This document shows, piece after piece, positions 1 through 64,000 of a stretch of DNA of 64,000 nucleotides. This stretch comes from Microbacterium testaceum StLB037. GTDB taxonomy: Bacteria; Actinomycetota; Actinomycetes; Actinomycetales; Microbacteriaceae. The notes below the pieces were generated by a model. The model was not told the DNA's origin, did not search any database, and saw nothing but the letters and a program-made list of their open reading frames with translations. The stretch is taken from NCBI RefSeq assembly GCF_900104345.1, contig NZ_FNJN01000007.1:1-64000 (forward strand), written 5' to 3'. Each line of letters begins with the position of its first letter. Position 1 is the stretch's first letter. Both the position numbers and the translations under genes were made by a program.

Positions 1-215
1 TCGTGCCGCTCCTGGGGCTCTTGTTCCTGCCGTTGGCCATTCTCAGCGCGATCGCCGCCATACTCCTCGGCCACTTGGGGTTCAGCGCCAGCCGCCGGGT
101 GGGCGTCGGCCGGAAGCTCGCGATCGTCGGCCTCGTAACGGGGTACATCGCCGCGGCGGCTCTCGTGTGGTACCTGGTCTCGTGGGCGGTCGGCGTCACC
201 ACCGCATTCGGATAG
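1..215 (+). CDS. DUF4190-like membrane protein, 3' part
   Basis: The reading frame is open from the window edge; the first two bases belong to a codon begun outside. What is visible is two hydrophobic helices joined by a short basic loop (LGHLGFSASRR) and followed by GLVTGY, the layout of actinobacterial DUF4190 proteins, which usually also have a proline-rich cytoplasmic N terminus. A GTG at 3 could serve as start, but a longer protein beginning upstream is more likely. The function of this family is unknown. It lies on the presumed interior side of the integrated element that ends near 2655, so it is probably cargo. Confidence 0.5.
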   Translation, partial: VPLLGLLFLPLAILSAIAAILLGHLGFSASRRVGVGRKLAIVGLVTGYIAAAALVWYLVSWAVGVTTAFG

Positions 216-280
216 GCGTTGCGAAACGACTGCTGCCTCGACAGGATCGGTGTCAAACCGTTTCCAGGGGGGACAACGAA

Positions 281-550
281 ATGAACCGTTTCAAGAAGAA
301 AATGGCCGCAGTGGGATTCGCAGGCGCAGTCGTTATGGGATCCGTCTTGGTGGCTTCGCCGGCTCAAGCAGCAGTGCCAAACGGATGGGGTTTCAGCACC
401 CCTTCGCAGGTCATGTGCGTCGCCAAGACGGCCTTGAAGGAAGCGGCGGTGGCTGCGGAGGGAAAGAAGATGCTGAGCAGCTCCACCCGTTGCGTGAAGA
501 GCATCCGAAAAGGCATGGCCTACTACGACACGCGCCTGTGGTGGAACTGA
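281..550 (+). CDS. Small secreted protein of unknown function
   Basis: An 89-residue protein with a clear Sec signal peptide: basic start (MNRFKKK), hydrophobic core and a likely cut after SPAQA near residue 30. The mature part is about 59 residues, basic, with two cysteines (in QVMCVAK and STRCVKS) that could form one disulfide, and it ends in an aromatic tail (YYDTRLWWN). The ATG at 281 was chosen because a purine-rich ribosome site (AGGGGGGAC) lies just upstream and because the signal peptide starts there; longer frames upstream have no such signal. I do not recognise the family. A strong hairpin follows. It probably belongs to the integrated element. Confidence 0.6.
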   Translation: MNRFKKKMAAVGFAGAVVMGSVLVASPAQAAVPNGWGFSTPSQVMCVAKTALKEAAVAAEGKKMLSSSTRCVKSIRKGMAYYDTRLWWN

Positions 551-626
551 GCGAGTCGCGACTCTCGCGCACATAAGCACCACCAGCGCCCACGCACGCA
601 TAACGCGTGGGTGTGTCAGCGAAGAC

Positions 627-660
627 GACCGGTCCCACACCTTGACTAGTGGGACCGGTC
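627..660 (+). terminator. Strong hairpin after the small secreted protein gene
   Basis: A perfect 12-bp stem (627-638 with 649-660, GACCGGTCCCAC) closes a 10-base loop. There is no long T run, but such stems act as terminators in high-GC Gram-positives. It would end the transcript of the gene stopping at 550. Confidence 0.6.
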
Positions 661-1143
661 GCGGCTTTGAGCCCAGGGCATGACCCCGGCGATGAGCGTA
701 ATGGCCTAGTGGCATCAGTAGCGGCGGGAGCTGCGGCGCCGCGTCAGCCGAACGGATAGCGATCCCCGGGCGGTCACCTGGACCTTTCCCGTTCCCTCCC
801 GCTCCCCCGGATTTCACGCTCAGCAGGCGCGACCAACACGCCACCAGTCGGCGGGCTGCCACGCAGCGTTTTGTCCATCGCGACGAATCTCGAGGAACCG
901 TTCCGCGTGATCACGCGGCTCTTGTTGCTCAGCCCCATCTCACTTCACCCCCCTGCCACGAAGGCCTCGATAGTTTCGGTTATCAGGACTATCGGCGAAG
1001 GCGATGGGTCATGATTCCTGCGTCTTCGACCTCGGATTAGGAGACTGTCAATGGCGGGCTCTGTGCGCGATCGTCACTCGACTCTCATTGACTGTCCCCA
1101 GCCGACCCACCTTCCTCGGCGCCGGGAGGTCAGTATCAGGGTC
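661..1143. other. Non-coding stretch inside the element, no supported gene
   Basis: About 480 bases between the hairpin and the end of the recombinase gene. No frame here has both a credible start and protein-like composition. Two symmetrical sites stand out: a 16-bp perfect palindrome at 903-918 (CCGCGTGATCACGCGG) and an inverted repeat CGATAG/CTATCG at 968-973 and 989-994. Either could be a protein-binding site. Neither can be assigned from sequence alone. Confidence 0.4.
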
Positions 1144-2631
1144 TCAACGCGTGATCCACTCAACCGAGATAGTGGCTGCGGCGCCGCTCAACGTCGTCAC
1201 CCGCTTGCCATTGCCGACCGGGTGAATTTTGACCGCCATTAGTGCCTCGACGACGAGGCGTCTTCGAGCGAGAGATGCGCCCATCCACCAGTCTCGAACG
1301 TCTTCGACGGCGGCGACCTCCGCGAGCGGATCCTCCAGAACAGCAAGCGCGATCTGATCGCCGATCGACTGAAGCTCGTGCGCGATGCTCACTAGGCTCT
1401 CGTCTGCGTCCGTGTCTGTCATGAGTCCGCGCGCGACGAAACTCGCGATTGACTGTCTGCGGCGTTTCAGTGCTTCGCGCGTCGAATTAAGAGTGGCGAC
1501 GTCCATCCAGTCCGAACGCGGCGCGAGGAGGTCAGCGGCGTCCTTCCTCGCGAGTCGCGCGATGCAGACCTCCGCGACGTATTCGTCGATGATGTCGCCG
1601 TTGCGCATGAAATGACCATTCGGACACCGGTATGCGTGGTAGCGACGAGACGGCGCGGCGCTGCCTCCATCTACGGGCGCCGTGGGATGAGTCTGGCCGC
1701 TAGCCGAACGGACGGGGCGTGAGCATGACCCGCACACTGCGAGCCCAGACAAAAGCCACTTCCGCGCAGTACCGCTGTGGTTCGGCCGGACTCCGATCAA
1801 CCGTCCACGACTCGCGACCAACTGGTGCCGTTCGACGATCGCTTGCCACGCCCCAGGCGTGCACGCTTCCAAATCTATGGACGTCGCGTCGAACTTGCCC
1901 GTCGGCTGAGCCGGAGGGAGGAGAGCTGCATAAAGCGGGTTCAACAGAACCCTTCGAACCATGGTGGCGTCCCAGCGCGCGCCCCGACGCGTCAACTTGC
2001 CATCATCATTCAGATCTCGCGCGACCTGGGCGAGTGGAGCCCCCGCCAGGAATTCGCTAAAAATCTGACGGATGTCTTCCGCTTCCGTCTCGTCAATTCT
2101 GTAGCGCGTACCCGCCGCGTCTCTCTCGATGCTTGGCACCCACCGGTACCCATGCGGTGGCATCCCGGGTGTGGGGTGCCCTGCGAGTCGCCTCCCCACC
2201 GCGTAGCGGGCTGCTCGCTCGGTCTTGATCCGAACCTCACGCTCAGCAAGCAACACCAATTGCTTCAGCATGAAATCGTCGAGCTCGGTGTCGATGCCTT
2301 CGCGGGCAACGACCACGCGAATATCTCGACGTGGCGGACGGATGTCGAGCACGTCGCCGAGACTGCGCGTGATCCGAGACGTCTCGGTCACGATCATCGT
2401 GTCGAACTCGCCTGCGTCAAAGCCCTTGAGCATCGCCGACCAGGCGGTTTTTGGGCCTCGCTCTTTGGAAGCCGAAGTGTCGTTGTCTTGATACTCGGCC
2501 ACGACCCGCCATCCGCGCCGAAACACTTCGGTACGGCAGTCTTCGATCTGTTGGGCGATCCCCTGGTCCTCGTCAACGGACTGTCTCGCGTAGATGGCGA
2601 CACGTGGTGTCGATTGGCCTGCAAGCTCCAT
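1144..2631 (-). CDS. Large serine recombinase (site-specific integrase)
   Basis: A 495-residue serine recombinase. The N-terminal resolvase domain opens with VAIYARQSVDED, giving the catalytic Ser18 in Y-A-R-Q-S, and continues to the TETSRITRS active-site segment. A recombinase domain follows (PPHGYRW, then LLNPLYAALL). Next is a zinc ribbon of the CGSCSRP ... YRCPNGH type, and the C terminus is rich in charged residues. Such enzymes integrate or excise phages and mobile islands at att sites. The ATG at 2631 is preceded by AGGATGGGG; an in-frame start 47 codons further upstream would read through the neighbouring chromosomal gene and lacks family residues. By eye the base composition is less GC-rich than the genes to the right, which fits transfer. 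The frame is intact. Confidence 0.9.
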   Translation of the reverse strand: MELAGQSTPRVAIYARQSVDEDQGIAQQIEDCRTEVFRRGWRVVAEYQDNDTSASKERGPKTAWSAMLKGFDAGEFDTMIVTETSRITRSLGDVLDIRPPRRDIRVVVAREGIDTELDDFMLKQLVLLAEREVRIKTERAARYAVGRRLAGHPTPGMPPHGYRWVPSIERDAAGTRYRIDETEAEDIRQIFSEFLAGAPLAQVARDLNDDGKLTRRGARWDATMVRRVLLNPLYAALLPPAQPTGKFDATSIDLEACTPGAWQAIVERHQLVASRGRLIGVRPNHSGTARKWLLSGLAVCGSCSRPVRSASGQTHPTAPVDGGSAAPSRRYHAYRCPNGHFMRNGDIIDEYVAEVCIARLARKDAADLLAPRSDWMDVATLNSTREALKRRRQSIASFVARGLMTDTDADESLVSIAHELQSIGDQIALAVLEDPLAEVAAVEDVRDWWMGASLARRRLVVEALMAVKIHPVGNGKRVTTLSGAAATISVEWITR

Positions 2632-2668
2632 TGCCCCATCCTGGCAGAAGTATGCCTTTATACCTCTA
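2632..2668. other. Inferred right junction (att site) of the integrated element
   Basis: Between the recombinase start (2631) and the first codon that matches the pilin-like gene (about 2668) the sequence switches from element to chromosome. Serine recombinase genes commonly sit next to their att site, so the crossover should lie here. The exact core cannot be set without the other end or an empty site. Confidence 0.45.
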
Positions 2669-2775
2669 CGGCGGCGGCTGTCGCCTTCGCGGGCCTGCTC
2701 GTGATGATCATGCGCAGCGACGAGGTGCGGGGGATCCTCACCGATCTCGTGCGTCGCGCGCTGACTGTTCAATGA
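2659..2775 (+). pseudogene. DUF4244 pilin-like gene, 3' remnant cut by the element
   Basis: An in-frame fragment of about 38 codons reads ...TAAAVAFAGLLVMIMRSDEV..., ends in LVRRALTVQ and stops at 2775. This matches the C-terminal hydrophobic half of DUF4244 proteins, short pilin-like proteins encoded in actinobacterial Flp/Tad pilus operons just before tadE. The normal N terminus (a basic stretch followed by TTAEYA-type sequence) is missing: upstream the frame runs antisense through the recombinase gene. The stop codon overlaps the tadE start as ATGA, the usual operon coupling. The missing 5' part is expected at the other end of the element, outside this window. Family assignment rests on recall of its C-terminal pattern. 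Confidence 0.65.
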
Positions 2776-3095
2776 GAAGGCTGGGGGAGCGCGGGGCGGT
2801 CACGGCGGAGTTCGCGGTGGCTCTGCCCGCCGTTCTGGTCGTCCTGGTCCTCGGGGCCGGTGTCCTCGCGTCGTTCGCGACCACGGTACGGGTGCAGCAG
2901 CTCACCACCGAGGCCGCGCGTCTGCTCGGCAGGGGCGACGACGCCGCCCTGCAGCGGCTGGCGGAGGTGGGGGCGACGGCGTCGGTGGACCGCGGCGGCG
3001 GAGTGGTCTGCGTACGAGCGTCTGCTCGCGTGCCGATGGGCCTGCCCCTCCCTCCGGTCTCGACGCGCGCCTGCGCCCTCGACGGAGGTCGCTGA
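2772..3095 (+). CDS. TadE family minor pilin
   Basis: A 107-residue TadE-like protein. The N terminus RGAVTAEFAVALPAVLVVLVL is the class signature: a short leader ending in Gly-Ala, a glutamate five residues on, then one transmembrane helix. The rest is an extracytoplasmic domain with two cysteines near the end. TadE proteins are minor pseudopilins processed by a prepilin peptidase and needed for assembly of Flp/Tad adhesive pili. The ATG overlaps the stop of the DUF4244 remnant, and the next gene starts at its last base. Its normal promoter and the upstream tad genes appear to have been displaced by the element, so expression may be lost or may come from the element. Confidence 0.8.
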   Translation: MRRLGERGAVTAEFAVALPAVLVVLVLGAGVLASFATTVRVQQLTTEAARLLGRGDDAALQRLAEVGATASVDRGGGVVCVRASARVPMGLPLPPVSTRACALDGGR

Positions 3096-3424
3096 TGCCC
3101 GCGAGCGTGTCGACCCTCGGAGTGATCTCGGTGGTCGCCGGTCTCGCGGTCGCCCTGGCCGTCGTCGGCGGTGCCGCGGTCGCCGCCGAACGACTCGCGG
3201 GGACCGCGGATGCCGCCGCCCTGGCTGCGGCGGATGCGGCCAGCGGGGCAGTATCGGGGGTGCCGTGCGACGAGGCCGCACGGGTCGCTTCGGCGGGGGA
3301 AGCGACCCTGCGAGAGTGCGATGTCGAGGGCCTGGTCGCCACCATCACCGTCGGTGGGGCGTACGGTGGGATTTCATTCGATGCGCGCTCACGGGCCGGA
3401 CCCCCCGAACGGTCGAGCCCGTGA
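3095..3424 (+). CDS. Rv3654c-type TadE/G-like pilus protein
   Basis: A 109-residue protein that overlaps tadE by one base. An N-terminal hydrophobic helix (about residues 8-30) precedes an alanine-rich segment, GTADAAALAAADAASG, and a short domain with two cysteines. This is the actinobacterial group annotated as Rv3654c-family TadE-like, always the last gene of the flp/tad operon. Probably a membrane-anchored minor pilin or assembly factor; no biochemical role is established. In mycobacteria the homologous operon also lies close to topA, as here. Confidence 0.75.
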   Translation: MPASVSTLGVISVVAGLAVALAVVGGAAVAAERLAGTADAAALAAADAASGAVSGVPCDEAARVASAGEATLRECDVEGLVATITVGGAYGGISFDARSRAGPPERSSP

Positions 3425-3484
3425 GACCTCCCGGAACCCGAACAGGGAGGCGTGTGTATGGTGTGCATCGACGAAAGGACCCCA

Positions 3485-6337
3485 GTGGCAAACGGAAAGA
3501 AGCTCGTCATCGTCGAGTCCCCGACGAAGATGAAGTCGATCCAGGGATACCTCGGCGACGACTACGAGGTGCTCAGCTCGGTCGGTCACATTCGCGACCT
3601 CGCGTCGAAGAAAGAGATCCCGGCCGACAAGAAGGCGGCGTACGGCAAGTACTCCATCGACGTCGAGAACGACTTCGACCCCTTCTACGTGGTCAACGAC
3701 CGCAAGACGAAGACCGTCGCCGAGCTCAAGCGCGCCCTCAAGACGGCCGACGAAGTCCTCCTCGCCACTGATGGTGACCGCGAAGGCGAAGCCATCGCGT
3801 GGCACCTCCTCGAGGTCCTCAAGCCCAAGGTCCCCGTGCGTCGCATGATCTTCCACGAGATCACCAAGGACGCCATCAAAGAGGCCGCCGAGCACACCCG
3901 CGAACTTGACGTCTCGCTCGTCGACGCGCAAGAGACCCGCCGCGTGCTCGACCGGCTCTACGGCTGGGACGTCTCGCCCGTTCTGTGGCGCAAGGTCGGC
4001 TCGGGCCGCGAGGGCACGGCCCTCAGCGCCGGTCGCGTGCAGTCCGCGGCCACCCGTATGGTCGTCGAGCGCGAGCGCGAGCGCATGGCTTTCGTCTCGG
4101 CCTCGTACTGGGACGTCGAGGCACTCGCGTCGCAGTCCGGCTCCTCGTTCACCACGCGCTTGAACCGTCTCGACGGTGCGCCCATCGCGCGCGGCGGCGA
4201 CTACGACGACAACGGCCAGCTCAAGAAGGCCGTCGTGGTCCTCGATGAGGCGCAGGCACGCGCACTCGCGGACGCGATCACCGCCGCCGGCACGGCGACC
4301 GTCGCCAAGGTCGAGGCGAAGCCCGGCACGCGCAGCCCGCGCGCCCCCTTCACGACCTCCACGCTGCAGCAGGAGGCCGGCCGCAAGCTCTCGATGAGCG
4401 CCAAGCACGCCATGGGCGTCGCCCAGCGACTCTACGAAAAGGGCTTCATCACCTATATGCGTACCGACTCGGTCGCCCTCTCGGGGCAGGCCATCTCGGC
4501 AGCGCGTGCTCAGGCCGTCGCTCTCTACGGCGACAAGGCCGTTCCCGCGAACCCGCGCGTCTACAAAAGCAAGTCGAAGAACGCGCAGGAGGCGCACGAG
4601 GCCATCCGTCCCTCGGGCGAGACCTTCCGCACGCCCGCGTCGCTCGCGTCCTCGCTCGATCGCGACGAGCAGAAGCTGTACGACCTGATCTGGAAGCGCA
4701 CCGTCGCGAGCCAGATGGCGGATGCCAAGTACGAGACGACGACCGTCACGCTCACGGTCAAGGCCGGTGACCAGGTCGCCGAGTTCACGGCATCCGGAAC
4801 CGTTTACACCTTCAAGGGGTTCCTCGAGGCTTACGAAGAAGGCGCCGACGAGAAGCGCAACGACGACGATGCCGACCAGTCGCTGCCGGCGGTCGCCGTG
4901 GGCGACACGCTGTCGGTCAGCGATGTCGAGCCCAAGGGGCACAGCACCTCTCCGAAGCCGCGGTACACCGAGGCCAGCCTGGTCAAGGCCCTCGAAGAGA
5001 AGGGGATCGGTCGCCCGTCTACCTTCGCCAGCATCATCGGTGTGATCCTCGACCGTGGGTACGTCAGCAAGCGTGGTCAGGCGCTCGTGCCCAGCTGGCT
5101 CGCGTTCAGCGTCGTCCGCCTCCTCGAAGAGCACTTCGCCGACCTCGTCGACTACGACTTCACCGCCGCCCTCGAAGACGATCTCGACGCCATCGCGCGT
5201 GGCGAGCAGCGCCGCACCGAGTGGCTGAAGTCGTTCTACTTCGGCTCCGAGAAGCAGGTGGGACTGCGTCACATCGTCGACAACCTCGGCGAGATCGACG
5301 CTCGCGAGCTCAACTCGACGCGCATCACCGACACGGCCACGCTGCGCTTCGGAAAGTACGGCCCGTACCTCGAGGTGACCGATCCCACGGCCGCCCCCGA
5401 CGCCAAGCCGCGCATCGTCAACATCCCCGAGGACCTCGCGCCCGACGAGCTCACGCCCGCGAAGGCGCAGGAGCTCATCGACGCCCCCGTGGCCGGCGAC
5501 CGGGTGCTGGGCGAGAACCCCGAGAACGGCAAGCTCGTCGTCGTGAAGGACGGACGCTTCGGCCCCTACGTGCAAGAGGTCGACGCCGAGGAGCCCGAAG
5601 AGGTCGACCAGGCCACGGGCGAGGTCGTCGAGGCCCCCAAGAAGCGCGGAGCCAAGAAGGAAGCGGCCCCGAAGCCTCGGACCGCCTCGCTCTTCCGGTC
5701 GATGTCCGTCGACACGGTCGATCTCGATACGGCCCTGCAGCTGCTCTCCCTTCCCCGCGTCGTGGGTACCGACCCCGCCTCGGGTGAGGAGATCACCGCG
5801 CAGAACGGTCGCTTCGGTCCCTACCTCAAGAAGGGCACCGACTCCCGGTCGCTCGACGACGAGAAGCAGATCTTCGACATCACGCTCGACCAGGCGCTCG
5901 CGAAGTACGCCGAACCGAAGTACGGCGCCCGCCGGGCCTCGAGCGCTCTGAAGGAGTTCGACGCCGACCCCGTCAGCGGCAAGCCCCTCAAGCTGAAGGA
6001 CGGTCGCTTCGGTCCCTACGTCACCGACGGCGAGACCAACGCCACTGTCCCCCGCGGCGAAGACGCGATGGCGATCACCTTCGAGCGCGCCGTCGAGCTG
6101 ATCGCTGACAAGCGCGCCAAGGGTCCCGCGCCGAAGAAGACCGCAGCGCGAAAGGCCCCCGCGAAGACCACGGCAGCGAAGACCACGGCCGCCAAGACCA
6201 CGGCGGCCAAGACGACGGCGAAGACCACCGCGGCGAAGACGGCTGTCACCAAGACGGCGGCCGCCAAGACGACGGCCGCCAAGACCGCCGCCCCGCGGGC
6301 GACGACCACGCGCAAGGCCCCGGCGAAGAACTCGTGA
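3485..6337 (+). CDS. topA: DNA topoisomerase I
   Basis: A 950-residue type IA topoisomerase that relaxes negative supercoils through a transient 5'-phosphotyrosine. The N terminus KLVIVESPTKMKSIQGYLG starts the TOPRIM domain, which carries DREGEAIAWH. The catalytic Tyr is about residue 324 in ITYMRTDS. After the core come repeated C-terminal modules with the signature GRFGPY (four copies), then a tail of Lys-Thr-Ala repeats about 50 residues long, typical of actinobacterial TopA and thought to bind DNA. The GTG at 3485 was preferred to the ATG at 3452 because GAAAGGA lies six bases before it and family members begin at this point. tmk overlaps its stop (GTGA). Confidence 0.96.
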   Translation: MANGKKLVIVESPTKMKSIQGYLGDDYEVLSSVGHIRDLASKKEIPADKKAAYGKYSIDVENDFDPFYVVNDRKTKTVAELKRALKTADEVLLATDGDREGEAIAWHLLEVLKPKVPVRRMIFHEITKDAIKEAAEHTRELDVSLVDAQETRRVLDRLYGWDVSPVLWRKVGSGREGTALSAGRVQSAATRMVVERERERMAFVSASYWDVEALASQSGSSFTTRLNRLDGAPIARGGDYDDNGQLKKAVVVLDEAQARALADAITAAGTATVAKVEAKPGTRSPRAPFTTSTLQQEAGRKLSMSAKHAMGVAQRLYEKGFITYMRTDSVALSGQAISAARAQAVALYGDKAVPANPRVYKSKSKNAQEAHEAIRPSGETFRTPASLASSLDRDEQKLYDLIWKRTVASQMADAKYETTTVTLTVKAGDQVAEFTASGTVYTFKGFLEAYEEGADEKRNDDDADQSLPAVAVGDTLSVSDVEPKGHSTSPKPRYTEASLVKALEEKGIGRPSTFASIIGVILDRGYVSKRGQALVPSWLAFSVVRLLEEHFADLVDYDFTAALEDDLDAIARGEQRRTEWLKSFYFGSEKQVGLRHIVDNLGEIDARELNSTRITDTATLRFGKYGPYLEVTDPTAAPDAKPRIVNIPEDLAPDELTPAKAQELIDAPVAGDRVLGENPENGKLVVVKDGRFGPYVQEVDAEEPEEVDQATGEVVEAPKKRGAKKEAAPKPRTASLFRSMSVDTVDLDTALQLLSLPRVVGTDPASGEEITAQNGRFGPYLKKGTDSRSLDDEKQIFDITLDQALAKYAEPKYGARRASSALKEFDADPVSGKPLKLKDGRFGPYVTDGETNATVPRGEDAMAITFERAVELIADKRAKGPAPKKTAARKAPAKTTAAKTTAAKTTAAKTTAKTTAAKTAVTKTAAAKTTAAKTAAPRATTTRKAPAKNS

Positions 6338-7008
6338 CCGACGACCGCACCCGGCCGCTGACTCTCCCTCGGGCGTCCGCGGCCGGGGGGCCCGGCCTAT
6401 TCGTGACCTTCGAAGGGGGGGACGGCGCCGGCAAGACCACTCAGGCCTCGATGCTCGAGGACTGGCTGCGCTCCGGTGGCCGGAACATCGTTCGCACGCG
6501 CGAGCCAGGTGGCACCGACGTGGGAGTGCGCATCCGCGACATCGTCCTGCACCACCGCGGTCACATCGCCGCCCGCGCCGAAGCGCTGCTCTACGCGGCC
6601 GACCGTGCCCATCATGTCGAGACCGTCGTCCAGCCCGCCATCGCGCGCGGCGACGTCGTGATCCAGGACCGGTACCTCGATTCCTCCGTCGCCTATCAAG
6701 GCGCCGGTCGTGTCCTGGATGCCGATGACATCCGCGCCCTGTCGCTCTGGGCGACCGGCGGGCTCCTGCCCGATCTCACCGTGCTGCTCGACCTGGACCC
6801 CGCCGCGGCGCGCCGTCGCCTGGACGCGGACGACAAGCCCTTCGACCGTCTCGAAGCGGAGAAGAGCGAGTTCCACGCGCGCGTGCGCGCCGGCTTCCTC
6901 ACCCTGGCCGCCGCCGAGCCCCACCGCTTCCTCGTGCTCGATGCCACACAGGCGCCGGACATGCTGGCGGGTCAGGTGCGCGCGGCGATGCAGGAGCACC
7001 TCGGCTGA
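6334..7008 (+). CDS. tmk: Thymidylate kinase
   Basis: A 224-residue dTMP kinase making dTDP for DNA synthesis. The P-loop GGDGAGKTT lies at residues 28-36, followed by TREPGGT and the DRY motif IQDRYLDSSVAYQG. There is an N-terminal extension of about 20 residues before the conserved FVTFEGGDG. The GTG start overlaps the topA stop by four bases, so translation is coupled. The order topA-tmk-holB groups replication functions. Confidence 0.96.
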   Translation: MTDDRTRPLTLPRASAAGGPGLFVTFEGGDGAGKTTQASMLEDWLRSGGRNIVRTREPGGTDVGVRIRDIVLHHRGHIAARAEALLYAADRAHHVETVVQPAIARGDVVIQDRYLDSSVAYQGAGRVLDADDIRALSLWATGGLLPDLTVLLDLDPAAARRRLDADDKPFDRLEAEKSEFHARVRAGFLTLAAAEPHRFLVLDATQAPDMLAGQVRAAMQEHLG

Positions 7009-7063
7009 GGCGAGCGTGGTCGATGCACAGCCGACCGCCAGCGGCCGTGTCCGACCCCCCGAT

Positions 7064-7069
7064 TAGGCT
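7064..7069 (+). promoter_or_regulatory. -10 element TAGGCT for leaderless holB
   Basis: TAGGCT lies seven bases before the holB ATG at 7077. The same TANNNT-to-start spacing recurs at many genes in this window, so transcription probably begins at the start codon. Confidence 0.6.
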
Positions 7070-7076
7070 GGAGCCC

Positions 7077-8255
7077 ATGTCCGTCGCCCTCGATCCGTCC
7101 GCGTCCGCCGCCGGTACGGCGTCGTTCCCCTGGGACGCCGTGTGGGGGCAAGACGAGGCCGTGCAGACGCTGCAAGCCGCGGCATCCGACCCCTCGGCGC
7201 TCGCGCACGCGTGGCTCATCACCGGACCTCCCGGTTCGGGGCGGTCCACCCTGGCCTACGCGTTCGCCGCCGCTCTCATCGCCGATCCGGGTGACGAGAA
7301 CGCGCAACGCCAGGTGCTCGCCCGGACCCACCCCGATCTCACCGCCCTGCGCACCGAGCAGGTCGTGATCCGCATCGACGAGGCGCGTCGACTCGTCGAG
7401 CGCGCCTCTTTCGCCCCCTCGCTCGGTCGTCACCGCGTGATCGTCGTCGAAGACGCCGACCGGATGGCCGAGCGCACCTCGAACGTGCTGCTCAAGGCCC
7501 TCGAGGAGCCGCCCGAGAAGACCGTCTGGGTGCTGTGCGCACCCAGCGACGCCGACCTGCTGCCGACCATCCGCTCGCGCGTGCGCGTCCTGCGTCTGCG
7601 CGAGCCGTCGGTCGCCGACGTCGCCGCCTTGATCGTGGAACGCACGGGAGTGAGCCCCGACATCGCGGAGGAGTCCGCACGCCACGCGCAGCGCCACATC
7701 GGCATGGCGCAGCGCCTCGCGACCGACGACGACGCTCGCGGCCGCCGCGCCGAAACCCTCGCGGCGGTGCTCGCCGTCCGCGGGATCGGCGACGCCGTCG
7801 ATGTGGCCGGACGCATCGTGCGGCTGGCCACCGATGACGCCAAGGCCCTCACCGCCACCCGCGACGAAGAAGAGCGCCGATCGCTTCTGCGCATGCTCGG
7901 CGTCGCCGAGGGGGCTGCGGTGCCGCCGTCGGTCCGCGGTCAGGTGAACGCCCTCGAAGACGACCAGAAGCGCCGGGCGACCCGCAGCCTGCGCGACGGT
8001 ATCGACCGCGTGCTCACCGACCTGCAGTCGCTCTTCCGCGATGTCGTGATGATCCAGTACGGCCGCGACGGCGACCTGGTCAACAGCGAACGCCTCGACG
8101 CGCTCCGCGCCCTCGCCGGGGAGTGGTCTCCCGCGCGCACGCTGGGAGTCCTCGACCGCATCTCGGTCACCCGCCGCAACCTCGAGCAGAACGCCGCCCC
8201 GCTGCTGGCCCTGGAGAGTCTTATGATCACCGTCGCCAACGGATCCGCTCCGTGA
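7077..8255 (+). CDS. holB: DNA polymerase III delta' subunit
   Basis: A 392-residue clamp-loader subunit of the AAA+ fold. Visible are WGQDEAVQTL, a P-loop-like GPPGSGRST with Arg in place of the usual Lys, the VVEDADRM Walker B region and LLKALEEPPEKTVWVL. Delta' helps load the beta clamp and generally does not need ATPase activity of its own, in line with the altered P-loop. The ATG at 7077 was chosen over 7023 because of the TAGGCT box seven bases upstream and the family start. The next gene overlaps its stop (GTGA). Confidence 0.93.
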   Translation: MSVALDPSASAAGTASFPWDAVWGQDEAVQTLQAAASDPSALAHAWLITGPPGSGRSTLAYAFAAALIADPGDENAQRQVLARTHPDLTALRTEQVVIRIDEARRLVERASFAPSLGRHRVIVVEDADRMAERTSNVLLKALEEPPEKTVWVLCAPSDADLLPTIRSRVRVLRLREPSVADVAALIVERTGVSPDIAEESARHAQRHIGMAQRLATDDDARGRRAETLAAVLAVRGIGDAVDVAGRIVRLATDDAKALTATRDEEERRSLLRMLGVAEGAAVPPSVRGQVNALEDDQKRRATRSLRDGIDRVLTDLQSLFRDVVMIQYGRDGDLVNSERLDALRALAGEWSPARTLGVLDRISVTRRNLEQNAAPLLALESLMITVANGSAP

Positions 8256-9793
8256 GCGTCCGCCGTCGTCTCGCCGCCGTCATCGCGGGCGTCGCGGGTC
8301 TCGCCCTCGCCCTGTCGGGCTGTCTGTACGCCCAGATCCCTCCCCTGGCTCCCGCGGTCGGGCCGTCACTGGCACCGCAGACCGAGGGCATCGACGCGTC
8401 GCTCCTGCCCTACTACGGGCAGACGCTCACCTGGACCGACTGCGGCTCGGCCGGTTTCGATTGCACGACGGTCACCGCGCCCCGCGACTACGCCGATCCG
8501 TCGGCCGGCGACCTCACGCTGTCGGTGATCCGGCATCGGGCGACGTCGGGCCAGCCGCTGGGCTCTCTGCTGACGAACCCCGGGGGTCCCGGTGTGAGCG
8601 GTGTGTCCACCGTGCGCGACTCCCTGTCGCTCGTGGCCGACGAGACGCTGACGAAGACGTACGACATCATCGGCTTCGACCCTCGCGGGGTGGGCCAGTC
8701 GGCACCGGTCACCTGCTACGACGCGGCGGGCATGGATTCGTTCCTCTACGACATCCCCCCGGGTACGCGCGGCAGCGACGAGTGGAACGCCGCGCTCGAG
8801 AAGCGCCAGGCCGACTTCGCGCAGGCGTGTCAGGCCAACAGTGACGGCATCCTTCCCTACGTCTCCACCGAGAACGCCGCGCGCGACATGGACCTGCTGC
8901 GTGGCGTCCTGGGGGACAAGAAGCTGAACTACCTCGGCTTCTCGTACGGGTCGTTCCTCGGCACGACGTACGCGGGGCTCTTCCCCGATCGTGTCGGGCG
9001 AATGGTCCTGGACGGGGGAATCGACCCCAGCCTGCCGAGCAGCGCGAGCGGTATCGCCCAGGCGGTCGGGTTCGAGAACGCCCTGCGCGCTTTCATGGCT
9101 GACTGCCTCGAAAGCTCGGACTGTCCGTTCACCGGTTCCGTCGACGACGCGATGAACGATCTCTCGTCGCTGCTGGAACGCGTCGACGCCCGCCCGCTGA
9201 CCGGCCCCGACGGGAGGCGGCTCGGCGCGGACACCCTCGTGACCTCGATCGTGGCGGCACTGTACAGCGACCAGAACTGGCCCTACCTGCGCATGGCTCT
9301 CACCGGGGCGCAGAACGGCGATGCCTCCGTCGCCTTCCAACTCGCGGACTTCTACAACGGTCGTGTCGGCGGTCAGTACCAAGACAACACGATGCAGGCG
9401 TTGCGGGCGTACAACTGCGTCGACTATCCCGACGAGGGTGACGAGGACAACCCGCAGATCGAGAAAGAGCTGCAGCAGAAGGCCCCGGTGGTCGCCCCCT
9501 ACTGGCTGGGCCCCGACGCGTGCGCCGCGTGGCCCGCCCCACCGACGGGCACGCGCCAGGCGATCACCGCCCCCGGCTCGCCGCCCATCGTGGTGCTCGG
9601 CACGACGGGAGACCCGGCGACCCCGTACACCGAGGCGCAGGCTCTCGCCGGTCAACTCTCGCAGGGTGTGCTCGTGACCTACGTGGGCGAGGGGCACCTC
9701 GCCTACAACAAGGGCAACGACTGCGTGAACTCGGCCGTCGACGACTACCTGGTCGACGGCACCGTGCCCGCCGAGGGGCTGCGCTGCGAGTAG
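8252..9793 (+). CDS. Alpha/beta hydrolase lipoprotein (tripeptidyl aminopeptidase-like)
   Basis: A 513-residue exported hydrolase. The signal peptide ends in a lipobox LSGC with Cys24 as lipidation site. The alpha/beta-hydrolase core has an oxyanion segment ([12 protein letters not shown]), a nucleophile Ser in GFSYGSFLG, an Asp in [12 protein letters not shown] and a His in GEGHLAYN, followed by the cysteine-containing TAP-like C-terminal domain. Streptomyces homologues are tripeptidyl aminopeptidases; others are esterases, so the substrate is open. The GTG overlaps the holB stop. It would act on the outer face of the membrane. Confidence 0.85.
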
Positions 9794-9820
9794 CGCCCCG
9801 CTCCCTGCCGCCCGCGCGCC

Positions 9821-9826
9821 TAGGCT
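9821..9826 (+). promoter_or_regulatory. -10 element TAGGCT before deoC
   Basis: The box is 28 bases upstream of the deoC ATG. The transcript would carry a short leader with a good ribosome site (GAGGAGA, 9843-9849), in contrast to the leaderless genes nearby. Confidence 0.5.
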
Positions 9827-9854
9827 GAAGACGTCATACCCCGAGGAGACCCCC

Positions 9855-10526
9855 ATGACCGCGCCCATCGCCGACCTGGCGACCTACATCGACCACACGC
9901 TGCTCAAGCCCGAGGCCACCCGCGCCGACGTCGAGCGCCTCATCGCCGAAGGCGCCGAGCTCGGCACCTACAGCGTGTGCATCTCGCCCTCGTTCCTGCC
10001 GGTGCAGCTGCCGGAGGGGCTCAAGCTCGCCGTGGTGTGCGGCTTCCCGAGCGGAAAGCACCACGCCGAGGTCAAGGCCGCCGAGGCCGCTCTGTCGGTC
10101 GCGCAGGGTGCCGACGAGATCGACATGGTCATCGATGTGGGCGCCGCGATCGAGGGTCGCTACGACATCGTCGAGTCCGAGATCCGCGCCGTCCGGGCCG
10201 CGGCCCCCGCGCCGACCGTCCTCAAGGTCATCATCGAATCCGCCGCGCTGAGCGACGAGGCCATCGTCGCCGTCTGCGAGGCGGCGGTGAACGCGGGCGC
10301 CGATTTCGTCAAGACGTCGACCGGTTTCCACCCCGCCGGTGGCGCGAGCGTCCACGCGGTCGAGCTGATGAAGCGCACGGTCGGCGACCGCGCCGAGGTC
10401 AAGGCATCCGGGGGAGTGCGCACGCGCGCGGCCGCCGAAGAGATGATCGCCGCGGGCGCCACGCGTCTGGGGTTGTCGTCGAGTCGTGACATCCTCGCGG
10501 ACCGCACCGCCGCCGGCGACTACTGA
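9855..10526 (+). CDS. deoC: Deoxyribose-phosphate aldolase
   Basis: A 223-residue class I aldolase that splits 2-deoxyribose 5-phosphate into glyceraldehyde 3-phosphate and acetaldehyde during deoxynucleoside salvage. The Schiff-base Lys is in [11 protein letters not shown]; other family blocks are [28 protein letters not shown] and KVIIESA. Length is normal. It has its own promoter and ribosome site and stands alone, followed by tRNA-Thr. Confidence 0.96.
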
Positions 10527-10591
10527 GCGCGTACCTGAGCACGCGCTGGAGCATGTAAGATCGATGATCGTGCACGCTCCAGCGCGCACAT

Positions 10592-10664
10592 GCCGCCTTA
10601 GCTCAGACGGCAGAGCGATTCACTCGTAATGAATAGGTCAAGGGTTCGATTCCCTTAGGCGGCT
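10592..10664 (+). tRNA. tRNA-Thr (anticodon CGT)
   Basis: A 73-base cloverleaf. The acceptor GCCGCCT pairs with AGGCGGC (10657-10663); the D-arm contains TTAGCTCAGACGG; the anticodon stem ATTCA/TGAAT closes loop CTCGTAA with anticodon CGT; the T-arm contains GGTTCGATTCC. The discriminator is T and CCA is not encoded. It reads ACG codons, frequent in this GC-rich genome. Confidence 0.95.
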
Positions 10665-10669
10665 CCGAA

Positions 10670-10706
10670 GGCCCTCACCCGCTTCCACCGGGTGGGGGCC
10701 TTTCTT
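10670..10706 (+). terminator. Rho-independent terminator after tRNA-Thr
   Basis: GGCCCTCACCCG pairs with CGGGTGGGGGCC across a short loop and is followed by TTTCTT. It lies six bases after the tRNA. Confidence 0.85.
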
Positions 10707-10785
10707 CGTCGGTGGAGCATTTCGCCGCGTCGCGCACGCGCTCGGTCGTACGCTCGCCCCAGGGGCCGGCATCGAACGGGGGGCC

Positions 10786-11316
10786 ATGAACGAACGAACC
10801 GCTCTCATCCGTCGCATCCGGGTCTGCCTCGCGATCGTCATCGCGGGACTCGCCGTCAGCGGCCTGACCGCCTTCCCGCTGCGCGAAGAGCTCGCCCTCG
10901 GTCGCCAGATCCTGCGCGGGCTCGGGGTCGCGGCCTTCGCTCCGGAGGCGGTCGGGTGGGTGGATCGGGTGGGGGAGGGACTGGATGCCACGGCCGCGGC
11001 GTTCCCGTTCATCGCCTACGGCACCGACTGGTTGGCGTTCGCCCATCTGCTGATCGCCGTCGCCTTCATCGGCCCGTGGCGCGATCCGGTTCGCAACGTG
11101 TTCGTCCTCCAGTGGGGGCTCGTCGCGTGCGCGGGGATCATTCCGTTGGCGCTCATCGCGGGGGCGATCCGCGGTCTCCCGCTCGGCTGGCAGCTCATCG
11201 ACATCTCGTTCGGTGTCGTGGCGGCGGTGCCGTTGGTCATCGCGTTGCGCGCGACCCGACGGCTCGAGGCCCTCGGGACGGTGGCTCGAGAGGTTCGGCC
11301 CGACCTCGCCCGATAG
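10786..11316 (+). CDS. Conserved membrane protein of unknown function
   Basis: A 176-residue protein with four predicted transmembrane helices, at about residues 15-33, 85-100, 106-125 and 138-155. A hydrophilic segment between the first two carries VGWVDRVGEG and FIAYGTDWLAFAHL. I recognise it only as a conserved bacterial membrane protein; no catalytic motif is visible. The ATG at 10786 is preceded by a G-rich tract (CGGGGGG). A further membrane gene follows in the same direction, with a TAGGCT box at 11314 between them. Confidence 0.6.
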   Translation: MNERTALIRRIRVCLAIVIAGLAVSGLTAFPLREELALGRQILRGLGVAAFAPEAVGWVDRVGEGLDATAAAFPFIAYGTDWLAFAHLLIAVAFIGPWRDPVRNVFVLQWGLVACAGIIPLALIAGAIRGLPLGWQLIDISFGVVAAVPLVIALRATRRLEALGTVAREVRPDLAR

Positions 11317-11385
11317 GCTGAACCCGCCTCGTTCCGCGTCCGCGTGACGGCTGTCCTCCGCCCGTCGAACCCTGCTGGAGCCCCC

Positions 11386-11781
11386 GTGTCGAACGCCCTC
11401 GATGCCGTCATCGAGATCTTCACGTGGGTGGGTCTGGGTGGCGGTCTTCTGCTCGCCTTCGTCGCGGTCTTCCTGCTTCTGGCCGATGGCACGTGGTTGC
11501 CGACTCGCGCCGTGGTCGAGCATGTCGACGGGGGCCGCGTCGTGCGGTGGTTCGACGCCGACGGGGGAGTGAATGAGGCTCCGCTCTCGGCCCACGACGA
11601 CGCGAAGATCGGGGCGGCCGACATGGCCGACATCTTCTACCGCCGGGGCCGCGTCGATCGCATGCGGCTGACGCGCTCTTCTCCGCTGGTGCGCTTCGTC
11701 TCCCTGCTGGCGGCCGGGGTGCTGACTCTGGGTGCGGTGGCGTTCGTCGTGTCGATCGTGGTGCTCTTCGCGCGCGGGTGA
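11386..11781 (+). CDS. Small membrane protein, unknown function
   Basis: A 131-residue protein with one hydrophobic helix near the N terminus (about 10-35) and one at the C terminus (about 100-128). Between them is a soluble domain of about 60 residues (VVEHVDGGRVVRWFD). The GTG at 11386 was taken because GGAG lies just before it; a GTG at 11344 would add 14 residues without a helix or ribosome site. A TAGGCT box at 11314-11319 may start the transcript. Family not recognised. Confidence 0.55.
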   Translation: MSNALDAVIEIFTWVGLGGGLLLAFVAVFLLLADGTWLPTRAVVEHVDGGRVVRWFDADGGVNEAPLSAHDDAKIGAADMADIFYRRGRVDRMRLTRSSPLVRFVSLLAAGVLTLGAVAFVVSIVVLFARG

Positions 11782-11810
11782 CGGACTGGCGCGACGCACG
11801 TATTGCTAGA

Positions 11811-11816
11811 TAAGCT
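11811..11816 (+). promoter_or_regulatory. -10 TAAGCT of the leaderless MMPL gene, overlapping a palindrome
   Basis: TAAGCT lies exactly six bases before the ATG at 11823. A self-complementary AGCTAGCT (11813-11820) overlaps the box and the spacer, in a position where a bound repressor would block transcription. Confidence 0.55.
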
Positions 11817-11822
11817 AGCTAT

Positions 11823-14078
11823 ATGTCCGCTTCGCCTGCTTCAACTCGCCGCTCCTCCCGCGGACGCACCCGCCGATCGACGAACGCCCCGCGCGTCTCG
11901 CGGTGGCTGAGGGTCGGCATCCCCAGCCTGCTCGTTCTGCTCTGGGTGGTGGGCGGCTCGATCGGCGGTCCCTTCTTCGGCAAGGTCGACCAGGTCGCGA
12001 CGAACGATCAGTCCTCTTTCCTGCCGCAGTCGGCCGACGCGACGCGAGTGAGCGAGCGCCTGACCGACTTCACCGGGAGTGACACGATCCCCGCGATCGT
12101 CGTCGCCTCGACCGCTGACGGCTCCGCGCTTAGCGATGCACAGGTGACCGCACTGCAGACCCTCGCGACGGACCTCGCCGCCGTCGACGGCGTCTCGGGT
12201 GACGCGTCGCCTCCCGTGGTCTCGGAGGACGGACAGGCCGCGCAGATCTTCGTACCCATCGACAGCTCCGATGAAGTGCGCGACGTCGTCGAGCAGGTGC
12301 GCGAGAAGGTGTCCGCCGAGGTCCCGGCGGGCGTCGAGGCGTGGGTCACGGGCCCGGCCGGGTTCACCGCCGATCTCGTGAAGGGCTTCCTCGGCATCGA
12401 CGGCCTTCTGCTGATCGTCGCGCTGGTGGCCGTCTTCGTCATCCTCGTCATCGTGTACCGCTCACCGCTGCTGCCGATCCTGGTGCTGCTGACCTCGGTC
12501 TTCGCCCTCTGCGTGGCCCTGCTGACCGTGTGGTGGCTCGCTTTCGCCGGCATCGTGGTCCTCAACGGTCAGGTCCAGGGGATCCTGTTCATCCTCGTCA
12601 TCGGCGCGGCCACCGACTACGCCCTCCTGTACGTCGCACGCTTCCGCGAGGCCATCGGCGAGGGTCGTCCGCGGTGGGATGCCACGGTCCGGGCGTGGAA
12701 GGGAGCGTTCGAGCCCATCCTGGCTTCGGGGGGCACCGTGATCGCCGGGCTCCTCTGCCTGTTGCTGTCCGATCTGGCGACCAACCGTGCCCTCGGGCCC
12801 ATCGCGTCCATCGGGATCGCCTTCGCCGTTCTGTCGGCGCTGACCTTCCTTCCCGCTCTCCTGGCGTTGGTCGGCCGGGCGGCGTTCTGGCCGTTCCTGC
12901 CGAAGCCCGGTCAGTCGGCCCTGCCGGCCGACCTCACGCAGCCAGCGAAGGGGTTCTGGTCGCGCCAGGCGCGCTTCGTCGCCCGCCGGGCCCGGCCGGT
13001 GTGGATCGTGTGCACGCTCGTCCTCCTCGCCGCGTGCGTCGGTGTCACCCAGCTGCGCGCCGACGGCGTGCCGGCGAGCGACCTCGTTCTGGGGGCGTCC
13101 GAGGCGCGCGACGGTCAAGCCGCCCTCGCCGAGCACTTCCCGGGCGGCTCGGGCAGCCCGGCGTACGTTCTCGTCCCCGAACAGGACGCCGCTCGGGCGG
13201 CGACCGTCCTTCAGAGCGCGTCGGGAGTCGACGCGGTCGCGGTGCTCAGCGCCGACGCCCCCGGTGGGCAGTCGCCGGTGAGCGTATCCGACGGAGCTCT
13301 CCAGACGACGGCCTTCGGTGCGCCCGGGACGCCCGCGCCCGCCCCGACCGTCGCGGACGGCGACGTCCTGCTGGCCGCGACCCTGGCGGATACGGCCGAT
13401 TCACCGGCGGCGGACGAGACCGTCCGTCAGCTCCGCGCCGATCTCACCACCGAGCTCGGCGAGGGCACCGCCCTGGTGGGCGGTGTCACCGCCACCGACA
13501 TCGACTCGATCGACACCTCGATCCGTGATCGGACGCTCATCATCCCGATCGTTCTCGCCGTCATCCTGCTGATCCTCATGGCTCTGCTGCGCTCGATCGT
13601 GGCCCCCCTCATCCTCATCGGGACCGTCATCGTGTCGTTCGGGGCGGCGCTGGGCGTCAGTGCCCTGGTGTTCGACGGCATCCTGGGCTTCCCGGGCGCG
13701 GATCCGGCGGTGCCGTTGTACGGCTTCGTCTTCCTCGTCGCGCTGGGTGTGGATTACAACATCTTCCTGATGTCGAGGGTGCGGGAGGAGTCCCTCGCGC
13801 ACGGTACGCGTGCGGGGATTTTGCGTGGCCTCGTCGCCACGGGCGGAGTGATCACCTCGGCGGGGCTTGTGCTGGCGGCGACGTTCGCGGCTCTCGGGGT
13901 CATCCCGATCCTCTTCCTCGCGCAGATCGCCTTCATCGTGGCCTTCGGTGTGCTGCTCGACACCTTCGTGGTGCGCTCGTTGCTGGTGCCCGCTCTGGCG
14001 TACGACCTCGGCCGGCGCATCTGGTGGCCCTCGAAGCTCGGGCGGACGGATGCCGCGGAGCGTAGGCTCGACGCATGA
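11823..14078 (+). CDS. MMPL/RND family transporter
   Basis: A 751-residue membrane transporter. The cytoplasmic N terminus is basic; helix 1 (about 35-52) is followed by a large outside loop, then a block of five helices (about 193-370). A second outside loop and a second helical block (about 570-735) repeat the pattern, the internal duplication of the RND superfamily. Motifs GAATDYALLYVARFRE and ALGVDYNIFLMSRVRE carry the paired Asp-Tyr residues used in proton coupling. MMPL proteins of actinobacteria export lipids, pigments, siderophores or drugs; the cargo cannot be told here and there is no accessory protein nearby. pncA overlaps its stop (ATGA). Confidence 0.88.
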   Translation: MSASPASTRRSSRGRTRRSTNAPRVSRWLRVGIPSLLVLLWVVGGSIGGPFFGKVDQVATNDQSSFLPQSADATRVSERLTDFTGSDTIPAIVVASTADGSALSDAQVTALQTLATDLAAVDGVSGDASPPVVSEDGQAAQIFVPIDSSDEVRDVVEQVREKVSAEVPAGVEAWVTGPAGFTADLVKGFLGIDGLLLIVALVAVFVILVIVYRSPLLPILVLLTSVFALCVALLTVWWLAFAGIVVLNGQVQGILFILVIGAATDYALLYVARFREAIGEGRPRWDATVRAWKGAFEPILASGGTVIAGLLCLLLSDLATNRALGPIASIGIAFAVLSALTFLPALLALVGRAAFWPFLPKPGQSALPADLTQPAKGFWSRQARFVARRARPVWIVCTLVLLAACVGVTQLRADGVPASDLVLGASEARDGQAALAEHFPGGSGSPAYVLVPEQDAARAATVLQSASGVDAVAVLSADAPGGQSPVSVSDGALQTTAFGAPGTPAPAPTVADGDVLLAATLADTADSPAADETVRQLRADLTTELGEGTALVGGVTATDIDSIDTSIRDRTLIIPIVLAVILLILMALLRSIVAPLILIGTVIVSFGAALGVSALVFDGILGFPGADPAVPLYGFVFLVALGVDYNIFLMSRVREESLAHGTRAGILRGLVATGGVITSAGLVLAATFAALGVIPILFLAQIAFIVAFGVLLDTFVVRSLLVPALAYDLGRRIWWPSKLGRTDAAERRLDA
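14063..14068 (+). promoter_or_regulatory. -10 TAGGCT for pncA, inside the MMPL coding end
   Basis: TAGGCT lies six bases before the pncA ATG at 14075, so pncA may be transcribed on its own as a leaderless mRNA besides being coupled to the MMPL gene. Confidence 0.5.
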
Positions 14079-14653
14079 CGCGCGCCCTGTTCATCGTCGA
14101 TGTCCAGAACGACTTCACCGAGCACGGCGCCTTGGGCGTCGAGGGCGGTGACGCGGTCGCCGAACGCATCTCACGCTACCTCGCCGTGCACGCCGATGAG
14201 TACGCGCTCATCGTCGCGTCGCGGGACTGGCATCACGGCGACGACGACAACGGCGGCCACTTCTCGGACAGCCCCGACTTCGTCGATACGTGGCCGGTGC
14301 ACTGCGTGGGCGGCACCTTCGGTGCCGAGTACGACGAGGTCTTCGACACCTCGCGGGTGACGCACCATCTCAAGAAGGGGCAGGGCAAGCCCGCCTACTC
14401 GCTGTTCGAGGGCGTCACCGATGCGGGCGAGACCGCGGCGCAGCTGCTCGAGGTCCACGGCATCCGGGACATCGACGTGGTGGGCATCGCGACCGACTAC
14501 TGCGTGCGCGCGTCCGCCCTCGATGCGATCGGCGCGGGACGCCGCGTGCGCGTTCTCACCGACCTGGTCGCGGGTGTGCATCCCGACGCCAGCGCGGCGG
14601 CCCTGGCCGAGATCGAGGCTGCGGGCGCGGAGCTCTCGACCTCGGGCTCCTGA
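14075..14653 (+). CDS. pncA: Nicotinamidase (isochorismatase superfamily)
   Basis: A 192-residue cysteine hydrolase converting nicotinamide to nicotinate for NAD recycling; homologues also activate pyrazinamide. Catalytic residues are Asp9 in IVDVQNDF, the Lys in HHLKKGQGK and the Cys in IATDYCVRAS. The metal site is visible as SRDWHHGD, GGHFSD and WPVHC. Length and motif order match the mycobacterial enzyme. It is convergent with the sensor kinase gene, 13 bases apart. Confidence 0.92.
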   Translation: MTRALFIVDVQNDFTEHGALGVEGGDAVAERISRYLAVHADEYALIVASRDWHHGDDDNGGHFSDSPDFVDTWPVHCVGGTFGAEYDEVFDTSRVTHHLKKGQGKPAYSLFEGVTDAGETAAQLLEVHGIRDIDVVGIATDYCVRASALDAIGAGRRVRVLTDLVAGVHPDASAAALAEIEAAGAELSTSGS

Positions 14654-14666
14654 GGCGAGACCGGGT

Positions 14667-15785
14667 TCAGTCGATCCGAACCGGGTCGACCTCGTCGTCG
14701 GCGCGGGGGATCGTGAGGGAGACGCTCGTCCCCTCACCCGGTGCGCTCATGATGCGCACCGTTCCGCCGTGTGCACCCACGATGCGCTGCACGCTCGCGA
14801 GCCCGATCCCTCGTCCCCCGTCGCCGGCATCCGCGAGCCGACCTCGGTTGCCTTCCTGCGTGATCGAGGCGAGATCGTCGGGATGGATGCCACGACCTCG
14901 GTCGCGCACGCGCACCACGGCCCCCTCGTCGGTTTCGAAGACGTCGACCTCGATGAGGTCGTCGGAGTACTTCGCGGCGTTCTCGAGCACGTTGGCGATC
15001 GCGCGTCGGAGTCCGAGCACATCGCCCCAGATGGGAACGGCATCCATCTGACCGAACACGACGCGGCCGGGCGCATCGCCCGGCAGGACGAGTGAGACGG
15101 CTCCGCGGGCGATGAGGTCGAGGCTCGCGCGCCGCCGTCCCCGCTCGGCGGCGGTGTTGACGTCGGCCATGAGGGCCTGGGCCATGGCGACGATGTGGTC
15201 GCTCGCCTCGCCGGCGAGGCGCAGGAGGCGGTGGTCAGGGGGCAGCTCCTCGCCGATCAGGTCGAGGTAGCCACGGAGAGCCGTGACCGGCGAGAGAAGG
15301 TCGTGCGCGAAGGTGCGCTGCAGGGACTGGCGCTCATCCGCTTCCTGCTTCTCGGTCGTCAGATCGCGCACGATCTTGACGAAACCGAGGACCTGACCCT
15401 GGTCGGTGCGGATGGCCGAGATCGTCACCCGCGCCCAGAACTCCGAGCCGTCGCTGCGCACGCGCCAGCCGGTGTCTTCGACGTGGCCGTCGCGTTGGGC
15501 GGCAGCGAGCAGCTGGTCGGGCTTGCCGCGCCGTCGGTCCTCTTCGCGGTAGAAGCGCGAGAAGTGCGAGCCGAGGATCTCGTCCTCGCTGTACCCCTTG
15601 ATGCGTTCCGCTCCGAGGTTCCACCCGCGGACGAACCCGCCGCTGTCGAGCTTGACGATCGCGAAGAGGTCGACCTGCTCGTCCCAGTCGCGCGGAATGG
15701 AGCGTCGGATGCTCGTCAACGGATGGTCGGGGTCGACGCCGGGAGGGGCGGGGGACACAGGGGGCTCATTGGGGACCGTGGTCAT
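14667..15785 (-). CDS. Soluble PAS-domain histidine kinase
   Basis: A 372-residue kinase without transmembrane helices. A PAS domain (about residues 35-150) has WNLGAERIKGYSEDE and RDLTTEKQEAD. A histidine-kinase dimerisation helix follows with the phospho-acceptor His in FAHDLLSPVTALRGY, then an ATPase domain with NVLENAAKYS (N box), RDRGRGIHPDD (G1) and GRGIGLASV (G2). It would sense an internal signal such as redox state, oxygen, light or a small ligand. No response regulator is adjacent, so its partner is elsewhere. The start at 15785 lacks a clear ribosome site. Confidence 0.88.
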   Translation of the reverse strand: MTTVPNEPPVSPAPPGVDPDHPLTSIRRSIPRDWDEQVDLFAIVKLDSGGFVRGWNLGAERIKGYSEDEILGSHFSRFYREEDRRRGKPDQLLAAAQRDGHVEDTGWRVRSDGSEFWARVTISAIRTDQGQVLGFVKIVRDLTTEKQEADERQSLQRTFAHDLLSPVTALRGYLDLIGEELPPDHRLLRLAGEASDHIVAMAQALMADVNTAAERGRRRASLDLIARGAVSLVLPGDAPGRVVFGQMDAVPIWGDVLGLRRAIANVLENAAKYSDDLIEVDVFETDEGAVVRVRDRGRGIHPDDLASITQEGNRGRLADAGDGGRGIGLASVQRIVGAHGGTVRIMSAPGEGTSVSLTIPRADDEVDPVRID

Positions 15786-15886
15786 GCGGAAGCACCGGCT
15801 CGGGTCGCAATGCTTGCTGAAGGCATAGTGTGATCATGCCCCTCGCGACGCGCCCGGGAACAGCGATTGACATTGCCCTGCCGGGC

Positions 15887-17488
15887 TTACGACGAGACGG
15901 TGACCAGCGTCCGCTGCCACCCGCTCGAGCCGTTCGGGGCGATCGGAGCCGCATCCTGGATCTGCAGGTTGCCCTGCTTGTCGGTCGCGCGGACCGCGAT
16001 GTAGTGCGTCCCGGCCTCGGCGGTCCAGTCGAACTTCCACTGCACCCACGACTGGTCGTTGATGGGGGTGGAGAGCTGCGTCTCCTGCCATTCGCCGTTG
16101 TCTATGCTGACTTCGACCTTCTGCACGCCGACGGGCTGGGCCCATGCCATGCCGGCGACGACCACGGCGCCCGCGGCGACGGGCGAGCCGATCTTGGGCG
16201 TGTCCACGCGCGACGACATCTTGATCGGCGCTTCGGCCGAGTATCCGCGCGGGGTCCAGTACGCCTCGTCCTTGTCGAACCGCGTGACGGTCAGCTTGGT
16301 GACCCACTTCGTGGCCGAGACGTAGCCGTAGAGCCCCGGGACGACCATGCGCACGGGAAATCCGTGCTCGAAGGGCAACGGTTCGCCGTTCATCTTGACC
16401 GCGAAGATCGCGTCGAGGTTGTCGTCGGTGAGCGACGAGAGGGGAGTGGATGCCGTGTACCCGTCGACGCTCTCCGAGAGCACCATGTCGGCGTCTCCCT
16501 GCACGCCGGCCATGCGCAGCACGTCGCGGATGGGGACGCCGGTCCAGATGGCGTTGCCGACCAGGCCGCCGCCGACCTCGTTGGAGACGCAGGTGAGGGT
16601 CACGCCGTACTCGTCGAGGCCCATGTTGACGAGGTCGTCGAAGCTCAGCTCCACGGGGTTGTCGACCATGCCCTCGATGGAGAGGCGCCATGTGGTGGGG
16701 TCGACGTTGGGGACGGTCAGTGCGGTGTCGACGCGGTAGAAGTCGCCGTTGGGGGTGACGATCGGGGTGAGCCCGTCGATCTCCCAGTTCGCGCCCTCGG
16801 GAACGGTCACGGTGGAGCGGGCGGCCGGGATCCGCAGCGCGTCGCGTGCGGCGGCGACAGACGAGGTCGCGGCGTTCAGGACGCGAGCACCGACACCCAC
16901 GACGACCGCGCCGACCGCGGTGAGGCCGGTGAACAGCAGGAAGTGGCGTCGATCGGTGCCGGAGGCCTGGGCGTTCTGCGCAACGGCGGCCGAGACCCAG
17001 CGTCGCAGACGCACGATCGCCAGCAGCAACACGAGGATGCCCGCGACCGTGCCGACGACGGGGGGCAGCCACGCGAGAGCGCCGGCCCCGGCGCGCGTGA
17101 TGATCGCCGCCGTGGCGAGGATGCCGCCGATTCCGAGGAGGACGACGCCGACGAAGCGGAAGCGGTACTCGAGCACGCCCGCGACGGCGGCGGCGACGGC
17201 AGCGCCGAGACCCACACCCGCGAGCAGGGCGATCTTGTCGCTCTCGCCGAACAGCGTGATCGCGAGCTCTTTCAGGGGGCGCGGGACGATGTCGACGATG
17301 AACGAACCGACGGCGAGGATGGGGCTCGCCGATCGAGCGACGAGCGCCGCGAGCGCCTCCGCGACAGCCAGCAGGGCGGCGGCCGAGACGATGCCGGCCA
17401 GGGCTGCCCAGATCCAGGCGTGCGGTCGGCGGACCGTGGTGGCCTCGTCGGTACGGGCCGCGGTGTCGGTCGTCATGGCATCCCTCAT
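15887..17488 (-). CDS. Membrane-anchored molybdopterin oxidoreductase (sulfite oxidase family)
   Basis: A 533-residue protein. The N-terminal third holds about five hydrophobic helices (roughly residues 25-175), an unusual membrane domain. The C-terminal part is a sulfite-oxidase-type molybdenum-cofactor domain with the Mo-binding Cys in LTCVSNEVGGG and family blocks WRLSIEGMV, GYTASTPL and FPVRMVVPG, followed by an Ig-like Mo-co dimerisation domain near the end (ASGWQRTLV region by position). The active site should face outside. Substrate unknown; sulfite or sulfoxides are possible. The ATG at 17488 follows GAGGAGCGGAG; a second ATG at 17476 is also possible. Confidence 0.85.
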   Translation of the reverse strand: MRDAMTTDTAARTDEATTVRRPHAWIWAALAGIVSAAALLAVAEALAALVARSASPILAVGSFIVDIVPRPLKELAITLFGESDKIALLAGVGLGAAVAAAVAGVLEYRFRFVGVVLLGIGGILATAAIITRAGAGALAWLPPVVGTVAGILVLLLAIVRLRRWVSAAVAQNAQASGTDRRHFLLFTGLTAVGAVVVGVGARVLNAATSSVAAARDALRIPAARSTVTVPEGANWEIDGLTPIVTPNGDFYRVDTALTVPNVDPTTWRLSIEGMVDNPVELSFDDLVNMGLDEYGVTLTCVSNEVGGGLVGNAIWTGVPIRDVLRMAGVQGDADMVLSESVDGYTASTPLSSLTDDNLDAIFAVKMNGEPLPFEHGFPVRMVVPGLYGYVSATKWVTKLTVTRFDKDEAYWTPRGYSAEAPIKMSSRVDTPKIGSPVAAGAVVVAGMAWAQPVGVQKVEVSIDNGEWQETQLSTPINDQSWVQWKFDWTAEAGTHYIAVRATDKQGNLQIQDAAPIAPNGSSGWQRTLVTVSS

Positions 17489-17555
17489 CTCCGCTCCTCG
17501 CGCGTGCGCGACGAGTCTCCCCCTCTCTTCGGAGCGGAGGACGGAACGGATGCCG

Positions 17556-18488
17556 TCAGCGCGGAGTGCTCTGCCCGCTCGGCGTCGCGGGTGACAGGGC
17601 GAAGACGGCGACCCCGGTGACGATGAGGGCCAGTGCGACCCCGAGGCCGAGGCCGAGCGACTCTCCCAGGAGGGGGACGGCGACGACGGCGGTGAGGACC
17701 GGGCTCAGGGCCCCGGCTGCGGCGGGCAGGCTGCTGCCGAGGTTCTTGACCGCGACGACGTAGCACGCGGTCGAGAGCAGGCCCGTCCCGACCCCCTGCA
17801 CGAGGGCATAGCTTCCCACCGTCGACAGGTCGGCGGTGCCGGCGAGCAACGCGGACGGGAGCACCTCCGTGACCGCGAGCAGAAGAGCGGATGCCACGGA
17901 CGTGATCGAGACGATCACGATCACGCCGACGGGATCGAGGCGCGTGCGGGCGACGCCGAGGGTGTACGCGGCCCAGACGAGGCCCGCCGCCAGCAGGACG
18001 GCGATGCCGCCGGGCCCGGTCGGTCCGCCAGTGAACAGGGCGCTGGCCGCCACCCCCGCCACGACCGCGGCGAGGGCGAGTACGCGCCGCCGCGACACCG
18101 TCCGGCGGACGCACAGGAACAGCAGGAGGGTGACGAAAACGGGGACGGTTCCCGGCACGAGCAACCCGGTGAGAGCCGCGGAGGTGAGGTGCGCGCCCCA
18201 GGCGAACAACAGGAAGTGCGGCAGCCCCGCCAGCAGTACGAGAGCCAGAACCGTCGGGCGCTCGGTACGGAGGGTGCGCAGCGTGCGGGGGATCCACGGG
18301 CTCAGGACCACCGCGGGCACGGCGAAGCGCACGATCGCGGCATCCGCCATGGTGAGTCCGGCCCCCTCGAGGGCGCGCGTGGAGAGGGCGAACGACGACC
18401 ACAGCATGACGACGGCGGTCAGGGCGGCGACGCCGACCAGGGTGCGGCGTGGAACGGCGCGAGGCAGGGAGAGAGCGAACGTCGTCAC
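17556..18488 (-). CDS. EamA/DMT family exporter
   Basis: A 310-residue membrane protein with ten hydrophobic helices in two repeats of five, the drug/metabolite transporter architecture (GLVWAAYTLGVART begins the second EamA repeat). It is divergent from an Lrp/AsnC regulator 80 bases away, a common pairing for exporters of amino acids or related metabolites, so the regulator probably controls it. The GTG start is preceded by a TACGCT box at six bases. Confidence 0.85.
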   Translation of the reverse strand: MTTFALSLPRAVPRRTLVGVAALTAVVMLWSSFALSTRALEGAGLTMADAAIVRFAVPAVVLSPWIPRTLRTLRTERPTVLALVLLAGLPHFLLFAWGAHLTSAALTGLLVPGTVPVFVTLLLFLCVRRTVSRRRVLALAAVVAGVAASALFTGGPTGPGGIAVLLAAGLVWAAYTLGVARTRLDPVGVIVIVSITSVASALLLAVTEVLPSALLAGTADLSTVGSYALVQGVGTGLLSTACYVVAVKNLGSSLPAAAGALSPVLTAVVAVPLLGESLGLGLGVALALIVTGVAVFALSPATPSGQSTPR

Positions 18489-18494
18489 CCTGCG

Positions 18495-18500
18495 AGCGTA
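18495..18500 (-). promoter_or_regulatory. -10 TACGCT of the leaderless EamA gene
   Basis: Read on the minus strand, TACGCT is followed by six bases and the GTG at 18488. The intergenic region to the divergent lrp start should also hold the regulator's site. Confidence 0.5.
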
Positions 18501-18568
18501 GAAAGGACGGCGCCGCAGGCGATTGCGATGATTGCTCGATCGGTCTGATTTTTGGCAGAATCTGCTAC

Positions 18569-19051
18569 ATGGTGGACCTTGACCGCATCGACCGTCTCAT
18601 CCTGCGCGAGTTGCAGCAGGACGGACGCCTCTCGAACCAGGAACTCGCCGATCGCGTCGGCCTGTCTCCATCGCCGTGTCTGCGGCGTGTGCGCCACCTC
18701 GAGCAGGCCGGGGTCATCGAGGGCTACCGCGCCGTCGTCTCGGCGAAAGCCGTGGACCTCACCATCACGGCTTTCGTGCGATTGCGGCTGGCCTCGCACG
18801 AGGGAAGCACCGTGGACGCCGTCGAAGAGCGGTTGCGCGCCATTCCGCACATCGTCGAGGCGCACCTGCTCGCCGGCGACTGGGACTACCTCGTGCGGAT
18901 CGTCACGCCGAGCTTCGAGGAGTACGAACGGCTCCTGCGCGAGCACCTGCGAGCGATCCCCTCGCTGTCGTCGATCGACACGACCTTCGCGTTCGGAGTT
19001 ACCAAGCCCGTCTCGCCCCTGCCCCTGGGGACGGAGCCGGGGCCCACGTGA
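18569..19051 (+). CDS. Lrp/AsnC family transcriptional regulator
   Basis: A 160-residue regulator. The N-terminal helix-turn-helix (DRIDRLILRELQQDGR, then LADRVGLSPSPCLRRV) is followed by an RAM/AsnC ligand domain (VRLRLASHE ... VEAHLLAGDWDYLVRI). These proteins bind amino acids and control transport or catabolism genes. The divergent EamA exporter is its likely target. The ATG at 18569 matches the family start (VDLDRIDR). An imperfect -10 (CAGAAT, 18556-18561) lies seven bases upstream. Confidence 0.93.
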   Translation: MVDLDRIDRLILRELQQDGRLSNQELADRVGLSPSPCLRRVRHLEQAGVIEGYRAVVSAKAVDLTITAFVRLRLASHEGSTVDAVEERLRAIPHIVEAHLLAGDWDYLVRIVTPSFEEYERLLREHLRAIPSLSSIDTTFAFGVTKPVSPLPLGTEPGPT

Positions 19052-19089
19052 GACCCGGGTCGACGATCGCGACCCGGGCCCGGGATCCC

Positions 19090-19275
19090 TCAGCGCGGCG
19101 AGCGCTGTTTGAGGACTTTCGCCTGCACCTTGCGGCGGATCTTCTGCACCTTCGGGTCCTTCCAGACCCGGTAGGCGACCGTTCCGGCGGCGGCCGCGCG
19201 GCCGATCGCCGTCCGGGCGAGCACCGCTCCCGCGAGTGCGACCGCTCCGGTTCCGATCCAACGTGCGACACCCAT
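19090..19275 (-). CDS. Small basic membrane-associated protein, unknown function
   Basis: A 61-residue protein with a hydrophobic N-terminal half (ARWIGTGAVALAGAVLART) and a strongly basic C terminus (RRKVQAKVLKQRS). It has a perfect ribosome site, GAGGAGG, before its ATG. It looks like a real small gene conserved among relatives; no function can be given. It converges on lrp. Confidence 0.6.
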   Translation of the reverse strand: MGVARWIGTGAVALAGAVLARTAIGRAAAAGTVAYRVWKDPKVQKIRRKVQAKVLKQRSPR

Positions 19276-19367
19276 AGCGCCTCCTCGATTCCCGTGTGGA
19301 ATCTCACCTCACACGATCGGAGGGCGGATGCCGCGCCGCTTGCGCCGACGCCCGCGGTGTGCGTCGG

Positions 19368-20408
19368 TCAGCGCAGCGACCCGCCCGAGGGGGCGGCGAA
19401 CGGCTCGAGGGCGGCGATCACGTCGTCGCTCAGCGTGGCCTTGCTCGCCTCGACCGCGTCGTCGATCTGGCTCGGGCGCGAGGCGCCGATGATCGCGGTC
19501 GTGACGACCGGGTCGCGCAGCACCCAGGCCACGGCCAGCTGCGGGATTGAGAGTCCGGCTTCGCGAGCGACCCCGTCGATACCGCGGATGCGCTCGAGGT
19601 AGTCGTCGGTGAGCGCCGACTCGTCGAGGAAGCGGCTGTCGGCCGCGCGCGAGTCGGCGGGCACCGTGCCGTCGAGGTACTTGGCGGTCAGCAGCCCCTG
19701 CGAGAGCGGCGAGAAGACCGCGCTTCCGACCGAGAGCTCGCGCAGCGTCGGGAACAGCTCCGACTCGGGCGTGCGGTCGAACAGCGAATAGCGCGGCTGG
19801 TGGATGAACAGGCGGATGCCCTCGGCGGCGAGCAGCTCGTGCGCGCGGCGGGTGAGGTCGGCCGGGTAGTTCGAGATGCCCACGTACAGCGCCTTGCCGC
19901 TGCGCACGATGTCGGCGAGCGCGGTGACCGTCTCTTCGATCGGCGTCTCGGGGTCGACCCGGTGCGAATAGAACACGTCGACGTAGTCGGTGCGCATGCG
20001 GGTGAGGCTCTGCTCGAGAGAACGAACGAGGTACTTGCGCGACCCGCCGGCGCCGTAGGGGCCCGGCCACATGTCGTAGCCGGCCTTGGTCGAGAGGAAC
20101 AACTCGTCGCGGTACGCGCGCAGATCGCTGTCGAGGACCGTGCCGAACGTCGTCTCGGCGGCACCGTAGGGCGGGCCGTAGTTGTTGGCCAGGTCGATGT
20201 GCACCACGCCCCGGTCGACGGCGTGACGCAGGATCTCGCGCTGCGAATCGAGGGTGCGGCCGCTGCCGAAGTTCTGCCACAGCCCGAGTGAGATGCGGGG
20301 GAGAGGGATGCCGCTCGCCCCGGCGCGCAGGAACGGCACGTCGTCGTAGCGGGTGGAGGACGGCGTGAACGCGGACGTCAGGCGGGGGTCATCGGCGGCG
20401 ATGGGCAT
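19368..20408 (-). CDS. Aldo-keto reductase (L-glyceraldehyde 3-phosphate reductase type)
   Basis: A 346-residue NADPH-dependent reductase of the AKR14/YghZ group. The N terminus has GIPLPRISLGLWQNFG; then come FDLANNYGPPYG-like HIDLANNYGPPYG with the catalytic Tyr, a Lys in LFLSTKAG and YSHRVDPETP with the active-site His. The C-terminal cofactor segment IIGASRPSQIDDAV is conserved. YghZ enzymes reduce L-glyceraldehyde 3-phosphate and other aldehydes. The ATG at 20408 follows GAGGAG; longer upstream frames lack a ribosome site. It lies just after mesD in the same direction, 58 bases apart. Confidence 0.9.
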   Translation of the reverse strand: MPIAADDPRLTSAFTPSSTRYDDVPFLRAGASGIPLPRISLGLWQNFGSGRTLDSQREILRHAVDRGVVHIDLANNYGPPYGAAETTFGTVLDSDLRAYRDELFLSTKAGYDMWPGPYGAGGSRKYLVRSLEQSLTRMRTDYVDVFYSHRVDPETPIEETVTALADIVRSGKALYVGISNYPADLTRRAHELLAAEGIRLFIHQPRYSLFDRTPESELFPTLRELSVGSAVFSPLSQGLLTAKYLDGTVPADSRAADSRFLDESALTDDYLERIRGIDGVAREAGLSIPQLAVAWVLRDPVVTTAIIGASRPSQIDDAVEASKATLSDDVIAALEPFAAPSGGSLR

Positions 20409-20466
20409 GGTTCTCCTCGGCGGTGAAGGGGGACACCGTCGACTCTGCCACGGATCGCAGCGGAGC

Positions 20467-21528
20467 TCAGGCGAGAACGCGCGAGAGCTCTTCGCGCAGG
20501 ATGCCGGCACCCGCCGACAGCGCGCTCAGCTTCTCGAACGCCACCTGGCGCGGCAGAGGGGCCATTCCGCAGTTCGAGCTGGCGATGAGCTTGTCGGCAT
20601 CCACGAACTGCAGAGCCCGCCGCAGAGTGTCGGCCACCTCTTCGGGAGTCTCCACCTCGTGACGGGCGACGTCGATCGCGCCGAGCATGACGTTCTTGCC
20701 GCGGATGAGCTCGATGAGGTCGATGGGCACGTGCGAGTTGTGGCTCTCGAGCGACACGGTGTCGATGCTCGAGCGCTGCAGCAGGGGGAACGACTCCTCG
20801 TACTGACGCCACTCGGCGCCCAGGGTGGCCTTCCAATCGGTGTTCGCCTTGATGCCGTAGCCGTAACAGATGTGGACGACGGTCTCGGCGCGCAGCCCCT
20901 CGGCGGCGCGCTCGAGGGTCGCAACTCCCCAGTCCTTCATCTCGTCGAAGAAGACGTTGAACGCGGGCTCGTCGAACTGGATGATGTCGACCCCTGCCGC
21001 TTCGAGCTCGCGGGCCTCCTGGTTGAGGATGGTCGCGAACTCCCACGCGAGCTTCTCGCGGCTGCGGTAGTGGTGATCGGCGAGCGTGTCGATCATCGTC
21101 ATCGGTCCGGGCAGGGCCCATTTGATCGGGCGATCCGTCTGCTGGCGGAGGAACGCGGCATCCTGGACGAAAACCGGCTGGCGACGGCTCACCGCGCCCA
21201 CCACGGTCGGAACGCTCGCGTCGTAGCGGTCGCGGATGCGGACGGTCTCGCGATTCTCGAAGTCGACACCCTCGAGGTGCTCGATGAAGGTCGTCACGAA
21301 GTGCTGGCGGGTCTGCTCGCCGTCGCTGACGATGTCGAGGCCACGGCGTTCCTGCTCCGTGGCGGCGCTGCGGAGGGCATCGTGCTTGCCTTCGACGAGT
21401 GTGTCGCCCTCGAGCTCCCAGGGCGACCAGAGCACCTCGGGCTTGGCGAGCCACGCGGGCTTGGGAAGGCTTCCGACGATCGAGGTGGGGAGGAGGGTGT
21501 TCACGGGGCGGGTCTCCGGGGAGGTCAT
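20467..21528 (-). CDS. mesD: Folate-independent methionine synthase, MesD type
   Basis: A 353-residue protein equal to the C-terminal catalytic half of MetE, without its N-terminal folate half. The zinc ligands are visible: His and Cys in VVHICYGYG, Glu in SLESHNSH and Cys in SSNCGMAPLP. It starts within the stop of the preceding DUF1852 gene (ATGA). Core-MetE proteins paired with DUF1852 form the MesD family, shown in other bacteria to methylate homocysteine without methyl-tetrahydrofolate and to need the partner MesX and oxygen; the methyl donor is unknown. Assignment follows from this pairing plus size. The divergent LysR gene is the likely regulator. Confidence 0.88.
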   Translation of the reverse strand: MTSPETRPVNTLLPTSIVGSLPKPAWLAKPEVLWSPWELEGDTLVEGKHDALRSAATEQERRGLDIVSDGEQTRQHFVTTFIEHLEGVDFENRETVRIRDRYDASVPTVVGAVSRRQPVFVQDAAFLRQQTDRPIKWALPGPMTMIDTLADHHYRSREKLAWEFATILNQEARELEAAGVDIIQFDEPAFNVFFDEMKDWGVATLERAAEGLRAETVVHICYGYGIKANTDWKATLGAEWRQYEESFPLLQRSSIDTVSLESHNSHVPIDLIELIRGKNVMLGAIDVARHEVETPEEVADTLRRALQFVDADKLIASSNCGMAPLPRQVAFEKLSALSAGAGILREELSRVLA

Positions 21529-22511
21529 CGGGTCGGGAGGGCGTCGGCGACGAGCCACGCGTCGAGCACGGCGCGGTGGGGCTTCACGAAGTGCTCCTCG
21601 GTGTAGCGACCCTGGGTGATGCCGAGGCGGCTGCGCTCTTCGCGGTCGTACGCGATGTTCGTGCGGGTGAAGTCGTCGTGCGCGAGGGTGGGACGGTAGA
21701 CCTCGCCCGCCGGCTCGTGGGCGTTGTAGATCTCGGGACGGTAGATCTTCTGGAAGGTCTCCATCGTGGCCACCGTGCCGGCCAGCTGGAGATCGGTGTA
21801 GTCGGCCAGAAGATCGCCGCGGAAGTAGAACGCCAGCGGTGCGACGCTGCCCTGCGGCATGAAGTACCGCACCTGCAGGCCCATCTTGCCGAAGTACTCG
21901 TCGGTGAGGCTGAAGCTGTCCTGCTCGTACTCGAAGCCGAGTACGGGGTGCTCGACACCGGTGCGGTGGTACTCGCGGCTCGTCGATACGCTGATGCACA
22001 CAACCGGGGACTGCGTATAGCGCTCGCGGTACGCCTCGGAATCGAGGAAGTGCTGGAAGAGCTTGCCGTGCAGGATGCCGAAACCCTCGGGCAGCGTGAA
22101 GGGCTTGCCCTCGCCGTTGGCCGTCGGCAGCAGCACGCTGAAGTCGTAGTCGCGCAGGTAGGACGAGAAGTTGTTGCCGACGATGCCCTGGTGGCGCTCG
22201 CCGGTGACCGTGTCGACGACGTGGATGTCGAGCACCTCGAGCAGGGGGAACTCGCGGTCGTCGCCGGCGTCGTCGTCGAAACGGAGTTCGGCCGAGACGA
22301 TGTCCAGCTCGACGCGGTAGCGGTCCGCGTCGTCGCCGACGAGCTCGTTCATACGGCGATCGATCATCGCGAGGGCGTTCCGCAGGTTCTGCTGGCGGTG
22401 CTCGCCCCGGGCGAGGTTGGCGAAGTTCGTGGTGATCCGCGAGCTGGCCGAGGGCGCGTAGTCCTCGTCGAAGCGCGTGGTGGAGATGCGGAACGTGATG
22501 TCGTTCGCCAT
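21525..22511 (-). CDS. mesX: MesX (DUF1852), partner of methionine synthase MesD
   Basis: A 328-residue DUF1852 protein with the family N terminus ANDITFRISTTRFDEDY and RITTNFANLARG. MesX is required with MesD for methionine synthesis in the presence of oxygen; its chemistry is unresolved. I took the ATG at 22511, where family similarity begins. An ATG at 22586 would add 25 residues (MTRPKAHDEDTITARP...) and sits right next to the likely promoter, so the longer form may be the real product. mesD overlaps the stop by four bases. Confidence 0.85.
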   Translation of the reverse strand: MANDITFRISTTRFDEDYAPSASSRITTNFANLARGEHRQQNLRNALAMIDRRMNELVGDDADRYRVELDIVSAELRFDDDAGDDREFPLLEVLDIHVVDTVTGERHQGIVGNNFSSYLRDYDFSVLLPTANGEGKPFTLPEGFGILHGKLFQHFLDSEAYRERYTQSPVVCISVSTSREYHRTGVEHPVLGFEYEQDSFSLTDEYFGKMGLQVRYFMPQGSVAPLAFYFRGDLLADYTDLQLAGTVATMETFQKIYRPEIYNAHEPAGEVYRPTLAHDDFTRTNIAYDREERSRLGITQGRYTEEHFVKPHRAVLDAWLVADALPTR

Positions 22512-22598
22512 GTCGAGCCAATCGGGTAGGGCCGGGGTGGGCCGTGCGGTGATCGTGTCCTCATCGTGCGCCTTCGGTCGGGTCATCGGGTAATTCAG

Positions 22599-22616
22599 TA
22601 CCGCTATGTCGCGGTA
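22599..22616. promoter_or_regulatory. Palindromic operator between mesX and the LysR gene
   Basis: TACCGC (22599-22604) and GCGGTA (22611-22616) form a perfect inverted repeat around TATGTC, with the T-N11-A core of LysR-type operators. It abuts the -10 box of the regulator gene and lies just upstream of the mesX promoter region, so one site could control both directions. Confidence 0.65.
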
Positions 22617-22622
22617 TAGCCT
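22617..22622 (+). promoter_or_regulatory. -10 TAGCCT of the leaderless LysR gene
   Basis: TAGCCT lies six bases before the ATG at 22629 and directly adjoins the palindromic operator, an arrangement that suits autorepression. Confidence 0.6.
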
Positions 22623-22628
22623 CGACCT

Positions 22629-23570
22629 ATGGCGAAGCGGGCGAGCGGCATCACGCTGCAGCAGATGCAGTACTTCATCGAGGTGGCCGCCGAGGGGTCC
22701 ATCAGCGCCGCGGCCGACCTGCTCTACGTCGCGCAGCCCACGATGTCGGCCGCGATGCGCGATCTCGAGACGCGCGTCGGCCGCGACCTGCTCACCCGTT
22801 CCGCGCGCGGGGTGACGCTCACCGTCGACGGAGTGGAGTTCCTCGGCTACGCCCGCCAGGTGGTCGAGCAGGCGGAGTTGCTCGAGCAGCGTTACCTGGG
22901 GCGTCCGCCCTCGAGGCGCCTCCTCGGCGTCTCCGCCCAGCACTACTCGTTCGTCGTCGACGCGTTCGTGCGGATGGTGAAGGCGACGGATGCCGCGGAG
23001 TACGAGTTCTCTCTGCGCGAGACCCGCACCTTCGACATCATCGAAGACGTCCGGACGTTGCGCAGCGAGCTCGGCATCCTGTTCCGCAACGACTTCAATC
23101 GGAACGTCCTCGACAAGCTGCTGCGGGACTCGGGCCTCGCCTTCCACCCGCTCTTCCGTGCCGAGCCGCACATCTTCGTCTCGCGACGCAATCCGCTCGC
23201 CACGCGCGAGCGCGCGACCCTCGACGACCTGGCGGACCTCCCGCGTCTCACCTTCGATCAGGGCGCGAACAACTCGTTCTATTTCGCCGAAGAGATCCTC
23301 TCGACCCTCTCGAGCAAGCAGGAGATCCGGGTCTCCGACCGCGCGACCATCTTCAACCTCATGATCGGTCTCGACGGGTACACGATCTCGACGGGCATCA
23401 TCAGCGACGACCTCGACCCCGAGATCGTCGCCGTCCCCCTCGACGTCGACGAGCGGATCGAGATCGGCTGGATCGGCCGCACCGCCATCCCCCTCACCGA
23501 GCAGGCCCAGCGCTACCTCGGCGAGGTGCGCGACGTGGTGGCGGGGTTCGGGGTGGAGGTGATCGGCTGA
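22629..23570 (+). CDS. LysR family regulator of the mes genes
   Basis: A 313-residue LysR-type regulator. The winged helix lies at about residues 9-67 (LQQMQYFIEVAAEGSISAAA, then QPTMSAAMRDLE); the rest is the periplasmic-binding-like effector domain (about 95-300). It is divergent from mesX with a palindrome between, the standard layout for a regulator and its target, so it probably controls methionine synthesis in response to a sulfur amino acid or precursor. The effector is unknown. Confidence 0.9.
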   Translation: MAKRASGITLQQMQYFIEVAAEGSISAAADLLYVAQPTMSAAMRDLETRVGRDLLTRSARGVTLTVDGVEFLGYARQVVEQAELLEQRYLGRPPSRRLLGVSAQHYSFVVDAFVRMVKATDAAEYEFSLRETRTFDIIEDVRTLRSELGILFRNDFNRNVLDKLLRDSGLAFHPLFRAEPHIFVSRRNPLATRERATLDDLADLPRLTFDQGANNSFYFAEEILSTLSSKQEIRVSDRATIFNLMIGLDGYTISTGIISDDLDPEIVAVPLDVDERIEIGWIGRTAIPLTEQAQRYLGEVRDVVAGFGVEVIG

Positions 23571-23595
23571 CGGGCGCAGTGGGTCTATTGATCGC

Positions 23596-24240
23596 TCAGG
23601 CACGCCGGGCGTCGAGAATCGCCGACTCGAGATCCCCCCACCTCTCGATGGTGAGCGGTTCGCCGTCGACGAAGAACGTGGGAGTGCTGCCGACACCGAG
23701 CGCCCGACCTTCGTCGAAGTCGGCGCGGACCCGGGCTTCGGTCGCCGGGTCGGCGACCGCGGCGTCGTACGTCTCCATGTCGAGACCCAGCTCGACCGCG
23801 TAGTCGCGGAACACGGGTGCACGGGACTCGGTCGTGTGGCTCCACTGCGACTGACGCTCGAAGAGCACGCGATACATGTCTTCGAAGCGCCCCTGTTGCG
23901 CGGCGGCTTCGGCGGCGACGGCGGCGGTGCCCGAGTTGGCGTGACCCGGCAGAGGGAAGTAGCGCACCACGAACCGGATCTCGCCCCTGTACTTCTCGCG
24001 GACGTCCTCGACGACGGGGTGATACGCGGCGCACGCCTCGCACTCGAAGTCGAGAAACTCGACGATGCTCACGGCGTCGGAGTCGCCCGGGTCGAGCACG
24101 TGGGAATCGGCCCGCTCGACCTGCAGCGATCTCGGATCGGGGTCATCGGATCGATCGACGACGACGAAGACGGCGGCCGCGAGCGTGAGCGCGACGAGGA
24201 TGGCGCCGGAGGCGATGAGGGCCTTCGCGAGGGGGCGCAT
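23596..24240 (-). CDS. DsbA-like thioredoxin-fold protein, membrane-anchored
   Basis: A 214-residue protein with one N-terminal helix (about residues 7-28) and an extracytoplasmic thioredoxin domain. The redox motif is C-E-A-C in FECEACAAYHP, and the cis-Pro loop is GVGSTPTFFVDG, as in DsbA/DsbG and actinobacterial MdmA-like oxidases. It should form or isomerise disulfides in exported proteins. It starts three bases after the cation-transporter stop in the same direction, so it is probably in the ArsR operon, perhaps countering thiol-active metals. Confidence 0.88.
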   Translation of the reverse strand: MRPLAKALIASGAILVALTLAAAVFVVVDRSDDPDPRSLQVERADSHVLDPGDSDAVSIVEFLDFECEACAAYHPVVEDVREKYRGEIRFVVRYFPLPGHANSGTAAVAAEAAAQQGRFEDMYRVLFERQSQWSHTTESRAPVFRDYAVELGLDMETYDAAVADPATEARVRADFDEGRALGVGSTPTFFVDGEPLTIERWGDLESAILDARRA

Positions 24241-24243
24241 GGG

Positions 24244-24933
24244 TCAGTGGTGCTTTCCGTCGTGGTCGTGATCGGAATCATGCTCGTCGTCATCGAGGAG
24301 CATGCCCACCGAGGTGGCGCAGGCGTCGCCGCGCCAGGCCTCGATCCCCTCGCGCACCGCGAAGGCCGCGATGACCAGTCCGGCGGCGGCATCCGCCCAC
24401 CACCACCCGAAGATGCTGTTGGCGACCAGTCCCACCAGAACCGCCGCGGAGAGGTAGGTGCAGATGAGCGTCTGCTTCGAGTCGGCCACGGCCGTCGCCG
24501 AGCCGAGTTCGCGACCGGCGCGACGTTCGGCGAGCGAGAGGAACGGCATGATGACGACGCTCAGTGCGGTGATGACGATGCCGAGCGTGGAGTGCTCCAC
24601 AGCACTGCGACCGATCGCAGCCATGACCGAGGTCGCCGCGACATATGCCGCGAGGGCGAAGAAGGCCACGGCGATGACGCGCAGCGTGCCCTTCTCCCAG
24701 CGTTCCGGATCGCTTCGCGTGAATTGCCAGGCGACCGCTGCGGCCGAGAGCACCTCGATGGTGGAGTCGAGTCCGAAGCCGATGAGCGCGGCCGACGACG
24801 CCGCCGATCCCGCCGCGATCGCGATGACGGCTTCGACCAGGTTGTAGGCGATCGTAATCGCGACGATCCAGCGGATCCGGCGCTGCAGGACCGATCGGCG
24901 ATCGGCGGTGAGGCGTGTCTCGGCGGTGCTCAT
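24244..24933 (-). CDS. Cation diffusion facilitator-type transporter
   Basis: A 229-residue protein with six predicted helices and no cytoplasmic C-terminal domain, so shorter than standard CDF exporters. Metal-site features are GFGLDSTIEV in helix 2 and WADAAAGL in helix 5; the Asp residues are the expected ligands. The C terminus is rich in Asp and His (DDDEHDSDHDHDGKHH) and should bind divalent metal. Its ATG overlaps the ArsR stop. Likely an exporter of zinc, cadmium or a similar ion. Confidence 0.85.
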   Translation of the reverse strand: MSTAETRLTADRRSVLQRRIRWIVAITIAYNLVEAVIAIAAGSAASSAALIGFGLDSTIEVLSAAAVAWQFTRSDPERWEKGTLRVIAVAFFALAAYVAATSVMAAIGRSAVEHSTLGIVITALSVVIMPFLSLAERRAGRELGSATAVADSKQTLICTYLSAAVLVGLVANSIFGWWWADAAAGLVIAAFAVREGIEAWRGDACATSVGMLLDDDEHDSDHDHDGKHH

Positions 24934-25274
24934 GCGCACGTGCACGTCTCGCCGGCGCAGCATCCGGGCTCGACGTAGAGCACGACTCGCAACAGCTCGT
25001 CGAGAGCGGGAGCGAGGTGCGAGTCAGCCAGCCGGTACCACGTGCGTCGTCCATCCGGCACCGACTCGACCAGGCCGCAGCCGCGGAGACAGGCGAGTTG
25101 GTTCGACATGACCTGCCGCGAAACGTCGAGCGCCTCGGCCAGATCCGAGGGGAAGGCGGGGGCTTCCCGAAGGGCGAGCAGGATGCCGGCACGGGTGCGG
25201 TCTGACAGCGCGTGTCCGAGCCGGGCCAATGCTGCGGTGTGCGTCGCGGTGGCGAGTGGAGCGGCGATCGACAT
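24930..25274 (-). CDS. ArsR/SmtB family metal-responsive repressor
   Basis: A 114-residue winged-helix regulator (ALARLGHALSDRTRAGIL, then LDVSRQVMSNQLACLRG). Cysteines at QLACLRG and a cluster at the extreme C terminus (PGCCAGETCTCA) could form the sensing site, as in CmtR-type cadmium/lead sensors. It heads an operon with the cation transporter and the DsbA-like gene and should repress it until metal binds. The ATG at 25274 is preceded by TACTAT at seven bases. Confidence 0.88.
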   Translation of the reverse strand: MSIAAPLATATHTAALARLGHALSDRTRAGILLALREAPAFPSDLAEALDVSRQVMSNQLACLRGCGLVESVPDGRRTWYRLADSHLAPALDELLRVVLYVEPGCCAGETCTCA

Positions 25275-25281
25275 GCTCGCG

Positions 25282-25287
25282 ATAGTA
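25282..25287 (-). promoter_or_regulatory. -10 TACTAT of the leaderless arsR operon
   Basis: On the minus strand TACTAT is followed by seven bases and the arsR ATG. The AT-rich stretch just upstream (25285-25310) is the probable ArsR operator. Confidence 0.55.
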
Positions 25288-25398
25288 CATGATTCGCTGT
25301 ATTGAAGAATCTGTCGTCGTGCCGCGGGGGCCTGCGAGCGCGCCGGCGCAACTGTGAGAGCTTCGCCGGCGTCCAACGCGTCAATGCCAGGATGGGGC

Positions 25399-26592
25399 AT
25401 GGCATTCGGGATGACCCGCGACGTGTTGCGCCCCACGGACTCCTCGCGCGCGGACCGGGTGACGTACGTCGAGCTGTTCTTCGACTTGATGTTCGTTCTC
25501 GCGCTGACGCAGTTGTCCGCCTACCTCTCCGAGAACCAGACGCCGCTCGGAGCTTTCGAGGGCGTCATCATGGTGTGCGCTCTGTGGTGGGCGTGGGTGT
25601 CGACCACATGGGTCACCAATTGGCTCGACCCCGTGAAGCTCGCCGTGCGCGGAGCGGTCGTGGCTCTGGGTTTCATCGCGCTCGTGATGAGCGTTTCGAT
25701 CGCGGAAGCATTCGGCGATCGAGCGTGGGCGTTCGCTGTGGCATACGTCGTCCTGCAGATCGGGCGCACGGGATTCATCGTGTGGGCGACCGTTCGTCAC
25801 GACCGGCGGGTGGCGCACGATTTCGCTCTGATCCTCGGATGGACTGCCGTCGGCGGGGCCCTCTGGATCGTCGGTGCGGTGTTGCCGCCCGCCGGGCAGC
25901 TGCCGTTGTGGACCGCGGCTCTCGCGCTCGAACTGCTCGGCACGATTCTGGGGTACCCGGTACCGGGTCGAGGAAGGGTGCTGCTTCAGTCGTGGGACCT
26001 GTCCGGTCCCCACATCGCGGAGCGGACGGCGCTCTTCGTCCTCATCGCCGTCGGCGAGGGACTGCTCGTCACCGGCCTCGCTTTCGTCGAGAAGGAGTCG
26101 TCCGCGTCTTCGGTGGCATCGCTGGTGACGGCGTTCGTCGCTGCCGCGGCGGCGTGGTGGATCTACTTCGATCACGGCGAGCGCGTCGGCGCGGAGGCGA
26201 TCGAGGAGTCGGACGAACCCGGCCGTCTCGCGCGCACGGCCTACACCTGGGTGCACCTTCCGATCATCGGCGGGATCGTGTTGATGAGCGTGGGCGACAA
26301 GGAAATGCTGTCGCAACCCGATCAGCGAAGCGTCGCCGCGACGATCGTCATCGTCGGCGGGCCCCTCCTGTTCCTCGCCGGAACGGCGCTGTTCCGGCGC
26401 ACCCTCGAAAGACGGTGGCCGCGAGCTCAGCTGCTCGGCCTCGTCGGTCTGGCTGCGCTCGCGGGGATGGCCCTTTTCCTCCCTGTCCTGAACGCGCTCG
26501 GATTGTCGATCGCGGCCGCGATCCTTCTCGCCGGTGTCGCAGCCGCCGAGACCATCGAGCGGGTGCGTCGTGGACGTAGGGCGGGGGGATGA
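25399..26592 (+). CDS. Low temperature requirement protein A (LtrA) family
   Basis: A 397-residue membrane protein with about twelve helices. The N terminus has the family signature RVTYVELFFDLMFVLALTQ, and the middle has HIAERTALFVLIAVGEGLL. LtrA was named from a Listeria mutant unable to grow in the cold, but its biochemical role is unknown. Start is uncertain: ATG codons at 25354, 25384, 25399 and 25411 are possible; 25399 or 25411 fit the family best. Confidence 0.82.
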   Translation: MAFGMTRDVLRPTDSSRADRVTYVELFFDLMFVLALTQLSAYLSENQTPLGAFEGVIMVCALWWAWVSTTWVTNWLDPVKLAVRGAVVALGFIALVMSVSIAEAFGDRAWAFAVAYVVLQIGRTGFIVWATVRHDRRVAHDFALILGWTAVGGALWIVGAVLPPAGQLPLWTAALALELLGTILGYPVPGRGRVLLQSWDLSGPHIAERTALFVLIAVGEGLLVTGLAFVEKESSASSVASLVTAFVAAAAAWWIYFDHGERVGAEAIEESDEPGRLARTAYTWVHLPIIGGIVLMSVGDKEMLSQPDQRSVAATIVIVGGPLLFLAGTALFRRTLERRWPRAQLLGLVGLAALAGMALFLPVLNALGLSIAAAILLAGVAAAETIERVRRGRRAGG

Positions 26593-26678
26593 ACGCACCT
26601 CTGTCACTGCCGCCGGTGTGGAGTGCCGTGATCGCGCTCTTCTCTAACGACGTGTCGACGTGAGCCCGCGGAAAACCG

Positions 26679-26966
26679 ATGCTTCGACTCCTCGACGCGT
26701 ACGTGCTAGACGCGCTAGGCGCTTTGGACGACCGCACCGCTCGATCCATGGCGGAGATGGCGCCGAAGACGATCGCAGCGCTGAACGTGCCGGCCTCGAC
26801 CTGGCAGCAGGCCGTTGAACTCTCGATGGAGATGCCGCCGAGTTCGATGGCCGAGCTCCGGGCGAAATGGGAGCAGTACGTGCACGAAGCGCTCGCCGCG
26901 GGCGTGACCTCCGACGTGCTCGCCTGGACGCACAAGATGGTCGATGTGCGATTCGGGATCGAGTGA
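26679..26966 (+). CDS. Small hypothetical protein
   Basis: A 95-residue soluble, mainly helical protein (LLDAYVLDALGALDD ... LRAKWEQYVHEALAAG). Composition and codon use look protein-coding, but there is neither a good ribosome site nor the usual -10 box before the ATG, and I do not recognise the family. The 86 bases between it and the LtrA gene hold nothing evident. Confidence 0.45.
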   Translation: MLRLLDAYVLDALGALDDRTARSMAEMAPKTIAALNVPASTWQQAVELSMEMPPSSMAELRAKWEQYVHEALAAGVTSDVLAWTHKMVDVRFGIE

Positions 26967-27055
26967 GAACCCGTTGATCGACCCGACGGTGTCGGTTACC
27001 GGCTGAGGCGGATGCCGAACTGAAGAGGATGCGGCGCGAAGATCGCGACGTGCGG

Positions 27056-27128
27056 TGGGCCCCGTGGGGCTCGAACCCACGACCCGCGGATTAAAAGTCC
27101 GATGCTCTACCGACTGAGCTAGAGGCCC
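27056..27128 (-). tRNA. tRNA-Lys (anticodon TTT)
   Basis: A 73-base cloverleaf on the minus strand. The acceptor GGGCCTC pairs with GGGGCCC (one G-U); the D-arm has TAGCTCAGTCGGTAGAG; the anticodon stem CGGA/TCCG closes CTTTTAA with anticodon TTT; the T-arm has GTGGGTTCGAGCCCCAC. The discriminator is A and CCA is not encoded. It reads AAA/AAG. Confidence 0.95.
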
Positions 27129-27167
27129 TCGCCGTCCAGCCTACCGGCCTCGCGGGGGCGCTTGTGC

Positions 27168-28184
27168 TCACCGGCGTCGCCGGGACACGATCCAGAACAG
27201 GTAGGCGCCCCCGGCGACGGCGGTGAGCAGGCCGACCGGAATCTGTAACGGTGCCAGGGCGCGCTGGGCGATGACGTCGGCGACGAGGAGCACGGCGGCG
27301 CCCGTGACCGCGGAGCCGACCAGGGGGATCCCGCTGGTGCCCATGGTGCGTCGAGCGAGTTGCGGTGCGGCGAGGGCGATGAAACCGATGGGACCGGCGA
27401 CCGCGGTCGCGGTCCCCGTGAGAAGCGCGGCGACGACGACCAGCACGAGGCGTATCCGCCCGGTGCGCACCCCGAGGGCGACAGCGGTGTCGTCGCCCAG
27501 CTCGAGAGTGCGGAAGTCGCGGTACACGACGATCAGCACGAATGACAGGATGCCGATCGACGAGAGCAGCAGCGCCACATCGTCGAGAGATGTCGCCGCC
27601 AGGCTCCCGTGAAGCCACTGCGTCGCGTTGCGGGCGATCTCGAGCGGGGCCCTGGTCAAGAGGTAATCGTTGGCCGCCGACAGCAGGGTCGAGAGCGCGA
27701 TCCCGGCGAGGATCGTCCGCTCTCGCGAGACGCCCACGCTGCGGGCGATGGCCATGACGACCACGACGGTCAGCAGACCGCCGATCCATGCCCCGGCGGC
27801 GGGAGAGGCGGCCGGCGCGAGAAGAGTGAGCCCGACGAGGGCGCCGGTGGCCGACCCGGCGCTGAATCCGACGATGTCGGGGCTCGCGAGCGGGTTGCGG
27901 GCGAGCGTCTGGAACACGGCCCCGGCCATGCCGAGGGCGGCGCCGATGGCGAGAGCGGCCAGAATGCGCGGGACGCGCAGGCCCACGACCACGACGCTCG
28001 TCCGGCCGTCACCCTCTCCGGTCAGCGCGGATGCCACCTGCCCGAGGGACGCCTGGAAGGAACCCGTCGTGAGCCCGACCACCGCGGCGATCGCCGCGAC
28101 GACGAGCGTGCCGACCAGGACCAGCGCGTATCGGCGGCGCCGTCGCGAGCGCGCGGGAGTGCGGAGGAGGGTTGCCGTGGTCAC
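27168..28184 (-). CDS. Iron-siderophore ABC permease (FecCD family), second subunit
   Basis: A 338-residue permease with about nine helices and the FecCD blocks ALAIGAALGMAGAVFQTLARNPLASPD and PIGFIALAAPQLAR. It would pair with the upstream homologue to form the channel for ferric siderophore import. The GTG at 28184 overlaps the stop of the first permease (GTGA); a GTG 30 bases further up is less likely. No ATPase gene is next to it, so one must be supplied from elsewhere. Confidence 0.9.
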   Translation of the reverse strand: MTTATLLRTPARSRRRRRYALVLVGTLVVAAIAAVVGLTTGSFQASLGQVASALTGEGDGRTSVVVVGLRVPRILAALAIGAALGMAGAVFQTLARNPLASPDIVGFSAGSATGALVGLTLLAPAASPAAGAWIGGLLTVVVVMAIARSVGVSRERTILAGIALSTLLSAANDYLLTRAPLEIARNATQWLHGSLAATSLDDVALLLSSIGILSFVLIVVYRDFRTLELGDDTAVALGVRTGRIRLVLVVVAALLTGTATAVAGPIGFIALAAPQLARRTMGTSGIPLVGSAVTGAAVLLVADVIAQRALAPLQIPVGLLTAVAGGAYLFWIVSRRRR

Positions 28185-29233
28185 GGCATCCGCTTCTTCC
28201 GGAGGATGAGCCACAGCAGCAGCGGGGCCCCGAGGAAAGCGGCGACGATCCCCGCCTCCACCTCGCCCGGAGGGGCGATGACTCGACCGAGGACGTCGCT
28301 CGCGAGCGTCAGCGCTGCCCCGGTCACGGCGGCCAGGGGGAGCGACGTCCGGACGGACCCGCCCACCGCGCCGCGAACGGCGTGAGCCACGAGCAGCCCG
28401 ATGAAGGCCAGGGGTCCCGCTGCCGCGGTCGCGGCGGCGCAGAGCAGGGTGATGGCGACGCCCGAGCCGATCATGACCAGCGGGGGAGAGACCCCGAGTG
28501 CCCGCGCCAGGTCGGCGCCGAGCTGCAGCTGATCGAGGCCCCGCGCCACGACGACGGCGAGCAGGAGGCCCACGACGGCGAAGGGCAGGAGCTGGAGCGC
28601 GACGTCCGGGTCGCGGCGCTCGAACGAACCGACCGCCCAGAAGCGGAACGATTCGAAGGTGTCGTCATCGGCCAGCGTGATGATGCGGACGACGGCGCCG
28701 AGACACTCGCTGAGCGCCACCCCGGCCAGGACGAGACCGATGGTGTCGTCGCGCCGCTCGCCGCGGACGGCGGTGTGCACCAGCAGCGACGCCCCCGCCG
28801 CGCCCGCGACGGCGAACCAGACGTATCCGCTCGCCGTCGCGACCCCGAAGAACCCGATGGCGACGACGACGCCGAGGGCGGCGCCCGCGTTCACCCCGAG
28901 CAGGCCCGGGTCGGCGAGCGGGTTCCGGGTCGCCGCCCGCATCAGTACGCCGGCCACGCCGAGACAGGCCCCGGCGAAGATCGCGGTGAGGGTGCGCGGT
29001 AGGCGGAGCTGATGGACGATGACGCCGGCGGCATCCTGTCGATCCGAGAAGAGGGCCGACACGACATCGAGGGGGCTGAGGGCGCGAGATCCCACGGCGA
29101 GACTCGCGAGGACGAGTCCGACGAGGATGCCGCTCACGACCAGGAAGAACATGACCGCGCGTCGTCGCGACGACCGTCGACTCGAATCCCGTTCCGCCAC
29201 GCCCGGGACGGTGGGCGGCTGGACGACGATCAC
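28181..29233 (-). CDS. Iron-siderophore ABC permease (FecCD family), first subunit
   Basis: A 350-residue FecCD permease with an N-terminal cytoplasmic basic stretch (SSRRSSRRR) before helix 1. Family blocks are FAGACLGVAGVLMRAATRNPLADPG and PLAFIGLLVAHAVR. The GTG start lies against the IdeR box, and TATCCT sits seven bases before it, so it is read as a leaderless mRNA under iron control. It is divergent from the binding protein. Confidence 0.9.
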   Translation of the reverse strand: MIVVQPPTVPGVAERDSSRRSSRRRAVMFFLVVSGILVGLVLASLAVGSRALSPLDVVSALFSDRQDAAGVIVHQLRLPRTLTAIFAGACLGVAGVLMRAATRNPLADPGLLGVNAGAALGVVVAIGFFGVATASGYVWFAVAGAAGASLLVHTAVRGERRDDTIGLVLAGVALSECLGAVVRIITLADDDTFESFRFWAVGSFERRDPDVALQLLPFAVVGLLLAVVVARGLDQLQLGADLARALGVSPPLVMIGSGVAITLLCAAATAAAGPLAFIGLLVAHAVRGAVGGSVRTSLPLAAVTGAALTLASDVLGRVIAPPGEVEAGIVAAFLGAPLLLWLILRKKRMP

Positions 29234-29252
29234 ATAGGTAAGGATAACCTAA
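29234..29252. promoter_or_regulatory. IdeR/DtxR iron box between the divergent siderophore genes
   Basis: The 19-base site ATAGGTAAGGATAACCTAA matches 16 of 19 positions of the DtxR/IdeR consensus. It covers both -10 elements: TAACCT (29245-29250), six bases before the binding-protein GTG, and on the other strand TATCCT (29241-29246), seven bases before the permease GTG. Iron-loaded repressor would therefore block both transcripts at once. Confidence 0.88.
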
Positions 29253-29256
29253 CCGG

Positions 29257-30306
29257 GTGATCGACTTTCGTTTCCCGTCCTCTCGTGCCCGATTCCGTCC
29301 TCGACGACTCGTCGGCGTCGGCCTCGCTGCAGCCGTGCTCGCCCTCGCCGGATGCGCCGGCCCCGCCGCGGGCCCTTCGGCGGTGGATGCCGAGGCCGGC
29401 TCGACCGGGGAGTGGACCGTCTCGCGCGACCTCGAGCCCGGCATGGGCTCCGCGCAAGCCGACGGCGTCTTCCCCCGCGAGGTGACGCACTTCGCCGGCA
29501 CGACCGAGATTCCGTCCGAGCCGAAGCGCATCGCGGTCGTCTCCACGGGGCAGCTCGACGCGCTCCTGTCTCTGGGGCAGGTGCCGGTGGCGGCGACCCG
29601 CGCCGAGAACAGCGGACTGGTGCCCCGGTATCTACTCGACGCGTTCCCCGACCGGGTGCCGGCGCTGGACGCCATGTCGGACATCGGTCAGCGGACCGAG
29701 CCCGACCTCGAGGCGATCGCTCAAGCCGCGCCCGATCTGATCCTGATTAACTCGACCCGGGGTGCCCAGCTCTACGACGCCCTCGCGGCCATCGCGCCCA
29801 CCGTGGTGACGAAGGGCAACGGGGTGAATTGGAAGAGCGACTTCCTCCTCATCGCCGACGCCCTGGGTGACGAGGGCGATGCCCGCGGCATCCTCGACGA
29901 TCTTCAGGCGCAGAGCGCCGCTTTCTCGCAGACCCACCCGGCGGGGGAGCCGGCCGTATCTTTCCTGCAGTCGACGGGCGACCGCACGCGCATCATGGGA
30001 CTGCCGTCTTTCGCGGGAGGCATCGCGGAAGATCTCGGTCTCGGACGCCCGGAGTCGCAGCGGTTCGACGAGACGTCGCAGGAGATCAGCGCCGAGCAGA
30101 TCGACCTCGCCGACGCGGATCACGTGTTCTACGGCGGGACGGGGGAGGGCGTCTCGTTCATCGAGCAGGCACCGCTCTGGCAGACCCTCTCCGCCGTCGC
30201 CGGGCAGAAGGCGACGACCGTGGACTTCGACCCGTGGTTCATGAACGCCGGCCCTGTCGCCGCCCGGCTCGTGCAGGACGAGATCATCCGCACGGTCGGT
30301 TCCTGA
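29257..30306 (+). CDS. Ferric-siderophore substrate-binding lipoprotein
   Basis: A 349-residue class III solute-binding protein. The signal peptide ends in a lipobox LAGC (Cys33). The two-lobed binding fold is marked by KRIAVVSTGQLDALLSLGQVP and EPDLEAIAQAAPDLILINS, as in FepB/FecB proteins. It captures a ferric siderophore outside the membrane and hands it to the divergent FecCD permeases. The GTG start, rather than a downstream one, fits the TAACCT box at six bases and the full signal peptide. Confidence 0.92.
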   Translation: MIDFRFPSSRARFRPRRLVGVGLAAAVLALAGCAGPAAGPSAVDAEAGSTGEWTVSRDLEPGMGSAQADGVFPREVTHFAGTTEIPSEPKRIAVVSTGQLDALLSLGQVPVAATRAENSGLVPRYLLDAFPDRVPALDAMSDIGQRTEPDLEAIAQAAPDLILINSTRGAQLYDALAAIAPTVVTKGNGVNWKSDFLLIADALGDEGDARGILDDLQAQSAAFSQTHPAGEPAVSFLQSTGDRTRIMGLPSFAGGIAEDLGLGRPESQRFDETSQEISAEQIDLADADHVFYGGTGEGVSFIEQAPLWQTLSAVAGQKATTVDFDPWFMNAGPVAARLVQDEIIRTVGS

Positions 30307-30315
30307 CGAACGAAA

Positions 30316-30354
30316 GCGAGCGCCGGACCCCCTCGCCTGGGGTCCGGCGCTCGC
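30316..30354. terminator. Strong hairpin between the binding protein and the fasciclin gene
   Basis: A perfect 16-bp stem (30316-30331 with 30339-30354) closes a 7-base loop. It lies between convergent genes and can end transcripts in both directions. Confidence 0.8.
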
Positions 30355-30412
30355 CGTCAGGATCGGTCGATCATCGACCGCTCGGAAACGCGAAGACTCG
30401 CGCGTCCGTGAA

Positions 30413-31081
30413 TTACATGGCCGGGGGCATCAGCACCGAGTCGATGAGGTACACCGTGGCGTTGGCGGTCTGGACGCCACCGCAGATCACGTTGGCGTCG
30501 TTCACCTTGATGGAGTCGCCCGAGCCCGAGACGGTGACGTCCTGGCCCTCGACCGTGGTGTGCGTGCCGTCGATCGCGTCGGGGGCGATCTGGCCGGGGA
30601 CCACGTGGTACGTGAGGATCTTGGTCAGGGTGGCCGAGTCGGTCTTGAGGCCGTCGATGGTGGCGGCCGGGATCTTGGCGAACGCGTCGTCGACCGGGGC
30701 GAAGACCGTGAACTCCGAACCGTTCAGCGTGTCGACCAGGTTGACGTCGGGGTTCAGCTGGCCGCTGACGGACGCGGTGAGCGTCTTCAGCAGCGGGTTG
30801 TTCGACGCGGCGGTGGCCACCGGGTCAGCAGCCATGCCGGCGACCGAGCCGGAGCCCGAGGGAACGGCAGCGGCGTAGTCGGCGCAACCGGGGCCGACGA
30901 GGTTGGCGGCCGGGTCCATCGCGCTGGACGACATCGACGGCGAGGCCGACATCGAGGGCATTGCGCTCTCGTCGGTGGTCGAGCCACCCGAGGTGGTGCC
31001 ACCCGAACATGCGGTGAGAGCGAAGGCCGAGCCCAGAACGAGGGCGAGACCAGCGACAACGGGCTTCTTGTTGGTGAGCAT
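30413..31081 (-). CDS. Fasciclin (FAS1) domain lipoprotein, MPB70/83-like
   Basis: A 222-residue lipoprotein. The lipobox LTAC places the lipid on Cys25; a Ser/Met/Thr-rich linker (about 26-60) leads to one FAS1 domain (about 80-222) with [16 protein letters not shown] and [14 protein letters not shown]. In mycobacteria MPT70/MPT83 have the same fold and are the main targets of SigK. The sigK-rskA pair lies just beside this gene and is read divergently, so it is probably SigK-controlled. Two cysteines ([15 protein letters not shown]) may form a disulfide. Ribosome site AGGAA before the ATG. Role: cell-surface adhesion or matrix function, inferred. Confidence 0.9.
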
Positions 31082-31412
31082 GACATTCCTCCGAAATCAT
31101 CCGGATCGCGTCTGCGACCCGTCAGGGACACCCCGGTGCGAGGGGCGGTTCGCCGTGGAGCGGCTTACACAGGGTCTTCGGGACCCCCTCGGGATCGGAT
31201 TGCGAAATGTTGCGGATTCGACCGGTCGCCGGCATTCGGAGGGCTTTAAATCCCTGGTCAAGCGAGAATAAATATTCTTCAGAATGTTTTTCGATCGAAC
31301 CCGGTGACGCCCGGAACGCCGCGGAGGCTCAAGATAACGGTTTGCCCCGAGCTGTCTCGCCACGCACATATACGCGCGCGAGGTTGCGCGGGGCGTAGGC
31401 AATGATGGGGTC
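31082..31412. promoter_or_regulatory. Divergent control region of the fasciclin and sigK genes
   Basis: 331 bases without a gene. The middle (about 31245-31300) is a marked AT-rich island in GC-rich surroundings, with GAATA/TATTC arms at 31268-31279. It should contain the SigK promoters of the fasciclin gene and possibly of sigK. On the plus strand AATGAT (31401-31406) lies six bases before the sigK ATG. I could not place a SigK-type -35/-10 pair with confidence. Confidence 0.5.
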
Positions 31413-32003
31413 ATGGTGATCGACGGTTTCGACCTTCCCGACGACGGGACGGAGAACGCCGACCACGTGGGTGTCCTCTTGCAGCGCGTCGCCGCCGGCG
31501 ACCGCGCCGCTTTCGCCGAGTTGTACGACTCCCTGTCGGCCCGCGCCTTCGGTCTGATCCTCCGTGTGCTCGTGGACCGCTCGCAGAGCGAGGAAGTGCT
31601 TCAGGAGGTCTTCCTCGAGATCTGGCAATCCGCTGGGCGCTTCACTCCGAACAGAGGTCAGGGAAGATCGTGGGTTCTCACGATCGCGCACCGTCGAGCG
31701 GTGGACCGCGTGCGGTCCTCGCAGTCGAGCGTCGATCGAGATGTGCGCGCGGGCTTCCGGGATATGGACGTCGCATACGACGCCGTGTCCGAGAAGGTCG
31801 AACTGAAAATGGAAGGGCGGCGCGTCGTCGATGCACTGGCGACGCTCCCCGAGGCGCAGAAAGAAGCGCTCACGCTCGCTTATTTCGGCGGGTACAGCCA
31901 AAGTGAGATCGCGACCCTCGTCGGGGCGCCGCTCGGTACGGTCAAGACACGAATGCGCGACGGATTGTCGCGCTTGAGAATGGAGATGGGGGTGGACAAG
32001 TGA
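31413..32003 (+). CDS. sigK: ECF sigma factor SigK
   Basis: A 196-residue ECF sigma factor. Region 2 (FAELYDSLSARAFGLILRVL, then EEVLQEVFLEIWQSAGRF) and region 4 (LATLPEAQKEALTLAYFGG, then GAPLGTVKTRMRDGLSRLR) are complete. The SigK group is indicated by the coupled rskA gene (GTGA overlap) and the adjacent fasciclin target. It is held inactive by the membrane anti-sigma factor until proteolysis releases it. Confidence 0.92.
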   Translation: MVIDGFDLPDDGTENADHVGVLLQRVAAGDRAAFAELYDSLSARAFGLILRVLVDRSQSEEVLQEVFLEIWQSAGRFTPNRGQGRSWVLTIAHRRAVDRVRSSQSSVDRDVRAGFRDMDVAYDAVSEKVELKMEGRRVVDALATLPEAQKEALTLAYFGGYSQSEIATLVGAPLGTVKTRMRDGLSRLRMEMGVDK

Positions 32004-32818
32004 ACGAGAGGGATTTCGCCGACCTCGCCGTCGGACACGCGCTCAACGCGCTCTCCGAGGCTGATGAGCGCGCGTACCAGGAGGCTCTCGCGGGTAACCC
32101 GAACTGGGACCACCACGTGCGCCATGCCGTCGACGCGGTGGCCGCGATCGGCGACTCCGTCGAGCCCGTCGAGCCTCCGCCGTCCGTGCGGGCTTCGCTG
32201 TTCGCGCGCATCTCCGACCTCCCGCAGGAGTCAGCGGCATCCGCTTCCGCCGCCGAATCCGTCGACGACGTCGAGGACTTCGCCGCGGCCGGCCCCGCTG
32301 TCACCGAGCCCGAGCGCGAGGCCGTCACGGTCGGCGCGTCTCCGGGATCCGGATGGGGTGCCCGTCGCTGGTTCGCACTGGCCGCATCGTTCGCCGCCGT
32401 CCTCGTGCTCGGCTTCGGCGCCGTCACCGTCAGCCAGTTGTTCGCTCCGCCTGCCGCGGTCGTCGCCCTCCAGCAGATCGAAGATGCACCCGACGCGCAG
32501 TCGGCCTCGGCCACCATGCCCGACGGAACGGTCGCCACGGCGCACTGGTCGCCCTCGAGCGGAAAGAGCGTGCTTGTCGCCGACGGCATGCCGGCGCTGC
32601 CCGACGGCAAGACCTACGAGCTGTGGTTCGTTCGCGGTGAGAACCAGATCGCGATCCCGGCCGGGATCTTCGAGCCGGATGCCGATGGCAACGCCACGGC
32701 TCAGCTCTCGGGTGAGATGCACAGCGGTGACGTCATCGCCGTGACGGTCGAACCCGCGGGTGGTTCTCCCGACGGCACGCCGAGCTCGGCCCCCGTGCTC
32801 GCCGTCGCCACGGCCTGA
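32000..32818 (+). CDS. rskA: Anti-sigma-K factor RskA
   Basis: A 272-residue membrane anti-sigma factor. The N-terminal cytoplasmic part (about 1-110; DLAVGHALNALSEADERAY) binds SigK and, as in mycobacterial RskA, has no zinc-binding HxxxCxxC motif. One helix (about 118-140, WFALAASFAAVLVLGFG) is followed by the RskA C-terminal domain outside (GMPALPDGKTYELWFV). Signals that trigger stepwise cleavage are unknown. Its GTG overlaps the sigK stop. Confidence 0.9.
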   Translation: MNERDFADLAVGHALNALSEADERAYQEALAGNPNWDHHVRHAVDAVAAIGDSVEPVEPPPSVRASLFARISDLPQESAASASAAESVDDVEDFAAAGPAVTEPEREAVTVGASPGSGWGARRWFALAASFAAVLVLGFGAVTVSQLFAPPAAVVALQQIEDAPDAQSASATMPDGTVATAHWSPSSGKSVLVADGMPALPDGKTYELWFVRGENQIAIPAGIFEPDADGNATAQLSGEMHSGDVIAVTVEPAGGSPDGTPSSAPVLAVATA

Positions 32819-32895
32819 TCACCTTCAGACTGCCTGTTCCGGTGCCGTCGCCAGCGGGTACCTCGCGTGCGGCCCGCCCCGCGAGGGGGACGCTT

Positions 32896-32901
32896 TAGCC
32901 T
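32896..32901 (+). promoter_or_regulatory. -10 TAGCCT for the gene at 32908
   Basis: TAGCCT followed by six bases and ATG, the leaderless layout common in this window. Confidence 0.55.
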
Positions 32902-32907
32902 GGATGC

Positions 32908-33546
32908 ATGAGCGATTCCCCCCGCGAATTCCACAAGCCGGTTCGGCGTCCCGCAGAGCTGTTCGACCGTCTGTTCTCGGCGGAGGACCCGGCCGAGGTG
33001 TCGCGGGTCGCGCACAGCACGGCGCAGGCGCTCTTGTCGCGCGTCCGCGCCGATCCGAGCATCGACGTGGTCGAGCGGCTGGTGGCGTTCACCGACGATC
33101 ACGGCATCGACGACATCGCCGAGCTGTGGTCGCGCTCGCCCGCTCGCTCCCTTCCCGGCTCGCTGTGGCGCCTCTACCTTCTGCAGCTGATGATCCACGA
33201 CGACGCCGCCACGGCCGCCCTGCTCTACGAGCGCGGTCGGGTGGAGATGGCGACGGTTGATGCCGTGGTGGCCGGGGCTCCCGCGCCGGCGGGCCCCGAA
33301 GAGCTGGTGCAGCTGATCGACACCATCCTGCGCGGGCTCTTCGAAGGGGACTTCGCCGTGGCCCTCGATCGCGCCGCGGCGTTCTGCCGTGTGCAGGCGG
33401 CAGGGTCCACGCACCTCGCCGACGACTACGAGAACACCGAGTCGGAGCGGGCATCTGCCCTCACCACGCGCGCTCTGCGGCTCGCCACGTACGCGGAGGA
33501 CCTGTCGGCGTCGGCCGCTCTTTGGCGCCGTGACGCGCTGACCTGA
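32908..33546 (+). CDS. Conserved actinobacterial protein, unknown function
   Basis: A 212-residue, soluble, largely helical protein starting with EFHKPVRRPAELFDRLFSAED. No catalytic motif or membrane segment is visible; a Pro/Ala/Gly-rich linker (GAPAPAGPEEL) divides two helical parts. I recognise it only as a conserved protein of the Microbacteriaceae. It has its own leaderless promoter and is followed by the structured region at 33562. Confidence 0.65.
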   Translation: MSDSPREFHKPVRRPAELFDRLFSAEDPAEVSRVAHSTAQALLSRVRADPSIDVVERLVAFTDDHGIDDIAELWSRSPARSLPGSLWRLYLLQLMIHDDAATAALLYERGRVEMATVDAVVAGAPAPAGPEELVQLIDTILRGLFEGDFAVALDRAAAFCRVQAAGSTHLADDYENTESERASALTTRALRLATYAEDLSASAALWRRDALT

Positions 33547-33561
33547 GCGGAAAAGATAAGT

Positions 33562-33660
33562 GCCGGACCGCAGAACGCCTCTCGGCGCATGGCCGCTCAT
33601 AGCGGCAGAAGATGGAGCCCGGGGTTACTGCGGCCCGGCTAGGAAAGTGTAACAAGCCCC
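33562..33660 (+). ncRNA. Candidate structured RNA upstream of pabC (strand uncertain)
   Basis: Intergenic sequence with nested pairing. GCCGGACCGCAG (33562-33573) pairs with CTGCGGCCCGGC (33628-33639) at 11 of 12 positions. Inside are hairpins CGCC/GGCG (33576-33579, 33584-33587) and GCCGCT/AGCGGC (33592-33597, 33601-33606). A further pairing, GGGGTTAC (33621-33628) with GTAA and CCCC (33649-33652, 33657-33660), would enclose the right arm of the first helix, so the two form a pseudoknot or exclude each other. No known RNA family was recognised. It could be a small RNA or a riboswitch-like element; palindromic stems alone do not prove transcription. Confidence 0.35.
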
Positions 33661-33722
33661 GCCCGCGGACATTCCCTGGAACAGCCCGGTTGACAAGACC
33701 CGGGCGTGTCGGCGGTGCGGCG

Positions 33723-33728
33723 TAGGCT
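33723..33728 (+). promoter_or_regulatory. -10 TAGGCT of leaderless pabC
   Basis: TAGGCT, six bases, ATG at 33735. If this is the only promoter, the structured segment upstream is not part of the pabC mRNA. Confidence 0.55.
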
Positions 33729-33734
33729 CGGCTC

Positions 33735-34619
33735 ATGGCTTGGCGCTTCGCTCTCGTGATCGACCCTGCGGCACCCGATGACGAAGGCGCCGACTACCGT
33801 GACACGCTGCACGAGATCGACCCACACGGTCCCGCCCTCGGGGTGGGTGAGCTCAGTGCTCAGCGCGGAGACGGCGTGTTCGAGAGCCTCGGCGTCGTCG
33901 ACGGCCATCCGCACGAGGTCGGGCCGCACCTCGCGCGCCTCGCGCATTCCGCGGCGCTCTGCGACCTCCCCGCGCCGAACCTCGCCCAGTGGCGCGTCGC
34001 GATCGAGCGCGTGGCGCGCGAGGCGGGGGCGGGTGAGAACGTCATGAAGCTGCTGCTCAGCCGCGGCGTCGAGCACGGCCCCGCGCCGACGGCGTGGATC
34101 ACGCTCGCCGACGCCCCCGACAACACGAGCGGACGAACGACAGGGGTCGCTGTCGCCACCCTCGATCGCGGCTACGCCCTCGACGTCCCCGCGCGCGCTC
34201 CCTGGCTCCTGCTCGGGGCCAAGACGCTCTCGTACGCCGTCAACATGGCCGCCATCCGCGAGGCGAAACGTCGCGGGGCCGACGACGCCGTGTTCGTCAC
34301 GAGCGACGGCTACCTGCTCGAGGCGCCCACGGCATCCGTCGTCCTGCGTGTCGGCGACCGCTTCGTGACGCCCGAGCCGCAGGCCGGCATCCTGCACGGG
34401 ACGACGCAGCTCAGTCTGTTCGCGTACCTCGAGGGTCGCGGCTTCACCACGGCGTACGAGACGGTGCCGGCGAAAGACCTCGCCACCGCGGATGCCGCCT
34501 GGCTGCTGTCGAGCGTGCGGCTCGCCGCCCCGATCCGATCCGTCGACGGGATCGAGGTGCCGGTGGACCGCGCCTTCACCGATGAACTGAACGCCTACCT
34601 GCTCAGCCCCCGCGACTGA
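33735..34619 (+). CDS. pabC: Aminodeoxychorismate lyase (class IV aminotransferase)
   Basis: A 294-residue PLP enzyme of fold type IV. The PLP Lys is in LLLGAKTLSYAVNM; other blocks are QRGDGVFESLGVVDG, DDAVFVTSDGYLLEAPTASVV and TPEPQAGILHGTTQ. It should release pyruvate from aminodeoxychorismate to give p-aminobenzoate for folate. Branched-chain or D-amino-acid aminotransferases share the fold, but the motifs and length favour PabC. A terminator follows. Confidence 0.82.
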   Translation: MAWRFALVIDPAAPDDEGADYRDTLHEIDPHGPALGVGELSAQRGDGVFESLGVVDGHPHEVGPHLARLAHSAALCDLPAPNLAQWRVAIERVAREAGAGENVMKLLLSRGVEHGPAPTAWITLADAPDNTSGRTTGVAVATLDRGYALDVPARAPWLLLGAKTLSYAVNMAAIREAKRRGADDAVFVTSDGYLLEAPTASVVLRVGDRFVTPEPQAGILHGTTQLSLFAYLEGRGFTTAYETVPAKDLATADAAWLLSSVRLAAPIRSVDGIEVPVDRAFTDELNAYLLSPRD

Positions 34620-34634
34620 GCGGCCGGGGAACGA

Positions 34635-34662
34635 CGAAGGCCCCGCCGGAGCGGGGCCTTCG
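34635..34662. terminator. Terminator between convergent pabC and pstB
   Basis: CGAAGGCCCCGC pairs perfectly with GCGGGGCCTTCG across a CGGA loop (12-bp stem). It serves both directions. Confidence 0.8.
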
Positions 34663-34673
34663 CACGGGACTGC

Positions 34674-35453
<780 letters not shown>

Positions 35454-35473
35454 GAGTGAGTGCCTTTCTGGGC

Positions 35474-36562
35474 TCAGCGCGCCTTGGGCGCGAACACCGC
35501 CGCCACGATACGGGCGATCAGGTTGAAGATGACGACGAGGACGACGAGCAGGAAGGCCGCACCCCAGGCGTTCGCCTGAGACGCATCGATGTCCTGACCG
35601 GGGAAGCTGTACGCGGTGTAGGCCATCACGGGGAGGGTCTGCATCGGGCCTTCGAACGGGTTGGCGTTGAAGTTGTCGGTGAAGCTCGCCGCGATGAAGA
35701 TCGGCGCGGTCTCACCGACGACGCGGGCCACGGCCAGCACGACACCGGTGATGATGCCCGATGCGGCGGTACGCAGCACGACCTTGATGATCGTCGCCGA
35801 GCGCGGCACGCCCAGCGCGAGGGACGCCTCGCGCAAGTCGGCCGGGACGAGGCGCAGCATCTCTTCGGTGGAGCGGATGACGATCGGGATCATCAGCACG
35901 CAGAGGGCGATGGATGCCGAGAACCCGCTGAACGCCTTCGGACCGACGACCAGGCTGAACAGCGAGAACGCGAACAGACCGGCGACGATCGAGGGGATGC
36001 CGGTCATCACGTCGACGAGGAAGGTGATCGCGCGACGCAGCGGGTTGTTCGGCTGCGCGTACTCGACCAGGTAGACCGCGGCGAGGACGCCGATCGGCAC
36101 CGAGATGAGGGCGGCGATACCCGTGATGATGAGCGTGCCCGTGATGGCCTGCCAGGCACCCGCCGTCGCGACGACCTCGAGGGTGTCGGGGTTGAAGGCG
36201 GTGCCGCCCACCTGCGTGACGAAGTTCCAGTTGACCACCGCGAGGCCCTTGGAGACCACGGTCCACAGGGTCGAGATGAGGGGTGCGACCGCGAGGAGGA
36301 ACGCGACGGTCACCAGGCCGCGGACGACGCGGTCCACCGCCTTGCGGCGATTCTCGACGATCGAGGACCCGACCCCGATGGCGATCAGGTACAGCACCGC
36401 CGAGAGGATCAGCCACGTCGCGAGGGCGAAGCCGCCCAGCAGGAGCTGGATGACCGCGACCACGACGGCCACGCCGACCAGGAGCGCGGGCTCGATGAAG
36501 CGGGGCAGCTGGCCGCTGGTGAGGGCCAGGGGAGACGAGGACGAGGGGGCCGTGACGGTCAT
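35474..36562 (-). CDS. pstA: Phosphate ABC transporter permease PstA
   Basis: A 362-residue membrane subunit. A longer N-terminal part with two to three helices precedes the six-helix permease core with the EAA loop ([20 protein letters not shown]). It forms the phosphate channel with PstC. Its ATG overlaps the pstC stop. Confidence 0.96.
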
Positions 36563-37578
36563 GAGCGCTTGCCCTTCTTGCGACCCTTCGCACCGGGGCC
36601 CGTCGCCCCGATGATGTAGCGGGCGAGCATGTTCACCGCGAGAGAGACGACGAACAGCATGAGGCCGGTACCGATCAGCGCCGAGCGCTGGAGGTCGGTG
36701 GCGATCGGGAAGTTCAGCGCGATGTTGGCCGCGATGGTCTGCGAGTTGTATCCGTCGGTGAGCAGCAGCACCGAATAGATCAGGCTGGGCGAGACGATCA
36801 GCGCGATGGCCATCGTCTCTCCGAGCGCGCGGCCGAGACCGAGGAGCGTGGCCGAGACCATGCCGCTGCGGGCGTAGGGGAAGACCGCGAGGCGGATCAT
36901 CTCCCAGCGCGTGGCGCCCAGCGCGAGGGCGGCCTCTTCGTGCAGGCGCGGGGTCTGCAGGAAGATCTCGCGCGTGATCGAGGTGACGATCGGGAGGATC
37001 ATCACGGCGAGGACGACACCACCGGTGAACATCGTCGAACCCGTGGTCGAGACCGGGCCCTGGAAGAGCGGGATCCAGCCGAGGTACTGGTTGAGGAACT
37101 CACCGACCGGCACGAGTAGCGGGCGCATGACGATGATGCCCCACAGGCCGAAGACGATCGAGGGGACCGCGGCCAGCAGGTCGACGATGTAGCCGAGGAA
37201 GCCGGCGATCCGACGCGGGGCGTAGTGCGAGATGAACAGCGCGATGCCGATGGCGACCGGCGTGCCGATGACCATGGCGATGAGCGCGGCCCAGATGCTG
37301 CCGAACAGCAGCGGACCGACGTACTCCCAGAAGTTGGTCCAGCTGCCGTTCTGGTAGCCCGCGAGGTCACCCTCGGTCCAGTTGCCGGTGATCGCGGGGA
37401 TGCCGCGGATGATCAGGAAGATCGCCACCCCGGCGAGGATGATCATGATCGACACGGCGGCCGTGGTCGACAGCCCCAGGAAGACCGAATCGCCGACGCG
37501 GCGCTTGCCGACGATCGACGTCCGAGGCGGGGGAGGGGAGGACGGGGCGGTCTCTGTGTCAGCGACGGTGTCAGTCAC
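36559..37578 (-). CDS. pstC: Phosphate ABC transporter permease PstC
   Basis: A 339-residue permease with six helices and the EAA loop (LHEEAALALGATRWEMIRLA). The GTG at 37578, preceded by GAGG, was chosen over the in-frame ATG at 37599. A short upstream reading frame with a better ribosome site ends inside this start, so translation may be coupled to it. Confidence 0.95.
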   Translation of the reverse strand: MTDTVADTETAPSSPPPPRTSIVGKRRVGDSVFLGLSTTAAVSIMIILAGVAIFLIIRGIPAITGNWTEGDLAGYQNGSWTNFWEYVGPLLFGSIWAALIAMVIGTPVAIGIALFISHYAPRRIAGFLGYIVDLLAAVPSIVFGLWGIIVMRPLLVPVGEFLNQYLGWIPLFQGPVSTTGSTMFTGGVVLAVMILPIVTSITREIFLQTPRLHEEAALALGATRWEMIRLAVFPYARSGMVSATLLGLGRALGETMAIALIVSPSLIYSVLLLTDGYNSQTIAANIALNFPIATDLQRSALIGTGLMLFVVSLAVNMLARYIIGATGPGAKGRKKGKRS

Positions 37579-37606
37579 GGGGGACCTCACGCTCGGCACG
37601 GGTCAT
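37571..37606 (-). CDS. Possible 11-residue leader peptide before pstC
   Basis: ATG at 37606 has the strongest ribosome site in the area (GAGGAGAACC) and encodes MTRAEREVPRD before a TGA that overlaps the pstC GTG region by eight bases. It is out of frame with pstC. It may be a translation-coupling leader rather than a functional peptide. Confidence 0.35.
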   Translation of the reverse strand: MTRAEREVPRD

Positions 37607-37683
37607 GGTTCTCCTCGGTCGGGTGTTCTCTGAGGATGCTGGCTCAGCGGAGCGTTCGAGCTGGTCGACCGCTCCGATCAGCC

Positions 37684-37718
37684 CGGCCCGGTCCGCACAC
37701 GAGGTGCGGGCCGGGCCG
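37684..37718 (-). terminator. Hairpin between pstS and pstC (attenuator-like)
   Basis: A 15-bp near-perfect inverted repeat (37684-37698 with 37704-37718) with a 5-base loop lies 16 bases after the pstS stop. Such stems often lower expression of the permease genes relative to the abundant binding protein and stabilise the pstS mRNA end. Confidence 0.65.
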
Positions 37719-37733
37719 AGTCCGAAGAGATGT

Positions 37734-38861
37734 TTACTTGATCGACGCGAGCGTCTCGGCAGCAGCCGAGAGCACCGAGTCGGGCAGCGGCGCGGAGCCG
37801 GCGTTCTTGGCCGCGACCTGCTGGCCGAGCGTGCTGGTCACGAAGCCGAGGTACGACTTGACGAGCTCGGACTGCTTGGCGTCCTTGAACGTGGTGCAGG
37901 TGACGGCGTACGACACGAGCGGGATCGGGTACGTCTCAGCGGTGAGCTTCGAGTAGTCGAACTTCTTCGACAGGTCACCGGCGACACCGTTGCTGGCGTC
38001 GACCGCGGCGGCCGCGAAGGTCGCGGTGACGGCCTCGGGGCTGTACGCGATGGCGGTGCCGTCCTGGATGATCGACGCGGCGTTCAGGCTGCCGATGGCG
38101 GAGTGGTCGGCGTAGCCGATGGTTCCGGTGCCGGCCTTGACGGCCTCGACGACGCCCGAGCCACCCTTCTGCTTCGACACGTTGCCCTCGATGGGCCAGT
38201 CCTTGCCCGCGGGCGAGGTCCAGACCGACGACTGCGTCGCGGCGAGGTAGTTGGTGAAGTTCTGCGTGGTGCCCGAGCCGTCGGAACGCGCGACGGTGGT
38301 GATGGCGCCGGCGGCGAGGGCCGTGCCGTTGTCCTTGGTGATGGCCGGGTCGGACCAGTCGGTGATCTGCAGAGCGAAGATCTTCGCGATCGTCTCGCCC
38401 GAGAGCTTCAGGCTCGTGACGCCGGGGATGTTGAAGATGATGGCCACGCCGTCGAGGTAGACGGGGATGTTGACGCCACCCTCGGTGCAGAGGGCCTTGG
38501 ACTGGGCCGTCTGGTCCGCGTTCAGCGGCGAGTCGGAGCCGGCGAAGTCGTACGCGCCGCTGAGGAAGTTGGTGACGCCACCGCCGGAGCCCTGCGACTT
38601 GTCGTAGTTGATCGTGACGCCCTTGGCCTGGGCGTTGTACGCGCTGGTCCACGCGGCCTGCGCGTTGGCCTGGGCGCTCGAGCCACCCGCGGTGATCGTG
38701 CCCGAGAGGTTCGGGTCGACGGTGAACGCGACGTCGGACGAGGTCGACGAGGGGGTCGAGCCCGCGGCGTCGCCGGAGCCCGAGGGGCCGGCGCAGCCGG
38801 CGAGGGTCAGGGAGGCCACGGCGGCCACGGTGCCCAGCTGGGCGAGTCGGGAGAGCTTCAC
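37734..38861 (-). CDS. pstS: Phosphate-binding lipoprotein PstS
   Basis: A 375-residue lipoprotein; the lipobox LTLAGC lies near residue 23. Phosphate-site blocks include GGSSAQANA, FAGSDSPL and RSDGSGTTQNF (the SGTT loop). It captures phosphate outside the membrane for PstCAB. GTG at 38861, with AAGGA eight bases upstream, was preferred to an ATG six codons earlier. A PHO-box-like repeat lies about 90 bases upstream. Confidence 0.96.
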   Translation of the reverse strand: MKLSRLAQLGTVAAVASLTLAGCAGPSGSGDAAGSTPSSTSSDVAFTVDPNLSGTITAGGSSAQANAQAAWTSAYNAQAKGVTINYDKSQGSGGGVTNFLSGAYDFAGSDSPLNADQTAQSKALCTEGGVNIPVYLDGVAIIFNIPGVTSLKLSGETIAKIFALQITDWSDPAITKDNGTALAAGAITTVARSDGSGTTQNFTNYLAATQSSVWTSPAGKDWPIEGNVSKQKGGSGVVEAVKAGTGTIGYADHSAIGSLNAASIIQDGTAIAYSPEAVTATFAAAAVDASNGVAGDLSKKFDYSKLTAETYPIPLVSYAVTCTTFKDAKQSELVKSYLGFVTSTLGQQVAAKNAGSAPLPDSVLSAAAETLASIK

Positions 38862-38951
38862 GGTGTGAATCCTTCGCATGTCGGGAACAGGAACCCGGTG
38901 CAGGGTTCGTCGTGAACGGTAAACAGCGACTGCTAACAGACTGCGTTGCAC

Positions 38952-38973
38952 GGGTGAACGGAAGGTGAACCGG
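38952..38973. promoter_or_regulatory. PHO-box-like direct repeat between pstS and the Pls-type synthetase gene
   Basis: Two adjacent 11-base repeats, GGGTGAACGGA and AGGTGAACCGG, match at eight positions and resemble the tandem GTTCACC units bound by PhoP in actinobacteria (here read on the minus strand). A third GTGAACGG lies at 38912-38919. The site is shared by pstS (minus) and the synthetase (plus, GTG at 39021). Confidence 0.75.
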
Positions 38974-39006
38974 GGCGGCCGTTCCGGGGTGTTTTCCCGG
39001 GGGTTG

Positions 39007-39012
39007 TACTGT
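39007..39012 (+). promoter_or_regulatory. Possible -10 TACTGT of the Pls-type synthetase gene
   Basis: TACTGT lies eight bases before the GTG at 39021, so the mRNA would be leaderless or nearly so; the PHO repeat is 34 bases further upstream, where an activator would sit. Confidence 0.4.
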
Positions 39013-39020
39013 TCATCCCC

Positions 39021-42000
39021 GTGACGACCTCCGCTTCCCAAGCTCAGGCCCCGCTCGACCGGACGGGGGCCGCGGCTCCCGCGCGCACCCTCATCGACAT
39101 CCTCACAGACGTCGCGTCTCGGCATCCGGAGGCCTCCGCGATCGACGACGGATCCGGAGCGCTCAGCTACCGCGAACTGCTCGCGCGGGTGAGGCGGACG
39201 GCGGCGGCCCTGCACGAGGCGGGGGTGCGCCGGGGCGACCGGGTGGGCGTGCGCATGCCGTCCGGGTCGAAGGAGCTGTACGTCTCGATCCTCGCGGTCA
39301 TGGCGGCGGGCGCCGCTTACGTGCCGGTGGATGCCGATGACCCCGACGAGCGCGCGCGCCTGGTGTTCGGCGAAGCCGGGGTGCGCGGCATCGTCGCGGG
39401 GGAGGGGGAATTCGTCGCGGCCGAGGGTGATCTCGTCCGTCTCTACGACGGAGCGGCGCCGCACCCCCGCACGAGCGCCGTCCCCATCGTCGCCCCGCCC
39501 GCGATCGACGACGATGCGTGGATCATCTTCACCTCGGGATCCACGGGCGTCCCGAAGGGCGTGGCGGTGTCTCACCGTTCGGCGGCGGCGTTCGTCGAGG
39601 CGGAGGGGCGGATCTTCCTGCAGGGCGAGCCGCTCGGCCCCGGCGACCGCGTGCTGGCCGGACTGTCGGTCGCGTTCGACGCCTCGTGCGAGGAGATGTG
39701 GCTCGCCTGGGGACACGGGGCGTGCCTCGTGCCGGCTCCTCGTTCTCTCGTGCGCTCGGGGGAGGACCTGGCCCCGTGGTTGCTGCGGCAGGGGATCACG
39801 GTCGTCTCGACCGTTCCGACCCTCGCCGCGATGTGGCCGGCCGACTCGATCGAGAACGTGCGCCTGCTGATCTTCGGCGGAGAGGCGTGTCCGCCCGAGC
39901 TCGCCGCTCGCCTCGTGGCCGAGGGGCGCGAGGTGTGGAACACCTACGGTCCGACCGAGGCCACCGTCGTGGCGTGCGCGGCTCCGCTCGACGGCTCTCT
40001 GCCCGTGCGCATCGGCCTGCCCCTCGACGGGTGGGCCCTCGCGGTGGTGGATGCCGAGGGACTCCCCGTCCCCGAGGGCGCGGTGGGCGAGCTGATCATC
40101 GGCGGTGTCGGCCTCGCCCGGTATCTCGATCCCGCGAAGGACGCCGAGAAGTACGCACCGATGCCGACCCTCGGGTGGGAGCGGGCGTATCGCTCGGGGG
40201 ACCTCGTGCGCTTCGAGCGCGAGGGGCTGGTGTTCCAGGGGCGCGCGGACGATCAGGTCAAGGTGGGCGGCCGCCGGATCGAGCTCGGTGAGGTCGAATC
40301 GGCGCTGCAGAATCTTCCGGACGTGAGCGCGGCGACCGTGGCGGTGCGGACCACCGAAGCGGGGGTGCCGGTCCTCGTCGGCTATCTCGTGATGGAGGTC
40401 GGAGCCGAGCTCGATCGCGGGGCTGCCCGTGCGGCTCTCGCGGAACGACTCCCGGCCGCGACCATCCCCCTCCTCGGCGTGGTGGACTCCCTGCCGGTCC
40501 GCACCTCGGGCAAGGTCGACCGCGCGGCCCTCCCGTGGCCCCTGCCCGGACTGGAAGCCCCCGCCGCGACGGACTTCTCGGTCGACGAGGCCTGGTTGGC
40601 CGAGCAGTGGCAGGCCGTTCTGGGCATCCCCGTCACCGAGCGCAAGGCCGACTTCTTCGATCTCGGTGGGGGGTCGCTCGCCGCCGCGCAGCTCGTCTCG
40701 CGCATCCGGGCACGGGTGCCGGAGTTCTCAGTCGCCGACATCTACGACGTTCCGCGCCTCGGGGCCATGGCCAAGGCGCTCGGACCGCAGCTCTCCGACG
40801 AGACGCCCGCCGCCTTCCACCGCGCCGAACCGACGCCGCGCACCACCCAGTGGGCGCAGACCCTCCTCGGCGCTCCGCTGTTCATCCTCTCAGGTGTGCG
40901 GTGGCTGCTGTACCTGCTCACGGCCTCGGCGCTCCTTCGGCTCGTCCCCGGATTCGACGTGCTGCCGTCGGTGCCCTGGCCGGCTCTCGTCGTCGGTCTC
41001 CTCGTCTTCGCGACGCCGTTCGGGCGCATGGCGATCGCCGTGGCATCCGCTCGACTTCTTCTCTCGGGCGTGCGCCCCGGCGACTATCCGCGGGGCGGGT
41101 GGGTGCACATCCGGCTCTGGCTCGCCGAGCAGATCGCCGATCAGGTGGATGCCGTGGGTCTGGCCGGAGCCCCCTGGGTGTCGTACTACGCCCGGGCGCT
41201 GGGCGCGCGGATCGGTCGGAACGTCGACCTGCACGCGTTGCCTCCCGTCACGGGGATGCTCGTCATCGGCGACGGGGCCTCGATCGAGCCCGAGGTCGAC
41301 CTGACCGGGTACTGGATCGACGGTGACCTCGTTCGCATCGGCGAGGTGCGCATCGGCGCCGAGGCCACGGTCGGCGCTCGCTCGACGCTCGCACCCGGCA
41401 CCCGCATCGGTCGCCGTGCCGAGATCGCGCCGGGCTCGGCCGTCTTCGGACGCGTCAAGGCGGATCAGTCGTGGGCGGGATCGCCCGCCGTCCGCGTGGG
41501 CGGGACGGCGAAGGGGTGGCCGACGCACCGGCCCCCGGCGCCCACCCGCTGGCTGTGGGCCTACGCGGCATCGGCGGTTGTGCTCGCTCTTCTCCCGCTC
41601 GCCTCCTTCACCGTGGGCGGTCTCGTCGTGGCGCAGGGGATCCGCGGGGCGGACGATCTCGGCCACGCGGCCGCGGGCGCCTTCGCCTGGCTCGTCCCGG
41701 GTGTCGCCGTCGCGGGCCTGGTGTTCGCGGCATCCGTGGTGCTTCTCGTGCGCGTGATGTCGATCGGCCTCACCGAGGGCACCCACCCGGTGCGCAGCCG
41801 CGTGGCGTGGCAGGCGTGGACGATCGAAAGACTCCTGGATGCCGCCCGCACGGTGCTCTTCCCCCTCTACTCCTCGCTGTTCACGCCCGTGTGGCTGCGC
41901 CTGCTGGGTGCGCGCGTCGGACACGACGTCGAGGCCTCGACGGTTCTTCTGATCCCGTCGATGACGCGCATCGAAGACGGGGCGTTCCTCGCCGACGACA

Positions 42001-42959
42001 CGATGGTCGCGTCGTACGAACTGCGCGCGGGGTGGATGCGCATCGGGCCCGTACGGATCGGCAAGCGCGCCTTCCTCGGCAACTCCGGAATGGCCGCGCC
42101 CGGCCACCGCGTTCCGCGGGACGGGCTGGTCGCCGTGCTGTCCGCAGCGCCGATGAAGGCCAAGGCGGGATCGTCCTGGTTGGGCTCGCCCGCGGTGCGC
42201 CTTCGCCGGCTCTCGGCCGAGGGTGACGAGTCGCGCACCTATCGACCGACCGCGAGCCTGCGTCTCGCGCGGACGCTGTGGGAGCTGTGCCGCTTCGTGC
42301 CGGTCGTCGTCACCTGCGCGATCGGCCTCGGCGTGATGTTCGCTCTCGCCGCGCTCTGGGTCGTGCTCGGTCCGGTGTGGACGCTGCTGTTGTCGGGCGT
42401 CGTGCTGCTCGCGGCGGGGGCTGTCGCCGCGGGGGTCTCGACCGCGGCGAAGTGGGCCATCGTCGGCGTGATCCGCGCGGGCGAGCAGCCGCTGTGGTCG
42501 AGCTTCGTCTGGCGCACCGAAGTGTCGGACACCTTCACCGAGATGGTTGCGGCCCCGTGGTTCGCGCGCGCGGCGGCGGGAACCCCGGCGCTCGCCGTCT
42601 GGCTGCGCAGCCTCGGCGCGAAGATCGGTCGCGGCGTGTGGTGCGACAGCTACTGGCTGCCCGAACCCGACCTGGTCACGTTGGGCGACGCGTCAACCGT
42701 CAACCGCGGATGCGTCGTTCAGACGCACCTGTTCCATGATCGAATCATGAGTATGGATACCGTCGAGCTGGAGCCGGGGTCGACCCTCGGTCCGCACAGC
42801 GTCGTCCTCCCCGCCTCCACCCTCGGCGCGCACGCGACCGTGGGGCCCGCCTCGCTCGTCATGCGCGGTGAGACCGTCCCGGTCGGTTCGCGGTGGAGCG
42901 GCAACCCCATCGGTCCGTGGCGCGCGGTGAAGGTGCGCGCGTACCAGTCGACGACGTGA
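39021..42959 (+). CDS. Pls-type single-module polyamino-acid synthetase (NRPS-like)
   Basis: A 1312-residue membrane NRPS. An adenylation domain (about 20-515) has A3 FTSGSTGVPKGVAVSH, A5 NTYGPTEATVV, A7 YRSGDLVRF and A10 PVRTSGKVDRAALP. A carrier domain (about 525-600) has the phosphopantetheine Ser in FFDLGGGSLAAAQL. The C-terminal 700 residues alternate about six helices with three soluble domains carrying hexapeptide-like repeats (GDGASIEPEVDL, GAEATVGARS). There is no condensation or thioesterase domain. Length and layout equal those of epsilon-poly-L-lysine synthetase of Streptomyces albulus. The Asp for the alpha-amino group is present in VAFDASCEEMW. Product inferred: an isopeptide-linked polyamino acid. 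The M1 peptidase gene overlaps its stop. Confidence 0.85.
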   Translation: MTTSASQAQAPLDRTGAAAPARTLIDILTDVASRHPEASAIDDGSGALSYRELLARVRRTAAALHEAGVRRGDRVGVRMPSGSKELYVSILAVMAAGAAYVPVDADDPDERARLVFGEAGVRGIVAGEGEFVAAEGDLVRLYDGAAPHPRTSAVPIVAPPAIDDDAWIIFTSGSTGVPKGVAVSHRSAAAFVEAEGRIFLQGEPLGPGDRVLAGLSVAFDASCEEMWLAWGHGACLVPAPRSLVRSGEDLAPWLLRQGITVVSTVPTLAAMWPADSIENVRLLIFGGEACPPELAARLVAEGREVWNTYGPTEATVVACAAPLDGSLPVRIGLPLDGWALAVVDAEGLPVPEGAVGELIIGGVGLARYLDPAKDAEKYAPMPTLGWERAYRSGDLVRFEREGLVFQGRADDQVKVGGRRIELGEVESALQNLPDVSAATVAVRTTEAGVPVLVGYLVMEVGAELDRGAARAALAERLPAATIPLLGVVDSLPVRTSGKVDRAALPWPLPGLEAPAATDFSVDEAWLAEQWQAVLGIPVTERKADFFDLGGGSLAAAQLVSRIRARVPEFSVADIYDVPRLGAMAKALGPQLSDETPAAFHRAEPTPRTTQWAQTLLGAPLFILSGVRWLLYLLTASALLRLVPGFDVLPSVPWPALVVGLLVFATPFGRMAIAVASARLLLSGVRPGDYPRGGWVHIRLWLAEQIADQVDAVGLAGAPWVSYYARALGARIGRNVDLHALPPVTGMLVIGDGASIEPEVDLTGYWIDGDLVRIGEVRIGAEATVGARSTLAPGTRIGRRAEIAPGSAVFGRVKADQSWAGSPAVRVGGTAKGWPTHRPPAPTRWLWAYAASAVVLALLPLASFTVGGLVVAQGIRGADDLGHAAAGAFAWLVPGVAVAGLVFAASVVLLVRVMSIGLTEGTHPVRSRVAWQAWTIERLLDAARTVLFPLYSSLFTPVWLRLLGARVGHDVEASTVLLIPSMTRIEDGAFLADDTMVASYELRAGWMRIGPVRIGKRAFLGNSGMAAPGHRVPRDGLVAVLSAAPMKAKAGSSWLGSPAVRLRRLSAEGDESRTYRPTASLRLARTLWELCRFVPVVVTCAIGLGVMFALAALWVVLGPVWTLLLSGVVLLAAGAVAAGVSTAAKWAIVGVIRAGEQPLWSSFVWRTEVSDTFTEMVAAPWFARAAAGTPALAVWLRSLGAKIGRGVWCDSYWLPEPDLVTLGDASTVNRGCVVQTHLFHDRIMSMDTVELEPGSTLGPHSVVLPASTLGAHATVGPASLVMRGETVPVGSRWSGNPIGPWRAVKVRAYQSTT

Positions 42960-44254
42960 GCGTGGCCGACCCCTACGCCCCGCAGAGCGGCGACCTCTCG
43001 TACGACGTCGAGTCGTACGACCTCGCGATCGGCTATCGCGTCCGCACGAACCGCCTCGACGGCGTCGCCACGATCGTCGCGGTCGCGCGCGAGGCCGTGT
43101 CGTCGTTCACTCTCGATCTCGTCGGCCTCCGAACGTCGCGCGTGCGCGTCGACGGGGCGGTCGCGCGATTCTCGGCGGGGCCGCGGACTCTGCGTGTGAC
43201 GCCCCCGCACGCTCTCGCCGCCGGGGACCGCTTCGAGGTCGAGGTGACCTACGCGGGTGCGCCCGCTCCCCGCCGGTCGCGGTGGGGAACCGTGGGCTGG
43301 GAGGAGCTGACCGACGGCGCTCTCGTCGCGGGGCAGCCCATCGGCGCCCCGACGTGGTTCCCGTGCAACGACCGCCCCGACAACAGGGCGCGCATGCGCC
43401 TCGAGATCACGGTCGACGACGGCTACGCCGCCGCCGCCACCGGCGTCGCGGGGTCGAGCACGCGGCGGGGTGGTCGGACGACGACGACGTTCGTCTCCGA
43501 CGTCCCCACGGCGACGTACCTGGCGGCCGTGCACGTCGGTCGGTACCGCACGCGTCAGCTCGAGGGCACCGGTGACGCCCCGGTGCCCGCCGTCACGGTC
43601 ACCGCCCCTCCCGCCCTGACCGCCGCGGTCGATCGCGCCTTCGCGACGGTGCCCGACATGCTGCGGGCCTTCGACCGCTTCTTCGGGCCGTACCCCCAAG
43701 AAGCGTGCACCCTCGTGGTGACCGCCGACGAGCTCGAGATTCCCCTCGAGGCGCAGGGGCTCGCCGTGTTCGGGATGAACCACCTCGTTCCCGCCGCGCA
43801 GCGTCTGGTGGCGCACGAGCTGGCCCACCAGTGGTTCGGCAACAGCGTGGGCATCGCCCGGTGGAGCGACATCTGGCTCAACGAGGGCTTCGCCTGTTAC
43901 GCCGAGTGGCTGTGGTCGGAGACCTCGGGAGGGGCCTCCGTCGAGTCGTGCGTCGCGGACTACTACGCGCGACTCGCCGCGAAGCCGCGCGACCTCCTGC
44001 TGGTCGATCCCGGGCCCGATGACATGTTCGACGACCGGGTCTACAAGCGCGGGGCCCTCACGCTGCACGCGCTGCGGCGCACGCTCGGCGACGAGGCGTT
44101 CTTCGATCTCCTGCGGTCGTGGACGGCGGACCACCGCCATGCCCTCGTCACCACGGATGATTTCCGCGCCGCGGTCGAGCGCGCCGGGGGACCCGATGCC
44201 GCGGCGGTGCTGTCGCGGTGGATCGACGACGTGGCATTGCCCGTGCGACCCTGA
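42956..44254 (+). CDS. M1 family zinc aminopeptidase coupled to the synthetase
   Basis: A 432-residue peptidase. Zinc site HELAHQWFGN (His287, Glu288, His291) with the third ligand Glu310 in NEGFACYAEW; the substrate-N-terminus loop appears as FGMNHLV in place of the classical GAMEN. It lacks the large C-terminal helical domain of aminopeptidase N. The GTG overlaps the synthetase stop (GTGA). In epsilon-polylysine producers, M1-type enzymes (Pld) that degrade the polymer are encoded next to the synthetase, so a self-protection or chain-trimming role is inferred. No signal peptide is visible. Confidence 0.85.
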   Translation: MSVADPYAPQSGDLSYDVESYDLAIGYRVRTNRLDGVATIVAVAREAVSSFTLDLVGLRTSRVRVDGAVARFSAGPRTLRVTPPHALAAGDRFEVEVTYAGAPAPRRSRWGTVGWEELTDGALVAGQPIGAPTWFPCNDRPDNRARMRLEITVDDGYAAAATGVAGSSTRRGGRTTTTFVSDVPTATYLAAVHVGRYRTRQLEGTGDAPVPAVTVTAPPALTAAVDRAFATVPDMLRAFDRFFGPYPQEACTLVVTADELEIPLEAQGLAVFGMNHLVPAAQRLVAHELAHQWFGNSVGIARWSDIWLNEGFACYAEWLWSETSGGASVESCVADYYARLAAKPRDLLLVDPGPDDMFDDRVYKRGALTLHALRRTLGDEAFFDLLRSWTADHRHALVTTDDFRAAVERAGGPDAAAVLSRWIDDVALPVRP

Positions 44255-44279
44255 CGGCCGGCTCGCGTCGTCGTTAGGC

Positions 44280-44912
44280 TCAGAGGCCCGAGGCGCTCTC
44301 CACCGCCACGGCGAGCACGACGTTCGCCGGACCATCGAGGTCCCACCCGCGCCATTCGCGCGGGAGGCCCTCTGCCGGGTCACCCTCGTTCGCGCGGGGC
44401 CGTCCGCGCGGGGCGGACGAGAGGATTCGAGCCACCCACGTGTCCCCGTGCCCCTGGACGGCGACCCGTCGAGCATCGACGGTCAGCCCGCGTCCGTCGG
44501 CTTTCAGGACGGCCTCGACGCGCGCCCACGTCCGGGCGGGCGCGGCGCTCGACCCGCCGGCATCCGCCCACGCTTCCGGAGCAGGCGACTCGAGATCGTC
44601 CGGTCCTGGGGGCGCGAGCCGCGGAAGCACCCGCTCCAGACCCCCCGCATCGGTGGGCACCGCATCCAGACCGACGCGCTCGAGACCCTGCGCTGCCACC
44701 GCGACGGCCCACCCCTCGACGTACGACACCGAGACCGCGGCATCCGCCCCCTCCACGTGGATGCGGCCATGGTCTCCGCCGCACGCGGGGCATCGCGAAC
44801 GGAACCGCGCGCCCGGCAGGAGCTCGGCCAGGAGCGCCCGCGACACGTCGCGACGCCTGGCACCAGCGGGGACCTCGCGCCAGGCGAGTCGGATGCCGGT
44901 GGGGAGCGTCAC
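44280..44912 (-). CDS. 4'-Phosphopantetheinyl transferase-like protein, divergent
   Basis: A 210-residue Sfp-type homologue. The family outline is present: PGARFRSRCPACGG with HGRIHVEG, then VSVSYVEGWAVAVA, ERVGLDAV and WARVEAVLKADGRGL. Several key positions differ from Sfp: Tyr replaces His in S-H-S, Val replaces the metal-binding Glu in G-I-D-x-E, and the K of W-x-x-K-E-A is Val. It may still load the carrier domain of the convergent synthetase 25 bases away. It is the last gene of the glnR-ppk-mutT1 run; the start overlaps the mutT1 stop. Confidence 0.72.
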   Translation of the reverse strand: MTLPTGIRLAWREVPAGARRRDVSRALLAELLPGARFRSRCPACGGDHGRIHVEGADAAVSVSYVEGWAVAVAAQGLERVGLDAVPTDAGGLERVLPRLAPPGPDDLESPAPEAWADAGGSSAAPARTWARVEAVLKADGRGLTVDARRVAVQGHGDTWVARILSSAPRGRPRANEGDPAEGLPREWRGWDLDGPANVVLAVAVESASGL

Positions 44913-45859
44913 ACCTTCGGTTCGTGCGTCTCGATGGCCACGATGCCGGCGCCGGGGTGCTCGACGGGGATGTGCACGACCGAGAACGCCGCGGGCTCCA
45001 GCGCCGAAGCGCTCCCGAGGTACGAGCCGCCCATGGTTCCGGTCGCGAGCGCGAGCTCGTGCAGGATGTCGGGCAGGACGGGTCGGTGGCTCGACACGAC
45101 GACCGGCTTGCGCGCGCGCACCCGTTCGCCGATGAGCGACCGGGCGTCGGCGCGGCCCTCTTCCCACGCGTCCTGGCTGACGGCCTCGGTCAGGTGGACG
45201 CGCTGGCCGAGCGCCTGGGCGAGGGGAGTGGCGGTGCGGACACAGCGCTCGGCGGGGCTCGAGTAGACCCGACGCACACCGAAGGCGAGGAGGGGACCGA
45301 CGATCGCCTCGGCCTGGCGGCGCCCGCGCGGGGTCAGGGGGCGGGCGCTGTCGGAGCCCTCCCACCCCTCGCGGGCCCGCGCCTTGCCGTGGCGCAGCAC
45401 GACGATCGGGAAGGTGGGCAGAGCCCCCTCTTCGACGATCCGCGTGAACTCGTCGAGGATCTCGATGTCGACGGGGTAGCTGAGGTTCTTGCGGGCCTTC
45501 TTCAGGCTCACCCACTCGATCGCCGCGACCTCTTTGTTCGGCACGAACGTCGAGCTGCGCACGGCGGCATCGGTCGCCTCGGCCGCCCAGTAGTGCACGA
45601 TCTTGGTGCGTGAACTCGGCATCCGGTATCGAGAGACCCCGACGGGCACCCCCAGCGAGACGCGGATGCCGGTCTCCTCACGGATCTCGCGCACCGCGGT
45701 CTCGGCGAGCGTCTCGCCGGGGTCGACCTTGCCCTTCGGGAGGGTCAGATCCCGGTACTTCGTGCGGTGGATGAGCAGGATGCGGAGCTTCCCCTCGACC
45801 TGCCGCCACACCACACCGCCGGCCGCGTAGACAGCGGTCTCGATCTCGGTCTTCGTCAC
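44909..45859 (-). CDS. mutT1: MutT1-type NUDIX hydrolase fused to a histidine phosphatase domain
   Basis: A 316-residue two-domain protein. The N-terminal NUDIX domain has the box [22 protein letters not shown] (residues about 43-64; key residues G, E, R-E-x-x-E-E). The C-terminal SixA-like phosphatase has the catalytic His in VVLRHGKA and [11 protein letters not shown]. Mycobacterial MutT1 has the same fusion, hydrolyses 8-oxo-dGTP and diadenosine polyphosphates, and is also adjacent to ppk. The GTG overlaps the ppk stop. Confidence 0.9.
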
Positions 45860-48024
45860 CGCGCCGTCCGGGCCCGACGCTTGCGCTGGACGAGAGCCAT
45901 CGTGTGCTCCTGCAGGTCGATGAGGGGCGCCCCGGCATCGTCGACGCTGTGCCGCGTCCACTCGCCCTCGGACCCCAGGTGCCATGAGCTCGTCCCGTCG
46001 TCCATCGCGAGGGTGAACAGGGTCGTCAGCTCCTGCACCTGCACGGGGTCGACCACGCGGACCAGGGCCTCGACGCGGCGGTCGAGGTTGCGGTGCATCA
46101 TGTCGGCGCTGCCGATGAACACCTGCGGGTCGCCGTCGTTCTCGAACGTGAAGATGCGGGAGTGCTCGAGGTAGCGGCCGAGGATGGAGCGCACCGTGAT
46201 GTTCTCGCTCATCCCGGGGACGCCGGGCTTGATCGAGCAGATGCCGCGCACCCACACCTCGACGGGCACGCCCGCCTGGCTCGCGCGGTACAGGGCATCG
46301 ATGATCTCTTCGTCGACCATCGAGTTGACCTTGATCCGCACCCCCGAGGGCTTGCCCTCGAGAGCGTTGCGGCGCTCCTTGTCGATGTGGCGCAGGAGCC
46401 CTCGGCGCAGGTGCAGGGGTGCGACGAGCAGACGCTTGAACTTCTTCTCGATCGCGTACCCGCTCAGCTCGTTGAACAGACGGGTGAGGTCGCGACCGAC
46501 CTGGTCGTCGACGGTGAACAGGCCGAAGTCCTCGTAGATACGGCTTGTCTTGGGGTTGTAGTTGCCCGTGCCGACGTGGCTGTAGTGGCGCAGGCGCCCC
46601 TCTTCTTCGCGGATGACGAGAGCGAGCTTGCAGTGGGTCTTGAGGCCGACGAGACCGTAGACGACGTGGACGCCCGCCTTCTCGAGCTTGCGCGCCCAGA
46701 CGATGTTGTTGGCCTCGTCGAAGCGGGCCTTCACCTCGACGAGCGCGAGCACCTGCTTGCCGGCCTCGGCCGCGTCGATGAGCGCCTGCACGATGGGGCT
46801 GTCGCCCGAGGTCCGGTACAGCGTCTGCTTGATCGCGAGCACGTGCGGGTCGCGGGCGGCCTGCTCGAGGAAGGCCTGCACGCTCGTCGCGAACGACTCG
46901 TAGGGGTGGTGCACGAGCACGTCGCCCTTGCGGATCGCGCCGAACAGGTCGGCGCGGCCGTTCTGCTCGGGCGGCTGGAAGGCCAGAGCCGTCTTGGGCA
47001 CATGCGGCGGGTAGCGCAGATCGGGCCGGTCGATGCGCGAGAGGTCGAACAGGCCGCGCAGATCGAGGGCGCCGGGCAGCCGGTAGACCTCCTGCTCGGT
47101 GATGTCGAGCTCGCTCAGCAGCAGCGAGCGGGTCACGTCGTCCATGTCCTCGGTGATCTCGAGGCGGATGGGCGGGCCGAAGCGGCGACGCAGGAGCTCG
47201 GCCTCGAGCGCCTGGATGAGGTTCTCGGTCTCGTCCTCTTCGATCGTCATGTCCTCGTTTCGCGTCAGGCGGAACGCGTGGTGATCGAGGACCTCCATCC
47301 CGGGGAACAGGTCGCCGAGGTGGTTCGAGATGAGCTCCTCGAGCGGCAGGTAGCGCACGCCGGGCCCGTCTCCGCCGATCTCGACGAAGCGGGGGAGCAT
47401 GGGGGGCACCTTGAGGCGCGCGAACTCCTGACGGCCCGTGCGGGCGTTGCGGATGCGGATCGCGAGGTTCAGCGACAGGCCCGAGATGTACGGGAACGGG
47501 TGCGCGGGGTCGACGGCCAGCGGCATGAGCACCGGGAAGACGTTGCGCTGGAAGTACTCGGTGAGCCGCTCGGCGGTGGGCTCGTCGAGCGAGTCCCACG
47601 TGACGACCTCGATACCGGCGTCGGCGAGAGCGGGGCGCACCTTCTCGGTCCAGGCGGCGGCGTGGCGGAGCTGCAGGCGGTGCGCCTCGGCCGAGATGTC
47701 GGCGAGCACGTCGAGCGGGGCGCGACCGACGTTGGTCGGGACGGCCAGGCCCGTGACGATACGGCGCTTGAGGCCGGCGACGCGCACCATGAAGAACTCG
47801 TCGAGGTTGCTGGCGAAGATCGCGAGGAAGTTCGCGCGCTCGAGCACGGGGACCGTGGGGTCTTCGGCGAGTTCGAGCACGCGCTGATTGAACGACAGCC
47901 AGCTGATCTCGCGGTCGAGGTAGCGGTGGTCGGGAAGCTGGTCGTCTTCGGCCTCTACGGCCTCGTCGAAGTCGTCGTCGTCGGCGTCGCCGAGACCGGC
48001 ATCCAGCGAGTCGTGTTCCATCAT
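45856..48024 (-). CDS. ppk: Polyphosphate kinase 1
   Basis: A 722-residue enzyme that makes polyphosphate from ATP. N-terminal block [17 protein letters not shown]; catalytic region with [10 protein letters not shown] and the autophosphorylated His in [12 protein letters not shown]; second PLD-like motif [15 protein letters not shown]. Length is normal. Of two adjacent ATG codons the first (48024) has AATGAT six bases upstream, the leaderless spacing. It follows glnR by 56 bases and is coupled to mutT1. Confidence 0.95.
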
Positions 48025-48030
48025 CCCCAC

Positions 48031-48036
48031 ATCATT
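48031..48036 (-). promoter_or_regulatory. Possible -10 AATGAT of leaderless ppk
   Basis: On the minus strand AATGAT is followed by GTGGGG and ATG. The same hexamer and spacing precede sigK. Confidence 0.4.
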
Positions 48037-48080
48037 GCAGGGGTCGGTGACACGGGAGTGAACACGCGGTGCGTGTGGCT

Positions 48081-48773
48081 TTATGCGGAGGGGGATGCCG
48101 CGGCGGGGGCGTCGTCCTCGTAGACGTTGAACCGGTAGCCGACGTTGCGCACCGTGCCGATGAGCTGCTCGAGATCGCCGAGCTTCGCGCGCAGGCGTCG
48201 CACGTGCACGTCGACCGTGCGCGTGCCGCCGAAGTAGTCGTAGCCCCAGACCTCGCTCAGCAGCTGCTCGCGCGTGAAGACGCGCGAGGGGTGCGTGGCG
48301 AAGAAGTGCAGGAGCTGGAACTCCTTGTAGGTGAGGTCGAGGGGCTTGCCGTGCACCTTCGCCGAGTAGGACGACTCGTCGATCGTGATGCCCGAGGTCT
48401 GAATGCGCGTGGAGACCTGATCGGCGGCGCGACGGCCCATCGCGAGTCGGATGCGCGCGTCGATCTCGGCGGGACCCGCGCCGACCAGGACGACGTCGTC
48501 GATGCCCCAGTCGGTGGAGACCGCGGTGAGTCCGCCCTCGGTGACGATCAGCACGAGCGGCGCCTCGACGCCGGTGGTCGTCAGGATCTTGCTGAGCGAC
48601 TTCGCGCCGACCAGGTCGAAGCGCGCGTCGACGAAGATGACGTCGGCGCTGGGGGCGTTCACCAGCTGCGCGGCCTCGGCGGGGATCTGTCGGACGCGGT
48701 GGCTCAGCAGTTCGAGCGCAGGCAGGGCCGCGCCGCCGCCCGGGGCGGAGCTGAGTACCAGAAGCTGTGCCAA
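48081..48773 (-). CDS. glnR: GlnR, orphan OmpR-type regulator of nitrogen metabolism
   Basis: A 230-residue response-regulator-like protein. The atypical receiver domain starts [22 protein letters not shown] and keeps an Asp (Asp49, VIFVDAR) but lacks the normal acidic pocket; the C-terminal winged helix has [16 protein letters not shown] and [20 protein letters not shown], closely resembling Streptomyces GlnR. It activates or represses nitrogen-assimilation genes without a dedicated kinase. It starts with TTG; the ribosome site GGGAGG five bases upstream and the family start support this. Confidence 0.9.
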
Positions 48774-48887
48774 GAGGACCTCCCGTGCGGCGTGCCGCGC
48801 ACCCGATCATCTTAGGGTGACGGGCGCAGCCCCTCGACACCGGCGCTGCGCGTGCGCGTCGGGGGCGTCGTGGGTGATGATGGGGGC

Positions 48888-49178
48888 ATGTCCACGCCCG
48901 ACCTCGCGCCGCGCCGCACCTTCGGCGGCGTCGTCGCTGTGTGGGTGCTCGCCGCGGTCGCGGGTGTGCTCATCGGTTTGTTCGCCCCCGAGCCCTGGCG
49001 CGCGCAGTGGATCACCGTGGCCCTGGGCGGCTGCATCATCGTGGCCTTCGCCGTGCAGCTCTGGTACGGCCGATCGCAGGCCTTCATCCAGCGCATGGCG
49101 CTGAGCAGCGTCGGCGCCATGGTGGTGCTCGGCATCATCACTGCGGGGTTCGGTCTCGCCGCGCTGGTGTCGGGCTAG
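48888..49178 (+). CDS. Small membrane protein, unknown function
   Basis: A 96-residue protein with three helices (about residues 14-32, 40-56, 68-94). ATG at 48888 has GATGAT six bases upstream. Conserved-looking but without a known role. A 37-residue membrane protein follows after nine bases. Confidence 0.6.
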
Positions 49179-49181
49179 GAT
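49176..49181 (+). promoter_or_regulatory. -10 TAGGAT of the 37-residue protein gene
   Basis: TAGGAT overlaps the stop of the preceding gene and lies exactly six bases before the ATG at 49188, support for an otherwise easily missed gene. Confidence 0.5.
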
Positions 49182-49187
49182 CGAGCT

Positions 49188-49301
49188 ATGGACCTTTTCG
49201 CGCTCGAAGCGTTCTTCGTGGGACTTCTCGGCCTCGCCTCGCTGGCGATCGCCTTCGTGTCCGGGACGGTCATCTGGAACCTCTACCGCGGCCAGCGCTG
49301 A
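49188..49301 (+). CDS. 37-residue single-helix membrane protein
   Basis: Encodes a 37-residue protein with one helix (FFVGLLGLASLAIAFVSGTV) and a basic tail ending LYRGQR. It is too short for most gene finders. A TAGGAT box at the standard distance and its tight placement between two genes in the same direction suggest it is real. Possibly a small regulator or stabiliser of a membrane complex; function unknown. Confidence 0.5.
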   Translation: MDLFALEAFFVGLLGLASLAIAFVSGTVIWNLYRGQR

Positions 49302-49308
49302 GCGCGTC

Positions 49309-49908
49309 GTGATCGAGATCCCGACCGATCTTCCGGCCGACCTCGTTCCGCTCTCGTGGTTGGTCGGCGTCTGGGAGGGTACCGGCGTCATCGACTACGA
49401 GGTCGACGGCCGATCCTTCTCGGGTGAGTTCGCCCACCGGGTGAGCTTCAGCCACGATGGCGGTGCGTTCCTGAACTACTCCGCCGACGCGTGGCTCCTC
49501 GAGGGAAAAGAGCGACGACCGCTCGTCTCCGAGATCGGCTACTGGCGCCTCGCACGGCCGGTCGGCGACGCCGATGCCGGTCCGGGACTGCTCCCGGCGA
49601 CCGCGGCCCCGGTGACCCGGACGGCCGACGACGTCGAAGCGCTCCGCAACGCCGACGGCGGCTTCGACATCGAGGTGAGCCTGGCGCACGCAGACGGCAT
49701 CCTGGAGCTTTACGTCGGGCAGGTGAAGGGCCCGCGCATCGATCTGGCGACGGATGCGGTCGTCCGCACGGCCGGAGCGAAGTCCTACACCGCGGCCACC
49801 CGCCTCTACGGTCTCGTCGACAACCACCTGCTGTGGGCCTGGGACATCGCCGCCCTCGGTCGCGAGCTCGGCTCGCACGCCTCGGCTCGACTGGCTCGGG
49901 CGGAGTGA
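49309..49908 (+). CDS. Nitrobindin-like heme-binding beta-barrel protein (FABP family)
   Basis: A 199-residue protein with the N-terminal signature LSWLVGVWEGTG and a C-terminal LYGLVDNHLLWAWD that includes the candidate proximal His. Mycobacterial and plant nitrobindins of this fold bind heme and scavenge or isomerise peroxynitrite. No signal peptide, so cytoplasmic. It starts eight bases after the small membrane gene, with GTG. Confidence 0.85.
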   Translation: MIEIPTDLPADLVPLSWLVGVWEGTGVIDYEVDGRSFSGEFAHRVSFSHDGGAFLNYSADAWLLEGKERRPLVSEIGYWRLARPVGDADAGPGLLPATAAPVTRTADDVEALRNADGGFDIEVSLAHADGILELYVGQVKGPRIDLATDAVVRTAGAKSYTAATRLYGLVDNHLLWAWDIAALGRELGSHASARLARAE

Positions 49909-49910
49909 GC

Positions 49911-50999
49911 ATGACCTCGTTCTCGGACGTCCCCGGTGCGGTCGTCGACGACCGGGGCCTCCGCCACGTCGGTGCTCCCGTCGCGGAGCAGCGCCGCTTG
50001 GCATCCGGATCCGCCCTCGCCCCGCTCGGTGACCGCCGTATCATCACGGTCTCGGGCGAGGATCGCCGTAGCTGGCTCGATTCCCTGTCGTCGCAGGCGC
50101 TCACGCACCTGGCGCCCGGGGTCTCGACCGAGTTCCTCATCCTCGATCCGCAGGGGCGTGTCGAGCACGCCGCCTCGGTGGTCGACGACGGCGAGATCAC
50201 GTGGCTCCTCGTCGACGCCTCCGACGCCGAGGCCCTCGCGACCTGGCTCACGCGCATGCGGTTCCGCCTGCGCGTCGTGGTGACGGATCGTTCGGACGAG
50301 CTGTTCGTCCTCGGTGGCACGCGCGAGGCCGTCAGCGCCCTCACGACCGTCGCACCGGTCTGGGTCGATCCGTGGCCCGACGTCTCTCCCGGCGGCTGGG
50401 CGTACGCCCGTGTCGACCCGCACCCGGGTGCCGACCGCGACTGGGCCGAAGCGATCGTGGATGCCGCGGAGTACGAGCGCGTGATCGCGTCCGCCGCGGC
50501 GGGGCAGACGGCTCTGGCCGGTCTCGACGCCGTCGAGGCGCTGCGCGTGGCCGCGTGGCGTCCCCGGGTGTCCGTCGACGCCGACGAGCGGCTCCTCCCG
50601 CACGAGATGGACTGGCTCCGCACGGCGGTGCACCTGTCGAAGGGCTGCTACCGCGGCCAGGAGACGGTCGCCAAGGTGCACAACCTCGGTCACCCGCCGC
50701 GTCGCGTCGTGGCGTTGCAGCTCGACGGCAGCGACAACGTCCTCCCCTCTCGCGGAGACGTCGTCCGCGCGGGCGACACCGTGATCGGTGCCATCACCTC
50801 GGTCGCCGTGCACCACGAGGAGGGCCCCATCGCCCTCGCCCTCGTCAAGCGCACCGCCCCCGAGGGCGAGCCCCTCGTCGTCGACACCGCTGACGGCCCG
50901 CTCGCCGCCGCAGCCGAGACGGTCGTGCCGGCCGACGCCGGGGCCACCGCCTCGGTTCCCCGCTTGCCGCGCCTCGGGCGCCGCCGCGCCGCGGAATGA
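49911..50999 (+). CDS. ygfZ: YgfZ/GcvT-like folate-binding protein
   Basis: A 362-residue GcvT-fold protein with the diagnostic motif KGCYRGQETVAKVHNLG near residue 245. YgfZ proteins bind tetrahydrofolate and help repair or assemble Fe-S enzymes. The ATG at 49911 has GGAG upstream; a GTG at 49905, overlapping the previous stop, is also possible. The next gene overlaps its stop (ATGA). Confidence 0.9.
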   Translation: MTSFSDVPGAVVDDRGLRHVGAPVAEQRRLASGSALAPLGDRRIITVSGEDRRSWLDSLSSQALTHLAPGVSTEFLILDPQGRVEHAASVVDDGEITWLLVDASDAEALATWLTRMRFRLRVVVTDRSDELFVLGGTREAVSALTTVAPVWVDPWPDVSPGGWAYARVDPHPGADRDWAEAIVDAAEYERVIASAAAGQTALAGLDAVEALRVAAWRPRVSVDADERLLPHEMDWLRTAVHLSKGCYRGQETVAKVHNLGHPPRRVVALQLDGSDNVLPSRGDVVRAGDTVIGAITSVAVHHEEGPIALALVKRTAPEGEPLVVDTADGPLAAAAETVVPADAGATASVPRLPRLGRRRAAE

Positions 51000-52105
51000 G
51001 CACCGACGACTCCTCGACGACCGTCGGGGTCGTCGTCGCCCGTTCGCGCTGGCGCACGACGCTGGGTCGTCGCTTCGTCCGCGTCCGCGAGTCGCTCCCC
51101 GCGATCGCCCAGATCGTCGTCGCCGCCACGGCCGCCTTCGCGTTCGCCCACGTCGTCCTCGGGCATCCGGTGCCGCTGCTGGCGGCGACCGTGACGGTGT
51201 CGAGCCTGGGCCTCGTTCGCGACGCACGTCCGTGGCGGGTGGCCGAGACGGTCATGGGCATGTTGGTCGGCATCCTGATCGCCGAGGTCGTGCTGATCGT
51301 GGCGGGCGCGGGATGGTGGCAGATCGCTCTCGCGATGACGGTCACGCTCGTGGTCGCGCGCTTCCTCTCGCCGCAGCCGGGGTTCGCGCTCGCCGCGGTG
51401 GTGCAGTCGCTCATCGCCCTCGTCCTGGTCTCGGGCGTCCCGTTCCTCCGCCTGGTCGACGGCGCGGTCGGGGGTGTCGCGGCGCTGATCGTGACCGCGC
51501 TCATCCCGCGCACTCTGCGTCGCACCGAGCTGCGCGACGCCGACGAGCTGTTCGACGCGATGGACGCGGCCATGGACACGATCGTTCGGGCCCTGCGCAA
51601 GGGCGACCGGGCTCGGGCGGAGCGCGGTCTCGAGCGTGCCCGTTCGCTGCAGACCTACGTCGACGCGTGGAGCGGGTCGCTCGAATCCGGTCGCGAGGTC
51701 GCCCGCATCTCGCCGTTCCTGCGCCGCCAGCGGACCGAACTCGACCGCCATGAGCGAGTGCGCGGGGCGCTGGATCTCACGACGCGGAATCTGCGCGTCG
51801 TCGCTCGGCGTGCGGCGTACCTCTGCGCCGACGGCGAGAGCCGGCCCGTTCCCGCCGACCTTCTGGCCGAGCTGGCCCGAGGGGCGGGGCTCGTGCGCGA
51901 CGGCCTCGACGACATCTCGCTCGAGCCCGTCGCCCGGGAGGCGATCGGGGCGGTCGCTCGGCGGCTCGACCCGGCGGCCCTCCTTCCGGACGGACGCGTC
52001 GGCGAGCTCAACCTGATTGCGGCCCTGCGTCCGCTCGCCGTCGATCTGCTCGTCGCCGCCGGGATGCCCTCGGCCGACGCGCGCGAACTCCTGCCGCGCG
52101 TCTGA
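50996..52105 (+). CDS. FUSC/aromatic acid exporter-like membrane protein
   Basis: A 369-residue protein with about six N-terminal helices (residues 35-170, GHPVPLLAATVTVSSLGL and SPQPGFALAAVVQSLIAL) and a long soluble helical C terminus of about 200 residues. This is the FUSC layout of efflux proteins for aromatic acids or other small molecules. Substrate unknown. Coupled to ygfZ. Confidence 0.82.
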   Translation: MSTDDSSTTVGVVVARSRWRTTLGRRFVRVRESLPAIAQIVVAATAAFAFAHVVLGHPVPLLAATVTVSSLGLVRDARPWRVAETVMGMLVGILIAEVVLIVAGAGWWQIALAMTVTLVVARFLSPQPGFALAAVVQSLIALVLVSGVPFLRLVDGAVGGVAALIVTALIPRTLRRTELRDADELFDAMDAAMDTIVRALRKGDRARAERGLERARSLQTYVDAWSGSLESGREVARISPFLRRQRTELDRHERVRGALDLTTRNLRVVARRAAYLCADGESRPVPADLLAELARGAGLVRDGLDDISLEPVAREAIGAVARRLDPAALLPDGRVGELNLIAALRPLAVDLLVAAGMPSADARELLPRV

Positions 52106-52108
52106 GGC

Positions 52109-52897
52109 TCAGCGCGGAGCGACGGCCTCCCACGCCACGCCCACCTCGCCGAGTCTCCACCGCTCGCGGCGCAGCAGGGGCCACCCCGCGTCCGCCACGG
52201 CCCGCATCGCCGTGCGCCAGCGGTGGACCGGCCCGAACGGGGCGACCACCGCAGCGCGGGTCCACTCCCGATCGAGGGATGCCACGAACTCGTGCACGCG
52301 CTCGCCCTCGACGTTGCGGTGGATCAGGGCCTTCGGCAGACGTTCGGCGGCGATCGCGGGGGAGTCGAGCTCGGCGAGACGCAGCGAGATGGTGAGGCTG
52401 CGGGGAACGGCATCCACCCCCACCTCGGCCCAGGTCGCGATGCGACCGATCTCATCGCAGGTGCCCTCGACCAGGATGCCGTCCGGCTGCAGCCGCGCGC
52501 ACATGCGGCCCCAGGCGTCGGCGACGTCGCCCTCGTCGTACTGCCGCAGGACGTTCATGGCGCGGATGACCGCGGGACGACGGCTCCCGGGCAGCGGCAC
52601 CTCGAACCCGCCGCGCGCGAAGGACACGCCCTCGACGCCGACGGCCTGCTCGCGCGCCCGGGCGACGCGGTCGGGGTCGATCTCGAGACCGAGGACCTCG
52701 GCATCCGGTCGCTGACTGCGCAGACGGGCGAGAAGCTCGAGGGGTGTCACGGCGCTGGCTCCGAAGCCCAGGTCGACGACGAGGGGGTCATCGGCGCGGC
52801 GGAGGACGGGGTGACGGGCGATCCAGCGATCGATCCGGCGGAGGCGGTTGACCCCGGTCGTGCCGCGCGTGGGCCGGCCGACGGGGGAGGGGGTCAC
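52109..52897 (-). CDS. SAM-dependent class I methyltransferase
   Basis: A 262-residue protein with a Rossmann-type SAM site: LVVDLGFGASAVTPLELL (motif I), VLGLEIDPDRVARA (acidic loop) and AVIRAMNVLRQY, followed by LQPDGILVEGTCDE. The substrate cannot be predicted. GTG start, with CAAAAT six bases upstream as a weak -10. It converges on the FUSC gene, three bases apart. Confidence 0.8.
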   Translation of the reverse strand: MTPSPVGRPTRGTTGVNRLRRIDRWIARHPVLRRADDPLVVDLGFGASAVTPLELLARLRSQRPDAEVLGLEIDPDRVARAREQAVGVEGVSFARGGFEVPLPGSRRPAVIRAMNVLRQYDEGDVADAWGRMCARLQPDGILVEGTCDEIGRIATWAEVGVDAVPRSLTISLRLAELDSPAIAAERLPKALIHRNVEGERVHEFVASLDREWTRAAVVAPFGPVHRWRTAMRAVADAGWPLLRRERWRLGEVGVAWEAVAPR

Positions 52898-52947
52898 CCG
52901 AACATTTTGCCAGGCCTCGCGGCCCCGGTCCGCGGCGCTCGTCTCGG

Positions 52948-52953
52948 TAGCAT
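52948..52953 (+). promoter_or_regulatory. -10 TAGCAT of leaderless gpmA
   Basis: TAGCAT, six bases, ATG at 52960. Confidence 0.55.
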
Positions 52954-52959
52954 GGAGTC

Positions 52960-53706
52960 ATGCCTCACACGCTGATCCTCCTCCGCCACGGGCAGAGCGA
53001 GTGGAACAAGACCAACCAGTTCACCGGCTGGGTCGACGTGCGACTCACCGATCAGGGCAAGGCCGAGGCGAAGCGCGGCGGCGAGCTGCTCGCCGAGTCC
53101 GGCGTTCTGCCCGACGTGCTGCACACCTCGGTGCTGAGCCGCGCGATCCAGACGGCCAACCTCGCCCTCGACGCCGCCGACCGCCTCTGGATCCCTGTCA
53201 AGCGGTCGTGGCGCCTCAACGAGCGTCACTACGGCGCTCTGCAGGGCAAGGACAAGGCGCAGACCCTCGAGGAGTTCGGCAACGAACAGTTCATGCTGTG
53301 GCGCCGCTCGTTCGACGTGCCGCCGCCGGCCCTGCCCGCCGACGATCAGTACAGCCAGGTCGGCGACCCCCGCTACGACGGCATCGACGGTGAGGTGCCC
53401 GACACCGAGTCGCTGAAGATCGTCATCGACCGCATGCTGCCCTACTGGCACAGCGACATCGTGCCCGATCTGCAAGCCGGCAAGACGGTGCTCGTCACCG
53501 CGCACGGCAACTCGCTGCGCGGTCTCGTGAAGCACCTCGAGGGCATCAGCGACGCCGACATCGCCGAGCTGAACATCCCCACGGGCATCCCGCTGGTGTA
53601 CCGCCTCGACGACGACATGAAGCCGCTCGGCCCGGGCGAGTACCTCGACCCCGAGGCCGCGGCCGCCGGTGCCGCCGCCGTCGCCGCTCAGGGCAACAAG
53701 CACTGA
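52960..53706 (+). CDS. gpmA: 2,3-Bisphosphoglycerate-dependent phosphoglycerate mutase
   Basis: A 248-residue glycolytic enzyme interconverting 3- and 2-phosphoglycerate. Catalytic His10 in [18 protein letters not shown], substrate blocks [11 protein letters not shown] and FDVPPPAL, and the second His in [10 protein letters not shown]. Length and motifs are canonical. Confidence 0.97.
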
Positions 53707-53715
53707 CGCCGGAAC

Positions 53716-53757
53716 AGAAGAGGGGGTGGATGCCGATCGGCATCCACCCCCTCTTCT
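53716..53757. terminator. Perfect 42-base palindrome between convergent gpmA and phoU
   Basis: A fully self-complementary run of 21 + 21 bases (the two halves meet at GCCGATCGGC) between convergent stops, a strong two-way terminator. Each arm contains GGATGCC/GGCATCC. Confidence 0.88.
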
Positions 53758-53769
53758 CGTGTTCTGGGC

Positions 53770-54453
53770 TCAGATGACCGGGCTCGGTTCGTGAGCGGAC
53801 TCGTCGTCGGCGCCCGCCCAGTCGCCCGTCGCGAGGTAGACGACCTTCTTCGCGACCGAGACGGCGTGGTCGGCGAAGCGCTCGTGGTACCGGCTGGCGA
53901 GGGTGGCGTCGACCGTGGCGGTGGCCTCGCCCTTCCAGGAGTCGCCGAGCACCTTCTCGAAGACGCTGACGTGCAGCTCGTCGATGTCGTCGTCGGCGTC
54001 GCGAATGGCCTCGGCGATGCGCAGGTCCTGCGTGCGCAGCAGCTCGGCGAGCTTGCGCGCCACCTCGACGTCGAGCTCGCCCATGCGGGTGAAGGTGCTC
54101 TTCAGGCCCTTGGGGATGGCCCGCTCGGGGAAGCGCGAACGTGCCAGCTGGGCGATGTGCTCGGCCATGTCGCCCATGCGCTCGAGCGAGGCGCTCACGC
54201 GGAGGGCGGTGACGACGATGCGCAGGTCGCGGGCGACGGGCTGCTGGCGGGCGAGGATCTCGATCGCGAGCTCGTCGAGCTCGAAGGCCTTCTCGTCGAT
54301 GACGGCGTCGGCTTCGATGACCTCTTCGGCGAGGGAGACGTCGCTCGTGCCGAAGGCGCGCGTGGCGCGGTCGATCGCGACGGTCACGAGGTCGGCGATT
54401 TCGACCAGTCGGCTCTGAACGTCCTCGAGGGACTGGTGGAATACTTCGCGCAT
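53770..54453 (-). CDS. phoU: Phosphate transport regulator PhoU
   Basis: A 227-residue all-helical protein in two PhoU repeats; the metal-binding-type segments SLERMGDMAEHIA and YHERFADHAVSVAKKV are clear. It transmits the state of the Pst transporter to the sensor kinase so that the Pho response is off when phosphate is ample. ATG at 54453 follows GAGGAAGG. It is divergent from senX3, with the PHO-like repeat in between, and distant from pstSCAB. Confidence 0.95.
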   Translation of the reverse strand: MREVFHQSLEDVQSRLVEIADLVTVAIDRATRAFGTSDVSLAEEVIEADAVIDEKAFELDELAIEILARQQPVARDLRIVVTALRVSASLERMGDMAEHIAQLARSRFPERAIPKGLKSTFTRMGELDVEVARKLAELLRTQDLRIAEAIRDADDDIDELHVSVFEKVLGDSWKGEATATVDATLASRYHERFADHAVSVAKKVVYLATGDWAGADDESAHEPSPVI

Positions 54454-54579
54454 GGCGGGTACCTTCCTCGTCGGCGGCACGGCACATAGGTGTCCCGCAA
54501 CCCTCGGGGATTCTTCCCAGCGAAGGTTAACGAGTGGTGCTGTGACAGTGAATAGTAGCCTCTGCCGCGGCCTGCACGG

Positions 54580-54601
54580 GGGTGAACGGCCGGTGACGCC
54601 C
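54580..54601. promoter_or_regulatory. Weaker PHO-box-like repeat before senX3
   Basis: GGGTGAACGGC is followed directly by CGGTGACGCCC; the first unit is nearly identical to that at pstS, the second is degenerate. A related AAGGTTAACGAG lies near 54523. Probable autoregulation of senX3-regX3 and perhaps phoU. Confidence 0.5.
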
Positions 54602-54613
54602 GGGAGGCGGCTC

Positions 54614-54619
54614 TACGCT
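54614..54619 (+). promoter_or_regulatory. -10 TACGCT of leaderless senX3
   Basis: TACGCT, six bases, ATG at 54626; it lies 12 bases after the PHO-like repeat. Confidence 0.55.
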
Positions 54620-54625
54620 GGGGGC

Positions 54626-55840
54626 ATGGAACAACCGCAGCTCGTGCTGCTCGCGCTCCTCGCAGGACTCCTGGTCGGGGCCGCGGTGGTCGGCCTCGTG
54701 GTCGCAGCCCTCCGCGCTCGCGACCGTTCCCTCGCACAGACCTCCTCGGAGGTGCCCGAGGGCGTGGAGGCCATGCTGGGGGCGATGGACGACCCCGCAT
54801 TCGTCTGCGACACCTCATCGACCGTGCTGGCGCTCTCGCCGGCCGCCGAGGTGTTCGGCGTCCACGCCGGAGAGGTGATCGCCAGCGAAGAGCTCAAGCG
54901 CGTGTCCCGGGTGGCGCGCGACACCGGCTCGGGCATCGCCGAGAACCTGCGCCTGCGCCGCGGCGCCGCTCCCGCCGAACCGCGCCTCGTGGCCGTGCGG
55001 GCCACGCCCATCTCGGCCCGCCTCACCCTTCTCGTCCTGCGCGACATCACCGAGCACGAGCGCGTGGAAGAGATGCGGCGCGACTTCGTGGCCAACACGA
55101 GCCACGAACTGAAGACCCCCGTCGGCGCGGTGAGCCTTCTCGCCGAGGCGATCGAGTCCGCCGCCGACGACCCCGCCCAGGTGCGGCACTTCTCGTCGCG
55201 CCTGCAAGCGGAGGTCACCCGACTGGCTGCGCTCGTCAACCGCATCCTCAGCCTCTCGCGCCTGCAGGCCTCCGACGAGCTGCGCGACGTGCGCGACGTC
55301 TCGATCGACGAGGTCGTCACGGCCGCGGTCGAGGGGTACGCGATCCAGGCGGATGCCGCCCAGGTCACGGTGGTCCGCGGGGGGACGAAGGGCCTGTGGG
55401 TGCGCGGGGAGCCGCAGATCCTCACCGAGGCCGTCGGCAACCTGGTGGCCAACGCCATCGCCTACTCGCCCGTGGGATCGAAGGTCGGAGTGGGCATCAA
55501 GCTCGACGACACGGTCGTCGAGATCGCCGTCACCGACCGCGGGATCGGCATCCCCGAGAGCGACCAGCACCGCGTCTTCGAGCGCTTCTACCGCGCCGAC
55601 CAGGCGCGCTCGCGCCGGACCGGTGGAACGGGACTCGGCCTGTCGATCGTGAAGCACGCCGTCCAGCGCCACGGGGGAGAGGTACGGCTGTGGTCTCGGC
55701 CCGACCGCGGCTCGACCTTCACCATCCGCCTTCCGATGTCGGAAGCTCCCGACCTCGAGAGCGTCCGCCCCAAACCCCGTCGCAAGGGCCGCAAGGGCTC
55801 CGCGACGACCCCCGTACCCGCGAAGGGAGACACCGCATGA
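54626..55840 (+). CDS. senX3: SenX3/PhoR-type phosphate sensor histidine kinase
   Basis: A 404-residue kinase with one N-terminal helix (about 5-28), a PAS-like domain (about 50-150), the phospho-acceptor His in NTSHELKTPVGAVSLL and an ATPase domain with NLVANAIAYSP, DRGIGIPESD and GGTGLGLSIV. The basic C-terminal tail (KPRRKGRKG) is typical. It phosphorylates RegX3 when phosphate is scarce; PhoU and Pst inhibit it. Confidence 0.93.
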   Translation: MEQPQLVLLALLAGLLVGAAVVGLVVAALRARDRSLAQTSSEVPEGVEAMLGAMDDPAFVCDTSSTVLALSPAAEVFGVHAGEVIASEELKRVSRVARDTGSGIAENLRLRRGAAPAEPRLVAVRATPISARLTLLVLRDITEHERVEEMRRDFVANTSHELKTPVGAVSLLAEAIESAADDPAQVRHFSSRLQAEVTRLAALVNRILSLSRLQASDELRDVRDVSIDEVVTAAVEGYAIQADAAQVTVVRGGTKGLWVRGEPQILTEAVGNLVANAIAYSPVGSKVGVGIKLDDTVVEIAVTDRGIGIPESDQHRVFERFYRADQARSRRTGGTGLGLSIVKHAVQRHGGEVRLWSRPDRGSTFTIRLPMSEAPDLESVRPKPRRKGRKGSATTPVPAKGDTA

Positions 55841-56520
55841 CCCGCGTTCTGATCGTCGAGGACGAACCCGATCTGGCCGACCCGCTGGCCTACCTGCTGC
55901 GCCGGGAGGGGTACGAAGTCGAGATCGCCGAGGACGGCGCCCTCGCACTGGTCGCCTTCCGCGAGCGCGGAGCCGACATCCTCCTGCTGGATCTCATGCT
56001 CCCCGGGATGCCGGGGACCGAGGTATGTCGTCAGGTGCGTCTGACCTCGCAGGTGCCGATCATCATGCTCACGGCGAAGGACTCCGAGGTCGATATCGTC
56101 GTCGGTCTCGAACTCGGCGCCGACGACTACGTCACCAAGCCCTACTCGACCCGCGAACTCCTCGCGCGGATGCGCGCCGTGCTGCGCCGCCGCACGCCCG
56201 AGGAGGCCGACCTCGACGACCGGGTCCTGTCGGGCGGGCGCGTCGTGCTGGACATCGACCGTCACACGGTCGCCGTGGACGGTGGCGAGATCAACATCCC
56301 CCTCAAGGAGTTCGAGCTGCTCGAGGTGCTCATGCGCAACGCCGGTCGCGTGCTCACGCGCGGCCAGCTCATCGACCGCGTGTGGGGGACCGACTACTTC
56401 GGCGACACCAAGACCCTCGACGTGCACATCAAGCGCATCCGCTCGCGCATCGAGCAGAACCCGAGCGAGCCGAGCATGCTCGTGACCGTGCGCGGTCTGG
56501 GGTATCGCTTCGAGGCTTGA
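55837..56520 (+). CDS. regX3: RegX3/PhoP-type response regulator
   Basis: A 227-residue OmpR-type regulator. Receiver with Asp52 (LLLDLMLPGMPG) and KPYSTRELLARM; winged helix with LKEFELLEVLMRNAGRVLTR (split by few residues) and TLDVHIKRIRSRIE. It activates the phosphate-starvation genes at PHO boxes; the repeats at 38952 and 54580 are candidate sites. ATG overlaps the senX3 stop. Confidence 0.94.
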   Translation: MTRVLIVEDEPDLADPLAYLLRREGYEVEIAEDGALALVAFRERGADILLLDLMLPGMPGTEVCRQVRLTSQVPIIMLTAKDSEVDIVVGLELGADDYVTKPYSTRELLARMRAVLRRRTPEEADLDDRVLSGGRVVLDIDRHTVAVDGGEINIPLKEFELLEVLMRNAGRVLTRGQLIDRVWGTDYFGDTKTLDVHIKRIRSRIEQNPSEPSMLVTVRGLGYRFEA

Positions 56521-56530
56521 CCCCCGCGGG

Positions 56531-56573
56531 AACGACGAAGGCGCCGACGGAGACCGTCGGCGCCTTCGTCGTT
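56531..56573. terminator. Terminator between convergent regX3 and lpqE
   Basis: A perfect 20-bp stem (56531-56550 with 56554-56573) around a 3-base loop. Confidence 0.85.
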
Positions 56574-56576
56574 CGT

Positions 56577-57137
56577 TCAGGACGCGGGAGTCGCGCTGGG
56601 AGTCGGGGTCGGCGTGGCCGAGGGCGTCGCCGGGATCGAGAACGTGGCCTCGGGGGTCGGTGCCAGGGGAGCGAGGTACTCGAGTGCACCGTCGAGCACG
56701 GGGACCTGGATGAGTGCGCCCTGTCCGTCGCCGGACTGGAAGTACACGGGCACGGTCGAACCGGGCACGGCGTCGATGTCGTCGAGGCGCAGCGGCTCGA
56801 CGTCGTCGGCCAGGTCGCCGAGGCTGAGGGTCCGGTTGGCGGGGACGTTCACCGACGAGCGGACCGCGGTCGAACCTTCGCCGACCTCGAGGCGCAGCGT
56901 GAGCGACTCGGTGGTGTCGTTGACGATGGCCGCGACGAAGTTGCCGGTCGTGCCGTCGTCGTTGGCGACGATCAGCGCGTTGCGCACGTGCAGCGGGCCG
57001 GAGTCGGCCGGCACGTTCACGCCGTCCGACGCGGAGTAATCGATGGTGGTCGCCTGCGGGGCGAGGATGTTGCATCCAGTCGTGCCGAGCACGACAGCGG
57101 CACCCACGGCGATGGACGCGATCAGGCGCGTTTTCAC
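56577..57137 (-). CDS. lpqE: LpqE-like lipoprotein
   Basis: A 186-residue lipoprotein with lipobox GTTGC (Cys about residue 19). An Ig-like beta domain follows, with [19 protein letters not shown] and [10 protein letters not shown]-like [11 protein letters not shown], then a Pro/Thr/Ser/Ala-rich tail. Mycobacterial LpqE is likewise divergent from carD, so synteny supports the name; function is unknown, with some resemblance to copper-chaperone-like lipoproteins. The GTG at 57137 follows GGAGGA. Confidence 0.7.
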
Positions 57138-57265
57138 GGATCCTCCAAGATCGACAAACGGCATCCAGATCATCCTACGGGGTCCGCGGTGTCGAGCCGC
57201 CCCCACGCACGCGAGGAGGGGAAGGCTGCGAGGTGGGCGGAACCTTAGCGCATGCGGGCCTGTGG

Positions 57266-57271
57266 TATCCT
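57266..57271 (+). promoter_or_regulatory. -10 TATCCT of carD
   Basis: TATCCT lies 26 bases before the carD ATG; the mRNA carries a short leader with GAAAGGA (57282-57288), so carD is not leaderless. Confidence 0.5.
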
Positions 57272-57297
57272 GGATGTTGCCGAAAGGACATAACTCC

Positions 57298-57780
57298 ATG
57301 CTTTTTGAGGTTGGCGAGACCGTCGTTTACCCGCACCATGGCGCGGCCACGATCATCGAGGTCAAGGAACGCGTTATCAAGGGTGAGACGAAGAAATACC
57401 TGAAGCTCAACGTCACGCAGGGAGACCTCGTCATCGAGGTCCCGGCTGACAACGTCGACCTCGTCGGCGTTCGCGACGTGATCGGCAAAGAGGGTCTCGA
57501 CCGCGTCTTCGAGGTGCTGCGCGCACCCTTCACCGAGGAGCCGACCAACTGGTCGCGTCGCTACAAGGCGAACCTCGAGAAGCTCGCGTCGGGCGACGTG
57601 ATCAAGGTGAGCGAGGTCGTCCGCGACCTGTGGCGCCGCGATCAGGACCGCGGTCTGTCCGCCGGCGAGAAGCGCATGCTGGCCAAGGCCCGTCAGATCC
57701 TCGTCTCCGAGCTCGCTCTGGCCGAGAAGACCGACGAAGACCGTGCGAGCGTCGTGCTCGACGAGGTCCTCGCGTCCTGA
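57298..57780 (+). CDS. carD: CarD family RNA polymerase-binding regulator
   Basis: A 160-residue global regulator. The N-terminal polymerase-interaction domain has [18 protein letters not shown] and KKYLKLNV; the C-terminal DNA-binding part has the conserved Trp in [17 protein letters not shown] and [20 protein letters not shown]. It stabilises open complexes at rRNA and other promoters and is essential in mycobacteria. Confidence 0.96.
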
Positions 57781-57883
57781 CGCCCCGGCGCCGGGACCCC
57801 CGCGCTGACGCCCCGTCCCCGTCGTCGAGAACCGATGACGAGGCCGGGGCTTTCGGCGTTCCGCGGCGCATGACGGGTCGCGC

Positions 57884-57889
57884 TAGCGT
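57884..57889 (+). promoter_or_regulatory. -10 TAGCGT of leaderless ispDF
   Basis: TAGCGT, six bases, GTG at 57896. Confidence 0.5.
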
Positions 57890-57895
57890 GAACGG

Positions 57896-59098
57896 GTGAC
57901 TCTCACCCCCGTTCCCCGTCTCGCGGTCATCGTCGTCGCCGCCGGCTCCGGCACCCGTCTGAAGGGTGGAGCGCCGAAGGCGTTCGTCGGCATCGACGAC
58001 CGGTCGATCCTGCACCACGCCCTGCGCGGTGTGTTCGCGGCGACGACCGCGCAGGTGGTCGTCGTGGTGCCCCCGGGGTACGAGGGCGAGGCGTTGACCG
58101 ATGCGCGGGATGCCGCGGGCGATCGCGCCGATCTCGTCACCGTCGTGGTGGGCGGCGCCACCCGTCAGGAATCGGTCGTCGCGGGCCTCGACGCGCTGTG
58201 GGCCGACGTCGAGATCGTCCTGGTCCACGACGCGGCGCGCGCGCTGACGCCCGCCGCCGTCTTCGACCGTGTGGTCGCGGCGATCGACGCCGGAGCCGCG
58301 GCGGTCATTCCGACGCTCCCCGTGGTGGACACCATCAAGCGGGTCGATGAGGACGGACGCGTGGTCGGACCCGTCGACCGCTCGGAGCTCGCCGCCGCGC
58401 AGACCCCTCAGGGCTTCCTGCGGACCGTGCTCCGATCGGCGCTCGCGTCGGTCGATGTCGACCACACCGACGACGCGGCGGCCGTCGCCGCGGCGGGGCA
58501 TTCCGTGGTCACCGTCGAGGGGGACGCCGTGGCGTTCAAGATCACGACCGGCCCCGACCTCGACCGTGCTCGAGCTCTTCTGCAGGCGATTCCCGCGGCA
58601 TCCCTCGTCCAGGCGCCGGTGCACACGGCCCCGCGCGTGGGGATCGGCACCGACGTGCACGGTTTCGGCGGCGAGGGGACGCTCTGGCTCGCGGGGCTCG
58701 AATGGCCGGGGGAGCAGGCGCTCTCGGGCCACTCCGACGGTGACGCCGTCGCCCACGCGATCGTCGACGCGCTCTTGGCGGCCGCGGGTCTCGGTGACAT
58801 CGGCACGCACTTCGGCACGGACCGGCCCGAATTCGCCGGAGCGCACGCCGCCGCCTTCCTCGCGCACACCGTCGGCCTGCTCGGAGCCGCAGGATGGCGC
58901 ATCGGCAACGTGTCGGTGCAGGTGCAGGCGAACCGCCCGCGCTTCGCGTCGCGTCGCGTCGAGGCCGAGCAGGTGCTGTCGGCCGCCCTCGGCGGTGCGG
59001 CGGTATCGGTGAGCGCCACCACGACGGACGGTCTCGGTTTCACGGGACGCACCGAGGGTGTGGCCGCCTTCGCGACGGCATTGCTCCTGCCGGCCTAG
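57896..59098 (+). CDS. ispDF: Bifunctional IspD-IspF (MEP pathway of isoprenoid synthesis)
   Basis: A 400-residue fusion. IspD (about 1-230): nucleotide loop [28 protein letters not shown] and [10 protein letters not shown]. IspF (about 243-400): metal site [27 protein letters not shown] and GDIGTHF, with [12 protein letters not shown] at the end. It performs steps 3 and 5 of the MEP pathway, with IspE encoded elsewhere. In mycobacteria the two are separate neighbours; fusion is common in Microbacteriaceae. Its stop shares CTAG with the convergent acetyltransferase stop. Confidence 0.95.
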
Positions 59099-59556
59099 AG
59101 CTCGCGCGACATGAAGGTCGAGAGCGGGTCGGGCGCGTAGGGCGCGAACGCCGGGCATTCGACGAAACCCTCGCTGGCGTAGAGGCGTCGCGCGGGCACG
59201 AAGTCGTCGGTGCTCCCGGTCTCGAGCCACAGACTCCGGATGCCGCGCTCCCGTGCATCGTCCATGATGTGCCGCAGGATGGCGCGACCGATCCCCTGGC
59301 CGAGGAAGCCCTCCACGACCCGCATCGACTTCAGCTCGGCCCGGCCCCCGTCGAGGTCCTTGCACGCGCCGATACCGGCGAGCTCGTCGTCCACCCACGC
59401 CGACCACACCGTGACGCCGTCGGCGGCGAGACGGTCCACGTCGAGCGCGTGCACGCTCTCGACGGGTGTGTTCTCGAGCATGCCGGCGAGGTGCGCGGCG
59501 ACGAGAGCGCGCGTGGCGTCTCCGGACAGGTCATCGGGGCGGATCATGAGGGGCAC
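59095..59556 (-). CDS. GNAT family N-acetyltransferase
   Basis: A 153-residue acetyltransferase. The acetyl-CoA loop is [20 protein letters not shown] after the beta-strand [11 protein letters not shown]; the C terminus has [13 protein letters not shown]. Resembles small-molecule or PhnO/YjhQ-like acetyltransferases; substrate unknown. The GTG at 59556 is preceded by TAGGGT at six bases; an internal ATG at 59547 is the alternative. Confidence 0.85.
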
Positions 59557-59562
59557 TCCCGC

Positions 59563-59568
59563 ACCCTA
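59563..59568 (-). promoter_or_regulatory. -10 TAGGGT of the leaderless acetyltransferase gene
   Basis: On the minus strand TAGGGT, six bases (GCGGGA), GTG at 59556. Confidence 0.5.
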
Positions 59569-59612
59569 ACGACCCCATGTTTCACGCTCGGGTCGCGCGG
59601 GGAGGCGGCCGA

Positions 59613-59618
59613 TAGGCT
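59613..59618 (+). promoter_or_regulatory. -10 TAGGCT of leaderless cysS
   Basis: TAGGCT, six bases, GTG at 59625. Confidence 0.55.
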
Positions 59619-59624
59619 GGGGCG

Positions 59625-61025
59625 GTGACTGTTCGGCTCTACGACACGAAGGCGCAGGCTCTGCGCGACTTCGTCCCCCTCGACCCCTCGAACGTCACGG
59701 TGTACGTCTGCGGGCCGACCGTGCAGTCGGGTCCCCACATCGGTCACGTCCGCGCGGCTCTCGCGTTCGACCTGCTGCGCCGCTGGCTCGCGCACCGCTA
59801 CGGTCGCGTCACCTTCGTGCGCAACGTCACCGACATCGACGACAAGGTCCTCGCCAACGCGCGGGACACCGAGCCGTGGTGGGCTCTCGCCTACCGCATG
59901 GAGCTCGAGTTCTCGCGGGCCTACGAGGCCGTCGGCATCCTTCCCCCGACGTACGAGCCCCGCGCGACCGCTTCGGTGACGCAGATGCAGGAGCTCATCT
60001 CGGAGCTCATCGAGCGCGGTCACGCCTACGCCGCTGCCGGAGACGTGTACTTCGACGTGCGATCGTGGCCCGCCTACGGCGAGCTCACGCGGCAGAGCCT
60101 GGATGCCATGGAGCCGGCCGCCGACGCCGACCCCCGGGGCAAGAGAGACCCGCGCGATTTCGCCCTGTGGAAGGGCGCGAAGCCCGGGGAGCCCGCTTCG
60201 GCGACCTGGGCCTCGCCGTGGGGCGCGGGGCGCCCGGGCTGGCACATCGAGTGCTCGGCGATGTCGCGTCGATACCTGGGGCCCGAGTTCGACATCCACG
60301 GCGGCGGTCTCGACCTGCGCTTCCCCCACCACGAGAACGAGATCGCCCAGTCGACCGCAGCCGGGGACCCGTTCGCCCGGTACTGGGTGCACAACGGTCT
60401 CGTCACGGTCGACGGGCAGAAGATGTCGAAGTCGCTGGGCAACTTCACCCTCGCCTCCGACGTGCTCGACGCTCACGACCCGCTGGTGGTGCGCTACGCC
60501 CTCGCCGCGGCCCACTACCGCTCGAACCTCGACCTCACCGAAGCCTCGTGGGCCGAGGCCGAGGCGGCTCTCGGTCGCATCCGGACCTTCCTCGACCGAG
60601 CCGCTCGCCTCGTGAAGCCGGGATGGACCGAGGCGAAGGAGGGGCTCCCGACGGAGTTCGTCGAAGCGATGAACGACGACCTCTCGGTGCCGCGGGCGCT
60701 GGCGGCGATCCACACGAGCATCCGCTCGGGAAATGCGCTGCTCGACGCCGGCAAGTACGATGAAGCGAAGCAGGACGTCTCGGACGTCTCGCAGATGACG
60801 CTCGTCCTGGGTCTCAACCCTCACTCTTCTCAGTGGGGTGGCACCGGCGGGGGAGCGGAGACCGCCGCTCTGGACGCCCTCGTCCAGACGATGATCACGC
60901 AGCGTGCGCAGGCACGCGCGGACAAGGATTGGGCGGCCGCGGATCGCATTCGAGACGCGATCGCCGCCGCAGGAATCACGCTGGAGGACACTCCGGCCGG
61001 AACGCATTGGAGAATCGATGGCTAA
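59625..61025 (+). CDS. cysS: Cysteinyl-tRNA synthetase
   Basis: A 466-residue class I synthetase. [15 protein letters not shown] holds the zinc Cys and the HIGH motif, GWHIECSAM the second zinc Cys, HHENEIAQS further ligands, and KMSKSLGNF the KMSKS loop. It ends with the usual [14 protein letters not shown]. rlmB starts eight bases before its stop. Confidence 0.97.
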
Positions 61026-62016
61026 GCCTGGACGCCCGGGAGCACGCAACCCCGGCAAGAAGAAGGGCCCCCTAAAGGGGACCGGCGGCCACGTCCGCAA
61101 GGGACTCGAGGGTCGCGGACCGACCCCCAAGGCCGAGGACCGCGCCTGGCACCCCGCGGGCAAGCGCAAGGCCGCCCAGGAGCGCTACGCCGCCGCCGGC
61201 GGCAAGGCGAAGCCGGGCGTGCGCGCCGTCGGCAGCAACCCGAACCGCAAGAGCCCCAAGGCGGCCGACGACACCGAGACGGTCACCGGTCGCAACTCGG
61301 TGCTCGAAGCGCTCCGCGCGAAGATCCCCGCCACGGCGATGTACGTCGCCCAGCGCATCGAGATGGACGACCGCGTCAAAGAGATGCTGTCGATGGCGAC
61401 CAACCGCGGCATCCCCGTGCTCGAGGTCACCCGCCCCGAGCTGGACCGCATGGCCGGCTTCGACGGCGTGCACCAGGGCGTCGCCCTCAAGGTGCCCCCG
61501 TACGCCTACGCCCACCCGCAGGACCTGCTCGAGCAGATCATCGACAAGGGCCAGGTGCCCCTGCTCGTCGCGCTCGACGGCGTCACCGACCCCCGCAACC
61601 TCGGCGCGATCATCCGCTCGACGGGCGCGTTCGGCGGTCAGGGGCTGATCATCCCGCAGCGTCGCTCGGCGAGCGTCAACTCCGCCGCGTGGAAGACCAG
61701 CGCCGGGGCCGCCGCCCGCATCCCCGTCGCCCTGGCGGCCAACCTGACGGCCACGCTGAAGGAGTTCAAGAAGCAGGGTGTCTTCGTGCTCGGCCTCGAC
61801 GGCGACGGCGACGTCTCGCTGCCTGCCCTCGAGCTCGCGGATCGTCCCGTCGTGATCGTCGTCGGCTCGGAGGGCAAGGGCCTGTCGCGCCTGGTCACCG
61901 AGACCTGCGACCAGGTCGTGTCGATCCCGATCTCGGCCGTGACCGAGTCGCTCAACGCCGGCATCGCGGCATCCGTCGCCCTCTACCAGGTGTCGACGCT
62001 GCGCGCGGCTCGGTGA
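61018..62016 (+). CDS. rlmB: 23S rRNA 2'-O-methyltransferase RlmB (SpoU family)
   Basis: A 332-residue SPOUT methyltransferase that modifies G2251-type positions in 23S rRNA. A basic Gly/Lys/Arg-rich extension (about 1-85) typical of actinobacteria precedes the RNA-binding domain ([12 protein letters not shown]). The SpoU knot has [30 protein letters not shown] and [19 protein letters not shown]. In mycobacteria the orthologue also follows cysS. Confidence 0.94.
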
Positions 62017-62137
62017 GCTCCACGATCCTGCTCTGAAAGCCCGACGAACACGCCGGGTCGCATTGCCCGGGCGCCCCGATCACGGCACGCTGGAGGAGGA
62101 CGTGGTTCCGTCCAGCAGACTGACGAAAGGAACGCCC

Positions 62138-62779
62138 ATGCCCCGCATCGCCGTCATCGGAGGCACCGGCTACGCCGGCAGCCACATCGTGACCGAAGCC
62201 GTGCGCCGCGGCCACACCGTGGTCTCGGTCGCCCGCTCGGTTCCGGCCGAGCGCATCGAGGGAGCGACCTACGTCGAAGGCACCGTGCTCGACGTCCCCG
62301 GGCTCGTCGCCGAGCTCGAGGGGGTCGACGTGGTCGTGTCGGCCGTGGCCCCCCGCGGCGACATGGAGGGCAAGCTGCGCCCCGCGATCGCCGAGCTCGT
62401 GGCCGCGCTCCCCGACGGCGTCCGCATCGGCGTCGTGGGTGGCGCGGGTGGATCGCTGGTCGCCGAGGGCGGCCCGCGCCTGGTCGACACCGCCGAGTTC
62501 ACCGAGGAGTTCAAGCCCGAGGCCCTCGAGGCGTACGGCATCCTCGAGGACCTCCAGGCCGACGACACCGGTCGCGACTGGTTCTACATCCACCCCGCCG
62601 GCGGCTTCGGCGCGTGGGCTCCGGGGGAGCGCACCGGGTCGTACCGCGACGGCGGCGACGTGCTCGTCGTCGACGACGAAGGCAACTCGTTCATCGGCGG
62701 TGCCGACTTCGCGATCGCGGTCCTCGACGAGATCGAGAACCCGAAGCACACGCGCGAGCGCTTCACCGTGGGGTACTGA
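62138..62779 (+). CDS. NAD(P)-binding oxidoreductase (NmrA/SDR-like)
   Basis: A 213-residue Rossmann-fold protein. The dinucleotide loop is IGGTGYAGSHIV; then DVVVSAVAPRG and a substrate-side FYIHPAGGFG. It lacks the Tyr-x-x-x-Lys of classical reductases, as do NmrA-like and SDR_a5-type proteins, some of which are sensors or act on flavins. ATG at 62138 follows GAAAGGA. Substrate unknown. Confidence 0.85.
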   Translation: MPRIAVIGGTGYAGSHIVTEAVRRGHTVVSVARSVPAERIEGATYVEGTVLDVPGLVAELEGVDVVVSAVAPRGDMEGKLRPAIAELVAALPDGVRIGVVGGAGGSLVAEGGPRLVDTAEFTEEFKPEALEAYGILEDLQADDTGRDWFYIHPAGGFGAWAPGERTGSYRDGGDVLVVDDEGNSFIGGADFAIAVLDEIENPKHTRERFTVGY

Positions 62780-62793
62780 GCCCGCGAGACACC

Positions 62794-62835
62794 GAGGCCG
62801 TGGCATCCGGGATCGAATCCGGATGCCACGGCCTC
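62794..62835. terminator. Terminator between the oxidoreductase and the DUF4032 gene
   Basis: A perfect 17-bp stem (62794-62810 with 62819-62835) with an 8-base loop between convergent genes. Both arms carry the recurring GGCATCC/GGATGCC heptamer. Confidence 0.82.
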
Positions 62836-62873
62836 CGTCGTTCCGGGCGCGCGGTGCCCGGCCCGAGGAGCGG

Positions 62874-64000
62874 TCAGACCAGGTCGCGCCAGTCCACCGC
62901 GTCGGTGTCGGTCGTGGGGACCTCACCGGTTTCGGGAGCGTCGGCGTCGGAGACCGTCGGCAGCGACATCGTGTCGGTGGGCGGGCCCATCACGGTGGCC
63001 TCGTCGCGACGGTGACGCAGGACGTCGTCGATGTACGAACTCACGACCTCGGCCAGGGGCACCGAACGACCGCGCGCCTGCGACATGTACCAGCGGTGTT
63101 CGAGTACCTGGTGGAACACCTCGGCGGGCTCGAGCTTGGCGCGCAGGTCCCACGGGATCGCCATGACGATCGGCTCGAACACGCGGGTGAGCCACTCGTG
63201 CGCGACCATCTCTTCATCGGCGCCGAGGCGTGACACGCGGGCCCGGAACTCGTCCAGGTCGTTGAGCAGTCGACGGGCCTGGTTCTCTTCGACATCGAGG
63301 CCGGTCAGACGGAGCAGGCGGCGCTGGTGGTGTCCGGCATCCACCACCTTGGGTTGGATCGACACCTTCGTGCCGTCGCTGGCCGTGCGGATCGACATCT
63401 CGCCGATGTCGAAGCCGAGGGCGTTCAACCGATGCACGCGCTCGGTGATGCGCCACGACTCGTCGACGGCGAAGGACTCCTTGTCGGTGAGAGCCCCCCA
63501 CAGCGAGTGATACGACGAGACGAGACCGTCGGCGATGGCCACGGCATCCACTCCGCCCTCGAGGCGGCCCCCGGCTTCGAGATCCATGATCTCGCCGGCG
63601 ATGTTGATGCGGGCGATGTCGAGATCGTGCGCACGCTGACCCGGCGTCAGGCGGTTGCCGTGCAGCTCACCCGTCTCGGCGTCGACCAGGTACGCGGCGA
63701 ACGCGCCGGCGTCGCGGCGGAAAAGGGTGTTCGACAGCGAGACGTCGCCCCAGTAGAAGCCCACGTTGTGCAGACGCACCAGCAGCACGGCCAGGGCGTC
63801 GACGAGGCGCGTCGCGGTGTGCGGGCGGAGCACCTGCGTGAACAGGGCACGGTAGGGGAGCGAGAAGCGCAGGTGCGCCGTCACGAGCGCGGCGGGGAGC
63901 GGGCGACCCGAGGCGTCGGTGCGACCGGCGATCACCGCGACGCGGTCGACGCAGGGGGCGTCGAGACGGTCGAGGTTGCCGAGCATGTCGTACTCGCGCC
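62874..64000 (-). CDS. DUF4032 protein, 5' part beyond the window
   Basis: A protein kinase-like/lipopolysaccharide-kinase-fold protein of actinobacteria. The visible 375 residues begin within the kinase-like N lobe (EYDMLGNLDRLDAPCV); the ATG at 63986 is internal, since the frame stays open to the edge and family members have a longer N terminus. RLHNVGFYWGDVSLSNTLF looks like a catalytic loop and YLVDAETGELH like a metal-binding Asp. The DUF4032 domain follows (about the last 230 residues; WRITERVHRLNALGFDIGEM). No substrate is known. Confidence 0.85.
   Translation of the reverse strand, partial: REYDMLGNLDRLDAPCVDRVAVIAGRTDASGRPLPAALVTAHLRFSLPYRALFTQVLRPHTATRLVDALAVLLVRLHNVGFYWGDVSLSNTLFRRDAGAFAAYLVDAETGELHGNRLTPGQRAHDLDIARINIAGEIMDLEAGGRLEGGVDAVAIADGLVSSYHSLWGALTDKESFAVDESWRITERVHRLNALGFDIGEMSIRTASDGTKVSIQPKVVDAGHHQRRLLRLTGLDVEENQARRLLNDLDEFRARVSRLGADEEMVAHEWLTRVFEPIVMAIPWDLRAKLEPAEVFHQVLEHRWYMSQARGRSVPLAEVVSSYIDDVLRHRRDEATVMGPPTDTMSLPTVSDADAPETGEVPTTDTDAVDWRDLV

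Follow-up and report, generated by a model that had tools for sequence, protein, structure and literature searches.

The window, by which we mean the whole analysed stretch of 64,000 nt from Microbacterium testaceum StLB037, carries a chromosomal epsilon-poly-L-lysine gene set that is an addition to a known type. It is not a first for the genus, since Pls homologues in Microbacterium are already in print (PMC8117764). The following features were found at the locus:

38952..38973, minus strand: PHO-box-like direct repeat GTTCACC-N4-GTTCACC, reading toward pstS
38991..39020, plus strand: candidate pls promoter, proposed from an alignment of near relatives
39021..42959, plus strand: pls, ORF of 1312 aa with GTG start
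42956..44254, plus strand: M1 zinc peptidase gene, ORF with GTGA overlap with pls
44280..44912, minus strand: predicted Sfp/PptT-type phosphopantetheinyl transferase (PPTase) gene, ORF that ends 25 bases away from the stop of M1
44909..45880, minus strand: MutT1-like Nudix/phosphatase gene, stop overlapping the PPTase start, a neighbour only

The three ORFs from pls to the PPTase gene, the GTGA overlap and the 25-base gap between the converging genes had been reported in the preliminary description and were all found again at these positions. On the left flank of pls lie pstS, pstC, pstA and pstB, all on the minus strand. Beyond the PPTase gene follow the overlapping mutT1-like gene, which is a neighbour outside the polylysine function, then ppk (two genes beyond the PPTase gene) and a gene for a GlnR/PhoB-like regulator, past which a THAP4-like heme-binding gene is located on the plus strand.

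Judged by its sequence, the protein of 1312 residues belongs to the epsilon-poly-L-lysine synthetases (Pls). Its domain order is AMP-binding (residues 30–367) and PP-binding (525–587) according to Pfam, followed by the NCBIfam Pls/PosA model TIGR02353 (612–1297), which scores 712.6 bits at a cut-off of 423.1; in a control on 14 well-known genomes, one had a match over this cut-off. Pfam also gives hexapeptide matches, and neither a condensation nor a thioesterase family is among the five Pfam families of the protein. The A domain has its best PDB match in the epsilon-poly-L-lysine synthase 7wew with 623 bits (405 bits for the next solved protein). The earlier assignment as an A-carrier-membrane synthetase of Pls type, without condensation or thioesterase domain, is thus upheld by Pfam, TIGR02353 and 7wew alike. 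Past residue 600 a plain hydropathy scan gave membrane-like peaks at 615–674, 852–910 and about 1092–1110, plus one extra, false-looking peak inside the A domain; the three peak regions are compatible with the published six transmembrane helices in three pairs, though no proof of them. Loss of the carrier serine in relatives had been named beforehand as a counter-indication, and we found S552 kept in 82 of 82 alignment rows (81 distinct loci, the window being entered twice).

The ten specificity residues, whose extraction had been proposed as a check, read DAESIGTVVK in the window Pls and are identical to the letters in 7wew. The same ten letters occur in 81 of 81 readable same-genus rows (80 distinct loci, the window again being entered twice; row L061 was cut short and left out of this count). 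The key residues of the pocket are D220, A221 and E224; its positions are numbered after PheA. By analogy with characterised relatives, lysine is the best-supported substrate, since the pocket agrees letter for letter with that of the solved epsilon-polylysine synthase. A cationic homopolymer of ornithine, diaminobutyrate, diaminopropionate or beta-lysine, made by a synthetase of the same family, has to be weighed against this. The Pls/PosA family is broad, TIGR02353 is a single model for all these homopolymer synthetases, and PosA of Acinetobacter baumannii is of the same family and architecture with the conserved pocket Asp and Glu; it differs in its pocket (DMEHNGTVSK), its substrate ornithine and its product delta-poly-L-ornithine (PMC10522769). 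In PosA, Asp217 and Glu221 touch the two amines of the substrate, Glu221 the side-chain one, and lysine-activating members of the family have Ala in place of PosA Met218 (PMC10522769). The window Pls has this lysine-type residue (A221) in a pocket unlike that of PosA, and an operon with an M1 peptidase gene is the context of Pls, unlike that of the other three synthetases compared in PMC8117764, which leaves another cationic homopolymer very unlikely. The preliminary description had placed a Glu of the motif FDASCEEMW directly after the conserved Asp and suggested that it may favour a basic amino acid; this residue, E224, aligns with PosA Glu221, but it lies four positions past D220 and is not adjacent to it.

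The protein encoded by the overlapping gene matches PF01433 with 98.5 bits (Pfam), and the motif HELAH-x18-E is intact in the window and in all 84 same-genus pls loci. Among the matches listed for named relatives, which cover 80 of 594 relatives, the motif is present in 80 of 80 loci, and the M1 domain starts at ≤150 bp from the pls end in 78 of them, the remaining two being L163 (636 bp) and L211 (1246 bp). A 4-bp overlap between pls and the M1 gene, either GTGA or ATGA, was found in 77 of the 84 same-genus loci and is therefore not a matter of chance. The pls-pldII pair of Streptomyces albulus is built alike, with a common domain order, a pocket of the 7wew type and an M1 gene that overlaps pls downstream by 4 bp in a single operon (PMC4361855). 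The window M1 is 46–50% identical to the pls-adjacent M1 proteins of six Streptomyces loci among the matches listed and is, judged by position and sequence, a PldII ortholog. The M1 zinc peptidase of the Pld-type family, coupled to the synthetase, had thus been recognised correctly from PF01433, the motif and the overlap. As to the proposed set for synthesis, trimming and activation, the synthetase, the PldII-like M1 and the PPTase were borne out, while trimming of the polymer by M1 is doubtful: inactivation of Pld and PldII in Streptomyces left both production and chain length unaltered (review PMC8506220). Self-protective degradation fits this lack of effect on yield and length better than trimming, and by analogy M1 would most likely degrade the polymer for self-protection.

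Taken alone, the PPTase scores 18.4 in Pfam, under the cut-off of 25, and a search with the window sequence alone found no solved relative; a PPTase sequence profile reached Sfp at E 0.004. An AlphaFold2 model of the protein (pLDDT 86.1) gave 31 Foldseek matches at E≤0.001, every one of them a PPTase. Compared with mycobacterial PptAb/PptT and Bacillus Sfp, the protein has the HG, Asp and W-E-K signatures in common, with a Z score of 15.7 for PptAb (rmsd 3.3 over 171 residues) and 14.0 for Sfp (4mrt), at 14–19% identity; the window copy departs from them in the Val that it has at the second GxDxE position. Across 67 aligned rows, the window among them, C41, C44, G45, H48, D83, W129, E133, K137 and A138 are invariant, so that the catalytic Asp/Glu/Lys pattern (GxD, W..xE..xK; D83, W129, E133, K137) is found in 67 of 67 rows. 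The second acidic position of GxDxE is Val85 in the window, with Val in 14 and Glu in 49 of the 67 rows; we do not take this second acidic residue as defining, since the AcpS branch is not known to need it. By its predicted fold the gene product is of Sfp/PptT type, and the PPTase-like gene described earlier as converging on M1 is supported by this fold, the Foldseek matches and the catalytic residues.

We examined 149 genomes of the genus, 84 of which are over the Pls cut-off, three of these with partial matches at contig ends. By BLAST the PPTase was found in 77 of the 84 Pls-positive and in none of the 65 Pls-negative genomes (Fisher p = 1e-34, a value that overstates the case because related genomes are counted as independent). 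75 of the 77 converge on pls within 6 kb, and the other two are located on separate contigs, one at a contig end (G063). The apparent separation in the other genome, G058, is likely to be a scaffold join, since a run of N at about 4921–4930 of its pls locus (L074) lies beside M1. The PPTase profile matched at 80 of these 84 loci, or 82 counting G058 and G063. The two Pls-positive genomes without a local PPTase are G121 and G143; PF01648 genes are present at two other places in each, and Pls may be served by one of them. Pls-negative genomes have one PF01648 match in 57 cases, two in 7 and none in 1. In the genome of the window itself (3.47 Mb, 12 contigs) the PP-binding carriers that we detected number two, namely Pls and AcpP, the latter encoded between fabH and fabF. 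PF01648 genes were likewise detected twice, as an AcpS-like gene and as the locus PPTase, which stays below cut-off. Two carriers and two PPTases in one genome, together with the co-occurrence with pls, make the PPTase the probable dedicated activator of the Pls carrier. The gene could instead be part of a mutT1-ppk operon that came to lie beside pls by chance, as it overlaps mutT1 at its start codon and is on the same strand. Its absence from all 65 Pls-negative genomes (BLAST) argues against this, as do the 16 Pls-negative genomes in which we read the mutT1 site and found none of pls, M1 and PPTase there; moreover, where pls is not located at mutT1, the PPTase still adjoins it in most cases. 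We regard chance adjacency as extremely improbable, and a PPTase inherited together with pls is the reading we keep.

Outside the genus all figures refer to the same 80 of 594 relatives among the matches listed. At E≤0.01 the PPTase profile matched 30 of these 80 named loci, and in 26 the gene is downstream and convergent. Such an arrangement occurs in Microbacterium, another Microbacteriaceae, Curtobacterium, Cryobacterium, Naasia, Arthrobacter, Pseudarthrobacter, Glutamicibacter, Kocuria, Humibacillus, Cellulosimicrobium, Cellulomonas, Nocardioides and a Propionibacteriaceae. Among the same matches, no PPTase profile match was obtained in Nocardia, Rhodococcus, mycobacterial, Streptomyces, Amycolatopsis, Pseudonocardia, Leifsonia and Brevibacterium loci, nor in one Cellulomonas and one Nocardioides; the link of pls and PPTase is therefore not universal. 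Fifty of the named genomes were searched for PF01648; 44 have two or more matches and 6 have one.

In 39 of the 84 same-genus loci pls is directly preceded by a gene for a histone-H1-like protein that is rich in Lys and Ala and has a Rho_N/SAP-like domain at its C-terminus, the gene ending from 41 bp before to 20 bp after the pls start. Examples, among others, are:

L039, 10894-11484, minus strand: Lys/Ala-rich gene
L062, 5799-6497, plus strand: Lys/Ala-rich gene
L077, 5646-6494, plus strand: Lys/Ala-rich gene

Rho_N was found in 6 of 9 members of this family. Our search of open-licence papers gave none that links a polylysine synthetase with a histone-like protein. Full-length homologues are present in at least 43 of 84 Pls-positive and at least 2 of 65 Pls-negative genomes (matches listed to about E 2e-7). 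The gene is absent from the window and its nearest relatives, and the genome of the window has a single open frame of 99 aa with a Rho_N-type match. Both main branches of the Pls tree include loci with this gene, so that its ancestral presence in the genus, followed by loss in the lineage of the window, is probable.

With regard to genomic position, 40 of the 84 pls loci are located beside both pst (called by PstA/PstC) and mutT1, 2 beside pst only, 4 beside mutT1 only and 38 beside neither; the six one-sided loci are cut by contig ends or a run of N. The distance from pstC to mutT1 is 1.3–1.8 kb in the 16 Pls-negative genomes read at this site, leaving room for pstS, vs 7.3 kb in the window. 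In a FastTree phylogeny of Pls the pst-mutT1 location is confined to a single clade, which comprises 47 rows and shows a few exits. Two loci of this branch, L068 (genome G052) and L098 (G101), have pls elsewhere, still accompanied by the H1-like gene, M1 and PPTase; joint relocation of all four genes is suggested by this.

Taken as a chromosomal locus whose Pls makes and exports epsilon-poly-L-lysine, whose M1 degrades it and whose PPTase arms the carrier, the gene set would work as follows, a reading that we consider highly probable. The A domain of Pls would activate L-lysine with ATP and load it onto the phosphopantetheine arm of the carrier domain, after the converging Sfp/PptT-type PPTase had turned the apo-carrier into its holo form. 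The membrane domain would link the lysines by isopeptide bonds and deliver the polymer outward, and the coupled PldII ortholog would degrade it, most likely in self-protection. We base this on gene identities, pocket letters, catalytic residues, the predicted PPTase fold and the co-inheritance of three genes. The polymer product, its export and the role of the peptidase are carried over from characterised relatives. Val85 in place of Glu, the PPTase score below the Pfam cut-off and the two genomes G121 and G143 without a local PPTase speak against it.

Epsilon-polylysine is an antimicrobial polymer and a food preservative from Streptomyces. Streptomyces Pls is about 58% identical to the window Pls (six loci among the matches listed, S. 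albulus not being one of them); the window differs in its convergent PPTase, which has no profile counterpart in the Streptomyces loci among these matches. Corynebacterium variabile, likewise a non-filamentous actinobacterium, also has its pls in an operon with a peptidase gene, and with Streptomyces coelicolor as host this Pls was shown to produce epsilon-polylysine; the available excerpt names no PPTase partner (PMC8117764). While the pls-pldII operon and Pls of Microbacterium are already known, the co-inherited PPTase is a new detail, and our searches of open-licence papers gave no description of such a partnership; the passages of PMC4361855 refer to PPTases in a gene-ontology statement. 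If this PPTase is needed where there is otherwise only AcpS, the enzyme may stay unarmed when pls is expressed by itself, and the gene set to transfer would be pls, peptidase and PPTase. According to the same paper on C. variabile, pls genes found in other actinobacteria have been silent in culture, and polymer was not detectable in C. variabile itself or in C. glutamicum with its pls (PMC8117764); the Microbacterium locus may hence be silent as well.

A different view of the same locus is that pls is induced by phosphate starvation through the repeat it shares with pstS, which would tie polymer synthesis to phosphate scarcity. In the clade of the window the repeat starts 68 bp ahead of the pls GTG, upstream of a candidate -10 conserved in near relatives, and pls is placed between pst and ppk. 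The -10-like hexamer, TACTGT in the window, ends 8 nt before the GTG, which suggests a leaderless pls transcript. The repeat itself reads toward pstS, and each of the 42 pls loci adjacent to pst has it (all 14 positions in 37, 13 in 5), even where another gene parts it from pls. It is also present in 16 of 16 Pls-negative pst loci, and in 1.66 Mb scanned 5 of 63 sites fall outside these pst promoters. Among the 38 loci with pls elsewhere, one of which (L100) lacks upstream sequence, a site with one mismatch occurs in three, at a distance of up to 1.5 kb upstream and on the opposite strand. Being kept in relatives without pls and reading toward pstS, the repeat, on which the earlier hint at expression under low phosphate rests, belongs to pstS. 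Control of pls by phosphate through the repeat is possible, and we assign induction by starvation a low probability beside the constitution of the locus as a polylysine gene set described above. Less probable still is a scenario for this clade in which the polylysine cassette, PPTase included, inserted at the phosphate locus and later lost the Lys/Ala-rich gene, a loss that placed pls under control of the PHO box of pstS. The polycation would then be made in phosphate starvation and may act together with polyphosphate, as its counter-ion or as a phosphate scavenger. The regulator gene beside ppk (48081-48773, minus strand) encodes an OmpR/PhoB-type protein whose N-terminal domain is of GlnR type (PF21695), possibly an orphan regulator in the phosphate locus.
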